Below, in pieces: positions 1 through 47,955 of a stretch of 47,955 nucleotides of DNA; within the stretch, counting starts at the first letter, position 1, and every line of letters begins with the position of its first letter. Below the pieces are notes generated by a model that had not been told where the DNA came from, did not search any database, and was given only the letters and a program-made list of their open reading frames with translations. The position numbers and the translations under genes were made by a program. The DNA comes from a virus: positions 1-47,955 of IMG/VR virus record IMGVR_UViG_3300025711_000259; one strand, 5' to 3'.

Positions 1-1098
1 ATGGGCACGATCACATCACGCAAGCGCAAGGACAACTCGACGGCCTACACGGCGCAGATACGGATCAATCGGGACGGGCGCACAGTTTATCAGGAAAGCC
101 AAACCTTCGACCGAAAGCAGGTCGCCCAGGCTTGGATCAAACGGCGTGAGACTGAGCTGGCTGAACCTGGTGCGATTGAGCGCGCAAATCGTAAGGGTGT
201 GACGATTAGAAAGATGATCGAGCAGTACCTGGACGAGTACGAGAAGATCCGGCCGCTGGGCAAGACCAAGAACGCGACATTGAAGGCGATCAAGGATACC
301 TGGCTGGGCGACCTCGACGACTCGGCCCTGACCAGTCAAAAGCTAGTGGAGTTTGCACAGTGGCGGATGAGTAAAGAGGGCGGCGGTGTTCAGGCGCAGA
401 CGGTCGGTAATGATCTCTCGCACCTGGGCGCGGTGCTGTCCGTGGCGCGACCGGCCTGGGGCTACGAGGTAGATCCGCTGGCCATGCCCGACGCGCGCAA
501 GGTCTTGCGAAAGCTAGGTATGGTGAGCAAGAGCAAGGAGCGCAACCGTCGGCCGACACTGGATGAGTTGGACAGGTTGATGAGGCACTTTTTCGAAATG
601 CAGGTACGTCGACCTGAGTCGATCAACATGCCGAAGATGATTGCGTTTGCTCTCTTCTCGACGCGCCGCCAGGAGGAGATCACGCGGATACGCTGGGATG
701 ATCTCGACGAGTCCCGCCAGGCCGTCCTGGTGCGTGATATGAAGAACCCCGGACAGAAGATCGGCAACGACGTTTGGTGCCATCTGCCCGATGAGGCCTG
801 GGCGATCCTGCAGAGCATGCCAAGGAGAGAGCGGGAGATATTTCCGTACAACTCCAGATCGGTGTCGGCGTCGTTCACGCGGGCGTGTCCGCTGTTGGGT
901 ATTGAGGATCTGCACTTCCATGATCTAAGGCATGAAGGCGTGAGTCGCCTGTTCGAAATGGACTGGGATATTCCCAGGGTTTCGAGTGTTTCCGGGCATA
1001 GGGACTGGAACTCGTTGCGCCGATATACGCATTTAAGAGGACGGGGTGACACGTTCAAAGGATGGCCTTGGCTGAAGGCCTGCGTGAAACCTGATTGA
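1..1098 (+). CDS. int: Phage tyrosine integrase
   Basis: Site-specific tyrosine recombinase, expected to integrate and excise the prophage by cutting and rejoining att sites in the cytoplasm. The 365-aa length suits a phage integrase. The catalytic set is visible: R223 in an R-x-x-E-I context, H307-x-x-R310 in HDLR, H333 in SGH, and nucleophile Y342 in RRYTH. The N-terminal third (about 1-180) carries the arm-binding and SAM-like core-binding parts. The gene starts at the first base of the window, so the upstream promoter and the adjacent att site are not visible. It lies outside the leftward early operon and is followed closely by a small membrane protein gene. Confidence 0.95.
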   Translation: MGTITSRKRKDNSTAYTAQIRINRDGRTVYQESQTFDRKQVAQAWIKRRETELAEPGAIERANRKGVTIRKMIEQYLDEYEKIRPLGKTKNATLKAIKDTWLGDLDDSALTSQKLVEFAQWRMSKEGGGVQAQTVGNDLSHLGAVLSVARPAWGYEVDPLAMPDARKVLRKLGMVSKSKERNRRPTLDELDRLMRHFFEMQVRRPESINMPKMIAFALFSTRRQEEITRIRWDDLDESRQAVLVRDMKNPGQKIGNDVWCHLPDEAWAILQSMPRREREIFPYNSRSVSASFTRACPLLGIEDLHFHDLRHEGVSRLFEMDWDIPRVSSVSGHRDWNSLRRYTHLRGRGDTFKGWPWLKACVKPD

Positions 1099-1129
1099 TT
1101 TGATGGACTGTTTAATTGAAGGAAAAGGT

Positions 1130-1579
1130 ATGGCTGCTGATTTTGCTCCGAAACTTACAGACCTAAAGAACTTACAAGATTTGGCGAAGATCTTCGCTTT
1201 GCCAATGCTCGCAGTCGCTTACATACTGCAGACGGGGTTGGTGGTCTCGATGGAAGGCACTGTCTGGTTTGAGGTGGACTGGGACGGTAATGCAGCTGCT
1301 GCTTGGTTGATGGCGCTTTTTATCGTGGTTTTGAAAACACTGTGGAGCGCGTTCTTTGGAACTCTTGTGAATGGTTTGATATGGGTATTGCAAACTGAAT
1401 TTAACGAGCTTTTTTATCCTTTAACCGCAATGTGTTTATTCACAATAGGTTTGCTGGGGTTGTTTCCACCACAAGAGCTAGCGGCGAGGGTCATGTCTGT
1501 TAGCTCTTTCTGGTTCTATGCTTGTTTTGTATGGGGTTTTTACTTTATTGCAATGCAAAAACAATCATCAGGTGAATAA
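1130..1579 (+). CDS. Small integral membrane protein, unknown function
   Basis: Predicted 149-aa protein with about four hydrophobic segments (roughly residues 22-38, 57-85, 95-115 and 125-145), so probably an inner-membrane protein. I do not recognise a family. I chose ATG 1130 because an AAGGA ribosome site sits just upstream; TTG 1100 and ATG 1103 lack one. It is co-oriented with and close to the integrase, and ends at a symmetrical terminator shared with the convergent PrtN operon. AT content is higher than in the integrase, which suggests a late-acquired cargo gene. A superinfection-exclusion or stability role is possible but unproven. Confidence 0.65.
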   Translation: MAADFAPKLTDLKNLQDLAKIFALPMLAVAYILQTGLVVSMEGTVWFEVDWDGNAAAAWLMALFIVVLKTLWSAFFGTLVNGLIWVLQTEFNELFYPLTAMCLFTIGLLGLFPPQELAARVMSVSSFWFYACFVWGFYFIAMQKQSSGE

Positions 1580-1581
1580 CG

Positions 1582-1618
1582 AAAAAGTGGGGATGGCTCA
1601 AGGCTCTCCCCACTTTTT
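1582..1618. terminator. Bidirectional intrinsic terminator
   Basis: A perfect 12-bp inverted repeat, AAAAAGTGGGGA and TCCCCACTTTTT, with a 13-nt loop. T-runs on the 3' side of both strands let it stop transcription from the integrase/membrane gene (rightward) and from the PrtN operon (leftward). It lies exactly between the two convergent stop codons. Confidence 0.9.
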
Positions 1619-1622
1619 GAAG

Positions 1623-1895
1623 CTATGCCGCTTTCCTGCCCATTAATTGATTCTGTTCGCGAGCTGCCTTCTCTCGCTGTTTGTCAATGTAGTCAGCAAG
1701 ATCTTTGAGATGGATTCCAAGGGCTGCCTTTTGTGTGTCAGCACCTAAGCGAACGACTGGGATGTCTATCTCACCGTCGAGCCTTTTGCGTTTGAATTTC
1801 TCAACGGTCAGGTGCATGTAGTCTGCACAGACGCGATCTAATGGGATGACAGCTTGCCCGTCATACTGAGCCATAAGTAGGAATAAGGTATTCAT
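1623..1895 (-). CDS. prtN: PrtN-family pyocin-type transcriptional activator
   Basis: 90-aa protein of the pyocin activator PrtN family. Visible family features are the N-terminal MNTLFLLMAQYDG segment, the IPLDRVCADY motif, the basic helix around VEKFKRKRL, IPVVRLG, and the C-terminal HLKDLADYID helix. In P. aeruginosa, PrtN is repressed by PrtR and activates pyocin genes after DNA damage; here it is expected to activate prophage genes. ATG 1895 has a GGAGG site and overlaps the upstream stop by 4 bp (ATGA). It is the last gene of the leftward operon, which holds a second, more divergent PrtN-like gene (4006-4323). The DNA target is not identified. Confidence 0.85.
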   Translation of the reverse strand: MNTLFLLMAQYDGQAVIPLDRVCADYMHLTVEKFKRKRLDGEIDIPVVRLGADTQKAALGIHLKDLADYIDKQREKAAREQNQLMGRKAA

Positions 1896-2881
1896 GCTGC
1901 CTCCATTATTTGGTGTGGCGCCCATCCGCTTTCACAGAGCCCGTATGCGCTTGCGCAGTTGTTTTTATCCGTAGCGATCAACAGGTCGTACTGGATGCCG
2001 CCACGAGTGGTCTTCGACCATTCCACCGCCTGGCGAATACTCGCGATTTCCATCACTTCGATAGCCGTCATACCGGATATCGAGCCTTTTGGATGCTTGG
2101 CGTTCGAACCTGCAAAGAATGTCGCGGCGCCCTGCTTGCTGGCCTGTTGCACCAAGCGCTCCCAGCGTTCGATCCTGTCGATCGCCTCGGGGAAACGCAG
2201 CGCAATTTCCCGTAGTTCGTCCTTGCGGCAGTTGATACAGGGCATGCATCCCACCCGGCCCATGCCTTGGGAGTAGAGCGGGTTTGGCTTGATCCCCATG
2301 TACCGGTGCGCCTCGAACACGGCGGGGACGTCCCATTTCAAGATCGGTCGGTAGTTGAATAGGCCTCCACCAACTTCGTCGCACTCCGGCAGATAACGGC
2401 GGTTCAGCGATTCGCCTGCTCTCACGCCTTGCCAACTGAGAATCATGTCGCCCTGTTCCGTCAGGGGAATCACGACCTGCTCCAGCATGGGGTCGCGCTT
2501 CAGTTCCAGCGTGCAGAACTGGGCCCGGACGCTGGGGAAGCGCCCTTTCCAGAGGCACACGTCTAAGAACGGATTGCCGGTGGGTTGCAGAGTATCGAGG
2601 GCAGCCAATACCACCGACTCTTCGATGCCTTGCTCCCGCCACTTAGTCTCGATGAACCGTCGTTTCCCGGCGATCTGACTGGAAAAATCGGCTTTGACCC
2701 TGGTGATCGGTACGCCCGTCGCTTGCTCGAGGTATTCCAGGTACTGGAGTGTCTGTTCGTGTTCATTACCGGTGTCGGCGAAGACGGCCTGGAGGTTTTC
2801 TGTCTCTAGGGCTATTGCTACTAGTAGGGTTGCGGTGGAGTCCTTCCCTCCGCTGACGCTAACTATGTTGCGAGTACTCAT
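1892..2881 (-). CDS. PAPS-reductase-like PP-loop phage protein
   Basis: 329-aa protein of the phosphoadenosine-phosphosulfate reductase / adenine nucleotide alpha-hydrolase superfamily. The PP-loop SGGKDST is at residues 10-16, and a cysteine cluster GCMPCINCRK at 211-220 could bind metal or an Fe-S centre. Such proteins adenylate a substrate with ATP, and phage members are common, but their substrate is generally unknown. True assimilatory CysH enzymes differ in the C-terminal cysteine motif, so sulfate reduction is unlikely. A nucleic-acid modification role, by analogy with DndC or tRNA-thiolation PP-loop enzymes, is only inference. It overlaps both neighbours by ATGA junctions in the leftward operon. 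Confidence 0.8.
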   Translation of the reverse strand: MSTRNIVSVSGGKDSTATLLVAIALETENLQAVFADTGNEHEQTLQYLEYLEQATGVPITRVKADFSSQIAGKRRFIETKWREQGIEESVVLAALDTLQPTGNPFLDVCLWKGRFPSVRAQFCTLELKRDPMLEQVVIPLTEQGDMILSWQGVRAGESLNRRYLPECDEVGGGLFNYRPILKWDVPAVFEAHRYMGIKPNPLYSQGMGRVGCMPCINCRKDELREIALRFPEAIDRIERWERLVQQASKQGAATFFAGSNAKHPKGSISGMTAIEVMEIASIRQAVEWSKTTRGGIQYDLLIATDKNNCASAYGLCESGWAPHQIMEAA

Positions 2882-3531
2882 CGGGCGACTCCCATCTGGC
2901 CCTGCTTGTCCATGGTCAGGTGAGTGCCCCAGGCTTCTGGGTTCACTCGGTAAATGCGATGGGCAGAAACGCCTTGGATGTAACTGGTCGCCACCAATCG
3001 TCCACAGTGGCCACGCACCAACCCCCGCTGCTCCAGCACCACCAGAATCCAGCGGGCATGTTGCAAACCAATCCCAAAGCGGTGCATCAATGCTCTTGGG
3101 CCTGTGAAGGGGCGGGCAGCCACATGGCGGGTCACGGCTTGCACCAGCGAGTCGAATAGCTCGAGTCGGGGAATGTCATAAGTGGGTGAGGCGTGCCCAT
3201 ACCCCACAACAGGCTGCGCGGGCGGGCGATTCTGAGCGGTTAGCGTTGCATTGGGTGTGGCTGCCTCGCGCAGCTTTTCGTGGGGTATGGGCGCCTCGGT
3301 GGTGCTGCTGGTAGAAGCAATAATGCCTGCTGCTGCGCAGCAGAGGCTGTTTGTTTCTAGTGTGTCGACGCGGGATTCCTCTCGGAGTAAAGCGGTCGGG
3401 GATTGGGTGTTGTGCTGGTCCTTTTGCATGCCGCTTTCCTCCGAGGTTCGATTGCGCGTTGGTTCATCAGCCGCTGATGAGGCGTGAGCCGGGTTGCGGT
3501 GTGTGAGGGATTGGGAATAGGCCTGGCTCAT
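2878..3531 (-). CDS. Phage winged-helix-like DNA-binding protein
   Basis: 217-aa protein in two parts. Residues 1-115 are low-complexity, rich in Ser, Thr, Ala and Pro, and look disordered. Residues about 120-217 hold a predicted winged helix around FTGPRALMHRFGIG and VVLEQRGLVRG, resembling FtsK-gamma-type wHTH folds. It probably binds DNA, but the target and role are unknown. AGGAG lies 8 nt before ATG 3531, and the gene shares ATGA overlaps with both neighbours. An inverted repeat of 12-bp arms sits in the DNA for the disordered linker (3195-3292). Confidence 0.65.
   Translation of the reverse strand: MSQAYSQSLTHRNPAHASSAADEPTRNRTSEESGMQKDQHNTQSPTALLREESRVDTLETNSLCCAAAGIIASTSSTTEAPIPHEKLREAATPNATLTAQNRPPAQPVVGYGHASPTYDIPRLELFDSLVQAVTRHVAARPFTGPRALMHRFGIGLQHARWILVVLEQRGLVRGHCGRLVATSYIQGVSAHRIYRVNPEAWGTHLTMDKQGQMGVAR
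3195..3292. repeat. Inverted repeat inside a coding linker
   Basis: GCCCATACCCCA at 3195-3206 and its exact reverse complement TGGGGTATGGGC at 3281-3292. Flanking GAGGCG and GCCTC nearly extend the symmetry. The arms are 74 bp apart, within the low-complexity part of the winged-helix gene. Confidence 0.8.
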
Positions 3532-3947
3532 GCGGCGCTCTCCTGATCTGCCGGCTCCAGCAGTGCCGCGATGGCGAGCGCCTGGTCGCGCAGGACGCGG
3601 GTTTCACGTTCGAGTTTTTTGCCCGTGCGGAAGGCGGCGAAAGTCTCGGCGGCGATCCGGAGCTTGTCTGCGATGTCGATCAGCGTTTGGCGTTCGGGTT
3701 CGCCGAGTGCCAACGCTTCCTGGAGACGTTTGCTGAATTGCGCCAAGTGGGCGTGATCGGCCCTGATGAAGTCGAGCGAGGCCCTTAACTCGCGAATGGT
3801 CTTGGCGCTTTCGGCGCGCAGGACTTCGTCGCTTTCTTTCATGCCGGCGGACATGCCGTCGGTATGGCCCATGAAGTAGCCGGCCCAGACGAGTAGCCCG
3901 GCCAGGGTGATCAGGGCGATGAGTGCGCAGATCTGAATTGCGGTCAT
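3528..3947 (-). CDS. Membrane-anchored coiled-coil phage protein
   Basis: 139-aa protein with one N-terminal transmembrane helix (about residues 4-25) followed by a long charged helical region likely to form a coiled coil. I do not recognise a named family. ATG 3947 is preferred over ATG 3971 because AGGAG lies upstream of it. It ends in an ATGA overlap with the winged-helix gene, so translation is probably coupled. The topology suggests a cytoplasmic coiled coil anchored in the inner membrane, perhaps a regulator of host membrane or lysis events; this is inference only. Confidence 0.65.
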   Translation of the reverse strand: MTAIQICALIALITLAGLLVWAGYFMGHTDGMSAGMKESDEVLRAESAKTIRELRASLDFIRADHAHLAQFSKRLQEALALGEPERQTLIDIADKLRIAAETFAAFRTGKKLERETRVLRDQALAIAALLEPADQESAA

Positions 3948-4005
3948 GTGGTGTGCTCCTGGTGATGTCATTGGCTGGTGGTGGCAGCCGTTCGGTTTTT
4001 GGTCG

Positions 4006-4323
4006 TTACTCGTTGGTGTCGTCCTGTTGTCGCTGCATGTCTTCGTCGGCCTTGTAGGCGCGGATGTCGATCAGGGAGGCGACGTGGCGGATATGGGCGT
4101 ACTTCGGTGCCTTGCGGCTGGTGTCCAGCGTGGTGATGGGGAGCTGGATGCGGCCGCTGCTGATCTCGGCGACGAAGGATTGCTCGTTCAGGTTGCGGAA
4201 GTACTGCTCGCGCACTTTCTCCAGCGGGATCAGAACGTCGCCGAAGATGCGGTAGAGCAATTCGACGGTGGCTGACTCCGGTGCCGGGTGTAGGCGCAGC
4301 GGGTTTTGAGGTGTGTTACTCAT
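4006..4323 (-). CDS. Second PrtN-family activator-like protein
   Basis: 105-aa divergent member of the PrtN family. The family pattern is recognisable: ELLYRIFGD, then IPLEKVREQYF, a helix QSFVAEI, GRIQLPI, a KAP-x(3)-H segment, and a C-terminal hydrophobic helix ending in ID. It is probably a DNA-binding regulator in the same SOS-linked circuit as the PrtN gene at 1623-1895. Its ATG overlaps the stop of the small upstream gene by 8 bp (ATGAGTAA), so it is likely translationally coupled. Two diverged PrtN-type proteins in one operon could act on different promoters or as a pair. Function is inferred from family resemblance only. Confidence 0.7.
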   Translation of the reverse strand: MSNTPQNPLRLHPAPESATVELLYRIFGDVLIPLEKVREQYFRNLNEQSFVAEISSGRIQLPITTLDTSRKAPKYAHIRHVASLIDIRAYKADEDMQRQQDDTNE

Positions 4324-4495
4324 GGCTTTGTTGGGCCTCCTTGTGTTGTTTTCTGGCCGGGTGGTTCCAGGCGTTCAGGCAGTGCCGTTTGGTCAACTCG
4401 CGCAGATGTTCGGGCACTTCGAGGAGCGCGGCGTTGCGCTCCTCTCGTGTCCGCATGGCGATGATCTGGCGGGCGTATTCCCTAGGCCACGTCAC
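4316..4495 (-). CDS. Small phage protein with GTG start (59 aa)
   Basis: A short gene in the gap between the KilAC-like and PrtN-like genes. It starts at GTG 4495, 14 bp inside the end of the upstream gene, and its TAA at 4316-4318 overlaps the next ATG. The product begins VTWPREYARQII, continues with TREERNAALLEVPEHLREL, and ends in a basic helix. The compact helical, charged sequence and interlocked overlaps at both ends argue that it is real. I know of no function for it. Its place in an operon of regulators suggests a small DNA- or protein-binding factor. Confidence 0.7.
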   Translation of the reverse strand: MTWPREYARQIIAMRTREERNAALLEVPEHLRELTKRHCLNAWNHPARKQHKEAQQSHE

Positions 4496-4766
4496 GGTTG
4501 TCTGCCGGGATGGCAGGCAGGTCGATGCCCAACTGTTCGGCCAGCCAGCGGATGCCGGGTTGTTTCACCCGGGTCGACTGGCTGTACTGCATGCCGAGCT
4601 GGTCGTGGTACCACTGGCCGTCCTTGATGCGCAGGTAATCGCGGTCGCGGTTGGGGTAGGCCGGTAGGTTCCCCTCGTTCAGCAGGCCTTTTTCCCGCAT
4701 GCGAGCGATGAGCTTTGGCCGGGTGAGGCCGAGTTGGGTTGCAGCTTGAGCGAGGTTGCGTTCCAT
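4482..4766 (-). CDS. KilAC-type antirepressor domain protein
   Basis: 94-aa protein matching the C-terminal KilAC domain of phage antirepressors: an N-terminal helix LAQAATQLGLTRPKLIARMREKG-like, a YLRIKDGQWYHDQ strand region, and a closing helix GIRWLAEQLGI. In larger antirepressors this domain follows a BRO, Rha or ANT domain; here it stands alone. It may bind DNA or bind the phage repressor to help induction. AAGGGGG precedes ATG 4766. The gene follows the 196-aa gene by 9 bp, and its end overlaps the small GTG-started gene. Confidence 0.7.
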   Translation of the reverse strand: MERNLAQAATQLGLTRPKLIARMREKGLLNEGNLPAYPNRDRDYLRIKDGQWYHDQLGMQYSQSTRVKQPGIRWLAEQLGIDLPAIPADNRDVA

Positions 4767-4775
4767 CGCGCCCCC

Positions 4776-5366
4776 TTATGCCGCGTGCGCGGCTGGGGTG
4801 GCCGCTGCAGCGAGGTGGTTGATGGACTCGGTGACCTTGCCGTAGATCTCGACATCGGTGCCGTACGCGGTGAAGCAGCGGGTGTGCGGGCTTTTGTTGC
4901 CGATGCTCAGGATGGTGGTAACGCCTGAGCGCGATTGGGTGCGATGCAGCGCGACCTGAAGGGGATAGTCGAAGCCCATGTCGAGGCTCAGCACGCCGCC
5001 GGTGCGTACCAGCTCTAACACGCGTTGCTTGTCGGAGACCTCGAAGCGGCCGTATTCGCGGCTGGCATGCGGGCGGTGCATCAGGTCGCAGGTGTTGCTC
5101 GCGTCGAACGGACCGTTGGCAATCTCTTCGATAAAGTCGGCCAGCTTGAGGTGCGTTTTCTTGTCGTTCTGCAGGGTCAGCGTGTGGCGTTCGCTGCCCA
5201 GCTCGACGACGAAGGTACTCTCGGTCGTGCCTCGTTCGACCTTGAGACGGAACGCCAGGCATTCACGCTTGGGGGCTGTCCGGAGAACGTGGTTGAAGGT
5301 TTCGGTCAGGTTGACCTGGGCGTTGAGCAACTGCAGGGTGCGGTTGTCGATTTTGTACTTGATCAT
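4776..5366 (-). CDS. Conserved-type phage early protein, unknown function
   Basis: 196-aa protein without a motif I can name. The composition is that of a soluble mixed alpha/beta protein, with no membrane segment, and its tail is rich in Ala (AAAATPAAHAA). GGAGGG lies 8 nt before ATG 5366, and the start overlaps the stop of the first operon gene (ATGA). As the second gene of the repressor-controlled leftward operon it is likely expressed immediately on induction. Host-takeover or recombination roles are possible but cannot be supported from the sequence. Confidence 0.7.
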   Translation of the reverse strand: MIKYKIDNRTLQLLNAQVNLTETFNHVLRTAPKRECLAFRLKVERGTTESTFVVELGSERHTLTLQNDKKTHLKLADFIEEIANGPFDASNTCDLMHRPHASREYGRFEVSDKQRVLELVRTGGVLSLDMGFDYPLQVALHRTQSRSGVTTILSIGNKSPHTRCFTAYGTDVEIYGKVTESINHLAAAATPAAHAA

Positions 5367-5539
5367 GCTGCATGCCCTCCGCCGTTCGGGTCGAATGGGG
5401 TAGGGGCGGGACGTGCGAGCTGTTTCGGTCTGCTGGTCACAAACGAGCAGCCGCTATCGCGGGCTAAGCGGCGGATTTCGAAGATGCGGAAGGGATTAGC
5501 AGCGGCCGGGTGGACGTGCAGGGTTGCTGTGGTGTGCAT
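5363..5539 (-). CDS. First gene of leftward early operon, small phage protein
   Basis: 58-aa protein starting MHTTATLHVHPAAANPF, rich in Ala, Pro, His and Arg. ATG 5539 is chosen because a GAGG site lies upstream; a longer start at 5575 would run into the operator region. It ends with an ATGA overlap into the 196-aa gene. No family recognised. Being first behind the operator pair at 5578-5615, it marks the promoter end of the operon. Confidence 0.6.
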   Translation of the reverse strand: MHTTATLHVHPAAANPFRIFEIRRLARDSGCSFVTSRPKQLARPAPTPFDPNGGGHAA

Positions 5540-5577
5540 AGTTTTGCCTCGCTCTGTGGTGGAAGAGTGAAACAAAT

Positions 5578-5594
5578 ATCAATCACTGGTTGAT
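5578..5594. promoter_or_regulatory. Repressor operator-like site, leftward operon (1)
   Basis: ATCAAT-CACTG-GTTGAT matches the ATCAAC-N5-GTTGAT pattern seen around the repressor gene with a single mismatch. It sits 39 bp upstream of the first gene of the leftward operon. Its centre is 21 bp from the next site, about two helical turns. Confidence 0.65.
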
Positions 5595-5598
5595 GTAT

Positions 5599-5615
5599 GT
5601 CAACCGTTGGTTGTC
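5599..5615. promoter_or_regulatory. Repressor operator-like site, leftward operon (2)
   Basis: GTCAAC-CGTTG-GTTGTC keeps the TCAAC...GTTG core and the 17-bp dyad spacing of the other operators, with changed outer bases. It is the promoter-distal partner of the site at 5578-5594. Confidence 0.55.
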
Positions 5616-5616
5616 A

Positions 5617-5636
5617 TTTCGGTGATGTCACTGAAA
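5617..5636. promoter_or_regulatory. 20-bp palindrome beside the operator pair
   Basis: TTTCGGTGATGTCACTGAAA is a dyad with 8 of 10 base pairs matching (TTTC-x-GTGA-x2-TCAC-x-GAAA). Its half-site differs from the repressor operators, so it may bind a second regulator. It lies between the leftward operon and the rightward membrane-protein gene. Confidence 0.45.
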
Positions 5637-5701
5637 CATCAGACCAGTGGAGTAAATATGATAAATTGATTCCCAGTCGATCAAATCGAAATGATAAAAC
5701 C

Positions 5702-6598
5702 ATGATAAATATTGTTAGAAAAGTTAATCCGGTTGTCATGTATGTAGGTATAACGTTGTTTTTTTTGGTTTGGTTTATATGGCGTATTTTCTTTAAGTCA
5801 TTGTATGGTGTATTGGTCTTAGCAGTTCTTTGTTATATGTATTCCGAGAGTTTATTTGGAGTTGCTCCTTTGAGCTTTCAACAGTTGGTGATGCTTTTTG
5901 ATTCGCTACAGCCAGAGTTTAAAGTCGGGGTTGTTTCTTCGCTGATTACTGTGATTGGATTTATGTTCGCGTTTCATGTGGCTATAGAAAGTTGGCGCAG
6001 GCAAATGCGGGAGGAATTAAAGCTTAAAGCTGCAAACGAGATGCAGGGCTATTTTGAGCGAGTGGTATATTTTTCGAGTGTGCTTGGTGCCTATGCAGAA
6101 AACGTACGGTTGTTAAAAACGGCGTATGATAACAATTCAGTTCCGCACATGAAATTGCAAATAGAGATTCTTCAAGGGCAATCTATTGCTTTTTTGGAAG
6201 CTCGTAATGAAATGCAAAGGTTCTCATCTGATGTTTATAACTTACTTGCCAGACATGAGAATGTCCTGTCTCAAGCATTTGGATTGAAGAAAACCGCTAG
6301 CTTTGCCGTAAGTCAAATCCATAAAATCGCTCAGTCGATGTGGATCCTCCTGCCAGTGGTCGACACGTCTCATGAAGGGTGGATGGTTAGTTTTCTGGAG
6401 CAAGTCGATTTTGATGGATGCGAACAGTTGGCCTTGGCTACTGCGAAAGTTGATATGCATATTTCTGGCGCTGTGGCGGGGATAAATGGCTACATGTATG
6501 CCCGTATATGGGAGTTGTCCCCTGCGAAGATTTTTGAATGGTTAAGTTCGCCGAAAGGACATATATCGGCTTTGAAGGATTTTCAAAAAGAAGATTGA
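5702..6598 (+). CDS. AT-rich membrane protein in immunity region, likely moron
   Basis: 298-aa protein with two adjacent N-terminal hydrophobic segments (about 11-31 and 33-50), a third at about 79-97, then about 200 soluble residues rich in helix. No family recognised. ATG 5702 is the likeliest start, but no strong Shine-Dalgarno is visible, and ATG 5738 is an alternative. The gene is distinctly AT-rich compared with its neighbours and runs against the repressor, with only 7 bp between their stops. A single AT-rich gene with its own promoter beside a lysogeny repressor is a typical place for lysogenic-conversion or superinfection-exclusion genes; that role is inference. Confidence 0.7.
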   Translation: MINIVRKVNPVVMYVGITLFFLVWFIWRIFFKSLYGVLVLAVLCYMYSESLFGVAPLSFQQLVMLFDSLQPEFKVGVVSSLITVIGFMFAFHVAIESWRRQMREELKLKAANEMQGYFERVVYFSSVLGAYAENVRLLKTAYDNNSVPHMKLQIEILQGQSIAFLEARNEMQRFSSDVYNLLARHENVLSQAFGLKKTASFAVSQIHKIAQSMWILLPVVDTSHEGWMVSFLEQVDFDGCEQLALATAKVDMHISGAVAGINGYMYARIWELSPAKIFEWLSSPKGHISALKDFQKED

Positions 6599-6605
6599 TT
6601 GAGGG

Positions 6606-7337
6606 TCACTCAGGGATGAATGAGCCAACTACCTTACCGCAAATATGAGTCTCTTCTGAGATTTTGATAATTGGGTATTGCGGGTTTATTGGTCTGAGGT
6701 ATTGATTGCCGGCATCCTCAACAAGAATTTTGAAAGTTGCTTCGTTTGTTCGTGGCAATCTTGCTATCACCCTGTCACCAGTTTTTGTCTCAGCTTCGGG
6801 ATCTACAAAGATGATACAGCCGGTAGGGTAACTTCGGCCTGGTCCTGGGTTAGTCATGGAGTCGCCGAGAACTTTCAAAGCGTACCCTTGATCGCTAATA
6901 GGCACGGGGCAGGATAGCCACGAATCAGAATCATAGGATTCGAAATTTGAAACCGCCTCGCACCAAGCTCCCGCCTGTACCCAAGAAATCAAGGGTACCT
7001 TACCGAAACGATGGTTGATTTCGGTGACGTTGCTGCCATCTGCAACTTTCAATCGGTGAACATTGCTCTCCTCATCGCTTTTCTTTGGCAACACACCATA
7101 TTCCAACCATTCGCGACGAACCTTAAGCCAAGAGCAGAGGGCAGTCATGCTGTCAGCTTCTGCCATCGCCTCACCATTGAGCCATTTACTGATTGCCTGG
7201 GTCGTCTTTTCTACGCCTAAACTTTTCAGCTGTCGATGGATGTCTACACCCCGACCCCGGCTACGTACGCCGGCATCGTTGAGGGCTTCATGAAGGCGCT
7301 CGCTAAAGGCTGCGCGGAGAGAATTTTTATCAACCAT
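6606..7337 (-). CDS. prtR: PrtR/CI-type self-cleaving repressor
   Basis: 243-aa lysogeny repressor with an N-terminal helix-turn-helix (about residues 30-60) and a C-terminal LexA/S24 peptidase domain. Visible elements are an Ala122-Gly123 cleavage bond in WVQAGAW, nucleophile S160 in LGDSM, and general base K203 in ATFKIL. This matches repressors that cleave themselves with RecA filaments after DNA damage, as PrtR and lambda CI do. It is divergent from the Cro-like gene, and three operator-like dyads surround its start, one overlapping its ATG, which suggests autoregulation. PrtR is the best analogy because PrtN-type genes are present, but orthology is not established. Confidence 0.9.
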   Translation of the reverse strand: MVDKNSLRAAFSERLHEALNDAGVRSRGRGVDIHRQLKSLGVEKTTQAISKWLNGEAMAEADSMTALCSWLKVRREWLEYGVLPKKSDEESNVHRLKVADGSNVTEINHRFGKVPLISWVQAGAWCEAVSNFESYDSDSWLSCPVPISDQGYALKVLGDSMTNPGPGRSYPTGCIIFVDPEAETKTGDRVIARLPRTNEATFKILVEDAGNQYLRPINPQYPIIKISEETHICGKVVGSFIPE

Positions 7338-7345
7338 GAGTTGAG
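7329..7345. promoter_or_regulatory. Operator-like site over repressor start codon
   Basis: ATCAAC-CATGA-GTTGAG, one mismatch from the dyad consensus. The repressor ATG (on the minus strand at 7335-7337) lies within the spacer, so binding here should block repressor transcription or translation. Confidence 0.6.
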
Positions 7346-7361
7346 AGTCTCATAAAGGTTG

Positions 7362-7378
7362 CGCAATAGTCAGTTGAT
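7362..7378. promoter_or_regulatory. Imperfect middle operator-like site
   Basis: CGCAAT-AGTCA-GTTGAT has one perfect half-site and one half matching at three of six bases. It lies between the two better sites and overlaps a possible rightward -35 TTGCGC (7359-7364) with -10 TATAAC (7380-7385), although the 15-bp gap is short. Confidence 0.4.
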
Positions 7379-7385
7379 CTATAAC

Positions 7386-7402
7386 ATCAACCACGAGTTG
7401 AT
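7386..7402. promoter_or_regulatory. Perfect operator dyad in front of cro
   Basis: ATCAAC-CACGA-GTTGAT is a perfect 6-5-6 dyad and the best copy of the operator family. It ends 4 bp before the GGAGG ribosome site of the Cro-like gene, so binding would occlude the start of the rightward transcript. Confidence 0.7.
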
Positions 7403-7416
7403 AAATGGAGGTTGTC

Positions 7417-7677
7417 ATGCTGGACCCCGCAGATTTTCCGAGCGCAATTGCATTCGCGTTTGAAGCCGTAGGCGGCATCGGGGCCGCCGCGAAGGTATGC
7501 AATAGAAGCTATCAGGCGTTGAACAAATGGCGTCAGGCCGCATGCCTGCCGCGAACGGATTACACAGGTGAAACCAAATACGCCGAGCTGCTGGCGACCG
7601 CTGCAAATCAGAAAGGCAACGCCTTCCAAGCAGCTTGGCTGCTGAACGCTTCGGCCCCTAACAAAGCTGCAGCGTAG
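7417..7677 (+). CDS. Cro-like helix-turn-helix regulator
   Basis: 86-aa protein with a helix-turn-helix near the N-terminus (GGIGAAAKVCNRSYQALNKWR-like, residues about 17-37), of the Cro/YdaS type. It is divergent from the repressor and behind the perfect operator at 7386-7402, the classic Cro position; it should oppose the repressor and favour lytic growth. ATG 7417 is chosen because GGAGG (7407-7411) is well spaced; ATG 7405 would lie upstream of that site. The tail is Ala-rich. Confidence 0.8.
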   Translation: MLDPADFPSAIAFAFEAVGGIGAAAKVCNRSYQALNKWRQAACLPRTDYTGETKYAELLATAANQKGNAFQAAWLLNASAPNKAAA

Positions 7678-7681
7678 CAAG

Positions 7682-7705
7682 AAAAAAGGCGACCTAATGG
7701 CCGCC
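7682..7705 (-). terminator. Leftward intrinsic terminator (minus strand)
   Basis: Read on the minus strand, GGCGGCC-ATTA-GGTCGCC forms a 7-bp hairpin, including one G-U pair that becomes an A-C mismatch on the plus strand. It is followed by six T. The polarity implies a leftward transcript from the 7706-8008 region, possibly a non-coding RNA. Confidence 0.6.
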
Positions 7706-7744
7706 CAGTTCCTCCCGGCACGCACCACCACAGCGCTGTCGGGT

Positions 7745-7902
7745 CGCGATAAAGGTAGGTGGGCACACCACATGCAACCACCTCTCTTTATCGCGCTTTT
7801 CCAAGGCTCGGAAGCCTTGGTGTTGCTGCCTTTTCCACCACAGATTGGGCAGCTGTTGCGCCAGGGGTGAACAACGGATTGTTCGCCCCGGCACGGTGCC
7901 GG
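7745..7902. ncRNA. Hairpin-dense non-coding region, candidate structured RNA
   Basis: Within the 331-bp gap between cro and cII are four strong hairpins in a row. First, CGCGATAAAG/CTTTATCGCG (7745-7754 with 7786-7795) has an inner AGGTGG/CCACCT stem. Second, CCAAGGCT-CGGA-AGCCTTGG is at 7801-7820. Third, GGGGTGAACAA-CGGA-TTGTTCGCCCC is at 7864-7889. Fourth, CCGGCA-CGG-TGCCGG is at 7888-7902, sharing two bases with the third. A weaker GCTGCC/GGCAGC pair lies between the second and third. Two loops are the same CGGA. The strand is uncertain: wobble pairs in the first and third favour plus, while the terminator at 7682-7705 favours minus. A minus-strand 66-aa frame (7694-7894) overlaps it. Confidence 0.5.
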
Positions 7903-8008
7903 TATCGATCCCGAAGATCTAGCCGGCGTTTGGGCCCTTTCAAGCCACGCGGCAAATGTATCACCACTGCATGTCGCGCGGCACTGGCAACTTACAAGGA
8001 TTAATGCC

Positions 8009-8527
8009 ATGAGCCGTATCATTCTGAGCTCTCTAGACCGGGCGCAGCGGGAAGTTCTGCCGCTCGATCTCGCGCTTTACCATGCCGCACGGGACTACCC
8101 CGGCGGCGCCGCTGCCATCGCCGCCACTACCGGCCGGAATGCGACCACGCTGCAGCACAAGCTTTCCCCAACCCACCCAAGCCACACGGTGAATATTCAG
8201 GAGTTCGGCGAGATTCTGGAGTTGACCAAGGATCGCCGCATTCTGGATGCGGTGCATGCGCTGGTCGGTGACACGACCTGGCAGGAGCTGGCCGAGGCGT
8301 ACACCAATGACATGCCCGAGACGTTGACCACCGGTATCGCGGAATACTTCCGCAAGGTGGCGGATCTGGCGGACACCTGGGCCAAGAGCATTGGTGACGG
8401 TGTCGTAACTGATGAGGAGCTGGCCGCGATTCGCCTGCAGGTTTTTCGTGGGATTCAGGGGCTGCTGGGGATGTTCAACCGCGCCACGTATGTCAACCAG
8501 ACGACGCGGGGTGTTGATCGTGGCTGA
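8009..8527 (+). CDS. CII-like phage regulatory protein
   Basis: 172-aa protein resembling the phage CII/CP76 regulatory family (P2/186-type). The N-terminal half has a DNA-binding-like helix set (ALYHAARDYPGGAAAIAATTGRN, then LQHKLSPTHPSHTVNIQEFGEI). The C-terminal half is a long helical region. It probably acts in the lysis-lysogeny choice or in activating a phage promoter. ATG 8009 follows AAGGA by 8 nt; the nearer ATG 8004 is followed at once by a stop. It is the first gene of the rightward replication operon after the structured gap. Confidence 0.75.
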   Translation: MSRIILSSLDRAQREVLPLDLALYHAARDYPGGAAAIAATTGRNATTLQHKLSPTHPSHTVNIQEFGEILELTKDRRILDAVHALVGDTTWQELAEAYTNDMPETLTTGIAEYFRKVADLADTWAKSIGDGVVTDEELAAIRLQVFRGIQGLLGMFNRATYVNQTTRGVDRG

Positions 8528-8747
8528 TATCGCTGACTTCGCTAATGACCTGGTGCAAGAGCGTATCGATCAAGCGCTCGCTGCGCGCAACGCCGCCAAG
8601 CCCGCTTTGGCGGCGCATTCATTTTTGTTCTGCGAAACGTGTGATGACCCGATCCCTGAGGCCCGTCGTTTGGCGCAGCCCGGCTGCACGCAATGCGTGG
8701 GATGCCTTTCTGTCGACGAACTGAAGGGGTCTCGCCATGCTGGATGA
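8520..8747 (+). CDS. DksA/TraR-family zinc-finger protein
   Basis: 75-aa protein with a four-cysteine zinc finger, C38-x2-C41 and C59-x2-C62, preceded by a helix MADIADFANDLVQERI. This is the small TraR/DksA-like type common in phages, which may bind the RNA polymerase secondary channel and alter promoter choice in place of DksA and ppGpp. GTG 8520 is chosen because it gives the usual family N-terminus and an 8-bp overlap with the CII-like gene; GTG 8511 is possible. Its end overlaps the primase start by 11 bp. Confidence 0.8.
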   Translation: MADIADFANDLVQERIDQALAARNAAKPALAAHSFLFCETCDDPIPEARRLAQPGCTQCVGCLSVDELKGSRHAG

Positions 8748-10953
8748 GGTTCTGGGGCAATTCGCCGACTATGGGCTTGAGCCTGCGCAGCCGCTGGTCT
8801 TTGGCAAGCTGACCCGGTGCAAAACAGCGCAGGACAAGGGCAAGGAAAAGAACGGCTGGTACATTGCCCATGAGCATCGCACCGAGAAGGGCGAGACGCT
8901 GATTTTCGGCGCGTTCGGTGACTGGCGTTCGGGTGAGTCGCAGAAGATTAAGGTCAAGGCCGGGCGGATGTCGCCGGAAGAGCGTGAGGTCATGCGCGCT
9001 CGGCAGGAAGAGGCAAAGCGCCGGGCTGCCGAGATCGCTGCCGGTGCAGCGCGTCGTGCGGCCAAGCGTGCGGCTGGCATGTTCAAGCGAATGCCGGAGA
9101 AGGGCCGTAGCGACTATCTGGATCGTAAGCAGATCGTCGGCATCGGTGTTCGGTATGCGCCGCGCACCGGTGCGTTCCTGGTGCCGATGTGCAACGTGCG
9201 TGACGAGATTGTCGGCCTACAGGTGGTTTATCCAACCAAGCAGGAAGACACCGGTCGCGACAAGACGTATTGGCCCTATGGGATGTCGAAGGAGGGCGCT
9301 TTTCACCTGATCGGTCCACATCCGGATCCGGGTGAGCCGGTGCTGGTGTGTGAGGGCTACGCGACGGGCGCAAGCCTGCATATGGCGACGTCGCTGACTG
9401 TGGCCATCGCGTTTGACGCCGGTAACTTGCTGGTGGTGTGCAAGGCGATGCGTGAGCGCTTCGCCGGCTGCCCGCTGATCATTTGCCGGGACGATGACTG
9501 GAAGACCACGAAGCCCAACGGTGATGCCTGGAACCCTGGTGAAGAGAAGGCCAACAACGCGGCGCTGATCCTCGGTGGCCAGGTGGTTGCGCCGATCTTT
9601 TCCGGGGAGCGGGAGATCAAGTGGACCGACTTCAACGACCTGCATGTTGCCGAAGGTTTGGAGGCTGTGCGCCGTCAGGTGCTTGCTGTGGTGAAACCGC
9701 CGGCCGCTGGTGGCTGGAAGGACATGCTGGCTCGAAGCGAAAGCGGTGCGTTGATTGCGCATATGCAGAACGTCGAGTTGATTCTGGCCAACGATGAACG
9801 CTGGGCAGGGGTGATTAGTTACAGCGCGTTCAGTTCGAAGATCGTGAAGCTGCGTGCGGCGCCTTATGGCGGCGGCACGGGCGATTGGGCGGACATCGAT
9901 GATGTGCGCGTGATGAAGTGGCTCGCGCAGCAGTACAACTTGCGGGTCAAGGCGTCGCATGTGATCGAGGCGGTGAGCGTGGTTGCGCATGACCATGCGT
10001 TTCATCCGGTGCGGCAGTATCTGCGCAAGCTTGAGTGGGATCGCGTGCCGCGCCTGGAAAGCTGGCTCACGGATGTCATGGGCGTGAAGGCCACCGATTA
10101 CTCGAGCAAGGTCAGCAAGCGCTGGATGTTGTCGGCCGTGGCGCGGGTGATGAAGCCGGGCTGCAAGGCTGACTCGGTGATGATTCTTGAGGGTGCGCAG
10201 GGCGCCGGTAAGTCGACGGCGATGAGCATTCTTGGCGGCGAGTGGTTCATGGATACGCCCTTCGCCCTCGGCGACAAGGACGGCTTTCAAGCGATCCGGG
10301 GCAAGTGGATCGTCGAGCTGGGTGAGCTGGACAGTTTCAACAAGGCTGAGAGCACCAAGGCCAAGCAGTTTTTCTCGGCGTCCACCGATACCTACCGTGA
10401 GAGTTACGGCCGTCGGACGATGGACGTGCCGCGTCAGTGCGTGTTCGTTGGGACGACGAACCAGGACGAGTACCTGAAGGACGCAACCGGTAACCGGCGT
10501 TATTGGCCGGTGGCGTGTACCAAGGTGGATCTTGAGCTGTTGCGTTCGATCCGCGATCAGCTGTGGGCCGAGGCGGTGTTCTGTTACGACGCGGGCGACC
10601 TTTGGTGGGTGACGCTGGATGAGGCGGCGATGTTCGGCGAGGAGCAGGACGAGCGCTTTGTGGTGGATGAATGGGAAGGTCCAATTCTGACCTGGCTGGA
10701 GGAGTCGCAGATCGGCGAGACCACCACCGGCAGCGAAGTGCTGAGCAGTGCGTTGAAGTTGGACTTCGGACATTGGGGCAAGCCGGAGCAGATGCGCGTC
10801 GGGGCGATTATGCATCGGTTGGGATGGCGGCGTGTTCGGATGCCTCCGTTGGTGAAGAGTGGTCAGCGGCCGTGGGCTTACAAGAAGCCTGCAGGTTGGG
10901 GCGGTGCTTCGGCGTTGAAGCGGGAACCGATTGAGGAGCCGTGCTTTGATTAA
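8737..10953 (+). CDS. Toprim primase / VapE-type helicase
   Basis: 738-aa replication protein. The N-terminal part (1-120) has charged helices. A Toprim domain follows, with E206 in VCEGYATG and an acidic RDDD region near 248-251, consistent with primer synthesis. The C-terminal half is a VapE (virulence-associated E) P-loop ATPase with Walker A EGAQGAGKST at 485-494 and downstream motifs WIVELGELD and VFVGTTNQDE typical of the group. This single protein likely primes and unwinds phage DNA at the origin. It lacks an obvious N-terminal zinc ribbon. It is the main gene of the rightward early operon, overlapping both neighbours. Confidence 0.88.
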   Translation: MLDEVLGQFADYGLEPAQPLVFGKLTRCKTAQDKGKEKNGWYIAHEHRTEKGETLIFGAFGDWRSGESQKIKVKAGRMSPEEREVMRARQEEAKRRAAEIAAGAARRAAKRAAGMFKRMPEKGRSDYLDRKQIVGIGVRYAPRTGAFLVPMCNVRDEIVGLQVVYPTKQEDTGRDKTYWPYGMSKEGAFHLIGPHPDPGEPVLVCEGYATGASLHMATSLTVAIAFDAGNLLVVCKAMRERFAGCPLIICRDDDWKTTKPNGDAWNPGEEKANNAALILGGQVVAPIFSGEREIKWTDFNDLHVAEGLEAVRRQVLAVVKPPAAGGWKDMLARSESGALIAHMQNVELILANDERWAGVISYSAFSSKIVKLRAAPYGGGTGDWADIDDVRVMKWLAQQYNLRVKASHVIEAVSVVAHDHAFHPVRQYLRKLEWDRVPRLESWLTDVMGVKATDYSSKVSKRWMLSAVARVMKPGCKADSVMILEGAQGAGKSTAMSILGGEWFMDTPFALGDKDGFQAIRGKWIVELGELDSFNKAESTKAKQFFSASTDTYRESYGRRTMDVPRQCVFVGTTNQDEYLKDATGNRRYWPVACTKVDLELLRSIRDQLWAEAVFCYDAGDLWWVTLDEAAMFGEEQDERFVVDEWEGPILTWLEESQIGETTTGSEVLSSALKLDFGHWGKPEQMRVGAIMHRLGWRRVRMPPLVKSGQRPWAYKKPAGWGGASALKREPIEEPCFD

Positions 10954-11305
10954 GGAGATCGATTCACTGCTTCGGTTGTGGGCGCAGGAGCTGCATTCCG
11001 AACATTCGAAAGGGGGGCTTGCTGGGGGGAACATGGTTGCCATGATGATGGAGAGCAATGGGCAACTGATCCGTGGACGGCGGGCCTTTCGTGCGCCGCT
11101 GGAGAGTTCTCTCGACATCGAGCTGATCGTGACCAAGCATCTGGCGCCCGAGTTGGTGACGGTTGTGCGGGAGCATTACTGCACGTTCGACGTTGATATG
11201 CGCTTGCGGTACGCGCACTGCGGTTGTGGCCGTGACACGTACTACCAGCGTTTGCATGAGGCACACCTGCAGATCTTCGGAGTGATGATGGGGTTGGCTG
11301 CGTGA
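10946..11305 (+). CDS. Putative Q-like late antiterminator/regulator
   Basis: 119-aa protein whose middle (HLAPELVTVVREHYCT, then CGCGRDTYYQRLHEAHLQI) resembles phage antitermination Q-type proteins, in which a tyrosine-rich helix-turn-helix-like end follows a helical pair. Q-type proteins load onto RNA polymerase at a late promoter and let it pass terminators. TTG 10946 is preferred because GAGGAG (10933-10938) lies 7 nt upstream and it overlaps the primase stop as TTGATTAA. Its place at the end of the early operon, just before a long leader with a terminator, fits. The family assignment is moderate. Confidence 0.55.
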   Translation: MIKEIDSLLRLWAQELHSEHSKGGLAGGNMVAMMMESNGQLIRGRRAFRAPLESSLDIELIVTKHLAPELVTVVREHYCTFDVDMRLRYAHCGCGRDTYYQRLHEAHLQIFGVMMGLAA

Positions 11306-11330
11306 CCCCTGGCATTCGTCCGGCTGTTGC

Positions 11331-11640
11331 TGTCCCACTGGCCCGTCTTGTCCCGCTGCGTTTTGATACAGTGGGACAGGTGCGGGCCTTGTCGTTGTTG
11401 GGCTGTCCCACCGTCCCGCTACAAAGTGCCTCCCGCCCGTGTAAGCGTAGCGGGTAGCAGTACGCGCGTTTCACGCGCATGCGTGTTCTTTAAGATTCTT
11501 CCTTTACACGAGAAAGGAGAGAGATAAGTAGGACAGTGGGGTGAAGCCCCGAATTCAGGTGCTCTCAGGCGTCCCACTTCGATTCCGAATGGTGGGACAG
11601 ATGGGACGCCGCCGAAACAGCAGAATGCCGGGGTGGGATA
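11331..11640. repeat. GTCCCAC repeat cluster in the pre-late leader
   Basis: The non-coding stretch 11306-11832 holds many copies of a GTCCCAC/GTGGGAC word in both orientations. The clearest are TGTCCCACTG (11331-11340) and its exact reverse complement at 11369-11378, then CTGTCCCAC (11403-11411), GGACAGTGGGG (11531-11541), GTCCCAC (11571-11577) and GTGGGACAGATGGGAC (11592-11607). A further hairpin, GGTGGCA/TGCCACC, is at 11691-11719. Location suggests either a replication origin with iterons next to the primase gene or the leader of the late transcript. No convincing gene is seen here. Confidence 0.65.
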
Positions 11641-11790
11641 TTCGCCGACATTCGCTAGGTGTTCACCCTGTGTTACCCACTTATTCGCCGGGTGGCATTA
11701 AACCGGGGTTGCTGCCACCGGAATCGACCTGTAAAAAGTAGTCATCTTCGATAGGTGCGACCGCAGAGAGCGGCAGGCACCACACCACCA

Positions 11791-11815
11791 AACCCGGCCA
11801 TTGCGCCGGGTTTTT
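11791..11815 (+). terminator. Intrinsic terminator before the late genes
   Basis: AACCCGGC-CATTGC-GCCGGGTT, an 8-bp stem followed by TTTTT. It is 17 bp upstream of the holin gene, so it separates early from late transcription unless antitermination occurs. Confidence 0.85.
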
Positions 11816-11832
11816 GCGTTTAGGGGTTGGCG

Positions 11833-12171
11833 ATGACAAACGAGCAACAAGCGCTGGCAGAAATGCCGATCTGGTTAGTGATCGTCCTGGCCCTGGTCGG
11901 CGGCGTATCGGGGGAGATGTGGCGGGCCGACAAGGATGGGGCGCGGGGCTGGGCGTTGTTGCGCCGCCTCGCGCTTCGGTCCGGTGCCTGCATTGTCTGC
12001 GGGGTGTCGGCGATGATGTTGATGATCGCAGCCGGCATGACGATCTGGACGGCAGGCGCCTTGGGTTGCCTGACGGCGATGGCCGGTGCCGATGTGGCCA
12101 TCGGGTTGTACGAACGATGGGCTGCCAAGCGGCTGGGCCTTTCCGAGTCGACATCGACCGACCGAACCTAG
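11833..12171 (+). CDS. Putative holin
   Basis: 112-aa membrane protein with three probable transmembrane segments (about 11-30, 46-68 and 73-92) and a charged C-terminus, in keeping with a phage holin that permeabilises the inner membrane and frees the endolysin. ATG 11833 follows AGGGG by 6 nt. It is at the head of the late region, well separated from the endolysin and spanin genes (33136-34223). This split also occurs in Pseudomonas R-type pyocin loci, where a holin gene heads the tail cluster. Identity rests on size, topology and position. Confidence 0.7.
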   Translation: MTNEQQALAEMPIWLVIVLALVGGVSGEMWRADKDGARGWALLRRLALRSGACIVCGVSAMMLMIAAGMTIWTAGALGCLTAMAGADVAIGLYERWAAKRLGLSESTSTDRT

Positions 12172-12186
12172 GTGCGGGGCCGACCG

Positions 12187-12260
12187 GGGGGCGGTTTTTC
12201 CGGGTCCTCCCCGAGGGCCGCCCCCTACACGGGTTAGCGAACTCGCGGGATCTCTGCAGC
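12187..12260. other. Candidate cos region upstream of terminase
   Basis: The 131-bp gap before the Nu1-type terminase gene holds a strong dyad, GGGGGCGG (12187-12194) with CCGCCCCC (12218-12225), enclosing a small CCTC/GAGG hairpin. Next comes CGGGTTAGCGAACTCGCGGGA (12230-12250), GC-rich and similar in character to lambda cos. Lambda-type terminases cut just upstream of their small subunit gene, so this is the expected place. The exact nick positions cannot be read from sequence alone. Confidence 0.45.
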
Positions 12261-12302
12261 TGAGAATTTGGCAGGGATGTCCGTCTTTTCAAAGGGTTAG
12301 AT

Positions 12303-12827
12303 ATGGGCAGGTCAGTTAGCAAGGCCGACTTGAGCGAGATCGTCGGCCGTGATGAACGCACCCTGACCCGATGGCAGAACGACGGCATGCCTGTGACCGA
12401 GTTCGGCCTCGGTCGGGGCAACGAAAACCAATACGACACCGAAGCCGTCATTCAGTGGCTGATGCACCAGGCTGCACTCAACGGCAAAAAAGAATCTTCA
12501 CGCGACCGGCTCGACCGGATCCGCGCCGACCGCGAAGAACTCGCGATGGCCAAGGATCTGGGCGAGGTTGTGATTGCGGCTGATCTGGTCGAGCGTTTCG
12601 AAGCCATGATCACCGCAGCCAAAGTGGAGCTGCTCAATTCCTTTCCGGACGCGTTAGCCGCCGAATTGTCGGCGCGCTACGACGTGGAAGTTGACGAGCA
12701 GCTCATTCGCGACCCTATTGAAGCCATCCTGAGGAGGCTTTCTGACTATGACAAGGATGATGCCCCGTCAGATGGATATTCTGACGAACCGGACGATTCG
12801 GAGGGCCTTGAGGAAGACGGCGACTAA
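12303..12827 (+). CDS. Terminase small subunit (Nu1-like)
   Basis: 174-aa protein like lambda gpNu1. Residues 1-60 form a winged helix-turn-helix (VSKADLSEIVGRDERTLTRWQNDGMP) for cos recognition, a central coiled coil follows (about 65-100), and an acidic tail (SDEPDDSEGLEEDG) ends it. It should bind packaging DNA and recruit the large subunit. Its 3' end overlaps the large-subunit gene by 80 bp, as is usual for translationally coupled terminase pairs. Confidence 0.9.
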   Translation: MGRSVSKADLSEIVGRDERTLTRWQNDGMPVTEFGLGRGNENQYDTEAVIQWLMHQAALNGKKESSRDRLDRIRADREELAMAKDLGEVVIAADLVERFEAMITAAKVELLNSFPDALAAELSARYDVEVDEQLIRDPIEAILRRLSDYDKDDAPSDGYSDEPDDSEGLEEDGD

Positions 12828-14760
12828 AGCGCTGCGCGGCGCCTGCCGCAAGTGGGCACCGCCGCCCCGCATGAGCATTATCGAGTGGGCGGACAAGTAC
12901 CGCTGGCTCGCACCGGAAGAAGCGGCACGCCCCGGCAAGTATCGCTTTGACGTGACACCTCACCTTATCTGGCCCGGTGGGCCATTGGAGGCACTGGACG
13001 ATCCGACTGTTAGCGAGATCGTCGGACGCAAATCGGCGCAGGTGGCCTGGACGTCTGGCGTTCTGGGAAATGCCCTGGGCAAATGGATCGACATTGACCC
13101 GTCCCCGATCCTGGTGTTGTTTCCCAAAGCCGAAGCGGCCAAACAGTACGTCGGCGAAAAGCTCGAACCGATGATTGAAGCCACGCCACGGCTGCGCAAG
13201 AAAGTCGACCTGCGCAGCCGCAAGCTTCAACAAAGGCAGGATTTCAAGCGCTTTCCTGGTGGCTTCCTGAAAATGGTTGGCTCCAACAGCCCGGCCAGCG
13301 TGAAGTCCACGCCAGTGCCGCGGGTGGCCATTGAGGAACCGGACGACTGCAACCTCAACCTGCGCGGGCAGGGCGATAGCATCAAGCTGGCGAAGGAGCG
13401 ACTCAAAACCTTTCGTCGTTCGAAAATCATCATCGGCGGCACACCGACCATCAAAGGTCTATCGGCCATCGATGCGGAGTTGGAGCTATCAGACAAGCGT
13501 GTTGGCTTGGTGCCCTGTCACGAGTGCGGGCAAGAGCACGCGCTGAGCTTCGACAACCTGCACTGCGATGAGGATCCTGAGTACCAGCATGAGGTGTACG
13601 GCAAGAAGCGTCCGGAACAGACTTTCTACTCTTGCCCGCACTGCGGCGGGATCTGGGACGATAACCAGAAAAACGCCAACCTCAAGCATGGGCGCTGGTC
13701 AGCTACAGCAGAGTTTCGCGGTATCGCGGGCTACATCCTCAACGAGCTCTACGCAACGTTTTGGGGATCTCGCTTTGAGGTGCTGATGGAAAAGAAACTC
13801 CAGGCTGAGCACGCGGCGGCGCAGGGCAACATCGGCCCGATGATCGCCTTCGTCAATAGCTCCAAAGGCGAAAGCTACGAATACCAGAGCGATGCTCCGA
13901 AGACTGACGAACTGGAGAAGCGCGCCGAACCCTACGCGGAACTCACCGCACCCCAAGGTGTGCTTTTGGTCACCGTCGGCGTCGACGTGCAAGGCGACCG
14001 CTTGGCGCTAGTGATCACTGGATGGGGACGGGGTGAAGAGTCATGGCGTCTGTATTGGGGCGAGCTGCACGGCAACCCCATCGATCCGCATGACGCTGTC
14101 TGGCAAGAGCTGGACAGGGTCATCTCCAGACCGATTCCCATCGCAAGCGGCGCCCAACTGGCGGTGTCGGCGGTCAGCATCGACAGCTCTGACGGTAATA
14201 CCAGCGATGCGGTTTATGCGTATGTGCGTGATCGTCAACGCTACAACGTTATGGCGATCAAAGGTGCTTCCGTTGACAGCCGTGACAAGGAGATTTTTAC
14301 CAAGCCGCCGCAGTCGGTGGACACCTCGCAAGATAACACCAAGGCTGCCAAATACGGGCTGAGGGTCCACATCGTTGGCACGCACAAAGCCAAGACTCTG
14401 ATCGACGGCCGACTTCGGCTGAAAGGCGCAGGGCCTGGCCGAATGCACTGGTATAGCGAGATCCGCTCGGACTACTACGAGCAGCTCACCAACGAAGTGC
14501 TGGCGCCGCACCCACGCAACCCCAGCAAGATGGTTTGGCAGAAAAAGGCCGGACGGCGCAACGAAGCGCTCGACTGCGAGGTGTACGCCTTGCATGCGGC
14601 GCGCAGTCTGAAAACCCACCTGCTGCGCGATCACGAATGGGACCAGCTGGAGCAGCAACTGCTACAGCCAACTCTGTTCACCACCGAACAACCGGTCGCA
14701 CCGGTACCGCGCCGAGCCGTCGCTCGTGGGCGGGGCACCCGCAGTCGCGCGGGCTACTAG
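12748..14760 (+). CDS. Terminase large subunit (lambda gpA-like)
   Basis: 670-aa packaging ATPase/nuclease of the gpA family. It has a deviant Walker A, K95-SAQVAWT, like lambda gpA KSARVGYSK, and paired cysteines C257/C260 and C296/C299 that may bind zinc. The nuclease-domain signature is TVGVDVQGDR, with D413 as a likely metal ligand. It translocates DNA into the prohead and cuts cos. ATG 12748 follows GAGGAGG by 10 nt. The Arg-rich tail may bind DNA or the portal. It heads a complete lambda-type head module. Confidence 0.95.
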   Translation: MTRMMPRQMDILTNRTIRRALRKTATKALRGACRKWAPPPRMSIIEWADKYRWLAPEEAARPGKYRFDVTPHLIWPGGPLEALDDPTVSEIVGRKSAQVAWTSGVLGNALGKWIDIDPSPILVLFPKAEAAKQYVGEKLEPMIEATPRLRKKVDLRSRKLQQRQDFKRFPGGFLKMVGSNSPASVKSTPVPRVAIEEPDDCNLNLRGQGDSIKLAKERLKTFRRSKIIIGGTPTIKGLSAIDAELELSDKRVGLVPCHECGQEHALSFDNLHCDEDPEYQHEVYGKKRPEQTFYSCPHCGGIWDDNQKNANLKHGRWSATAEFRGIAGYILNELYATFWGSRFEVLMEKKLQAEHAAAQGNIGPMIAFVNSSKGESYEYQSDAPKTDELEKRAEPYAELTAPQGVLLVTVGVDVQGDRLALVITGWGRGEESWRLYWGELHGNPIDPHDAVWQELDRVISRPIPIASGAQLAVSAVSIDSSDGNTSDAVYAYVRDRQRYNVMAIKGASVDSRDKEIFTKPPQSVDTSQDNTKAAKYGLRVHIVGTHKAKTLIDGRLRLKGAGPGRMHWYSEIRSDYYEQLTNEVLAPHPRNPSKMVWQKKAGRRNEALDCEVYALHAARSLKTHLLRDHEWDQLEQQLLQPTLFTTEQPVAPVPRRAVARGRGTRSRAGY

Positions 14761-14770
14761 GAAAACAAAC

Positions 14771-14986
14771 ATGACAGACGCACAACAGCGCCTCGCGGAA
14801 GTCCGGGCGGCGATCTCTGACGTCCTGAAGAAAGGCCAGCGCTTGCGTCGTGCGGATCGCGAACTGTATCGCGCCGAGCTGAACAGCCTTCGCCTGCTAG
14901 AGCAGCAATACGCGAAGGAGGTCGCGCTGGAACAGGCCCAACAACAGGGACGCGGCCGTAACCGCATCTCCTACATGAAGATCTGA
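14771..14986 (+). CDS. gpW-like head-tail joining protein
   Basis: 71-aa protein, close to the 68 residues of lambda gpW: helical N-terminus (AQQRLAEVRAAISDVLKKGQRLRRADRELYRA) and basic C-terminus ending ISYMKI. gpW stabilises packaged DNA and connects the portal to the FII ring. It lies between the terminase and portal genes, exactly as in lambda. Confidence 0.85.
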   Translation: MTDAQQRLAEVRAAISDVLKKGQRLRRADRELYRAELNSLRLLEQQYAKEVALEQAQQQGRGRNRISYMKI

Positions 14987-14988
14987 CT

Positions 14989-16599
14989 ATGGGATTTTTT
15001 CGAAAAGACCCGGCTGAGTTGTTGATGCGTGAGGCGATCAAGCTCGCCAAGTCGGCAAACGAAGCCCGACCTATCGTCGCTCAAGGCGGCGGTGGCGGTG
15101 TTGAGACTCGGTGGCGCGGTGCCTCCCGGGTGCTGCGTAGCATGGCCAGCTGGATACCCGGTCTTGGTAGCCCGCGTCGGGATCTCAATCAGAATGAGCG
15201 GCGAATGCTGGTAGCTCGTTCGCGGGATGCCATGCGCAATCACCTGATCGCCCGTGCAGCCATCACTCGCTTACGTACCAACGTCGTTGGCACCGGTCTG
15301 GTTTGCCGCGCACAGATCGACCATGACGCGCTTGGCCTCGACGAACTACAGGCCGATGCAATCAACGCTCAGCTTGATCGTTTGTGGTCGTTGTATGCCG
15401 ATGACCCTCGGGAGTGTGACGCCGAGGCGTCGCTCAATCACTACCAGCTACAGGCATTGGTGTTGATCTCGTCGATGGTAGGCGGTGATGTATTGGTGGC
15501 CAGTCCCGACGATGAGCGTCCTGGCTGTGTGTTCAGTACTCGGCTGCAATTGATCGAGTCAGATCGGGTGTGCAACCCGGCTGGGCAACTGGATGGCGTT
15601 AACCTGGTGGACGGTGTCGAGTTTGACCGTCTCGGCGCGCCGGTGGCCTATCACGTCTGCAGCGGCTACCAGAACGAATACACCTCCGGCCAAGCGCTCA
15701 AGTGGGAACGGTTGCCGGCCTTCGGAGAGGCCACTGGCCGGCGCCGTGTGATGCACGTCATGGCGGACAAGGAGCGGCCAGGGCAAAAGCGTGGCGCGCC
15801 CTATTTGGCTCCGGTGCTGGAGCCGCTGCAGAAGTTGGAGCGCTACAGCAGTGCCGAACTGATGGCGGCGGTGATCTCGGCGATGTTCACCGTGTTCATC
15901 AAAAAGACCAATGACTTTCAGGTGGGCAATCTGCCGCTGACGGCACTGGCCAACGAAGGTGACGGCGTTGGAGGCGACACCACCGGCGATGGTGAGTTGG
16001 CCTTGGGCGAGGGCGCCATTGTCGATTTGGGCCAAGGTGAAGAGCCAGTGATCGCCAATCCTGCGCGACCCAACGCGCAATTCGATCCGTTCTTTACCGC
16101 CGTCGTTAAGGAAATCGGCGCCGCGCTCGAACAGCCAATGGAAGAGCTTTTGCTGCATTACAGCAGCAGCTATAGCGCTGCCCGCGCCGCCATGTTGCAG
16201 GCGTGGCGGTTCTACAGCCTGCGTCGTTGGTGGCTGATCTGTGACTTCTGTCAGCCCAGTCGAGAGCTGCTGATTGATGAAGCGGTGGCAAGGGGGCTGA
16301 TCAAATTGCCGGGCTACGCCGATCCGGCCAAACGCAAAGCGTACTGCCAAGCGATCTGGATCGGTCCGGCCCGTGGCGCTATTGATGAACTGAAGGAGGC
16401 CAACGCCGCCGGCAAGCGCATTGAAATCGGCGTCAGCAATGAAACGCTGGAAACAGCCGCAATGACCGGTGAACCGTGGCAGCAGGTGTACCGACAGCGT
16501 GTGCGCGAGGTCGAGCAACGCCGCAAGGATGGCCTGCACGTCTTGCCCAAAGGGCGAGAACAGGAAACTCCACCGCCCAACAACCCCAACGAGGAATAA
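14989..16599 (+). CDS. Portal protein (lambda gpB-like)
   Basis: 536-aa member of the lambda portal family. Typical elements are RSRDAMRNHLIARAAITRLRTNVVGTGL near 80-110, the RVMHVMADKERPGQKRGAPYLAPVLEPL segment around 255-280, and the ALEQPMEELLLHYSSSYSAARAA helix near 380. Twelve copies should form the DNA entry channel at one capsid vertex and dock the terminase. It starts 2 bp after gpW and precedes the capsid protease. Confidence 0.95.
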   Translation: MGFFRKDPAELLMREAIKLAKSANEARPIVAQGGGGGVETRWRGASRVLRSMASWIPGLGSPRRDLNQNERRMLVARSRDAMRNHLIARAAITRLRTNVVGTGLVCRAQIDHDALGLDELQADAINAQLDRLWSLYADDPRECDAEASLNHYQLQALVLISSMVGGDVLVASPDDERPGCVFSTRLQLIESDRVCNPAGQLDGVNLVDGVEFDRLGAPVAYHVCSGYQNEYTSGQALKWERLPAFGEATGRRRVMHVMADKERPGQKRGAPYLAPVLEPLQKLERYSSAELMAAVISAMFTVFIKKTNDFQVGNLPLTALANEGDGVGGDTTGDGELALGEGAIVDLGQGEEPVIANPARPNAQFDPFFTAVVKEIGAALEQPMEELLLHYSSSYSAARAAMLQAWRFYSLRRWWLICDFCQPSRELLIDEAVARGLIKLPGYADPAKRKAYCQAIWIGPARGAIDELKEANAAGKRIEIGVSNETLETAAMTGEPWQQVYRQRVREVEQRRKDGLHVLPKGREQETPPPNNPNEE

Positions 16600-16601
16600 C
16601 C

Positions 16602-17834
16602 ATGCCCCGCGCATTTGAGCTGGCTGCATCGCAGCCTTGGCTGATGCTGCCTGGCGCCCTGGACAACCTGCTGACCATTGCAGATCGGATGGGCGATCCG
16701 GCAGCGCTGGAAACCCGCACCGGTATGCGGCTGGATAACAGTCGAACTGTGAGTGTGCGCAATGGCGTGGCCATCATTCCGGTGGTCGGCCCGGTGTTTC
16801 GTTACGCCAATCTCTTCACTGAGATCAGCGGCGCGACGAGCACTCAGGTGTTAGCCACCGACCTGCAAACGGCGCTGGATGATCCCAAGGTCAGTGCAAT
16901 CATCCTGAACATCGACAGCCCTGGCGGCGTAGCGGCTGGCATCAACGAGCTGGCCGACCAGATCCATTCGGCCCGTGATCGTAAACGCATTGTCGCCTAC
17001 ATCGGCGGCACTGGTGCCAGCGCGGCTTATTGGATTGCTTCAGCGGCCAGCGAGATCGTTATCGACGAAACCGCACTCGCTGGCAGCATCGGTGTAGTCG
17101 TCGAGGCTGTCGTCGGCGGTGAAGAAGCCAACGGTCGCAAGCGCTACCAGATCGTCAGTCGCAACGCGCCCAACAAGCGAGTGGATCTGGCCACCGAAGA
17201 AGGTCGGGCCAAGGTCGGCGAGACGGTCGACGCCATGGGCGACGTGTTCGTGGCCAAGGTGGCCCGCAACCTGGGGGTGGATCCTGAGCGCGTTCCCGAG
17301 ATGGGCGACTTCGGCGGTTTGCGCGTGGGCGCCGCCGCCGTTGAGTCCGGCTTGGCCCACCGTCTTGGCTCACTCGAAACATTGATTACAGAACTGGCCA
17401 AACCGGCCGCAACCCAACCGAGGAAATACAACATGACCACCGTCAGCAGCACGGCGGAGTTGCGTGAGGCGCTGGCCGCCGGCACGGATCCGCAAACCAT
17501 CGAGATCGCTCAAGCCGGTCAACCGGATCTTGAGAGTGTTCGCACCCAAAGCCGTGAGGAGGGTGCTACCGCCGAGCGACAGCGCATCACCGGTATCAAC
17601 GCCATGGCCAGCAAGGGTTTCGAGACCGAGATCGCCGCCGCCATCGATGCCGGCACCTCGGTCGAGGCCACCGCTCTGCAGCTGTTTAAGGCGGCGCAGG
17701 ATCGCGGTATTTCACTGAGTGCGATCAAGGCTGATGCCACCGGCGCGTCGACATCTACTCCGACGGGCGATGCGGCTCAGGGTGAACGTAAAGCAGTTGT
17801 GAACGCCATTGTTGAAGGCGCCTCGCGCCGCTGA
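16602..17834 (+). CDS. S49-family capsid maturation protease with scaffold tail
   Basis: 410-aa protein equivalent to lambda gpC. The SppA-type serine peptidase region spans about 50-265, with the ILNIDSPGG motif, probable nucleophile S140 in GTGASAAYW, and probable base K192 in NAPNKRVD. The C-terminal part (from about 278) is a charged helical scaffold. GAGGAA precedes ATG 16602. The protease should process portal and scaffold in the prohead. An internal start at 17433 would make the scaffold alone. Confidence 0.93.
   Translation: MPRAFELAASQPWLMLPGALDNLLTIADRMGDPAALETRTGMRLDNSRTVSVRNGVAIIPVVGPVFRYANLFTEISGATSTQVLATDLQTALDDPKVSAIILNIDSPGGVAAGINELADQIHSARDRKRIVAYIGGTGASAAYWIASAASEIVIDETALAGSIGVVVEAVVGGEEANGRKRYQIVSRNAPNKRVDLATEEGRAKVGETVDAMGDVFVAKVARNLGVDPERVPEMGDFGGLRVGAAAVESGLAHRLGSLETLITELAKPAATQPRKYNMTTVSSTAELREALAAGTDPQTIEIAQAGQPDLESVRTQSREEGATAERQRITGINAMASKGFETEIAAAIDAGTSVEATALQLFKAAQDRGISLSAIKADATGASTSTPTGDAAQGERKAVVNAIVEGASRR
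17433..17834 (+). CDS. Nested scaffold protein (Nu3-like), in-frame internal start
   Basis: In the same frame as the protease gene, ATG 17433 (MTTVSSTAELREAL) is preceded by GAGG 9 nt upstream and would give a 133-aa scaffold. Lambda uses exactly this arrangement, with Nu3 starting inside C. The product is rich in Ala and charged helix, as scaffolds are. The call rests on the ribosome site and the lambda parallel. Confidence 0.65.
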   Translation: MTTVSSTAELREALAAGTDPQTIEIAQAGQPDLESVRTQSREEGATAERQRITGINAMASKGFETEIAAAIDAGTSVEATALQLFKAAQDRGISLSAIKADATGASTSTPTGDAAQGERKAVVNAIVEGASRR

Positions 17835-17846
17835 TTGGAGATCCTC

Positions 17847-18197
17847 ATGAGTAATCCTGAACGCCAAACTTACGTCCCCGACCAACTGTCGGCGGGCGCC
17901 TTTCCAGTGATCATCGATACCGTCGTGATTGCTTCCGGACAAAAACTCAACCGTGGCGCCGTCCTCGGTCAGGTCAAAACCAGTGGTGAGTTTGTCCTGG
18001 CCAAAGCGGCAGCAACTGATGGTTCCGAGACGCCACTGGCAATCCTCGATCAGGCCACCGATTCGACCAAAGGTGCGCAGATCGCGCCTATCCGCCTGAC
18101 CGGCGAAGTGCTGGCCAGCCAACTCACTCTCGGCGAGGGCTTCACCCTGGCGCAGGCGAAAGCCGCGCTACGTGCCCTGAGCCTGTTCGTTCGTTAA
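17847..18197 (+). CDS. Head decoration protein (gpD-like)
   Basis: 116-aa protein of the lambda gpD family: TYVPDQLSAGAFPVIIDTVVIASGQKLNRGAVLG at the N-terminus and PIRLTGEVLASQLTLGEG later. Trimers of gpD cap and stabilise the expanded capsid. GGAG lies 6 nt before ATG 17847. It sits between protease/scaffold and major capsid genes, as in lambda. Confidence 0.9.
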   Translation: MSNPERQTYVPDQLSAGAFPVIIDTVVIASGQKLNRGAVLGQVKTSGEFVLAKAAATDGSETPLAILDQATDSTKGAQIAPIRLTGEVLASQLTLGEGFTLAQAKAALRALSLFVR

Positions 18198-18210
18198 TTC
18201 GGAGTTCTAA

Positions 18211-19239
18211 ATGGATATTTTTGATACCCGCACCATGCTCGAAGCGGTTGAGCAGATGCCGACTGCGCGCCGTTTTTTGTTGAACACGTTTTTCAACGGT
18301 GGCAGCCCAGTGACGTTCCCGACCAAAACGGTCGACATCGACATTATCAAAGGCAAGCGAAAAATGGCTCCCTTTGTTCACCCGCGTCTGCCTGGCAGTG
18401 TGTCGTTGCGTGAGGGCTACACCACCAGCAACTACACCCCGCCTTACATCCAACCCAAGCGCGAAACCACTGCCGAGTTGGTACTCAAGCGTTCGGCGGG
18501 TGACAACCCGTTTTCTTCGCGTACTCCATTGGAGCGGGCAGGGCAGTTGCTCGGCAAGGATCTGCGTGACTTGGACGATGAAATCGTACGCCGTGAGGAG
18601 TGGATGTGTGCTCAAGCCCTCACCACCGGCAAAGTCCGCGTGATCGGCGAAGGCGTGGACGACACGATCGACTTCCTGATGTCCAGTGATCACAAGATCA
18701 GCTTGGGCAGCGGGCAATGGAACAGTTCTGACGGTGATCCTATTGCCAATCTGCGTGGCTGGAAACGCAAAATCGCCAAGGACTCTGGACGTACAGCCAA
18801 CATCGTCGCCATGAGCGGTGAAGCACTGGATGCCTTCCAGTCGAATGCGACGGTGATGAAGCAGCTCAACACTCGCCGCGTCGATATGGGCCTGATCAAG
18901 CCCGAGGAATTGCCCGACGGTGTGACGTACCTCGGCTATCTGAATGATCCGGGCGTCGACCTTTATGGCTATGACGAGTGGTACCTGGATGACGACGAAG
19001 AAGAACAGCCAATGATTCCGGCTGGCGGCCTGATTCTCGGTTCGACTTCGACGCGCAACGCCATGTTGTATGGCGCGATCCAAGATCTGGAAGCCGTGGA
19101 AAGCGGCTTGGTCGAAGCGGCGCGCTTCCCGAAAAGCTGGGTGACCCAAGAGCCAAGCGCTCGTTGGCTGAAGCTCCAGAGTGCAGCATTGGCTGGCCTG
19201 CTCGAACCGGATGCCTTCATCTACGCCAAGGTGGTGTGA
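18211..19239 (+). CDS. Major capsid protein (gpE-like)
   Basis: 342-aa protein matching the lambda gpE family in length (341) and motifs: the N-terminal MDIFDTRTMLEAVEQM, the TPLERAGQLLGKDLRDLDDEIVRREEWM helix, and the WVTQEPSARWLKLQSAALAGLLEPDAFIYAKV ending. It should form the HK97-fold icosahedral shell. Spacing to the decoration gene is 13 bp, and a small FI-position gene follows. Confidence 0.95.
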   Translation: MDIFDTRTMLEAVEQMPTARRFLLNTFFNGGSPVTFPTKTVDIDIIKGKRKMAPFVHPRLPGSVSLREGYTTSNYTPPYIQPKRETTAELVLKRSAGDNPFSSRTPLERAGQLLGKDLRDLDDEIVRREEWMCAQALTTGKVRVIGEGVDDTIDFLMSSDHKISLGSGQWNSSDGDPIANLRGWKRKIAKDSGRTANIVAMSGEALDAFQSNATVMKQLNTRRVDMGLIKPEELPDGVTYLGYLNDPGVDLYGYDEWYLDDDEEEQPMIPAGGLILGSTSTRNAMLYGAIQDLEAVESGLVEAARFPKSWVTQEPSARWLKLQSAALAGLLEPDAFIYAKVV

Positions 19240-19240
19240 C

Positions 19241-19459
19241 ATGGCCAAGAAAGCCGAGTTTCTGGTGATCGATGGTTGCGTGCAGGATGGCCGCGTCGTT
19301 GTCGTAAAGGGCGAGCCATACAGTCCGCCGAATAAAGAAATCGAGGAAGCGTTACTCGCTGAGGGGCGTATCGCCCCGCTCAAGGATCCGCGAGCACAAG
19401 AACTGCTGCGCCAACAGTCGGACGTTGCCGATAAGGACGAAGACAGCGGAGGTGAGTGA
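19241..19459 (+). CDS. Small protein at lambda FI position
   Basis: 72-aa soluble protein, MAKKAEFLVIDGCVQDGRV, with an acidic tail (DKDEDSGGE). It follows the capsid gene by 1 bp and overlaps the next start by 1 bp. By position it corresponds to lambda FI, which stimulates packaging, but the sequence resemblance is too weak to claim the family. A structural role in capsid completion is also possible. Confidence 0.7.
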   Translation: MAKKAEFLVIDGCVQDGRVVVVKGEPYSPPNKEIEEALLAEGRIAPLKDPRAQELLRQQSDVADKDEDSGGE

Positions 19460-19773
19460 TGGGCTTTCGCGAATTGAGCGACGACATGGATGCCTTGGTT
19501 CTGGATGGCTTGGGCGATATGGCAACGGTCGGCGGTCGAGAGATCGCCGGTTTCTTTTCCGCGCCTTGGTTGCAGCCGCGCATGGGGCGAATCAACACCG
19601 CATTGCGCGAGCCGCAATTTGAGATTCGCGTCGTCGATGCTGCAGGTGTAGAGCCGGGACAGCTGGTGGTTATTGATCTTGCGAGGCAAGACGGGGGAGG
19701 CCAGTACGACCTGATCAAACTGGAGCCAGACGGCACCGGCTGGGTAGCATTGCTATTGAGGCCTAAAGCATGA
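19459..19773 (+). CDS. FII-like head-tail connector
   Basis: 104-aa protein resembling the phage attachment family of lambda FII: MGFRELSDDMDALVLDGLGDMATV, then FEIRVVDAAGVEPGQLVVIDL. FII forms the ring between portal/gpW and tail. ATG 19459 overlaps the previous TGA (TGATG), so the genes are coupled; GTG 19456 is one codon longer. It also overlaps the next gene by ATGA. Confidence 0.8.
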   Translation: MGFRELSDDMDALVLDGLGDMATVGGREIAGFFSAPWLQPRMGRINTALREPQFEIRVVDAAGVEPGQLVVIDLARQDGGGQYDLIKLEPDGTGWVALLLRPKA

Positions 19774-20426
19774 GTGTTGGCAGTCACTTCAAGCCCTCGG
19801 CTGGCGGCGGGATGATCTCGTTGCAGACATCGGCGGCAGACCTGAAAGCCTTTCAGGACTTTGCCGCCGTGCTGCCAAAAGCAGCGGCCAACGCCCAGCG
19901 CCGAGCCATCAACAAAACTTTGCGTTGGCTTGCCACACACATCGCCCGCGCTGTCGGCAGACAGGAACGGATTGCAGTCGCTGCTGTTCGGCAGCGGCTG
20001 CGGGCCTACCCGGTCAGTGGCGGGGCCAACAGCGGCAAATTGTGGTTTGGCCTCAACGCCATGGAGGCCAGCCGCATCGGTCGGCCTCGACAGAGTCGCT
20101 CGGGTGTCTCGGTGGCAGGCCGGCGCTTTCAGGGCGCGTTCTTCAAAAAGGTCTACGGCAACAGCGCAGACGTCTGGATTCGTACCGGCAGCAAGCACTT
20201 CAGGGCGAGCGATTATCCCGACAGCGATGTCAGCGGTGCGGTCGGCGCGAGTTCGGGCTGGATCGCCGAGCACGACAACCGCTTCCCGCTGGCCAAGGCC
20301 AAGGTGTCGTTGGAGCAGGCCCGCCCGCACTTCGAGAGCTGGGTACGCAAGGCTGACGAACACCTGGTGCATGTCCTGCAGCAAGAACTCAATTTCGAAG
20401 TGCAGAAGCACTTGAAGGGGAAATGA
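19770..20426 (+). CDS. Minor tail protein Z-like
   Basis: 218-aa basic protein similar to prophage minor tail protein Z: ALAAVLPKAAANAQRRAINKTLRWL-type helix near 30-55, then AVRQRLRAYPV and a conserved FKKVYG region. gpZ takes part in joining the tail to the head, and in phages with contractile tails related proteins act at the neck. Overlaps its upstream neighbour by ATGA. Confidence 0.82.
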   Translation: MSVGSHFKPSAGGGMISLQTSAADLKAFQDFAAVLPKAAANAQRRAINKTLRWLATHIARAVGRQERIAVAAVRQRLRAYPVSGGANSGKLWFGLNAMEASRIGRPRQSRSGVSVAGRRFQGAFFKKVYGNSADVWIRTGSKHFRASDYPDSDVSGAVGASSGWIAEHDNRFPLAKAKVSLEQARPHFESWVRKADEHLVHVLQQELNFEVQKHLKGK

Positions 20427-20427
20427 C

Positions 20428-20949
20428 GTGACGGATCCAGTCGACGAGCCGTTCAGTCTTGAACAGCTGTATCACGCCATCGAGAGGCGCATTCAAGAGC
20501 ACTTTCCGGGCCTGCAGACGGTGTCCATGTGGCCGGATGATTTGGATCGCTTGCCGCTGCCAGCGGTGCTGATCGAATTGGCTGAGATGGAGCCGGGTCT
20601 CGATCCGGGAACCGGTGAAACCGCCTTGGCCTGCAAGTTCGAGGCGCGAGTGATCACCGATCCGATTCAGCCGGATGATCATCAACAAGCGGTGTTTCTG
20701 GCGGGCCACCTCGCCGCGTTGCTGCGCATGCAGTGCTGGGGCGTTGAGGTCGAGCCGGCCGAGTTCGTTCAGGCCATGCAGGACTGGACCAAACCGGAAC
20801 TGGACGGCTACACCGTCTGGGTCGTGGAATGGACGCAGCAGATCTACCTCGGTGAGGCCGAATGGCCTTGGCCGGATCAGCCGCCGGGCACCTTGGTGTT
20901 GAATATTGAGCCGGGCGACGGCCCGTTCCGTCCGGAGGACGTGCAATGA
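20428..20949 (+). CDS. Putative tail terminator / completion protein
   Basis: 173-aa acidic protein with GTG start at 20428. The sequence has alternating strands and helices (LPAVLIELAEMEPG, ACKFEARVI, YTVWVVEWTQQIYLG), resembling tail terminator proteins that cap the tail tube and connect it to the neck. It lies at the boundary between the head module and the P2-type tail module, in the right order for that job. The family is inferred from this position and fold impression. Confidence 0.65.
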   Translation: MTDPVDEPFSLEQLYHAIERRIQEHFPGLQTVSMWPDDLDRLPLPAVLIELAEMEPGLDPGTGETALACKFEARVITDPIQPDDHQQAVFLAGHLAALLRMQCWGVEVEPAEFVQAMQDWTKPELDGYTVWVVEWTQQIYLGEAEWPWPDQPPGTLVLNIEPGDGPFRPEDVQ

Positions 20950-21533
20950 GTTCCGGTTACGTCGCGGCCCAGCACGACCGCATGCTCGCCGGCCTGGTAA
21001 AGGATTGCTACGTGGTGGCGGTGGATCTGGCCGCGTCACCCCCAGTGTGCCGAGTCTCGGACGGGGAGTGGGTCAGCGGCTGGGTACGCTGGCACAGCAT
21101 TGCCGCCGGCAAGGCGCGGCACTGGCGGGCGCCGAGCCTCAACGAGCAGGGCACCCTGATCAGTGCCAGTGGCGAGGTGGCGCAGGGCACATTCATTCCC
21201 GGCCTTTATGGGAATGGCGGCGCGCCTCCGGACAATCGCGATCACGTTGAAGTCTGGCGTTTCGACGATGGAGGATCTCTGGTCTACGACTGGCAGACGA
21301 GCAGTTATACCATCAGCGTGCCGAGCGGTACGGTCACGATCAAGGTCGGATCAACTCAGGCCGAAGTCACCGACAATGCCTTCGCCGTAAAGTCCGGAAT
21401 GATCAATCTGGAGGGCGTTGTGAACATCAAAGGCCAGGTCAACATCGACGGCCCGTTGCACGCTACCCAGAGCATCACCAGCGATGCCGACATTCTGGCC
21501 ACCGGCCAAAGTGACAATCATCACAAGCACTAA
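20946..21533 (+). CDS. Baseplate assembly protein V (spike)
   Basis: 195-aa P2 gpV-like protein. The N-terminal half has an OB-fold-like region (VVAVDLAASPPVCRVSDG, WVRW). The C-terminal half is a beta-helical needle with repeated short strands (VTIKVGSTQAEVTDNAF, INLEGVVNIKGQVNIDG). It ends NHHKH, similar to the His-based metal-binding tips of contractile-tail spikes. It pierces the outer membrane during injection. Starts with an ATGA overlap and opens the tail module. Confidence 0.9.
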   Translation: MSSGYVAAQHDRMLAGLVKDCYVVAVDLAASPPVCRVSDGEWVSGWVRWHSIAAGKARHWRAPSLNEQGTLISASGEVAQGTFIPGLYGNGGAPPDNRDHVEVWRFDDGGSLVYDWQTSSYTISVPSGTVTIKVGSTQAEVTDNAFAVKSGMINLEGVVNIKGQVNIDGPLHATQSITSDADILATGQSDNHHKH

Positions 21534-21547
21534 CTCAACATTTATTT

Positions 21548-21570
21548 AGCCCGCCGCGTGCGGGCTTTTT
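21548..21570 (+). terminator. Intrinsic terminator after gpV
   Basis: AGCCCGC-CGCGT-GCGGGCT followed by five T. It sits inside the late operon, between V and the next small gene, so read-through or antitermination must occur for later tail genes. Confidence 0.8.
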
Positions 21571-21586
21571 CATGCCTGGAGTTCCC

Positions 21587-21817
21587 ATGGCCAAACATCA
21601 AGATGAATCCACTGCGTCTGAGTCCACCCCCATCAGCCCTGTGCTGATGCCCATGTCCGTAACCTTTCGCGACACGCTCTACACCTCGCGCACGGTTGTC
21701 CTGCCGGACGGCCGCACTCTCGCCGTGGCGAAGAACAAAGTCACGGTCGATAGCGCCGACGATGTGGCGCTGAAAACGCTTAAAGCACATGCCGAGTTCG
21801 AGCAACTCAAGGAGTAA
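21587..21817 (+). CDS. Small tail-module protein, unknown function
   Basis: 76-aa soluble protein, MAKHQDESTASESTPISP then SVTFRDTLYTSRTVVLPDGRTLAVAKNKVTV, ending FEQLKE. ATG 21587 follows GGAG by 5 nt. It sits between V and W, where comparable Pseudomonas phage and tailocin loci carry a small gene of unknown job. The second half looks like one small beta domain. Possibly a baseplate accessory. Confidence 0.7.
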   Translation: MAKHQDESTASESTPISPVLMPMSVTFRDTLYTSRTVVLPDGRTLAVAKNKVTVDSADDVALKTLKAHAEFEQLKE

Positions 21818-21822
21818 ACCCG

Positions 21823-22149
21823 ATGATCGGAATGGATCGCCACACCGGGCAACCCATCTCCGGCATCGAGCATTTACGCCAGTCCATTGGAGACATACTC
21901 GGTACACCATTGGTGGGTCGCCGCGAGCGTCCGGAGTACGGCAGCAAACTGCGGCGCATGGTCGATTTGCCTGTCAACGAGGGCTGGAAAAGCGCCGTGC
22001 AGGCTGAAGCCGCCCGGGCGCTGGGCCGGTGGGAGCCACGGTTGAAGCTGGAGCGAGTGCGCGTGCTGTCCGTACTGGGCGGCAAAATCAACATACAAGT
22101 CAGCGGCGAATACCTCGGTGTGCGCGGCACGTTGGAGGTGTGGGTATGA
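21823..22149 (+). CDS. Baseplate wedge protein W (gp25-like)
   Basis: 108-aa member of the P2 gpW / T4 gp25 family: GIEHLRQSIGDILGTPLVGRRERPEYGSKL with the conserved R-x-G region, then a beta domain LKLERVRVLSVLGGKINIQV. It initiates sheath assembly on the baseplate. Ends with an ATGA overlap into gpJ. Confidence 0.93.
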   Translation: MIGMDRHTGQPISGIEHLRQSIGDILGTPLVGRRERPEYGSKLRRMVDLPVNEGWKSAVQAEAARALGRWEPRLKLERVRVLSVLGGKINIQVSGEYLGVRGTLEVWV

Positions 22150-23030
22150 GTACCCTGGTGGATCTGTCGGAGCTGCCCGCACCGGACGTGCTGGAGCCGC
22201 TGGATTTTGAAGAGGTGTATGGCGAGGCACTCGACGTGTTTCGCGGTCACATGGGGGGCAACTGGACGGCCACGCTGGAAAGTGATCCGGTGACCAAGCT
22301 GCTTGAGGTCGGCAGCTATATCAAGCTAGGCAACCGGGCACGGGTCAACGACGCGGCCAAGTCGCAACTGCTGGCCTATGCCACGGGCGCCGATCTGGAT
22401 CACCTCGCGGCCAACGTCAATCTCGAGCGACTGGTGATTCAACCTGCCGATCCGCAGGCGGTACCACCGGTCGAGGCGGTGATGGAATCACACGACGCTC
22501 TGCGCGAGCGCGTGCAATTGGCCTATGAGGGACTGACTACGGCAGGGCCGCGTAACAGTTACATCCTGCATGCGCGCAATGCTTCAGCGCTGGTGGCAGA
22601 TGCAACGGCGGAAAGCCCGTCACCGGCCTGTGTGGATGTCACGGTGTTGGGCCTTGAAGGTGACGGCACGGCCAGTCCTGAACTGTTGAAGCTGGTCGCC
22701 ACGGCGGTGAATGACGACGACGTGCGCCCGGTGGGTGATCGCGTCACGGTGCGTGGCGCGCAGATCCTGCGCTACCGCGTAGACGCCGTGCTGCACATGA
22801 AAGGTGCTGGCCCGGAGAACGACGCCGCGCTTACCGAGGCGATCAAGCGGCTTGAGGCCTGGATCAATCCACGCCGCCGGTTGGGCGTCGAAGTGGCGCG
22901 TTCTGGCGTCGATGCGCAGCTGCACGTTGCCGGCGTGGCCCGCGTGGAGCTGACGGACTGGCTGGATCTCAAACCGACCAAGGCGCAGGCGGCGTACTGC
23001 ACCGGTTATTCCGTCGTGCTGGGAGGTTGA
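22146..23030 (+). CDS. Baseplate wedge protein J
   Basis: 294-aa P2 gpJ-like protein with the family segments LEVGSYIKLGNRARVNDAAKSQLLAYATGADLDHLAAN near 50-90 and RVQLAYEGLTTAGPRNSYILHARNA near 125-145. With W and I it builds the baseplate wedges. Start at ATG 22146, coupled to W by a 4-bp overlap. Confidence 0.93.
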   Translation: MSTLVDLSELPAPDVLEPLDFEEVYGEALDVFRGHMGGNWTATLESDPVTKLLEVGSYIKLGNRARVNDAAKSQLLAYATGADLDHLAANVNLERLVIQPADPQAVPPVEAVMESHDALRERVQLAYEGLTTAGPRNSYILHARNASALVADATAESPSPACVDVTVLGLEGDGTASPELLKLVATAVNDDDVRPVGDRVTVRGAQILRYRVDAVLHMKGAGPENDAALTEAIKRLEAWINPRRRLGVEVARSGVDAQLHVAGVARVELTDWLDLKPTKAQAAYCTGYSVVLGG

Positions 23031-23031
23031 T

Positions 23032-23640
23032 ATGCGCAGTCTCTTGCCGCTCAACAGCACTCCCCTGGAGCGGGGGATCGAGGCGACGTTCGCCGAAAAC
23101 ACGTTGATTCCGCTGCGCACCTTGTACAACCCCGACACCTGTCCGGTGCACCTGCTGCCGCATCTGGCCTGGGCCTGGTCGGTCGACCGCTGGGATCCGG
23201 CGTGGTCGGAGTCGGTCAAGCGTGCCGCCATCAAGGCGTCGTTCTTCATCCACAAGCACAAGGGCACCATCGGCGCTTTGCGTCGAGTGGTTGAGCCGCT
23301 GGGCTACCTGATCGAGATCGTCGAATGGTTCAACACCGTGCCGCAGGGCGTGCCGGGCACCTTCGCGCTGAAGGTGGGGGTGCTCGACACCGGCATCACC
23401 GAGGAAATGTATCTCGAACTTGAACGCTTAATCGACGACGCCAAGCCCGTCAGCCGACAACTTACCGGCTTGGCCATCAGCCTGGAAACCCAAGGCAATT
23501 TAGACATTGCCGTGTCCCTCTACGACGGCGACGAAATCGACGTTTACCCGCCCGTCATGCGTGACATTGAGGTCACCGGCAGCATGGGCGTGGTTGGTCG
23601 CGAGCACACTTTAGACACTCTGGACGTTTATTATGATTGA
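23032..23640 (+). CDS. Tail protein I (baseplate)
   Basis: 202-aa P2 gpI-like protein: LLPLNSTPLERGIEATFA, LLPHLAWAWSVDRWDPAW, and FFIHKHKGTIGALRRVVEPLGY. It links wedge proteins and the tail fibre. Starts 1 bp after J and overlaps the fibre gene by 8 bp. Confidence 0.93.
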   Translation: MRSLLPLNSTPLERGIEATFAENTLIPLRTLYNPDTCPVHLLPHLAWAWSVDRWDPAWSESVKRAAIKASFFIHKHKGTIGALRRVVEPLGYLIEIVEWFNTVPQGVPGTFALKVGVLDTGITEEMYLELERLIDDAKPVSRQLTGLAISLETQGNLDIAVSLYDGDEIDVYPPVMRDIEVTGSMGVVGREHTLDTLDVYYD

Positions 23641-25588
23641 TGCGAATTCGCAGTTTTTCGCGATCCTCACGAACGTGGGGATGGCCAAACAGGCGAACGC
23701 CGACGCGCTCGGCGTTGCCTGGAAAATCACCGAAATGGGGGTTGGCGATGCCAACCCGGGAGGGCTGGCCGACCCGCCCAATCCAGTGCCGGCGGCCACT
23801 CAGACCAAGCTGCTCAGCGAGTGGCGCCGCAAACCGTTGAATCAGCTTCGCGTGGACCCGGTCAATCCGGCGGTGATCATCGCCGAGCAAATCATTCCGG
23901 CCGACGAGGGCGGTAAATGGATTCGCGAGATCGGCCTGTACGACGCGGACGGGGATCTGGTGGCGGTGGCCAACTGTGCGCCGAGCTTCAAGCCGCTGCT
24001 GTCGCAAGGCTCCGGCCGCACGCAAGTGGTGCGGATGAATTTTGTGGTGTCCAGTACCGGGAACATCACCCTCAAGATCGACCCGGCCGTAGTGCTGGCG
24101 ACGCGTGAATACGTCGATTCGCGCATTCTGGACGAACTGAGCAAGCTCGACATCAAGCAGTCGGTGCGCGCCGCTACCACCGCCAATATCAGTCTGGTCG
24201 GTCTGCAGACGATTGACGGTGTTGCACTCGCGGCCGGTGATCGGGTGCTGGTAAAAAATCAGGCGGCCGCCAAGGATAACGGGCCGTATGTGGTGGCGGT
24301 GGGTGCCTGGGTGCGGGCCAAGGATGCGGACAACAGCGCCAAGGTAACGCCCAACCTGACGGTGGCGGTCGAGACCGGGGCGACGCAGGCCGATACGATT
24401 TGGCAACTGGTGACAGATGGCCCGATTGTCGTGGGCACTACCGCGCTGACGTTCAAGGACATTACAGACGGGTTAGCCCGGTTGTTTTCGCCGAGTTTCG
24501 CCGGCAACCCGACAGCCCCGACGCCGGCGCAGTTCGACAACAGCAAATCGCTCGCGACGACCGAGTTCGCCCAACGAGCGCAGGGTAGTTATGCGGATCT
24601 GGTGACCTATCCCGGGAGCATAGATTTATCGCCGGCTGATGTTGGGCGCTTGGTGGCGCCTGGCGGGTCGGGGTCGACCGTCACCCTGCCGGATGCGAGC
24701 ACTGTTCCTCAAGGGGCAGTCGTTACTGTTCTCGCAGGTTTGAATGGTGCGACCTTCAAGGCGAAGGCCGGGCAGTCTCTGATTGCGATCAACGGCGCGT
24801 TGGGGCCGTTCACTCAGCCTCAATCGACGATCTCGGCCTTCCGGCGCTTGAATAACGGTCAGGGCTGGGCGTTGGAAGGGGGCGATGGCGCGCTGAAGTA
24901 TTCGCCGATTTTGCGGGGGCCGCATTGGGAGACGCAGCCGCAATTCGACAGCAGCAAGTCATTGGCGACTACCGAGTTTGTGCAGCGTGCAGCGGGTAGT
25001 TTGGCCGGTTACGTGACCTACTCAGCAAATACGGTTTTGACGGCTGCCGATGTCGGCAAGTACGTCTATGCCAACGCCCCGGCAATTACTCTCACGCTGC
25101 CTGATTCGTCGCAGTTGCCTGCTGGGAGCCGCTTCTACATTCAGGCATCAGCCACGGCCACCTGCACTGTAAGGTCGATAAACGGCAACATTGCAGGGCC
25201 TAATGGCAATACGATTGGTTCGCCCAATGTCGTGCTGGGCAACGGCGTTGCGTCGGAATTCATCGCGGCGTCTGGTGGCTGGCTTGCTGTAGGCGGGTCG
25301 GGTGTGTCGTCGATTCTGGGGAATGGCTATGAGCGGCGCTCGTCGGGGGTGATCGAGCAGTGGGGGTCGGGTGTTACGGATGCTAACGGATACGTTTACG
25401 TCACATTCCCTGTTCCGTTCCTCAATGGTGTTCGAAACGTATCGCTGACGCACGTGGGGTCATTGTGTTTGATGCACGCGCTTATGGGGGGATCGGTGAC
25501 CCTGACCGGTTGCACGTTGCGCGTTCAGAATCAGTCAGCTGCGTCCACATCGAACTGGACTGTGTGGTGGCGAGCAATAGGGAACTAA
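23633..25588 (+). CDS. Tail fibre protein H, receptor binding
   Basis: 651-aa contractile-phage fibre. The N-terminal 160 residues are the baseplate-attaching domain (FFAILTNVGMAKQANADALG, WKITEMGVGDAN). A short repeat-like domain follows, then two copies of a 137-residue module beginning QFDNSKSLATTEF (residue 300) and QFDSSKSLATTEF (residue 437). The C-terminus, from about 545, has YERRSSGVIEQWG and ends WTVWWRAIGN, as in many receptor-binding fibre tips. It should decide host range, probably by binding lipopolysaccharide; the receptor is not predictable. Confidence 0.92.
   Translation: MIDANSQFFAILTNVGMAKQANADALGVAWKITEMGVGDANPGGLADPPNPVPAATQTKLLSEWRRKPLNQLRVDPVNPAVIIAEQIIPADEGGKWIREIGLYDADGDLVAVANCAPSFKPLLSQGSGRTQVVRMNFVVSSTGNITLKIDPAVVLATREYVDSRILDELSKLDIKQSVRAATTANISLVGLQTIDGVALAAGDRVLVKNQAAAKDNGPYVVAVGAWVRAKDADNSAKVTPNLTVAVETGATQADTIWQLVTDGPIVVGTTALTFKDITDGLARLFSPSFAGNPTAPTPAQFDNSKSLATTEFAQRAQGSYADLVTYPGSIDLSPADVGRLVAPGGSGSTVTLPDASTVPQGAVVTVLAGLNGATFKAKAGQSLIAINGALGPFTQPQSTISAFRRLNNGQGWALEGGDGALKYSPILRGPHWETQPQFDSSKSLATTEFVQRAAGSLAGYVTYSANTVLTAADVGKYVYANAPAITLTLPDSSQLPAGSRFYIQASATATCTVRSINGNIAGPNGNTIGSPNVVLGNGVASEFIAASGGWLAVGGSGVSSILGNGYERRSSGVIEQWGSGVTDANGYVYVTFPVPFLNGVRNVSLTHVGSLCLMHALMGGSVTLTGCTLRVQNQSAASTSNWTVWWRAIGN
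24530..25063 (+). repeat. Two internal modules in the fibre gene
   Basis: The segment coding QFDNSKSLATTEFAQRA... (from 24530) recurs as QFDSSKSLATTEFVQRA... (from 24941), 411 bp = 137 codons later. Each is followed by a VTY...L-PADVG/TAADVG stretch. The listed span covers the matching start of each module. Duplication by recombination is the likely origin. Confidence 0.75.
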
Positions 25589-25590
25589 AA

Positions 25591-26034
25591 ATGACAAGAG
25601 TTGTGTATTTCAGTCCGTCCACATGCGGGGCTTATACCCTTGAGATCAATGGTGAAAACATGCCGGCCGACGTGGTCGAAGTGGCGGAGAGTGTCTGGTT
25701 ATCGCTGCTTGACGAGCTGTCGCGCAGTCCAAAAAAAATGTCGTCAAGGCCAAATGGTCAGCCGGTTCTGATTGATCCGCCGCCGCTTGATGCTGAGGAG
25801 CTGACGGCGGGTGAGCGCGCCTGGCGCGATGCGCAGTTGGCTTTGACCGACCCGTTGGTCTCCCGGCACCGCGACGAGATCGAGGAGGGCGGCGCGACCT
25901 CGATCACCGCTGAGCAGTACGCGGAGCTGCAGGCTTACCGCCGTCAGTTGCGCGACTGGCCCCAAGGTTGGCAATTCCCATTCGCCGAGCATCGACCGAT
26001 TGCGCCGCTGTGGTTGACCGAGCCGCCTCAATAA
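25591..26034 (+). CDS. Tail fibre assembly chaperone
   Basis: 147-aa protein of the phage tail-fibre assembly type. It has an N-terminal YFSPSTCGAYTLEINGENMPADVVEV region, a central LTAGERAWRDAQLALTDPLVSRHRDE helix, and a typical ending YRRQLRDWPQGWQFPF...PLWLTEPPQ. Such proteins help fold or trimerise fibre H. It starts 2 bp after H, as usual for a cognate pair. Confidence 0.88.
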   Translation: MTRVVYFSPSTCGAYTLEINGENMPADVVEVAESVWLSLLDELSRSPKKMSSRPNGQPVLIDPPPLDAEELTAGERAWRDAQLALTDPLVSRHRDEIEEGGATSITAEQYAELQAYRRQLRDWPQGWQFPFAEHRPIAPLWLTEPPQ

Positions 26035-26059
26035 ACGCCCCGCACTGACGGGGCGTTTT
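26033..26059 (+). terminator. Intrinsic terminator after fibre assembly gene
   Basis: AAACGCCCCG-CACTGA-CGGGGCGTTT, a perfect 10-bp stem overlapping the stop codon of the chaperone gene, followed by TA and T-rich sequence. Confidence 0.82.
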
Positions 26060-26092
26060 AATTTCCGTTACGCGTAACACGAACAACCTCAC

Positions 26093-26116
26093 AGCCTCGC
26101 TTATGCGGGGCTTTTT
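26093..26116 (+). terminator. Second intrinsic terminator before sheath gene
   Basis: AGCCTCGC-TTAT-GCGGGGCT, an 8-bp stem with one T-G pair, followed by TTTTT, 34 bp after the previous terminator and 21 bp upstream of the sheath start. Confidence 0.75.
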
Positions 26117-26137
26117 CGTTTCTGGAGAATGAGCCTT

Positions 26138-27304
26138 ATGAGTTTCTTTCACGGCGTCACGACCACCTCGGTCGATACCGGCGCACGCACTATCTCGCTG
26201 CCGTCCTCGTCGATCATCGGCCTGTGCGATACCTTCAGCCCTGGCTTGGTGGGTGGCGGCACGGCCAAGGCCGGCGAACTCAAGCTGATCACCACCGAAC
26301 GTGAAGCCATTGCAGCGTTCGGCGCCGATTCAGCGATCACTAAGGCCTGCAAGGCGATTTACGCCAAGGCCAAGGCAGTAATCGTCGCCATCGGTGTGCC
26401 GAAGATGGACGACCCGGCGCTGCAGACCTCTGCCATCATCGGGGGTGAGTTGGCGTCCGGTCAGCGTACCGGTCTGCAGGCGCTGCTCGATGGCAAGAGC
26501 CTGTTCAACGCCCAGCCGCGATTGCTGATCGCCCCCGGCCATTCGGCTACGCAAGCGGTGGCCACGGCCATGGATAGCTTGGCGCAGAAGCTACGGGCTA
26601 TCGGGATCATCGACGGACCATGCACCACCGATGAGGCCGCCATGGCCTACGCGAAAAACTTTGGCAGTCGCAACCTGTTCATGGTCGACCCCGGTGTGCA
26701 GTTCTGGGATACCGGTGAAAGCAAGACGGTGGACGCGCCCGGTTCGGCCTGGACTGCCGGCCTGTTTGCCTGGACGGATGCGACCTACGGTTTCTGGGCC
26801 TCGCCGTCGAACAAGGAGTTCACCGGCATCACCGGTACCACCCGTGCGGTCGAGTACCTTGATGGCGATGAGACCTGCCGAGCCAACCTGCTCAACAACG
26901 CGAACATCACCACGATCATTCGTGACGATGGTTTCCGTCTCTGGGGTAACCGCACGCTGTCGAGCGATCCTAAATGGGCGTTCGTCACCCGCGTGCGCAC
27001 GCTGTTCATCCTCATGGATGCAGTTCAGGCCGGCCACAAATGGGCGGTCGACCGCTCGATCACCAAGACCTACGTCAAGGACGTCACCGACGGCCTGGAA
27101 GCGTTCATGCGCGACCTGAAGAACCAAGGCGCGGTGATCAACTTCGAGGTGTTCCCGGATCACGAGTTGAACACGGCCAGCCAGATCGAGCAGGGCAAGG
27201 TGTACTGGCGGATCCGCTTCACCGACGTACCGCCGGCTGAAAACCCGAACTTCCTTTTCGAGGTCACCAACGAGTGGATGACCGAAGTGCTTGAACCTGC
27301 CTAA
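26138..27304 (+). CDS. Contractile tail sheath protein FI
   Basis: 388-aa P2 gpFI-like sheath: MSFFHGVTTTSVDTGARTISLPSSSIIGLCDT, then RLLIAPGHSAT, a SPSNKEFTGITGTTRAVEYL segment, and the C-terminal WRIRFTDVPPAENPNFLFEVTNEWM. Sheath contraction drives the tube into the cell. ATG 26138 is 10 nt from GGAG; ATG 26129 is too close to that site. Confidence 0.95.
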   Translation: MSFFHGVTTTSVDTGARTISLPSSSIIGLCDTFSPGLVGGGTAKAGELKLITTEREAIAAFGADSAITKACKAIYAKAKAVIVAIGVPKMDDPALQTSAIIGGELASGQRTGLQALLDGKSLFNAQPRLLIAPGHSATQAVATAMDSLAQKLRAIGIIDGPCTTDEAAMAYAKNFGSRNLFMVDPGVQFWDTGESKTVDAPGSAWTAGLFAWTDATYGFWASPSNKEFTGITGTTRAVEYLDGDETCRANLLNNANITTIIRDDGFRLWGNRTLSSDPKWAFVTRVRTLFILMDAVQAGHKWAVDRSITKTYVKDVTDGLEAFMRDLKNQGAVINFEVFPDHELNTASQIEQGKVYWRIRFTDVPPAENPNFLFEVTNEWMTEVLEPA

Positions 27305-27316
27305 GGAGGCATCCTG

Positions 27317-27820
27317 ATGATTCCTGAAGTTCTTTCCAACTGCGCCGGGTTTATCGACGGCGTCAGTTTTGCTGGCGAAATGCCGAGCCTTACGCTGCCC
27401 AAGGTGGTGCTTAAAACCGAAGCCTACCGAGGCGGCGGTATGGCCGGCGAGGTTGAAATTCCGACCGGCGTGGAAAAGCTCGAAGCCGGTTTCACCACCA
27501 ACGGTGTGCGCCGCGAAGCGCTGAAGTTTTTCGGCCTGTCTGACCGCACCGCCTGTAGTGCGGTGTTCCGCGGCTCGTTCAAAGGCCTCAAAGGCAAGGT
27601 CACCCCAGTGATCGTCACCATGCGTGGCGGTATCAAGGAAGTCGACATGGGCGACTGGAAGCCCGGCGACAAGGCCGAGACCAAACACAACATGGCACTG
27701 ACCTACTACAAGCTCGAAGTCGCCGGCCGCGTGGTTTACGAGATCGACATGCTGGGGATGGTCCTGGTCGTCGACGGCGTCGACCAGCTCGCTGACGAAC
27801 GTTCGGCCCTCGGCCTTTAA
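27317..27820 (+). CDS. Tail tube protein FII
   Basis: 167-aa P2 gpFII-like tube protein with VLSNCAGFIDGVSFAGEMPSLTLPKV, a basic GFTTNGVRREALKFFGLSD stretch, and DMLGMVLVVDGVDQLADERSALGL at the end. It forms the inner tube. AAGGAGG gives a strong ribosome site 13 bp after the sheath stop, fitting the large amount needed. Confidence 0.95.
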   Translation: MIPEVLSNCAGFIDGVSFAGEMPSLTLPKVVLKTEAYRGGGMAGEVEIPTGVEKLEAGFTTNGVRREALKFFGLSDRTACSAVFRGSFKGLKGKVTPVIVTMRGGIKEVDMGDWKPGDKAETKHNMALTYYKLEVAGRVVYEIDMLGMVLVVDGVDQLADERSALGL

Positions 27821-27832
27821 GGACACGATGAA

Positions 27833-28153
27833 ATGACGCAAACGAATCAAGCCACTCAAGAAAAACCACTGCCAAGCTGGCTGCAACTGACCGAGGAAGG
27901 CTTTCGCATCTCACTGCGACACCCCACCGAACTGTCGGGTGTGCTGGTCGACACGCTGACCATTCGTGCGCCGTGCGTGCGAGATATTCGAGCCGCGCAA
28001 GCTACCTGCAACGGCGATGAAGAAAAGCGCGAAATGTCGCTGTTTTCCTCGCTGACTCAGACCCCGGAACAGGATCTGATGGCCCTCAAACTGGTCGACT
28101 ACATGCGCCTGCAGAAAGGCTATTTTCGTCTGGTCCAAGACGACGAGATTTGA
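27833..28153 (+). CDS. Tail assembly chaperone E
   Basis: 106-aa protein equivalent to P2 gpE: WLQLTEEGFRISLRHPTELSGVLVDTLTIR, then EKREMSLFSSLTQTPEQDLMALKLVDYMRLQKGY. It precedes the tape-measure gene, the place of the E/E+E' (G/GT) chaperones that coat the tape measure during tail assembly. The usual frameshift extension is present just downstream in another frame (28149-28265). Confidence 0.82.
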   Translation: MTQTNQATQEKPLPSWLQLTEEGFRISLRHPTELSGVLVDTLTIRAPCVRDIRAAQATCNGDEEKREMSLFSSLTQTPEQDLMALKLVDYMRLQKGYFRLVQDDEI

Positions 28154-28265
28154 CGGGCCGACGTTGAAGGGGCTGGCCAAGCGACTCGCCAAGGAGACCG
28201 GTTTCTCGGCTGCCGAGATCATGGCCATGCCCTTCAACGACATCGTGTGGTGGCTCACGGACTGA
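28149..28265 (+). CDS. E' frameshift extension of the tail chaperone
   Basis: An open frame, +1 (or -2) relative to E, reads FDGPTLKGLAKRLAKETGF and then SAAEIMAMPFNDIVWWLTD before a TGA. This resembles the E' part made by programmed frameshifting in P2- and Mu-type phages. It lacks a good ribosome site. Candidate slip points are TTT-C (28124-28127) and ATT-TGA-C at the E stop. A P2-like -1 shift would hit a stop after five codons. Confidence 0.55.
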   Translation, partial: FDGPTLKGLAKRLAKETGFSAAEIMAMPFNDIVWWLTD

Positions 28266-28301
28266 GCCATTTCCAATCATCCTCGACCCAAGGACACGCA
28301 C

Positions 28302-30926
28302 ATGGCGAAGAATCTCGCACTCGGCTTTGTCATCGGCGGCGCCGTCGATCCGACGGTGGGCAAAGCGTTCAAGGACGTCGAAAGCAAGATCAAGCACCTG
28401 GACACGGTCGGCAGCAAAGCCCGGGTGCTGCAGAACACCATCGGCGACACCATGCGTTTGCGCGAGGAATGGCGCAAGGCGCACGCAACCGGCGCCGCCG
28501 GTGCCGACAAGCTGTTGTCCAAATACGAAAAGAATCTTGACCTGCTCAAGAAACAGGGCGTCGAGGTCGGACGTTTGAGCAAGGCCTACGCCACGATGGG
28601 TCGCGTTGCGGCCGGTGCCGAATTCAAAGCGCTCGGCCACCGGCAACTGGATGAAGGTCGGCAGGGCATGAAAAGCACCCTCGGCCAGGCCGGTGCCCTG
28701 ACGGCCGCCGTGGCCATCCCGACCAAGGTCAGCGCGGACTACGGCGCGATCATTCGTGACATCGCGATCAAGGCCAACATTGCCAACACGCCAGAAGAAA
28801 CTCAGCTCTCCAAAACCGTGATCGACACGTCGCGGGATACGGGCATGGCGCGTAACCAGGTGGCCGACTTGGTCAACGCTCTGGTCGGTGCCGGCATGGA
28901 GCTGGACAAGGCACTGGCCTATGCGCCGACGGCGGCCAAGTTCGCTGTGGGGCAGGGATCGGACGGTACGGAAACCGCCAAGATGATCAACGCCCTGGGG
29001 CAGAACGCCAAGATCACCGACCCGGCCGTGATGCAAAAGGCGCTCGAGGCCATCGCCTATCAGGGACAGGCAGGCAGTTTTGAAGCGGTCGACATGGCCA
29101 AGTGGTTTCCTGAGCTGTTGGCCGGCATGGGCAAGCTGGGCATCACCGGCATGGACTCGGTGTCGCAATTGGGCGCGATGTTGCAGGTGCAGATGAAGAC
29201 TGCCGGCGGCTCGGACGAGGCGGCCAACAACCTGAAAAACTGGATGGAGAAGATCGGCTCTGGTGAAACGGTCAAGGCGTATGAAAAGGCGGGCATCGAC
29301 TACAAGGGGTCGATGCAGACCGGTCTGCAGAACGGCAAATCCACGCTGGAATCCAGTTTCGCGCTGGCCCAGAAATACATCGAAGCGACTGACCCCAAGC
29401 GGGCCGCAGAGATGGCCAAAGCTGTGGCCGGCATCAGCAAGGAGAGTGATCCAGAAAAGGCAAAGGGCATGATGAAGTCCCTGGAAGAAGCCTTGCGTAC
29501 CGGCGACCTGTTCGCCGACATGCAGGTCAAGGCCGCTTTGACCGCGTACATGCAGAACAAGGATCTGTATGCGCAGTTGAAGAAGGATTCAGCCAATGCC
29601 ACCGGGATCCTCGACAAGAACCTCGCTGAGCGCCGGCAAACGTCCGCGCAAAAATGGTCCGAGATGGCCCAGAGCATGGACGATGCCATGCGCAGCATCG
29701 GTGATGCGATTCGCCCGGTCACTGATGCGGTGGCGGATGGGATCACGAATGTCAGCCGTCAGCTCGCGGGACTGTCCGATGAGTCACCGCGTTTGGTGAC
29801 GGCCATCGGCACCGCTGTGGCGGGCCTAATCGCGCTCAAGGGGGCTGTCAGTGCGTTCAAGATGGGTAAGGGCCTGATGAATATCGGGCGCGGCACCTTG
29901 ATGGGCAACCCCAACATTCCGCAAAAGGTCATCGTCACCAACCTGTCGGCCATGGGCGGTGGATTGGATGCCGGCGACTTCGATACCGGTCGTGATGGGA
30001 AGAAAGGCAAGGGCGGCAAAGGCGGAGGGGGCGGCGGCAAAGAGGATATTTCCCGTGGAGGCGGCGGTGGCCCTAGCGTTGGTTCTGTCGTGAAAGGAAC
30101 TGCCGTGGTCGCCATCGCTGAGGCGGGGTACAAGGTCTGGGACACCTATCAGAACGCCGAAACTCAAGATGAAAAAGCTGAAGGTTACGGGCAAGCGGCG
30201 GGTGGATTGGCCGGAACACTGGCCGGCGCTGCAGCGGGGGCCGCTATCGGATCGGCCATTCCCATCATTGGCACCATGGTCGGCGGATTGATTGGTGGTT
30301 ATCTCGGTTACATGGGTGGAGACGCGCTCGGCGGCTTTGCGGGCAAAGAGCTGTTCGGAACCCCTGACGAGCTCAAGAAAGTGCCGGATGCCGGGCCGCT
30401 GATGATGGTCAATGCCGGGCAGAACATCCCGCCGGTGATGGGCGATATCGCCCGTTCATTCGCGCCGGTACCTGTCGTCAAAGACATGGTTCAGCCGCAA
30501 CCGAAAATGTTGCCGCTGCTGACCGGCGCCGCGCCCGTTACTCAAGCGACTCTCGACAGTCCCAAGCCGCCACCGGCTCCAATGCAAGCGCTGCCGGCAC
30601 AGGTTCCAACGCCGCCCGTTTCCAAGCCTCTGTTGCCTGAGCGGGAGTCGACTGCAACAGCAATGGGTGATGTCACGCGTGCATTGAATCAGTCGTCATC
30701 CCCGGTGGTACCGGCGATGCTCGCACCACCTGTGGCTGCGAAACCTCAGTCAACCAAGGTGGAGCAGCGGTTCGATATTCAGGCGCCTCTGCATGTCACC
30801 GTACAGGGCGACGTGAAGGATCCGGCGCAACTGGCGCGAGAACTTCAACCCTACATCGATCAGCAGTGGCGTCAGTCCACGCAGCAGTTGCAAAACCGCT
30901 CGCTGTTCGACGAACCGCATGTGTAA
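28302..30926 (+). CDS. Tail tape measure protein T
   Basis: 874-aa tape measure. It has a helical N-terminus (KAFKDVESKIKHLDTVGSKARVLQNTIGD), the conserved phage TMP domain around residues 140-330 (DTSRDTGMARNQVADLVNALVGAGMELD), a Gly-rich hydrophobic segment near 630-690 (GQAAGGLAGTLAGAAAGAAIGSAIPIIG) able to cross a membrane, and a Pro-rich region near 745-800. It sets tail length and may form the DNA channel on injection. Starts 36 bp after the E' end. Confidence 0.93.
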   Translation: MAKNLALGFVIGGAVDPTVGKAFKDVESKIKHLDTVGSKARVLQNTIGDTMRLREEWRKAHATGAAGADKLLSKYEKNLDLLKKQGVEVGRLSKAYATMGRVAAGAEFKALGHRQLDEGRQGMKSTLGQAGALTAAVAIPTKVSADYGAIIRDIAIKANIANTPEETQLSKTVIDTSRDTGMARNQVADLVNALVGAGMELDKALAYAPTAAKFAVGQGSDGTETAKMINALGQNAKITDPAVMQKALEAIAYQGQAGSFEAVDMAKWFPELLAGMGKLGITGMDSVSQLGAMLQVQMKTAGGSDEAANNLKNWMEKIGSGETVKAYEKAGIDYKGSMQTGLQNGKSTLESSFALAQKYIEATDPKRAAEMAKAVAGISKESDPEKAKGMMKSLEEALRTGDLFADMQVKAALTAYMQNKDLYAQLKKDSANATGILDKNLAERRQTSAQKWSEMAQSMDDAMRSIGDAIRPVTDAVADGITNVSRQLAGLSDESPRLVTAIGTAVAGLIALKGAVSAFKMGKGLMNIGRGTLMGNPNIPQKVIVTNLSAMGGGLDAGDFDTGRDGKKGKGGKGGGGGGKEDISRGGGGGPSVGSVVKGTAVVAIAEAGYKVWDTYQNAETQDEKAEGYGQAAGGLAGTLAGAAAGAAIGSAIPIIGTMVGGLIGGYLGYMGGDALGGFAGKELFGTPDELKKVPDAGPLMMVNAGQNIPPVMGDIARSFAPVPVVKDMVQPQPKMLPLLTGAAPVTQATLDSPKPPPAPMQALPAQVPTPPVSKPLLPERESTATAMGDVTRALNQSSSPVVPAMLAPPVAAKPQSTKVEQRFDIQAPLHVTVQGDVKDPAQLARELQPYIDQQWRQSTQQLQNRSLFDEPHV

Positions 30927-30938
30927 CGAGGAGGGCCA

Positions 30939-31784
30939 ATGGCCTACATGGAGCAGCTGCAGTCGGGTTTGAAAAATCTGGCTGCAGCGGGAGAGAGTGG
31001 TCGGCGCAGCCTCGACGGCATGATGGGGCCGGTCAATGGTGCCATCAGCGAGATCAGCGGCGCGGCCTCGGAGCTGGAAGGCATTCCCTTTGTTGGTCCG
31101 GCGATGGGGGCAAAGCTGCAGCGAGTCATGCGTGGCGTCAATGCCGCTCAGGCCAAGGTCGGCCAGGTGGTGGCCACGTACAACAAAGCCACGCGTGCTG
31201 TATCGCAGATCGATGAACGCATGGGTGAGCTGAAGGAACAGGCCGCCCGGGCGTCCACCGCAATCAACAAAGTCGCCGGCAAGGTCAGCCCGTCGCTGGC
31301 CAACATCGTGCCGACCGGTTCGCTGGGTGGTGATGCCACCCCATTGCCGGAAGCGGTGAAGCCGTTCCCGCATCTGCTGATCGTGCAACCACAGGATCCG
31401 CAGGCGCAGCCCTACTACTTCAATCTGGACACCGCAGCCTTTGATGAACTGCGGCGCTCGACTGAGTTTAGATGGGCTTCGCAGGAGCGACTCACCCGTC
31501 GGCCGGCACAGCAAGCGGTCGGTATCGGTGAGGAAAAGATCACGCTCAAGGGCGCGATCTTTTCCGGCTTCAAAGGCGGGATCAAACAACTGGACACTCT
31601 GCGCAGCCTCGGTGCCCAACTCAAGCCGCTAACCTTGACTACCGGCTATGGCGACGTGCTCGGCACCTGGTGCCTGAAAAACGTTGAAGAAGAACAGAGC
31701 GCGCTGCTGCAGGGCGGGATCCCGCGCAAGCAGGCGTTTACTTTGGAGTTTGTGCGTTATGGCGACGACCTGCAGAACGTCTGA
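30939..31784 (+). CDS. Tail protein U with long N-terminal extension
   Basis: 281-aa protein. Residues about 140-281 match the P2 gpU family (PFPHLLIVQPQDPQAQPYYFNLDTAAFDELRR, GGIKQLDTLRSLGAQLKPLTL, LEFVRYGDD). The first 135 residues are an extra helical, Ala/Gly-rich, coiled-coil-like part not found in classical gpU of about 160 aa. gpU lies near the tube and baseplate. It overlaps gene X by 26 bp. Confidence 0.85.
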   Translation: MAYMEQLQSGLKNLAAAGESGRRSLDGMMGPVNGAISEISGAASELEGIPFVGPAMGAKLQRVMRGVNAAQAKVGQVVATYNKATRAVSQIDERMGELKEQAARASTAINKVAGKVSPSLANIVPTGSLGGDATPLPEAVKPFPHLLIVQPQDPQAQPYYFNLDTAAFDELRRSTEFRWASQERLTRRPAQQAVGIGEEKITLKGAIFSGFKGGIKQLDTLRSLGAQLKPLTLTTGYGDVLGTWCLKNVEEEQSALLQGGIPRKQAFTLEFVRYGDDLQNV

Positions 31785-31965
31785 TGGGGATCTGCTGGAC
31801 ACTCTTTGTTACCACGCCTATGGGCATCTTGAGGGCACGGTTGAGGCGGTGCTCGATGCCAATCAGGGCTTGGCCGATGAGGTGCAACCTTACCGCGCCG
31901 GCATCGTAATCGAGCTGCCGGATCTACCTGGTCCTATTGAAGAAGGCATAGCACTGTGGAATTGA
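31759..31965 (+). CDS. Tail protein X (LysM-like)
   Basis: 68-aa P2 gpX-like protein: DGDLLDTLCYHAYGHLEGTVEAVLDANQGLAD, then IVIELPDLPGPIEE. This is a short LysM-type fold found near the baseplate hub. ATG 31759 lies inside the end of gene U, so translation is coupled. Length agrees with P2 X (67 aa). Confidence 0.9.
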   Translation: MATTCRTSDGDLLDTLCYHAYGHLEGTVEAVLDANQGLADEVQPYRAGIVIELPDLPGPIEEGIALWN

Positions 31966-32056
31966 TTGACTATAGTCAGCGCGTAGGACTTGAAGCTCCT
32001 GCAGTTACGACCCCTTCAGAACCCGCCTCGTGCGGGTTTTTTTATGGAAAAAATAA
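31966..32056 (+). terminator. Gap with palindrome and intrinsic terminator
   Basis: A 12-bp perfect palindrome TGACTATAGTCA (31967-31978) is followed by the terminator AACCCGC-CTCGT-GCGGGTT (32020-32038) with seven T (32037-32043), just before gene D. The palindrome could bind a regulator; no other feature is seen here. Confidence 0.72.
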
Positions 32057-33106
32057 ATGACCCCCGCCTTCCGAATCGTCGCCGACGGCGCCGACATCAC
32101 GCAGCGGATCAACGACCGACTGCTGCAACTCAAAACCACTGACAAGCCTGGTATGGAGTCCGACGAATTCGAACTGCGCATCGACGACCGCGACGGCGCG
32201 GTGGTGCTGCCTCCACGCGGGGCCAGCATCGAGATTTTCCTCGGCTATACAGAAACCAAATTGACTCGCATCGGCCGTTACATCGTCGATGAGATCGAGT
32301 TATCTGGCCCGCCGGATACGCTTGTGATCACTGGCAAGGCCAGCGACATGCGCGGCAGTGGCAAGACCGTGCGCAGCGGCAGTTGGGAGAACGTACCGTT
32401 GTCGCGGATCGTGGCTGATATCGCTGCACGCAATGGCTGGCAGCCTGTGTGCTCAGTGCAAACCAAAGTGCCGCGTGCCGATCAGCTCAATGAATCGGAT
32501 TTCAATTTCATCACTCGCCTGGCCAAGCAGTACGACTGTACGGCCAAGGTCGCCGACGGCAAGCTGCTGGTGATGTTACGCCAAGGCGGGCAGAGCGCCT
32601 CGGGCAAGTCTTTCGATGTGGTCCTGATCCAACGGCGCGACGTCAGTCGCTTTCAATTTCGTCTTGGTGATCGCAACACACACAAGGCGGTATCGACCAA
32701 GCATCAGGACAAGAAAACCGGAAAGCTCGCCGTGGTGACTCTGGACAACGACGAATCACCGGACGGATTGCCACCAGTGCACAGCGACCGCCACATATAC
32801 CCGAACAAGTCCGCCGCCGAAGCCGCCGCCAAGGCACGTCTCACCGCGTTCAACCGTTCCACGGCCGGCGTCCGGCTGGAGATGGCAGGGCGCACTGACC
32901 TATTCGCCGAGCGCTCGATCAATGCCCAGGGTTTCAAGGTCGGTCTCGATGGCGAGTACTTGGTCGATTCGGTGGAGCAAGTGTTCACCCAGGCCGGCTG
33001 GAGCACGACAGTCGAGTGCAACGGCGGTAAGAAGGGTAAAGCCAAAGCCAGGGGCAAGAAGAAAAAAGCGTCGAAGGATCTGAAGGTCGTTCAGCTCAAG
33101 CAATAG
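32057..33106 (+). CDS. Tail hub protein D (late control D)
   Basis: 349-aa P2 gpD-like hub protein: MTPAFRIVADGADITQRINDRLLQLKTTDKPGMESDEFELRIDD, then WENVPLSRIVADIAARNGW and ESDFNFITRLAKQYDCTAKV, with a Lys-rich end (KGKAKARGKKKKASK). It is the central baseplate hub (gp27-like) on which the spike sits. The ribosome site is weak (GGAAAA), and the gene follows a terminator, so expression may be limited. Confidence 0.93.
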   Translation: MTPAFRIVADGADITQRINDRLLQLKTTDKPGMESDEFELRIDDRDGAVVLPPRGASIEIFLGYTETKLTRIGRYIVDEIELSGPPDTLVITGKASDMRGSGKTVRSGSWENVPLSRIVADIAARNGWQPVCSVQTKVPRADQLNESDFNFITRLAKQYDCTAKVADGKLLVMLRQGGQSASGKSFDVVLIQRRDVSRFQFRLGDRNTHKAVSTKHQDKKTGKLAVVTLDNDESPDGLPPVHSDRHIYPNKSAAEAAAKARLTAFNRSTAGVRLEMAGRTDLFAERSINAQGFKVGLDGEYLVDSVEQVFTQAGWSTTVECNGGKKGKAKARGKKKKASKDLKVVQLKQ

Positions 33107-33135
33107 CGCCATTCTCTCAACTTAAGGAGACATCG

Positions 33136-33699
33136 ATGTCACTGACCGAACAGCAACTGCAATCCATCATGCCCAACGCCCGCCGCCAAGCGGGCGTTTT
33201 TGTATCCGCCCTCAACGCAGCCATGGCCCATCGGCAGATCAACACACCGAAACGGCAAGCCGCGTTCCTGGCGCAAGTCGGTCACGAGTCGGGTCAGTTG
33301 CAGTACGTCCGGGAACTGGGCGGCGACCAGTACCTGAGCAAATACGACACCGGCACCCTGGCTGCGAAACTGGGTAACACCCCGGCAGCGGATGGTGATG
33401 GCCAGCGTTATCGCGGTCGCGGGCTGATTCAAGTGTCTGGCCACGACAACTATCTGCGCTGCAGCCTGGCATTGTTCGGTGACGAGCGCTTGCTGCGGAC
33501 TCCTGAGCTGCTGGAATTGCCGCAATGGGCTGCTGAATCGGCGGCATGGTTCTGGTCGGTGAATGGGTTGAACACGCTCGCCGATCAAAACGAATTCAAC
33601 ACGATCACCCGCAGGATCAACGGCGGTCTCAATGGCTTGCAGGATCGGCTGGAGTTGTGGGAGCGGGCGAGGGCGGTTTTATGCGTCTCAGCGACCTGA
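33136..33699 (+). CDS. Endolysin, GH19 family
   Basis: 187-aa muralytic enzyme of glycoside hydrolase family 19. Catalytic acids are probably E51 in FLAQVGHESGQLQ and E60 in YVREL. The RYRGRGLIQVSGHDNY signature follows. It should cleave the glycan backbone of peptidoglycan once the holin has opened the inner membrane; no signal peptide is seen. AAGGAGA precedes ATG 33136. Overlaps Rz by 19 bp. Confidence 0.93.
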   Translation: MSLTEQQLQSIMPNARRQAGVFVSALNAAMAHRQINTPKRQAAFLAQVGHESGQLQYVRELGGDQYLSKYDTGTLAAKLGNTPAADGDGQRYRGRGLIQVSGHDNYLRCSLALFGDERLLRTPELLELPQWAAESAAWFWSVNGLNTLADQNEFNTITRRINGGLNGLQDRLELWERARAVLCVSAT

Positions 33700-34223
33700 T
33701 ACCTGCTCCTTATCGGCTGCTGGGCAAGGTGGTGGTGCTGATCGCCTTGGTCGTTACTTCCGCCGCCATTACCTGGCAGGTGCAGGACTGGCGCTACGGT
33801 AGTCGCCTCAGCGAGCAGTCCCGACTACACACCGAAACCCTCAATCAGATGGCCCAGGCCACGGCCGCGCAACAGCGTGCCGAGCAGGACAAGCGCCTCG
33901 CGCTCGAGCAGCGTCTGGCAGCCAGCGAACAAACCCATTATCGAGCCTTGAGCGATGTCCAACGTGATCAAGGTCGCCTGCGCGACCGCCTTGCCACTGC
34001 TGATCTGCGCCTGTCAGTCCTACTCGACGCCACCTCCGACGCCGGCAACAGATCGGTGTCAGCCACCACCGCAACCGGCGGCGTGGTTCATGGCCCCACA
34101 AGAGCCGAACTTGACCCAGCGCATGCTCAACGAATTATCGGCGTCACCGATGACGGCGACCGGGGGCTGATTGCCCTCGCGGCCTGCCAGGCATACGCCA
34201 AAGAAGTCTCAACACCGAAGTGA
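33681..34223 (+). CDS. Inner-membrane spanin (Rz-like)
   Basis: 180-aa protein with a short cytoplasmic N-terminus, one transmembrane helix (about 13-34, LLGKVVVLIALVVTSAAITWQV), and a periplasmic coiled coil (about 40-120). This is the topology of an i-spanin, which with an outer-membrane lipoprotein fuses the membranes at lysis. An Rz1-type lipoprotein gene is nested in another frame (33955-34170), confirming the pair. Confidence 0.88.
   Translation: MRLSDLIPAPYRLLGKVVVLIALVVTSAAITWQVQDWRYGSRLSEQSRLHTETLNQMAQATAAQQRAEQDKRLALEQRLAASEQTHYRALSDVQRDQGRLRDRLATADLRLSVLLDATSDAGNRSVSATTATGGVVHGPTRAELDPAHAQRIIGVTDDGDRGLIALAACQAYAKEVSTPK
33955..34170 (+). CDS. Outer-membrane spanin lipoprotein (Rz1-like), nested in Rz
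   Basis: 71-aa product in a different frame wholly inside the Rz gene. It has a signal peptide MSNVIKVACATALPLLICA, lipobox I17-C-A with lipidated C20, and a Pro-rich mature part (STPPPTPATDRCQPPPQPAA). These are the hallmarks of Rz1. Embedded Rz1 genes are the rule in lambda-type cassettes. A second Cys may make a disulfide-linked dimer. Confidence 0.88.
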   Translation: MSNVIKVACATALPLLICACQSYSTPPPTPATDRCQPPPQPAAWFMAPQEPNLTQRMLNELSASPMTATGG

Positions 34224-34237
34224 AAAAGAGCGGCCGG

Positions 34238-34259
34238 TCCGGATGCGTCAACATCCGGA
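34238..34259. repeat. Hairpin after lysis genes
   Basis: TCCGGATG-CGTCAA-CATCCGGA, with partial extension by GGT/ACC outside. There is no T-run downstream on the plus strand, but one follows on the minus strand (CTCTTTTT). It may protect the late mRNA end or act as a weak terminator. Two GTCCCTGCA copies follow at about 34269-34290. Confidence 0.5.
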
Positions 34260-34340
34260 TCGACCGCCGTCCCTGCAGATTGTCCCTGCAAGTCCAGCCA
34301 AGGCTCTTGCTCCGTGCACAAAGCGCGGCGAGCCTAGCAC

Positions 34341-34356
34341 CTGTTTATCCATACAG
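34341..34356. promoter_or_regulatory. LexA-box-like site upstream of methylase
   Basis: CTGTTTATCCATACAG fits the CTG-N10-CAG SOS box with an AT-rich core and a following TA. It lies 18 bp before the adenine methylase ATG, placing that gene under probable SOS control. Confidence 0.6.
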
Positions 34357-34373
34357 TAAAGGTCTTGCTTTTT

Positions 34374-35168
34374 ATGTCTACACCCATCATCCCTTGGATG
34401 GGCGGCAAACGCCGCCTTGCCGACCGCCTCATTCCGCTTTTTCCGCCACACGAATGCTACGTCGAAGTCTTTGCCGGCGGTGCCGCGCTCTACTTCATGA
34501 AGCCCCAGCCATCGCCGGTCGAAGTCCTCAACGACATCAACGGCGACCTGGTCACGCTTTACCGCGTCGTGCAGAACCACCTCGAAGAGTTCGTGCGCCA
34601 GTTCAAATGGGCGCTCAGCTCGCGGCAGGTGTTCGAATGGCAGAAAATGACCCGCCCCGAAACTCTCACCGATATCCAGCGCGCCGCCCGATTCTTCTAC
34701 CTGCAGCACCATGCCTTCGCCGGCAAGGTCTCGGGTCAGACATTTGGTACGGCGACCACCGCACCGGCCATCAACCTGCTACGCATCGAAGAGAACCTCT
34801 CCGCCGCGTGGCAGCGCCTTTCCGGCACCTACGTCGAAAACCTTCCCTGGCTTGAATGCGCCGAACGCTACGACCGTGCCCACACCTTCCACTACATGGA
34901 TCCGCCGTACTGGCAGACCGCTGGTTATGGCGTGGACTTTCCGTTTGAGAACTATGAGCGGATGGCCGACTTCATGCGTCGGTGCAAAGGCAAAGTGATG
35001 GTCAGCATCAACGACCACCCGGACATCCGTCGCGTGTTTGAAGGTTTTCACTTCGAGACCTTGGACATCCGCTACACCACAGCCAATCAGCGGCAGGGGA
35101 AAGCCGAAGTGAGTGGCGAACTGGTGATCATGAACTGGGAGCCGGCAGGGTTGGGCGGGTTGTTCTGA
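34374..35168 (+). CDS. D12-class adenine-N6 DNA methyltransferase
   Basis: 264-aa Dam-like enzyme. Visible motifs are the S-adenosylmethionine region PWMGGKRRL (7-15) and VEVFAGGAAL (30-39), and catalytic DPPY at 176-179. It should methylate adenine in a short DNA target. No restriction partner is next to it, so it is an orphan that may protect phage DNA or alter regulation. ATG 34374 is chosen; TTG 34365 is possible. It follows a LexA-box-like site. Confidence 0.9.
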   Translation: MSTPIIPWMGGKRRLADRLIPLFPPHECYVEVFAGGAALYFMKPQPSPVEVLNDINGDLVTLYRVVQNHLEEFVRQFKWALSSRQVFEWQKMTRPETLTDIQRAARFFYLQHHAFAGKVSGQTFGTATTAPAINLLRIEENLSAAWQRLSGTYVENLPWLECAERYDRAHTFHYMDPPYWQTAGYGVDFPFENYERMADFMRRCKGKVMVSINDHPDIRRVFEGFHFETLDIRYTTANQRQGKAEVSGELVIMNWEPAGLGGLF

Positions 35169-35272
35169 CAGATGCTGGTCATCATTTTTCTGTTTCCAAT
35201 CATGAGAACACCCCCCTCCCGTCTATCCGATATTTCCTACAGAAATTGACCGAGCGCCGTTCTGAACGTTAA

Positions 35273-35288
35273 CTGTATATTAGTACAG
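35273..35288. promoter_or_regulatory. LexA box of umuDC
   Basis: CTGTATATTAGTACAG, a near-ideal SOS box followed by TA, 18 bp before the umuD start. LexA should repress the polymerase genes until DNA damage. Confidence 0.85.
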
Positions 35289-35306
35289 TATCGGAAGTCG
35301 TGCGTC

Positions 35307-35732
35307 ATGAGCTTTTCAATCCTAGGCCCTATTGCTGTGGCCGGTCGGAAATTACCTCTTTGCCTTTTTCGAGTGCCAGCGGGTTTTCCTTCGCCGGCAG
35401 CGGATCACATCGAAACACACATCTCGCTCGACGAAGTGCTCAACATTCGTGCCCCGCATGTTTACTTGGTGAAAATTGCCGGAGAGAGCATGCAGGGGGC
35501 GGGTATCTTTGACGGCGATTTAGCAGTAGTGGATCGTTCACTGGAGCCGGCGCATGGGCATATTGTCGTTGCGCTGCTCAACAACGAACCGCTTTGCAAG
35601 CGGCTGTGCATCCGTGGAAAAGAGGTCATCCTGCTGTCTGAAAACCCGAAGTACCCGCCGCGTTACGTCATGGAAGGCGATGAGCTGGCGATCTGGGGCG
35701 TGATCATTGGTAGCGTGCGCAGTCATGTCTAG
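35307..35732 (+). CDS. umuD: UmuD-like SOS mutagenesis protein
   Basis: 141-aa self-cleaving protein, close to E. coli UmuD (139 aa). It has a probable cleavage bond A25-G26 before FPSPAADHIE, catalytic S61 in GESMQG, and K98 in PLCKRL. RecA-aided self-cleavage would make UmuD', the partner of UmuC in polymerase V. The bond is Ala-Gly, unlike the Cys-Gly of E. coli. Overlaps umuC by 8 bp. Confidence 0.93.
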   Translation: MSFSILGPIAVAGRKLPLCLFRVPAGFPSPAADHIETHISLDEVLNIRAPHVYLVKIAGESMQGAGIFDGDLAVVDRSLEPAHGHIVVALLNNEPLCKRLCIRGKEVILLSENPKYPPRYVMEGDELAIWGVIIGSVRSHV

Positions 35733-37002
35733 GCAGGTGCCGGTGTTTGGCCTGATCGATTGCAACAGCTTCTACGCTAGCTGCGAGCGGGTGTTCCGTC
35801 CTGACTTGGCAAAGGTCCCAATCGTTGTCTTATCGAATAACGACGGCTGCGTCATCGCTCGCAGCTACGACGCCAAGCCATACGTGAAAATGGGCGAGCC
35901 GTACTTCCAGATCAAGCACAAGCTTAAGCAGCACGGCATCGTCCCGTTCTCCTCGAATTACGCGCTGTACGGTGACATGAGTGAGCGCGTCATGACGCTG
36001 ATTGAGTCCATGGTGCCCGCAGTCGAGGTCTACAGCATCGACGAAGCGTTCGTCGACCTGACCGGCATCAACACTCTAGATAGCCTCGGACGGCAGATCC
36101 GGAACCAGGTACTGAGGTGTGCCGGCATACCAGTGGGCGTGGGGATTGCTCACACCAAAACCCTGGCCAAGCTTGCCAACCATACGGCCAAACGCCTGCA
36201 GGCGCAGACGGGGGGCGTCGTCAATATTTGCGACCCAACTAAGCGTGACTGGGTACTGCGAAATACCGACGTTTCAGAGGTGTGGGGTGTAGGGCGTCGA
36301 ATGAAAGCGCATCTGGATACCATGGGAATCAAGAGTGCGATGGATCTGGCCAAAGCCGACCCTTGGACACTGCGTAAAAACTTCAGTGTGGTGATCGAAA
36401 AGACAGCGCGCGAACTGGCTGGCACTCCCTGTCTGGAGCTAGATGAGCCCGATCCGCCGAAACAGGAGATCTGCTGCAGTCGAATGTTCGGCACCCGCCT
36501 GACGGAACTGGCTCCGATAAAGGAAGCGGTGGCCACGTACATGATGCGCGCCTCAGAAAAGCTCAGGGCGCAGAACTCGCTGTGCAGGAAAGTGCGCGTG
36601 AGCATTCGCACCAGCATGTTCAATCCGGAGGAGGCGAAGTACGCCAATGGTGTGGTGATCGATATGCCTTACCCCACGGATGACGTCCGGCTACTGACCA
36701 AGGCTGCAGTGGATGCGCTGGATCGGGTGTATCGCCCTGGTTTCAAGTACAGCAAGGCCGAGGTATTGCTGATGAACCTGTGTCAGCCAGGTGAATACAC
36801 GGATGATCTGTTTGCGGCTTCTCAACCGACAGAGTCTACCAAGGTCATGGCTGTACTGGATCAGATCAACGAGCGGTGGGGAAGGGGGACGCTGCGAGCG
36901 GCAAGCGTCCCAAGTAACCCAGAATGGGTCATGCGGCGTGAAATGATGAGCCAGAGCTACACGACTCGCTTGGATCAATTGTGGACGGTCAACTGTAGGT
37001 AG
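35725..37002 (+). CDS. umuC: UmuC-like Y-family DNA polymerase
   Basis: 425-aa translesion polymerase subunit. It begins with the palm motif FGLIDCNSFYASCERVF, then VVLSNNDGCVIARSYDAK and YSIDEAFVDLTG with acidic catalytic residues. A helix-hairpin-helix region (VWGVGRRMKAHLDTMGIKSAMDLA) and the DUF4113-type end (RGTLRAASV...W-M-R-REMMSQSYTTRLDQL) follow. Full length. With UmuD' it copies damaged DNA with errors. Whether it belongs to the prophage or is host DNA beside it is unclear. Confidence 0.94.
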   Translation: MSRQVPVFGLIDCNSFYASCERVFRPDLAKVPIVVLSNNDGCVIARSYDAKPYVKMGEPYFQIKHKLKQHGIVPFSSNYALYGDMSERVMTLIESMVPAVEVYSIDEAFVDLTGINTLDSLGRQIRNQVLRCAGIPVGVGIAHTKTLAKLANHTAKRLQAQTGGVVNICDPTKRDWVLRNTDVSEVWGVGRRMKAHLDTMGIKSAMDLAKADPWTLRKNFSVVIEKTARELAGTPCLELDEPDPPKQEICCSRMFGTRLTELAPIKEAVATYMMRASEKLRAQNSLCRKVRVSIRTSMFNPEEAKYANGVVIDMPYPTDDVRLLTKAAVDALDRVYRPGFKYSKAEVLLMNLCQPGEYTDDLFAASQPTESTKVMAVLDQINERWGRGTLRAASVPSNPEWVMRREMMSQSYTTRLDQLWTVNCR

Positions 37003-37007
37003 TAAGA

Positions 37008-37033
37008 CGTCTGCTATCGGCCAAAAGCAGACG
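37008..37033. repeat. Hairpin element, left copy
   Basis: CGTCTGC-TATCGGCCAAAA-GCAGACG, just after umuC. A similar element in the same orientation is at 41811-41835. The rest of the gap 37034-37183 holds no clear feature. Confidence 0.7.
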
Positions 37034-37183
37034 CTTCCGACTCACCACCCAAATGGATGAAAAAGACTTAACGACGATGAGGCGACGCCAAGAGACCAAC
37101 AAAAGATCTTTCGTTTTACTGAGGGTAAAGCACTCAACTAGCGATTGGCGGCCACGTTTAGATGATGGCTATGCGACACCCTC

Positions 37184-38134
37184 ATGACTATGATGCAATT
37201 CTTTAAAAGGCGAAAAGGTGTCGTAGTGATAGGAAATATCTTCAACGTTTTCTCACGACGTAGAGAGAACCAGAATAAGCCTAGAAAGCAGCTCACTCAG
37301 CAGTTTCGGCAGAGGACATTCATGCTCATTCGGGATGTTGGTCCGGGCATGGTCGAATCCCTAGAGTTTCTTCACGACCGGCTTTCCTACCTACTCGGGC
37401 ACCAAAACCTCTCAGGGAAGAAAAATATTTCCTATGCTGATGATGCTTTCGAGTTTCTGCATGATTGCAGCGACCCGCACTTCCTTGATGCTATTGAATA
37501 CCTAGTCCATCACGAAGGATGGCGTTACATAGGCGGTCAACATGAACCCGTGATTGATCGTTTGAACGAATTTTTAAATGTAGATGATCTTCCCTACTTC
37601 GTCACCAAACCGGTATGGGAAACGACGGAGGAAATGTACCGAGGCGCCCTTACTCAATTCACCAGAATCCGTGAGCAGGCGAAGGTCATCCCAAAGGAAA
37701 GTCAAGCGATCCACGAGACGGCTATCGAGCCTGCTCTGAAATTATTGCGTCAGCCTGCATTCCTGAATGCGAACTCCGAGTACATGTCAGCTCTGGAAGA
37801 CTTTCGGCATGGAAAATTCGGCGATTGCGTCACCAAGTGCAACAGCAGCTACGAAAGCGTCATGAAGGTAATCTGTGGGCAGAAAGGCTTTGGGTATACC
37901 CAAGGAGACACAACCTCCAAGCTCATTCGGACCATCATGCAGAAAACAGAGATGGATACATTCTGGGAGCAGCCACTGCTGACTGTCGGCACGCTTCGCA
38001 ACAAACTGAGCACCTCGCATGGTGCCGGTGAGATGCAGAAGGTAGTACTAGAGCATGTTGCTAAGTACACCCTCAATATGACGGCCTCTGCGATCATCTT
38101 TTTGCACGATCAGGCTTACCGGGCCAACCCCTGA
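37184..38134 (+). CDS. Abi_C-domain protein, probable anti-phage factor
   Basis: 316-aa protein. The C-terminal half (about 200-310) matches the abortive-infection C-terminal (Abi_C) type: EDFRHGKFGDCVTKCNSSYESVMKVICG, KLIRTIMQKT, and LRNKLSTSHGAG. The last holds an R272-x6-H279 motif like the catalytic motif of HEPN ribonucleases. The N-terminal half is soluble and not recognised. Abi_C proteins often sit in phage-defence genes and probably act by RNA cleavage and growth arrest. A second HEPN-like gene follows after 29 bp, likely in the same operon. Several ATGs (37184, 37190, 37193) are possible starts. Confidence 0.75.
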   Translation: MTMMQFFKRRKGVVVIGNIFNVFSRRRENQNKPRKQLTQQFRQRTFMLIRDVGPGMVESLEFLHDRLSYLLGHQNLSGKKNISYADDAFEFLHDCSDPHFLDAIEYLVHHEGWRYIGGQHEPVIDRLNEFLNVDDLPYFVTKPVWETTEEMYRGALTQFTRIREQAKVIPKESQAIHETAIEPALKLLRQPAFLNANSEYMSALEDFRHGKFGDCVTKCNSSYESVMKVICGQKGFGYTQGDTTSKLIRTIMQKTEMDTFWEQPLLTVGTLRNKLSTSHGAGEMQKVVLEHVAKYTLNMTASAIIFLHDQAYRANP

Positions 38135-38163
38135 ATTCTTCGATTAGGCTTGCGGGAGTGGAA

Positions 38164-39876
38164 ATGCGTCGTTTCGATACCAGACCTTTGATTGCGTTGG
38201 CGACGGCTCCAGAGGACCAGGATGATCCTTGGTATAAAGAAGCCGAGCTAGCTATTCAGTACATGAAAGCAAACTCGGAATCAGACGAGATTGTGATTTA
38301 CGCTAGCGCGCCTTTCGTTCTAATTGTAGGGGCACTCGCTCCAACCGATAATGTCACTCCACCCGATGGTGAAGCGCTTCAAAACCTCTCACTGTTTACC
38401 GATACTACTTGGCGCATCGAGAGGTCTTGGTCTTCCAGTGAGGGACATCGTGTCTACATTGAGGCACCATTTCCAGAGGACAGCGGGTCTGCTTTAGCAG
38501 GTGGGGAACCTCTGGTCATTCGGCGACGCCTTGAGGGTGTTCATACCGGGTCTACGCCGATCGAAATTAGCCAAAAACTCGTGCATTGCCTAGACATTCA
38601 CTATGTGGATGAGCGAAAGGCATATTGTCGCCTAAATGATAATGGCGATATCGAGGACGTTATCAGAATACTGAGGCTCCAAATTCCCGACCAAATAGAG
38701 GGGCGGGAAATGGTTACGATCCTTCGTAAGGACCTGGACAACTACATGGCCCTAGCGGACATGGCGCTGGTAATGAAATTTGATTTCACTCGCTATGTGG
38801 CCGGTAGCTTCAACGGTTGGGATGGAGCCAGCCGATATAACCGAGACGAGTTAGATCTTTTCTATCATGGTGGATCAACCAGTAAGGCGAGCTTCACGCA
38901 TGGAGCAATGGTGGTAAGGCCTAATACCACTGTTGAAGAACAAGAAGAGGCGTGGCGCAAAGACTTCGACGGTGATCCAGATCGTGAGTACGCGGTCTTC
39001 AAAATCTATGACCGTAAGAATGACCGCCAAGTAGAGACTTCTTGCAGCCCCGAGCACATCGTCAGCTATTTTGAAGATAGCGATCTTCCTTGGCAGATAT
39101 CTCCCGTTTTTTTCAGGGCAGAGGTTCTAAATCGTTTCAAGGGGGATCCTGAGAAGTACACGCTGGAGGACCGGAGCATCTCGTGCAGAGGAGCTTGGTA
39201 CCTTAAATCTTACGATATCAATGAGGCCGGCCAAGTTCATGCGTACATCTGGGACCTATCAAATCTGCCCTATGACGAACAACTCTACTGGAAGGCATTC
39301 AACGAATGGCCTAAGGCCCCAATCTCCGAGCGCGCGCATCGAACGGACATCGAAGGCGATTGGTACACCGAATATCAACCATTGGATGCACTGAAGCGCA
39401 AGATCCGAACGCTCGACAAGAGAAAGCCTGCCTGGTGGAACCCTCGCGGTGAGGAGCTGATCGATAGCGTGCTTGCTCCAACCACAGACTCGCCTAAGGA
39501 ATGGGGAGATGAAGTCATGGCTCTCGATCAATGTCTGGTAGAAGGCTTTCTCGACAAGCCACTGCGTAAGATGGTTGAGGAAATAGGACGCGATCTGGAG
39601 CCGAACTGGCGCTCGCTCAAGTTGTTGTATGAAATTCTCGTGGGAACCTCAATCACCGCGGAGGACGCTAAGCAAATCTTGGCGCCGATGAGAAAACTCC
39701 ATGAGCTTCGTAATGAGATCCGGGGACATGCGACTAACGAAAAAAAAGCTGTCGCTATTCGGGAAGCCCGTACCACTCATGGGAATTTCCGTTCGCACTT
39801 CTTTCACCTAGCCGAAGGTTGTGATCATGCTCTTGCCGCAGTGATGAAAGCTCTTGAGATTGATATCGACGAATGA
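38164..39876 (+). CDS. Large protein of unknown function with HEPN-like end
   Basis: 570-aa soluble acidic protein. I do not recognise a family. The first 130 residues look like a globular alpha/beta domain; the middle is rich in Trp, Tyr and Asp. The last 120 residues are helical, with LHELRNEIRGHA giving R516-x5-H522, a HEPN-type R-x(4-6)-H motif. GGAG is 7 nt before ATG 38164. Its place 29 bp behind the Abi_C gene suggests they act together, one perhaps as sensor and one as RNase. Function is inference. Confidence 0.65.
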   Translation: MRRFDTRPLIALATAPEDQDDPWYKEAELAIQYMKANSESDEIVIYASAPFVLIVGALAPTDNVTPPDGEALQNLSLFTDTTWRIERSWSSSEGHRVYIEAPFPEDSGSALAGGEPLVIRRRLEGVHTGSTPIEISQKLVHCLDIHYVDERKAYCRLNDNGDIEDVIRILRLQIPDQIEGREMVTILRKDLDNYMALADMALVMKFDFTRYVAGSFNGWDGASRYNRDELDLFYHGGSTSKASFTHGAMVVRPNTTVEEQEEAWRKDFDGDPDREYAVFKIYDRKNDRQVETSCSPEHIVSYFEDSDLPWQISPVFFRAEVLNRFKGDPEKYTLEDRSISCRGAWYLKSYDINEAGQVHAYIWDLSNLPYDEQLYWKAFNEWPKAPISERAHRTDIEGDWYTEYQPLDALKRKIRTLDKRKPAWWNPRGEELIDSVLAPTTDSPKEWGDEVMALDQCLVEGFLDKPLRKMVEEIGRDLEPNWRSLKLLYEILVGTSITAEDAKQILAPMRKLHELRNEIRGHATNEKKAVAIREARTTHGNFRSHFFHLAEGCDHALAAVMKALEIDIDE

Positions 39877-39893
39877 GCAATGGATGGTCTCAA

Positions 39894-39933
39894 AGGGGCA
39901 GAATCGAAGCGTTAGTCGTACCAACCTGCCCCT
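39894..39933. terminator. Hairpin between convergent genes
   Basis: AGGGGCAG and CTGCCCCT form an 8-bp stem with a 24-nt loop between the stop codons of the 570-aa gene and the convergent 568-aa gene. There is no strong T-run, so termination is uncertain. Confidence 0.4.
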
Positions 39934-39986
39934 CTCCAGCATCTCGCTCAAACTAATCAGATACGGCAGTGGACGGACGCGGGGGA

Positions 39987-41693
39987 TCAAATAGGCCTGG
40001 TTGTAGCGAGCACGCCCAGCATAGATTGACCCGCATGACGCTTCTCAACGACTTCGCCTATTTTTTCTTTACCAAAACCAATGAGGGCAGCGCTAGCTGC
40101 GCCTGCCAGTGCAACTGTGGGAACACCTACTGCGAGGAACGGGGAAAGTAAGGGAAGCATGACTGCCGATGCTACTAGGCCCGCCCCCATGATGCTGCCT
40201 GTAAGGACTGCTGCTTTCTTCGGTGCATACTTTAACTCAATATCCTTAAGACTCTTGCGTTGCCGCTGTACCAGCGAAGCGAGACCGTGGCTGACTTCTT
40301 TGATCATTTCATTCGTATCAATGGGGCCTGCGGACGCCAATTGGCTTGTATATTTGTTGAGTTCCTCTCGAAGCCATCGATGTTCGTTATTTGAAATTAG
40401 CTGAGCGAGAGTCTTTACGGGGATATTAGCAAGCCAGGATAGACTGTCATCCTGAATCGCGTGAAGCGTCTGAAGCGCTTGATCAGAAATAATATTTTTA
40501 GAGCGTAGATCTCTGGCATTTGCTTGCGCAATTTTCTCGAAATAGTGCCAATGAACAGGCTGCGAAAGAAGTGCTTGTGCCCCAAGTTCGCTGGAATTCT
40601 CAAATAAATGGTACTGAGGGCGAATTCTCTCCAGAACGCCATTGAGAAGCAGTGGGCCGGTGGGCACGCGTTTCATTTGATCCAAAATTAGAGGCGACCG
40701 TATTCCCTCAAGCTCTTTGAGATATTGGCTTGCCGCTTCGGCGGCGCTGAGTTGAATCCCTAGTTTTCCGCCTGGAGGAATGAACAAGCCTGATGGCATC
40801 AGTGCGTCAAGAAACGCAGTTTCCTGTTTATTTGAATAGTCGACTAGTTCCTCTAGTGATTGAATCTGCCCACGGCAAAGTGGCGAGATCAAGCGAATTG
40901 CTAACTCCTCAAGCCCCAGCTTGGTATGTGCATCGTTCCTCTCCAATACTTCCTCGAAGCTAGGAAAAACAAAAACGGCTGGCACGGGAAACTGAGCATC
41001 CACTAATGGCCGCAACTGTAGAATGTGGAAAAGTTGAATGGCAAGTTGCAAGTGCACAGCATTTAGATTTAGGTCGGAACTTAGGAATGGATATATAGGA
41101 TCTGGGATCAGTTGTGTGTCTGCGTAAAGACCGGTTATGCGAACGGCATTGAGTGCGGATGGGCCAAATTGACGCTGACCACCAGTAACTAATCTCATTC
41201 CACCGAAAGTCTTTGCATGTTGATAAATGTTTGCGGAGTGACAATTATAAAACTCACTCAGCTCTTCTGCTACTCGATTTACTGAGCCGGCGAACACGTC
41301 TGGTTGATATTTAACACGCCACATCAACCTTTGCTTAATCTCGGCCACGTCATTTATCAGATCGACCGAGCGACCTGTCAATGCAGAAAAAAACGAGCTG
41401 AAAAGGGCAAATAGTTCAACTTGAACTTCGTTCGCACTGGCGATTGATTGATGAGTTTTTTCCTTTAAAGCCTCTTGTCTTTGTACCGACATCGCCGCGC
41501 CAAAGCTTGTTGCAATCAATACAGTCTCTCTTGAAATACCTTTAGTATCTACCAATCCAGTAGCTGTCAACGGAGCAGCTAATAGCTCATCTGCATGGGA
41601 TTGTAGTGATGGAGGAAACTTCAACGTCCCCTCTCTTATTGCTTTCCATGCATCTAGAAGTCGCTGCGCAGTTTCGGGATTGTTGAGTGGCAT
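39987..41693 (-). CDS. 568-aa protein with C-terminal membrane hairpin, unknown
   Basis: Mostly helical soluble protein for about 490 residues, then a hydrophobic hairpin near 498-540 (TGSIMGAGLVASAVMLPLLSP, then VGVPTVALAGAASAALIGF) and a short tail. The layout of a long cytosolic part with a terminal membrane anchor is seen in some cell-killing effectors, but no motif allows a family call. GC is lower than in the prophage structural genes. It faces the Abi_C pair and is bounded on the other side by the second hairpin element, so it seems part of the same cassette. The ribosome site before ATG 41693 is weak (GAAGAA). Confidence 0.6.
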   Translation of the reverse strand: MPLNNPETAQRLLDAWKAIREGTLKFPPSLQSHADELLAAPLTATGLVDTKGISRETVLIATSFGAAMSVQRQEALKEKTHQSIASANEVQVELFALFSSFFSALTGRSVDLINDVAEIKQRLMWRVKYQPDVFAGSVNRVAEELSEFYNCHSANIYQHAKTFGGMRLVTGGQRQFGPSALNAVRITGLYADTQLIPDPIYPFLSSDLNLNAVHLQLAIQLFHILQLRPLVDAQFPVPAVFVFPSFEEVLERNDAHTKLGLEELAIRLISPLCRGQIQSLEELVDYSNKQETAFLDALMPSGLFIPPGGKLGIQLSAAEAASQYLKELEGIRSPLILDQMKRVPTGPLLLNGVLERIRPQYHLFENSSELGAQALLSQPVHWHYFEKIAQANARDLRSKNIISDQALQTLHAIQDDSLSWLANIPVKTLAQLISNNEHRWLREELNKYTSQLASAGPIDTNEMIKEVSHGLASLVQRQRKSLKDIELKYAPKKAAVLTGSIMGAGLVASAVMLPLLSPFLAVGVPTVALAGAASAALIGFGKEKIGEVVEKRHAGQSMLGVLATTRPI

Positions 41694-41810
41694 TTTACGT
41701 TCTTCAGATGGTGGTTATTATTTTTCGATATAACATCATTGACGGCTTGACGCTACTTATTTGCGAACTAGTACATGGGCTGTTTCTGGCAGCTTGCGGC
41801 CGCTTGCGAA

Positions 41811-41835
41811 CGTCTGCTTATGGCCGAAAGCAGAC
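41811..41835. repeat. Hairpin element, right copy
   Basis: CGTCTGC-TTATGGCCGAAA-GCAGAC, about 80% identical to the element at 37008-37033 in the same orientation. Just before it is GCTTGCGGCCGCTTGCG. The gap 41694-41850 holds no gene. Confidence 0.7.
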
Positions 41836-41850
41836 CTGGGTGGGTGAGGG

Positions 41851-42066
41851 TTAGCTCCCACTCTTTCGCTTGAGCTTGGCCAGTCCTTGCTTGATGTATC
41901 CGGCGTTTTCGCCAATCGCCCACAAGGCCCCGCGGACGTTGTCTCCGACTTCAGTGCAACCTTGCTGTTCAACATGAAGCGTCAGCTCCATCAAAGCTGC
42001 TTCCAGGCCGAGCTGATTCTGGTAGATCCTTTCCAGCACATCCGATAACGAATATTCGTCAGCCAC
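41851..42066 (-). CDS. Small Pseudomonas-type hypothetical protein
   Basis: 71-aa helical protein beginning MADEYSLSDVLERIYQNQL, with a pair of helices and a basic end (KLKRKSGS). I think it is a host-type gene found in pseudomonads, though this rests on memory of the sequence style. Start is GTG 42066, 9 nt after AAAGGAG; an ATG nearby is out of frame. CCTTTT-GT-AAAAGG upstream (42079-42092) is a small palindrome overlapping the ribosome site. Confidence 0.7.
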   Translation of the reverse strand: MADEYSLSDVLERIYQNQLGLEAALMELTLHVEQQGCTEVGDNVRGALWAIGENAGYIKQGLAKLKRKSGS

Positions 42067-42469
42067 AGCATCGACTCCTTTTGTAAAAGGAAAAGCATAG
42101 TACCGGTAGTGCCCTTCGTGGGCGGTACGTGCTGGATGCTTAGAAATTGCTACAAAGCATTGTGTTTGTTAGGGCATGGCCAGGCGGGGCTGGTGGTAGG
42201 CAGGCGGCTACGCCCAATCCATCATCGGGGCAACGGAGAAGCGGCGGGAGAGTGGGGCGGGTATGGCGGAGATAGGGGACATTGGCGGTTCTGGATTGGG
42301 TGGGGCTGGGAGGTGGGGGAGTTTATCAGGAATGGGGGGCGGACGGGTTTGATAGCTGGCGGAGGTCTATGCTCAAAAATTAGCCAAGCATTGGGGGAAT
42401 GCTTGGCAGTAATAAATCTACCCCCTTTTAATTGAAGAACTGATCGAAAACGATCACAAAAGGACGCTC
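42067..42469. other. G-rich non-coding stretch with hairpin and G4 motif
   Basis: No credible gene. The plus strand is strongly G-rich at 42180-42350, with a quadruplex motif G3-T-G4-CT-G3-AGGT-G5 at 42298-42319. A perfect 10-bp hairpin GCCAAGCATT-GGGGG-AATGCTTGGC (42383-42407) has a loop complementary to CCCCC at 42421-42425, so an H-type pseudoknot could form. TGATCG-AAAA-CGATCA (42441-42456) follows, just before the ribosome site of the secreted-protein gene. Confidence 0.6.
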
Positions 42470-42928
42470 ATGAGCGGTAAATTTCGGATCAGCGTTGGTA
42501 CCATCATTGCTCTTTTGACGCTTTCTAACAGCGCGCTTGCTGATAATTGCGAGTCAATCCTTTCGAAACTTTATGCGGAGCGTCACTTAACACTGGATAG
42601 GCAAACCGAAGGCAAACAGACAACGCACTTTCGTGATGGGCAATACATGACTTTGTCTCTTAGCTGCGCAACCGGCCTACCGAATGTTGCGATCTCATGG
42701 GACGGTCCGACCCCGGATCAGCAATTCTATGATCTAGTAGGAAGGGCAGGTAGTTTGGTTTCGACACGATCGGCCGCCGATATTATGAAATATTCGAAGC
42801 AGTGTAGGGCGCGGGCGCTTAATGATAGCGGAGAGATCGCTACGGTTGAGCAGAGAGGAGTTGCAATTGAGTGCCAAGCTTTCGTTCGTGACGGTGGTGG
42901 GACGATGATTTATATATTCTCCAAGTGA
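42470..42928 (+). CDS. Secreted/periplasmic small protein, unknown
   Basis: 152-aa precursor with an N-terminal signal peptide (MSGKFRISVGTIIALLTLSN, cleavage probably after ALA at 24) and four cysteines (27, 66, 112, 135) that could make two disulfides. No family recognised. AAGGA precedes the ATG. AT-rich compared with the prophage. It has its own leader with hairpins and lies beside a leftward effector cassette, facing the immunity gene, so a link to it is possible but unsupported. Confidence 0.7.
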   Translation: MSGKFRISVGTIIALLTLSNSALADNCESILSKLYAERHLTLDRQTEGKQTTHFRDGQYMTLSLSCATGLPNVAISWDGPTPDQQFYDLVGRAGSLVSTRSAADIMKYSKQCRARALNDSGEIATVEQRGVAIECQAFVRDGGGTMIYIFSK

Positions 42929-43078
42929 GGTCCGCTTTTTTGAGCGTTCCTGTCTAGACTTTCTGATCGTCCTTGCCGTTTTTGAACGGATCTTCGCTAA
43001 GGGCCTCTAGCGAAATTTGATTGTTTGTTGCAGGTGATAAGTTGGTGTGCTTTTTGGTACTGCATTCCTTTCGGGTTG

Positions 43079-43423
43079 TTAATAATGAGTTTCTATGTTG
43101 TGCCAAATATATTTGTATCTGAGTTTTAGCCATTTTACCAATAGGGAGTTTAGCTGGCTCTTCATCCAGTTATGTTTCTTTGCGTTAAGCATTTCTTCAA
43201 TGTCGCTTTCCAGTTCTTCTCTATTGAAACAAAGCCAGATAGTCGGAAGTGTGCTTTCAAGGTTGGAATGACAAACAGGCGCCACTTCTTCAAACAAAAT
43301 TCGCTTGATTTCGTCTCTATCAAATTCTTCTGTCTGCCGCGCAATCGCAGCGTAGTCGACTTCGTTATCAACGAATGCGTCTGACAATGCCCAGCGAATA
43401 TCCGCTCTTTGTTGCTTTGTCAT
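43079..43423 (-). CDS. Probable immunity protein (DUF7079-like)
   Basis: 114-aa soluble acidic protein. RWALSDAFVDNEVDYAAIA, then RILFEEVAPVCHSNL and WLCFNREELESDIEEML resemble a family of small proteins often next to toxins (DUF7079 type). ATG 43423 overlaps the effector stop (ATGA), so it is coupled; ATG 43435 is also possible. Place and size fit the immunity protein that protects the producer and kin from the effector upstream. Confidence 0.65.
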   Translation of the reverse strand: MTKQQRADIRWALSDAFVDNEVDYAAIARQTEEFDRDEIKRILFEEVAPVCHSNLESTLPTIWLCFNREELESDIEEMLNAKKHNWMKSQLNSLLVKWLKLRYKYIWHNIETHY

Positions 43424-44202
43424 AGCGCGTCCCATTTAGAAAATTCCTCCAACTCTTCATCAAAGGTATCAGCAACAACGCTACCAGCGATGCCTCCTGC
43501 AATACTGCCTGCCAATACGATTGCTACAGCACATGCAATGGCACCAGGCCCGCAAAATGCGGAAACGCCCAAGCCCGCCAACCCACCACCCGCAGCCCCA
43601 CCGCCGATGATGATTCCTTGTCTGGCTGTTTCCTTCATTTTGTTGTCAGCATTCATAATTTCATAAACGGCGAAGGTGGCGGTGACCAATAAACCGACTT
43701 TCCCCATAATTCTTAATTTCTTGGTTCCCCTACTTACCGGTGCATTGTCCCGACCTGCTGAGTCAAGAATCTCATAGTAAACTTTGCTTTTTTGTTCCGG
43801 AGTAAGTTTGCTGTACTCCACTTTTGCGGTTTTTAGTGCGTATTTATCTAGCGTTTCCTGAAGCGTTGGAGGAAGTCTCTTTTTTCTCTCGGCAAAGGCC
43901 ACGCCTTGTGCCGAAGTGTATTTTCGATGCTCCAGCAAAATTCTGTTTCGCATCTCTTGGCAGAACGCTGCTCCTTCTTTAGCACTAAGCCTTCCTGCAG
44001 CAACTTCGGCTTTTGTTTCCACTGACATACGTTTGATGTTGTTCATGTAGTTGGTGCGTACTTTTGCATCCGATATAGCGTCTACAGAAAATCTTGTAGC
44101 AGCACCTTCCATTCCCGCAATAGCCATATCCAAGGGCGAATTTTCGAGCGCGTGTGCTTTCTGGACAACGTAGCTTCCCGTGACGAGCAATGGTTCAGTC
44201 AT
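43420..44202 (-). CDS. Glycine-zipper membrane-active effector, T6SS type
   Basis: 260-aa protein. Residues 1-160 are helical and charged. Then come a hydrophobic helix (about 166-183) and a long Gly/Ala-rich hydrophobic region (about 197-245, GIIIGGGAAGGGLAGLG and AIVLAGSIAGGIAGSVVAD), a double glycine zipper as in pore-forming toxins. It follows the PAAR gene by 10 bp and overlaps the immunity gene. Probably loaded on the PAAR tip by a type VI secretion system and inserts into target membranes. No enzyme motif is seen. Low GC suggests transfer. Confidence 0.65.
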   Translation of the reverse strand: MTEPLLVTGSYVVQKAHALENSPLDMAIAGMEGAATRFSVDAISDAKVRTNYMNNIKRMSVETKAEVAAGRLSAKEGAAFCQEMRNRILLEHRKYTSAQGVAFAERKKRLPPTLQETLDKYALKTAKVEYSKLTPEQKSKVYYEILDSAGRDNAPVSRGTKKLRIMGKVGLLVTATFAVYEIMNADNKMKETARQGIIIGGGAAGGGLAGLGVSAFCGPGAIACAVAIVLAGSIAGGIAGSVVADTFDEELEEFSKWDAL

Positions 44203-44212
44203 GAAAAAATCC

Positions 44213-44758
44213 TTATTTCAAAGAAGCGTTGAATAATGTATCGAAGATCGAACCAGCGGCCGATTCCTCTTGTGTACCGAATTCAAGCTTGTGACAAATT
44301 TTCCCGGGGATATTGAGAAATTTCACAGTGTTGGCGTTATCAAAAACGCCTGATAGGGTAGTTCCGTCGTCAAAGTGTGCGGTGCAACTCATGCCCTGAT
44401 ATGACTCCTCCCCTGGGATATTGAAGCTGATCCAACCAGGGTGAACGATGATAGGGGTAGGGGCTGTAAAGGGAGCTGGTGTATGGGAGTCACCGATGAT
44501 CACTGTTCCCGATCCACCAATCACAACGTCTCCATGCGTACCAGTGGTGCCGACAAGCGCGGCATTTTTGCCATTGATGAACACTGTCCCTGAAACCGCT
44601 GAAGCTAATGCGCTGCCACAAGTGCAAGCGTCGCCTTTTCGAGCAGCCGCAAGTCCGTCGAAGAATACGTCGGGGGAACCGGAGGCGATGGCTTTGGGGC
44701 CGTGCCCAGGCATTGGGCAACTGGTGGGATCGCTGATGCGTGCGGCTGGCTTTGCCAT
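44213..44758 (-). CDS. PAAR-domain T6SS tip protein
   Basis: 181-aa protein. Residues 1-95 are a PAAR domain: MAKPAARISDPTSCPMPGHG, IASGSPDVFFDGLAAARKGDACTCG, and GTVFINGKNAALVGTTGTHGDVVIGGSGTVIIG. It sharpens the VgrG spike and carries effectors. A C-terminal beta extension (100-181) may hold the next gene's product. AGGGAG lies 6 nt before ATG 44758. First gene of a three-gene leftward unit; no other T6SS gene is in the window, so this is an orphan island. Confidence 0.9.
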   Translation of the reverse strand: MAKPAARISDPTSCPMPGHGPKAIASGSPDVFFDGLAAARKGDACTCGSALASAVSGTVFINGKNAALVGTTGTHGDVVIGGSGTVIIGDSHTPAPFTAPTPIIVHPGWISFNIPGEESYQGMSCTAHFDDGTTLSGVFDNANTVKFLNIPGKICHKLEFGTQEESAAGSIFDTLFNASLK

Positions 44759-44839
44759 GTTTGACTCCCTGTCAACGAATGAACCGGTGCCGACTTTATC
44801 AGACTCGGCTGGGCCCGTGTCTTGGTACAGCGCCTTCAA

Positions 44840-45209
44840 TTTAAACAGTTGAGATTCAGCCTGTTTAAAGTGTTGTGGTCAGCACGGATCCGGCCCTACA
44901 CCACCTTGCGCCTCCCCCTACAACTAAGACAGAATCCGCCGGCTTGTGCGTCTAGCTCGCGGGTTCTATCGTCCCTGTGTCACTGAAAACCAGTGATCGG
45001 GTTTGGTAGCCCGCTTCGTTTCTAGACTCATGGCATCACCGTGTGCAGTCCTTTCTCGGGGCTCACATTTCATGGTGGTCATGCGTGGGGCTCATTCGTG
45101 GGCGCCGGGTTCTAGTGCGACCGGTCTACCAACCCGCGTATGGCCGCCACCTATCGTTTGGTAGCGAGGGTGATGGCTCCTTTTAGTATTCGCACTAGAG
45201 GCTCCATCC
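44840..45209 (+). promoter_or_regulatory. Repeat-bearing leader of DUF6124-like gene
   Basis: No gene is supported here. The word CGGGTTCTA occurs at 44960-44968 and 45106-45114, and GTTTGGTAGC at 45001-45010 and 45156-45165, so two degenerate units of about 150 bp seem to be in tandem. CTACCAACCC (45126-45135) is near the inverse of the latter. Hairpins are CACTG-AAAAC-CAGTG (44981-44995) and CGGG-TTTGGTAG-CCCG (44998-45013). Such order suggests a structured leader RNA or a dispersed Pseudomonas repeat. Confidence 0.5.
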
Positions 45210-45572
45210 ATGTTCAAACCAACACCCAACCCACCCGAATCCAACCCCGCATCCCCCTACGAATCCCTCGATTCCCGCAAACTCCACGAAGCCGCCGAGC
45301 GCGCCCTCGATCACTACCTCACCCCGGCCAGCCAGATCATGGCCAGTGGTGATCAATCCAGACCGATGTTCCTCGCCAACCCGGCCTACGACACCGAATC
45401 CCTGCTCGCCAACGCCAGTGAATCATTGGGTTCCGCCACCACCATGCTCAACGATTTCGCCGCGTTGCTGGATGTTTCGCACCGCAAGACGCTGATCGGC
45501 ATTGCGCAGGTGGTGATGTTGGGGGAGTTGGCGGTGAATCAGGCGTTGGATAACGTCGAGCTCAAGGCGTAG
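45210..45572 (+). CDS. DUF6124/DUF3077-like Pseudomonas protein
   Basis: 120-aa protein, MFKPTPNPPESNPASPYESL, then KLHEAAERALDHYLTPAS and a helical hydrophobic region ending TLIGIAQVVMLGELAVNQALDNVELKA. This is a small family typical of pseudomonads, of unknown role. No signal peptide. The N-terminus is Pro-rich and disordered. It has a long repeat-bearing leader and lies between the T6SS cassette and the chemoreceptor gene; probably host DNA. Confidence 0.8.
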   Translation: MFKPTPNPPESNPASPYESLDSRKLHEAAERALDHYLTPASQIMASGDQSRPMFLANPAYDTESLLANASESLGSATTMLNDFAALLDVSHRKTLIGIAQVVMLGELAVNQALDNVELKA

Positions 45573-46020
45573 ATCGCTGCCCTCCGTGGCGAGCGGCGAG
45601 CTTGTGATCGCGGAGGGCGTTCTGTCGATTGCGCAAAACAACCGGCCAAAATGGCGTGTTTCAGCCAGTTTTCGCAGCAATAGCGATGTGCCACAAAAAA
45701 TGATGGCAATGCGTCATCACGCGCTCAAAAAAGTTCAACGATTATACAAAAATATAAAGTTGTACAACTTTTCCCAAAATTTATAGCATCCGTTCCAACA
45801 CCTTTGCTGAAACGATAAATCCAGCGTCAGTCCTGGATTTGTCCGCTGGTGCGTGGGCCGTCGGTACGGCTTTTCGCGTCAGGTTGTTGCAGCCGGGTCA
45901 GTGGAAGCTGCCCGTATTTCGCCCAGGACGACGACCCCGAATATGAGCGGTAACTCCGGTTATCAGAGATCTATTTTTTGTGCCTGACGCTGAATCGCGT
46001 CAGGGCGTTAGAGGCTGAAC
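45573..46020. promoter_or_regulatory. Intergenic control region of chemoreceptor gene
   Basis: GCCCTCCG (45579-45586) and CGGAGGGC (45611-45618) form an 8-bp stem with a 24-nt loop just after the preceding stop. An AT-rich tract at 45725-45785 holds the 16-bp perfect palindrome AAAGTTGTACAACTTT (45756-45771), a likely regulator site. A GAGG ribosome site precedes ATG 46021. No gene is seen. Confidence 0.5.
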
Positions 46021-47955
46021 ATGGCAGAAGCATCGAATTTCCTGGGCAACATCAAGGTTTCCCGAAAGTTGGGGGCCGGGTTTGGCGTTCTTTTGCTGGC
46101 GGTGGGGGCGGTGGCCTTCATTGGCTATAACAGCAGCAATGTGCTGGTTGATCGCCTGGGTACCACGCGTTTGATCGGTACGCTCAACGATGCGACGCAG
46201 GACATGCGGCTGTCGGAGAAGCAGTACGAAGCGGCGGCGGATGTCGCTTATGCCGAGGCCTATCAGTCGCAGCTGACGGTGTTGCAGGGGCTGATCGCCA
46301 AGGCGTTGCAGACCCTGACGCGGGCGGAAAACCAGCAGGCCTTGAAGCGTTTGCAGGACACCACGCTGGCTTACGATCAGCAGGTCAAGCGTTTGGTCGA
46401 GGCGGACAAGGCGACCAGTGATGCGCTGAAACCGTTGGGGGCGATGTCGGACAAGTACGCCGAGACCTTCAACAGCATGTTCGAGAGCACCACGGCCAGT
46501 GCGCTGGCGTCTGCTGATAGCGCACGTGTGACGGATTTGCGCACCGTGGCGGATCTGCGCAATGGCATGACGATGTTTCGTCTGATGTTGCGGCGTTATA
46601 TCGCGGTGCCGAGCGAGGCCAACAAGCAGGTGCTGCTGGACACCACTGATGCGTTTCTGGCCGACATGAGCAAGGCGCGCAGCGGTTTGCCGGCGGCCTT
46701 GTCGAGTCAGCTTGAAGAGGCGCAGGCCGGCATGCGCCGTTATCGCGAGGTGCTGGTCGAGGTCGCCGCGCTGTTCGAGCAGAAGCAGAGCCTGCGCCAG
46801 CAGGTCGATCAGCAGAGCCAGGCGATGGACAGCATCATGACCGGCCTGATGGACACGCAGCAGCGTCTGGCGCGGGACGATCAACAGCGTGCGTTTATCC
46901 AGATTGCCGTGCTGACGGTGCTGGCGCTGGTGGTCGGTCTGTTGGCTGCGGTGCTGATTTCGCGGCAGATCACCGGGCCGCTGGCGCTGACGGTGGAGCT
47001 GGCGCGACGGATTGCCAAGGGCGACCTGACGGTGCAAGCCAAATCCAGCCGCAAGGATGAATTGGGCGATCTGCAAAACGCGATGCAGGACATGGCGCAA
47101 AGTCTGAACACGCTGGTGCAGGGGATCGGTAACGGCGTGACACATATTTCGACATCGGCGGAGAAACTCTCGGCGATGAGCGAGCAGACCAGCGCCGGTG
47201 TGCGCCAGCAGAAAGTCGAGGTGGATCAGGTCGCCACGGCGATGCACGAAATGGCCTCGACCGTGCAGGAGGTGGCGCGCAACACCACCGACGCATCCGC
47301 CGCCGCGACACTGGCCGATCAGCAAGCACGACACGGCAGTGCGGTGGTCAAGCAGGCGACTGTGCAGATCAGCGAACTGTCGGTGGCGATCGAAGAGTTG
47401 GGCGCGGCGATGAACGTGCTGTCCCAGGACAGTGAGCAGATTGGCAAGGTCATCGATGTGATCAAGGCAGTCGCTGAGCAGACCAATTTGCTGGCGCTGA
47501 ACGCGGCGATTGAAGCGGCGCGGGCGGGGGAGCAGGGCCGTGGTTTTGCCGTGGTTGCCGATGAAGTGCGCTCGCTGGCGCAGCGCACCCAGGATTCGAC
47601 CAAGGAAATCGAAGCGCTGATTGTCACCTTGCAGCAGGGCACGCAAGCGGCATCTACGCTGATGACATCCAGCCGCGAGCGCACGCTGGACACCGTGGTG
47701 CTGGCGCAGAAGGCCGAGCAGGCGATTACCGAGATCAACCATTCGATCGGCACGATCCAGCAAATGAGCCTGCAGATTTCCGCCGCCGCCGAGCAGCAAA
47801 GTGCAGTGGCCGATGAGATCAATCGCAGCATCGTCAGTGTGCGCGATGTGGCCGATCAGTCGGCCGTCGCCAGCGAAGAAAGTGCTGCTGCGACCATTGA
47901 GCTGGCGTCGCTGGGGCAGGACCTGCAACGCATGACGGCGCATTTCCGCACCTGA
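46021..47955 (+). CDS. Methyl-accepting chemotaxis protein
   Basis: 644-aa inner-membrane chemoreceptor. TM1 is at about 17-37, then a periplasmic all-helical sensor of about 255 residues resembling the helical bimodular (HBM) type, TM2 at about 293-314, HAMP at about 315-368, and a signalling domain to the end with the conserved hairpin tip [20 protein letters not shown], then [18 protein letters not shown]. No CheR-binding pentapeptide at the end (AHFRT). The ligand is unknown; HBM receptors often sense organic acids. It is complete, the stop being the last bases of the window. Confidence 0.93.

Follow-up and report, generated by a model that had tools for sequence, protein, structure and literature searches.

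The window analysed here, the whole of a 47,955-bp virus record (IMG/VR IMGVR_UViG_3300025711_000259), carries a Pseudomonas prophage and opens with an integrase gene, followed by an operon of leftward genes, an accessory gene, a repressor gene and a divergent rightward operon headed by a cro-like gene (Table 1). The repressor gene product displays the features of a CI-like repressor, with a helix-turn-helix (HTH) domain, an S24 peptidase domain and the expected cleavage and catalytic residues, an assignment made from the presence of these domains and residues. The closest solved relative of its C-domain is that of λ CI (E 1e-25), and alignment of 16 homologues down to 59 % identity revealed Ala122-Gly123, Ser160 and Lys203 to be invariant. 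The AlphaFold model, which is poor in the C domain and was used for the N domain alone, has five helices at a pLDDT of ~90 and matches the DNA-binding domains of TP901-1 CI and P22 C2. Induction by DNA damage is established for this family of S24 repressors. On the rightward side, the downstream CII-like regulator is clear, and the divergent Cro-like protein was assigned from its position and a weak phrog_35 match.

Within the leftward operon, a promoter-pattern scan found no internal promoters, and one weak leftward terminator-like match is present. Its first genes, where λ has the antiterminator gene N, returned matches only to phrogs of unknown function, while two further genes encode proteins of the PrtN family, PrtN1 and PrtN2. 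A PAPS-reductase-like gene (1892–2881) lies within the operon just before PrtN2, and few relatives carry one. Elsewhere, the reading of the sequence indicated a UmuC-like polymerase gene (35707–37002) and, near the right end, a gene for a PAAR-like protein (44213–44839) followed by a possible partner gene (43420–44202). By the same reading, a gene for a methyl-accepting chemotaxis protein (46021–47955) runs to the last base; it is probably host flank, and the prophage would therefore end before the window does.

Table 1. Features of the predicted immunity region and associated genes (positions are those of the window)
Feature	Position	Strand	Remarks
Tyrosine integrase, dusA-specific kind	1..1098	+	Close relatives adjoin dusA
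Leftward P_L operon	1623..5539	-	Nine genes packed closely, with gaps of no more than 34 bp
PrtN2	1623..1925	-	Last gene of the P_L operon; PF11112, 91 bits
PrtN1	4006..4323	-	Fifth gene of the P_L operon; PF11112, 99 bits
P_L promoter	5575..5603	-	TTGACA-17-GATATT; -35 at 5603-5598, -10 at 5580-5575
OL1, predicted operator	5578..5594		ATCAATCACTGGTTGAT; fills the P_L spacer and touches the -10; conserved upstream of the leftward operon in relatives
Accessory gene, 333 aa product	5597..6598	+	Lies in the repressor–OL interval and converges on the repressor gene; cargo-hotspot position
OL2, predicted operator	5599..5615		GTCAACCGTTGGTTGTC; overlaps the P_L -35; partner at 21 or 24 bp in most relatives
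CI-like repressor, 243 aa	6606..7337	-	N-terminal five-helix HTH; C-terminal S24 peptidase (Pfam PF00717)
OR3, predicted operator	7329..7345		ATCAACCATGAGTTGAG; covers the repressor start codon; conserved
Doubtful middle site (OR2?)	7362..7378		One good half, AGTTGAT; inside the conserved P_R/P_RM promoter block
OR1, predicted operator	7386..7402		Perfect dyad ATCAACCACGAGTTGAT between repressor and cro-like gene; position shared by nearly all class-0 relatives
Cro-like protein	7417..7677	+	Heads the rightward operon; GGAGG precedes its ATG; matches phrog_35 (transcriptional repressor) at E 1e-5
CII-like regulator	8009..8527	+	PF06892, E 5e-21; phrog_101

A pattern scan for ATCAAC-N5-GTTGAT returned no mismatches at 7386, one each at 5578 and 7329 and three each at 5599 and 7362. 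An earlier note on this DNA had located five shared operators at these positions, and its coordinates, the perfect dyad at 7386 and the 21-bp spacing of the two sites before the leftward operon were all correct. At up to three mismatches, however, the pattern is not selective (46 matches in the whole window vs 15 expected); hence, a count of mismatches says little about sites 5599 and 7362. A weight matrix was derived from relatives alone (163 distinct sites, the window phage left out) and used to score the window. The first four ranks over the whole window went to 7386 (24.1 bits), 5578 (23.9), 7329 (21.1) and 5599 (18.1), with a clear step down to the fifth-best score of 13.0 bits; across 60 simulated windows, chance matches at the four scores numbered 0, 0, 0 and 0.03 per window, respectively. 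Matrix matches at 13.0 bits and below fall within genes, and the weaker matches at 27137, 39374, 41323 and 37542 were discarded as in-gene chance matches.

The site at 7362 scored 8.0 bits, a level at which about three matches per window are expected by chance. Its GTTGA half is kept even where the repressor is 60 % identical, while the other half drifts, suggesting a conserved half-site at best. The whole-window dyad scan proposed in the earlier note thus upheld four of its five operators, and 7362 remained at chance level. Could the dyads simply be chance products of an AT-rich intergenic stretch? The abundance of matches at three mismatches and the quality of 7362 are what such an origin would produce, and for 7362 this explanation stands; for the other four sites, it is refuted by their ranks in 48 kb, by the near-zero expectation at their scores and by their conservation in ~100 relatives, and as an account of the dyads in general we regard it as extremely improbable. 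The operators predicted at 7386, 5578, 7329 and 5599 are solid.

The repressor searches yielded 80 viral-contig loci and 35 bacterial-genome loci, 30 of the latter being close relatives with a 70–90 % identical repressor and Pseudomonas in every title; GenBank phage records provided a single near relative, the 7.5-kb fragment MT837188. Nearly all close relatives carry one site at -65 (or -64) and another at -8 from the repressor ATG, together with one or two sites immediately before the first leftward-operon gene. The sites are kept even though the repressor start and the leftward operon are anywhere from 0.8 to 4.4 kb apart among relatives. Likewise, in 103 distinct loci of class 0, one of five repressor classes described below, the OR motif also occurs before the leftward operon, across 0–3.7 kb of unrelated DNA, although relatives share ancestry and such counts are not phylogenetically independent. 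The OL pair is spaced by 21 bp in 43 loci, 24 bp in 31 and 25 bp in 2, and OL2 is not essential, since 18–24 of the 103 class-0 relatives are without a clear one. The 21- and 24-bp registers of OL2 relative to OL1 apparently differ by a TTG insertion (GTTGAC vs GTTGTTGAC).

The operators on the leftward side are interwoven with a promoter. P_L is the top promoter-like match in 5500–7500 (10/12), and TTGAC is found at its position in 100 of the 103 class-0 relatives, usually with GATATT 17 bp on. In the 21-bp form, the right half of OL2, GTTGAC, itself belongs to the P_L -35; in the 24-bp form, GTTGTTGAC is the combined OL2/-35 sequence. While the overlap of operator and promoter is evident at P_L, the position of P_R is less certain: between 7329 and 7386 runs a block of strong conservation that includes the middle half-site and in which the P_R and P_RM hexamers are hard to place exactly. 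From the position of OR3 over the repressor ATG, autoregulation of the repressor would be expected.

Whether one repressor reads both clusters was addressed by comparing repressor classes, using loci fetched with two leftward-operon genes. These loci have cII, primase, PrtN1 and the remaining P_L genes in common, yet their repressors fall into five classes, the N-terminal parts of which fail to cluster at 50 % identity; the DNA-binding domains of the five are unrelated or barely related, and the flanking genes are the same. A separate dyad characterizes each class and recurs at OL as well as OR; the five, found without prior assumption, are ATCAACC-N3-GGTTGAT, TTAACCT-N3-AGGTTAA, AATCACG-N3-CGTGATT, CCAAACA-N3-TGTTTGG and GATTAGCAATTGCTAATC. 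The best 17-mer match of OL to own-class OR was 13.9–15.8, against 11.9–12.7 to the OR of other classes, and the own OR was the best in every row and column of the comparison. In the class matrices from dyad discovery, the training regions are also the scored regions, which training on OR only removes for OL. Matrices trained in this manner (on few sites for classes 2 and 4, namely 6 and 3) found OL in 100 % of own-class loci and in 0–19 % of loci of other classes, indicating that the operators at both ends travel with the repressor. In loci L118–L269, the stretch from cII to the first leftward gene exists in at least five versions, immunity cassettes that can replace one another and whose OL and OR dyads match. 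We also considered the short contigs of classes 2–4 as tailocins and rejected this, as they have a primase/helicase gene and, where visible, integrases.

This co-swapping is the strongest evidence that a single repressor would read both OL and OR, and it bears directly on the alternative that the repressor acts at OR only and that the OL dyads are promoter parts or the target of another regulator, such as the Cro-like protein. Some of the conservation of OL1 and OL2 is indeed that of a promoter, as both share sequence with the P_L core; however, OL switches to match OR with each repressor class while the leftward operon stays unchanged. Sharing of operators with Cro is, moreover, compatible with repressor binding, and the Cro-like genes swap with the same cassette. 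We therefore consider an OR-only repressor very unlikely. The proposal of the earlier note that one repressor would hold both the replication and the leftward operons is well supported by conservation and operator-class co-swapping, and the comparison strongly supports a predicted λ-type OL/OR immunity region.

The genes that P_L would deliver include PrtN1 and PrtN2, both of which match a PHROG annotated as excisionase. PrtN1 occurs in 167/167 relatives, with every integrase type, while PrtN2 is present in 41/41 loci with a window-type integrase and 0/51 with other integrases, although these loci are kin and the P value of this split therefore overstates its significance. A divergent dusA is found 75 nt away from integrases 96 and 92 % identical to that of the window, and more distant integrases are placed likewise. 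The dusA element IMEVchUSA3 needs RdfN, which is a PF11112 protein, for its excision (PMC8409611), and a prtN homologue is found in 60 of 94 dusA islands (PMC4482086). PrtN2 is likewise a small PF11112 protein carried with a dusA-specific integrase. On account of this tie and its match to RdfN, PrtN2 is most likely an excision factor of the RdfN type, not a late-gene activator, and the reading of both proteins as activators in the earlier note probably does not hold for PrtN2.

The same genes invite another reading, in which the repressor mainly controls PrtN-family activators that switch on late genes via P-boxes, as in the PrtR-PrtN circuit of pyocins. Both PrtN genes are above the PF11112 cut-off and lie in the operon behind the predicted OL operators, and the presence of PrtN1 whatever the integrase points to a role beyond excision by the window-type integrase. 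However, they come fifth and ninth in their operon and are not divergent from the repressor, the presence of PrtN2 tracks integrase type perfectly and the PHROG annotation is that of an excisionase. Using the P-box pattern reportedly given by Matsui in 1993, we found neither a double full unit nor ATTG units at 9–12 spacing in runs of three or more anywhere in the window, and so no P-box repeats before the late genes. A pyocin-type circuit thus seems possible but unlikely. The earlier contrast between a λ-like arrangement and the simple PrtR-PrtN pair is borne out in layout, given the P_L operon, and less so in kind, as prtN-family genes would still be under repressor control.

Taken together, we consider it highly probable that this is a λ-type immunity region in which the repressor holds P_R and P_L, damage opens both and PrtN2 switches the dusA integrase to excision. 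In the lysogen, we infer that the CI-like repressor would sit on OR1 and OR3, perhaps with the half-site between, shutting the rightward promoter of the cro-like, cII and replication genes and tuning its own gene, while its binding to OL1 and OL2 would occlude P_L (spacer, -10 and -35) and silence the nine-gene leftward operon. DNA damage would lead to RecA-stimulated self-cleavage of the repressor at Ala122-Gly123, opening both promoters, and the P_L operon would then deliver PrtN1 and PrtN2, the latter making the dusA integrase excise rather than integrate.

The interval between the repressor and OL carries variable cargo. In the window, it holds the accessory gene, whose true start is probably at 5692 or 5704 and whose 333 aa product matched nothing in Pfam or PADLOC. 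In classes 0 and 1, the interval (cf. window 5616–6598; L003–L112) contains 67 protein families in ~120 loci, with 59 of the 67 family representatives convergent with the repressor. Many families match models of defence proteins, among them Septu PtuA, GajA, AriA, SIR2, AbiC, KAP NTPase, reverse transcriptase and Cap15. In classes 2–4, the repressor directly adjoins OL. In lambdoid phages, the stretch between cI and N is also known as a hotspot (Degnan 2007, as cited in PMC8585504), to which this cargo and defence hotspot is a parallel. A more speculative idea, which we consider improbable, is that OL is double-sided, such that the operators silencing P_L also gate the adjoining divergent cargo gene, wiring rotating defence genes to the prophage repressor.

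The region shares with λ and the lambdoid phages P22, 21 and HK629 a CI-like S24 repressor with a divergent cro-like gene and a CII-like gene, ~17-bp dyads at two places flanking the repressor and overlapping early promoters, a leftward operon with a predicted excision function, cargo between repressor and OL and immunity cassettes swapped as units. Unlike in λ, the dyad is ATCAACC-N3-GGTTGAT, OL has one or two sites and OR two strong ones (plus the half-site) instead of three each, the predicted excision factor is PrtN-type and the integrase gene has the opposite direction. Three operators per cluster are a trait of λ itself and not of the wider kind, so their absence lowers only the close identity with λ. 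The accessory gene is convergent with the repressor, whereas rexAB and bstA of lambdoids lie behind it.

Prophage 03 of Pseudomonas protegens Pf-5 is similar by description, with dusA integration, a LexA-like repressor and two prtN-like genes, and mitomycin C promotes excision of the Pf-5 dusA prophage (PMC4482086); operators are not described in those parts of the published account that we drew on (PMC2647930, PMC4482086). The PrtR-PrtN pair of P. aeruginosa pyocins likewise places an S24-type repressor over a prtN-family gene, but the window differs in its two-sided operators, its prtN genes deep in an operon and the absence of P-box runs from our search. RdfN of IMEVchUSA3 resembles PrtN2 as a PF11112 protein tied to a dusA integrase; its gene, however, is driven by the plasmid activator AcaCD (PMC8409611), whereas PrtN2 lies in a P_L operon predicted to be repressor-controlled.

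The layout itself is already familiar; the additions made here are the swapping of operators with repressor across five classes and a prediction, namely that rdfN of dusA prophages is driven from P_L. The cassettes, at least five and interchangeable, offer a comparative set for the co-evolution of repressor and operator specificity outside enterobacteria. The authors of the RdfN study asked what drives rdfN in prophage-like dusA elements (PMC8409611); a predicted self-cleaving repressor over P_L, with the rdfN-like PrtN2 gene as the last of the operon, suggests a testable answer, namely that DNA damage would drive rdfN.
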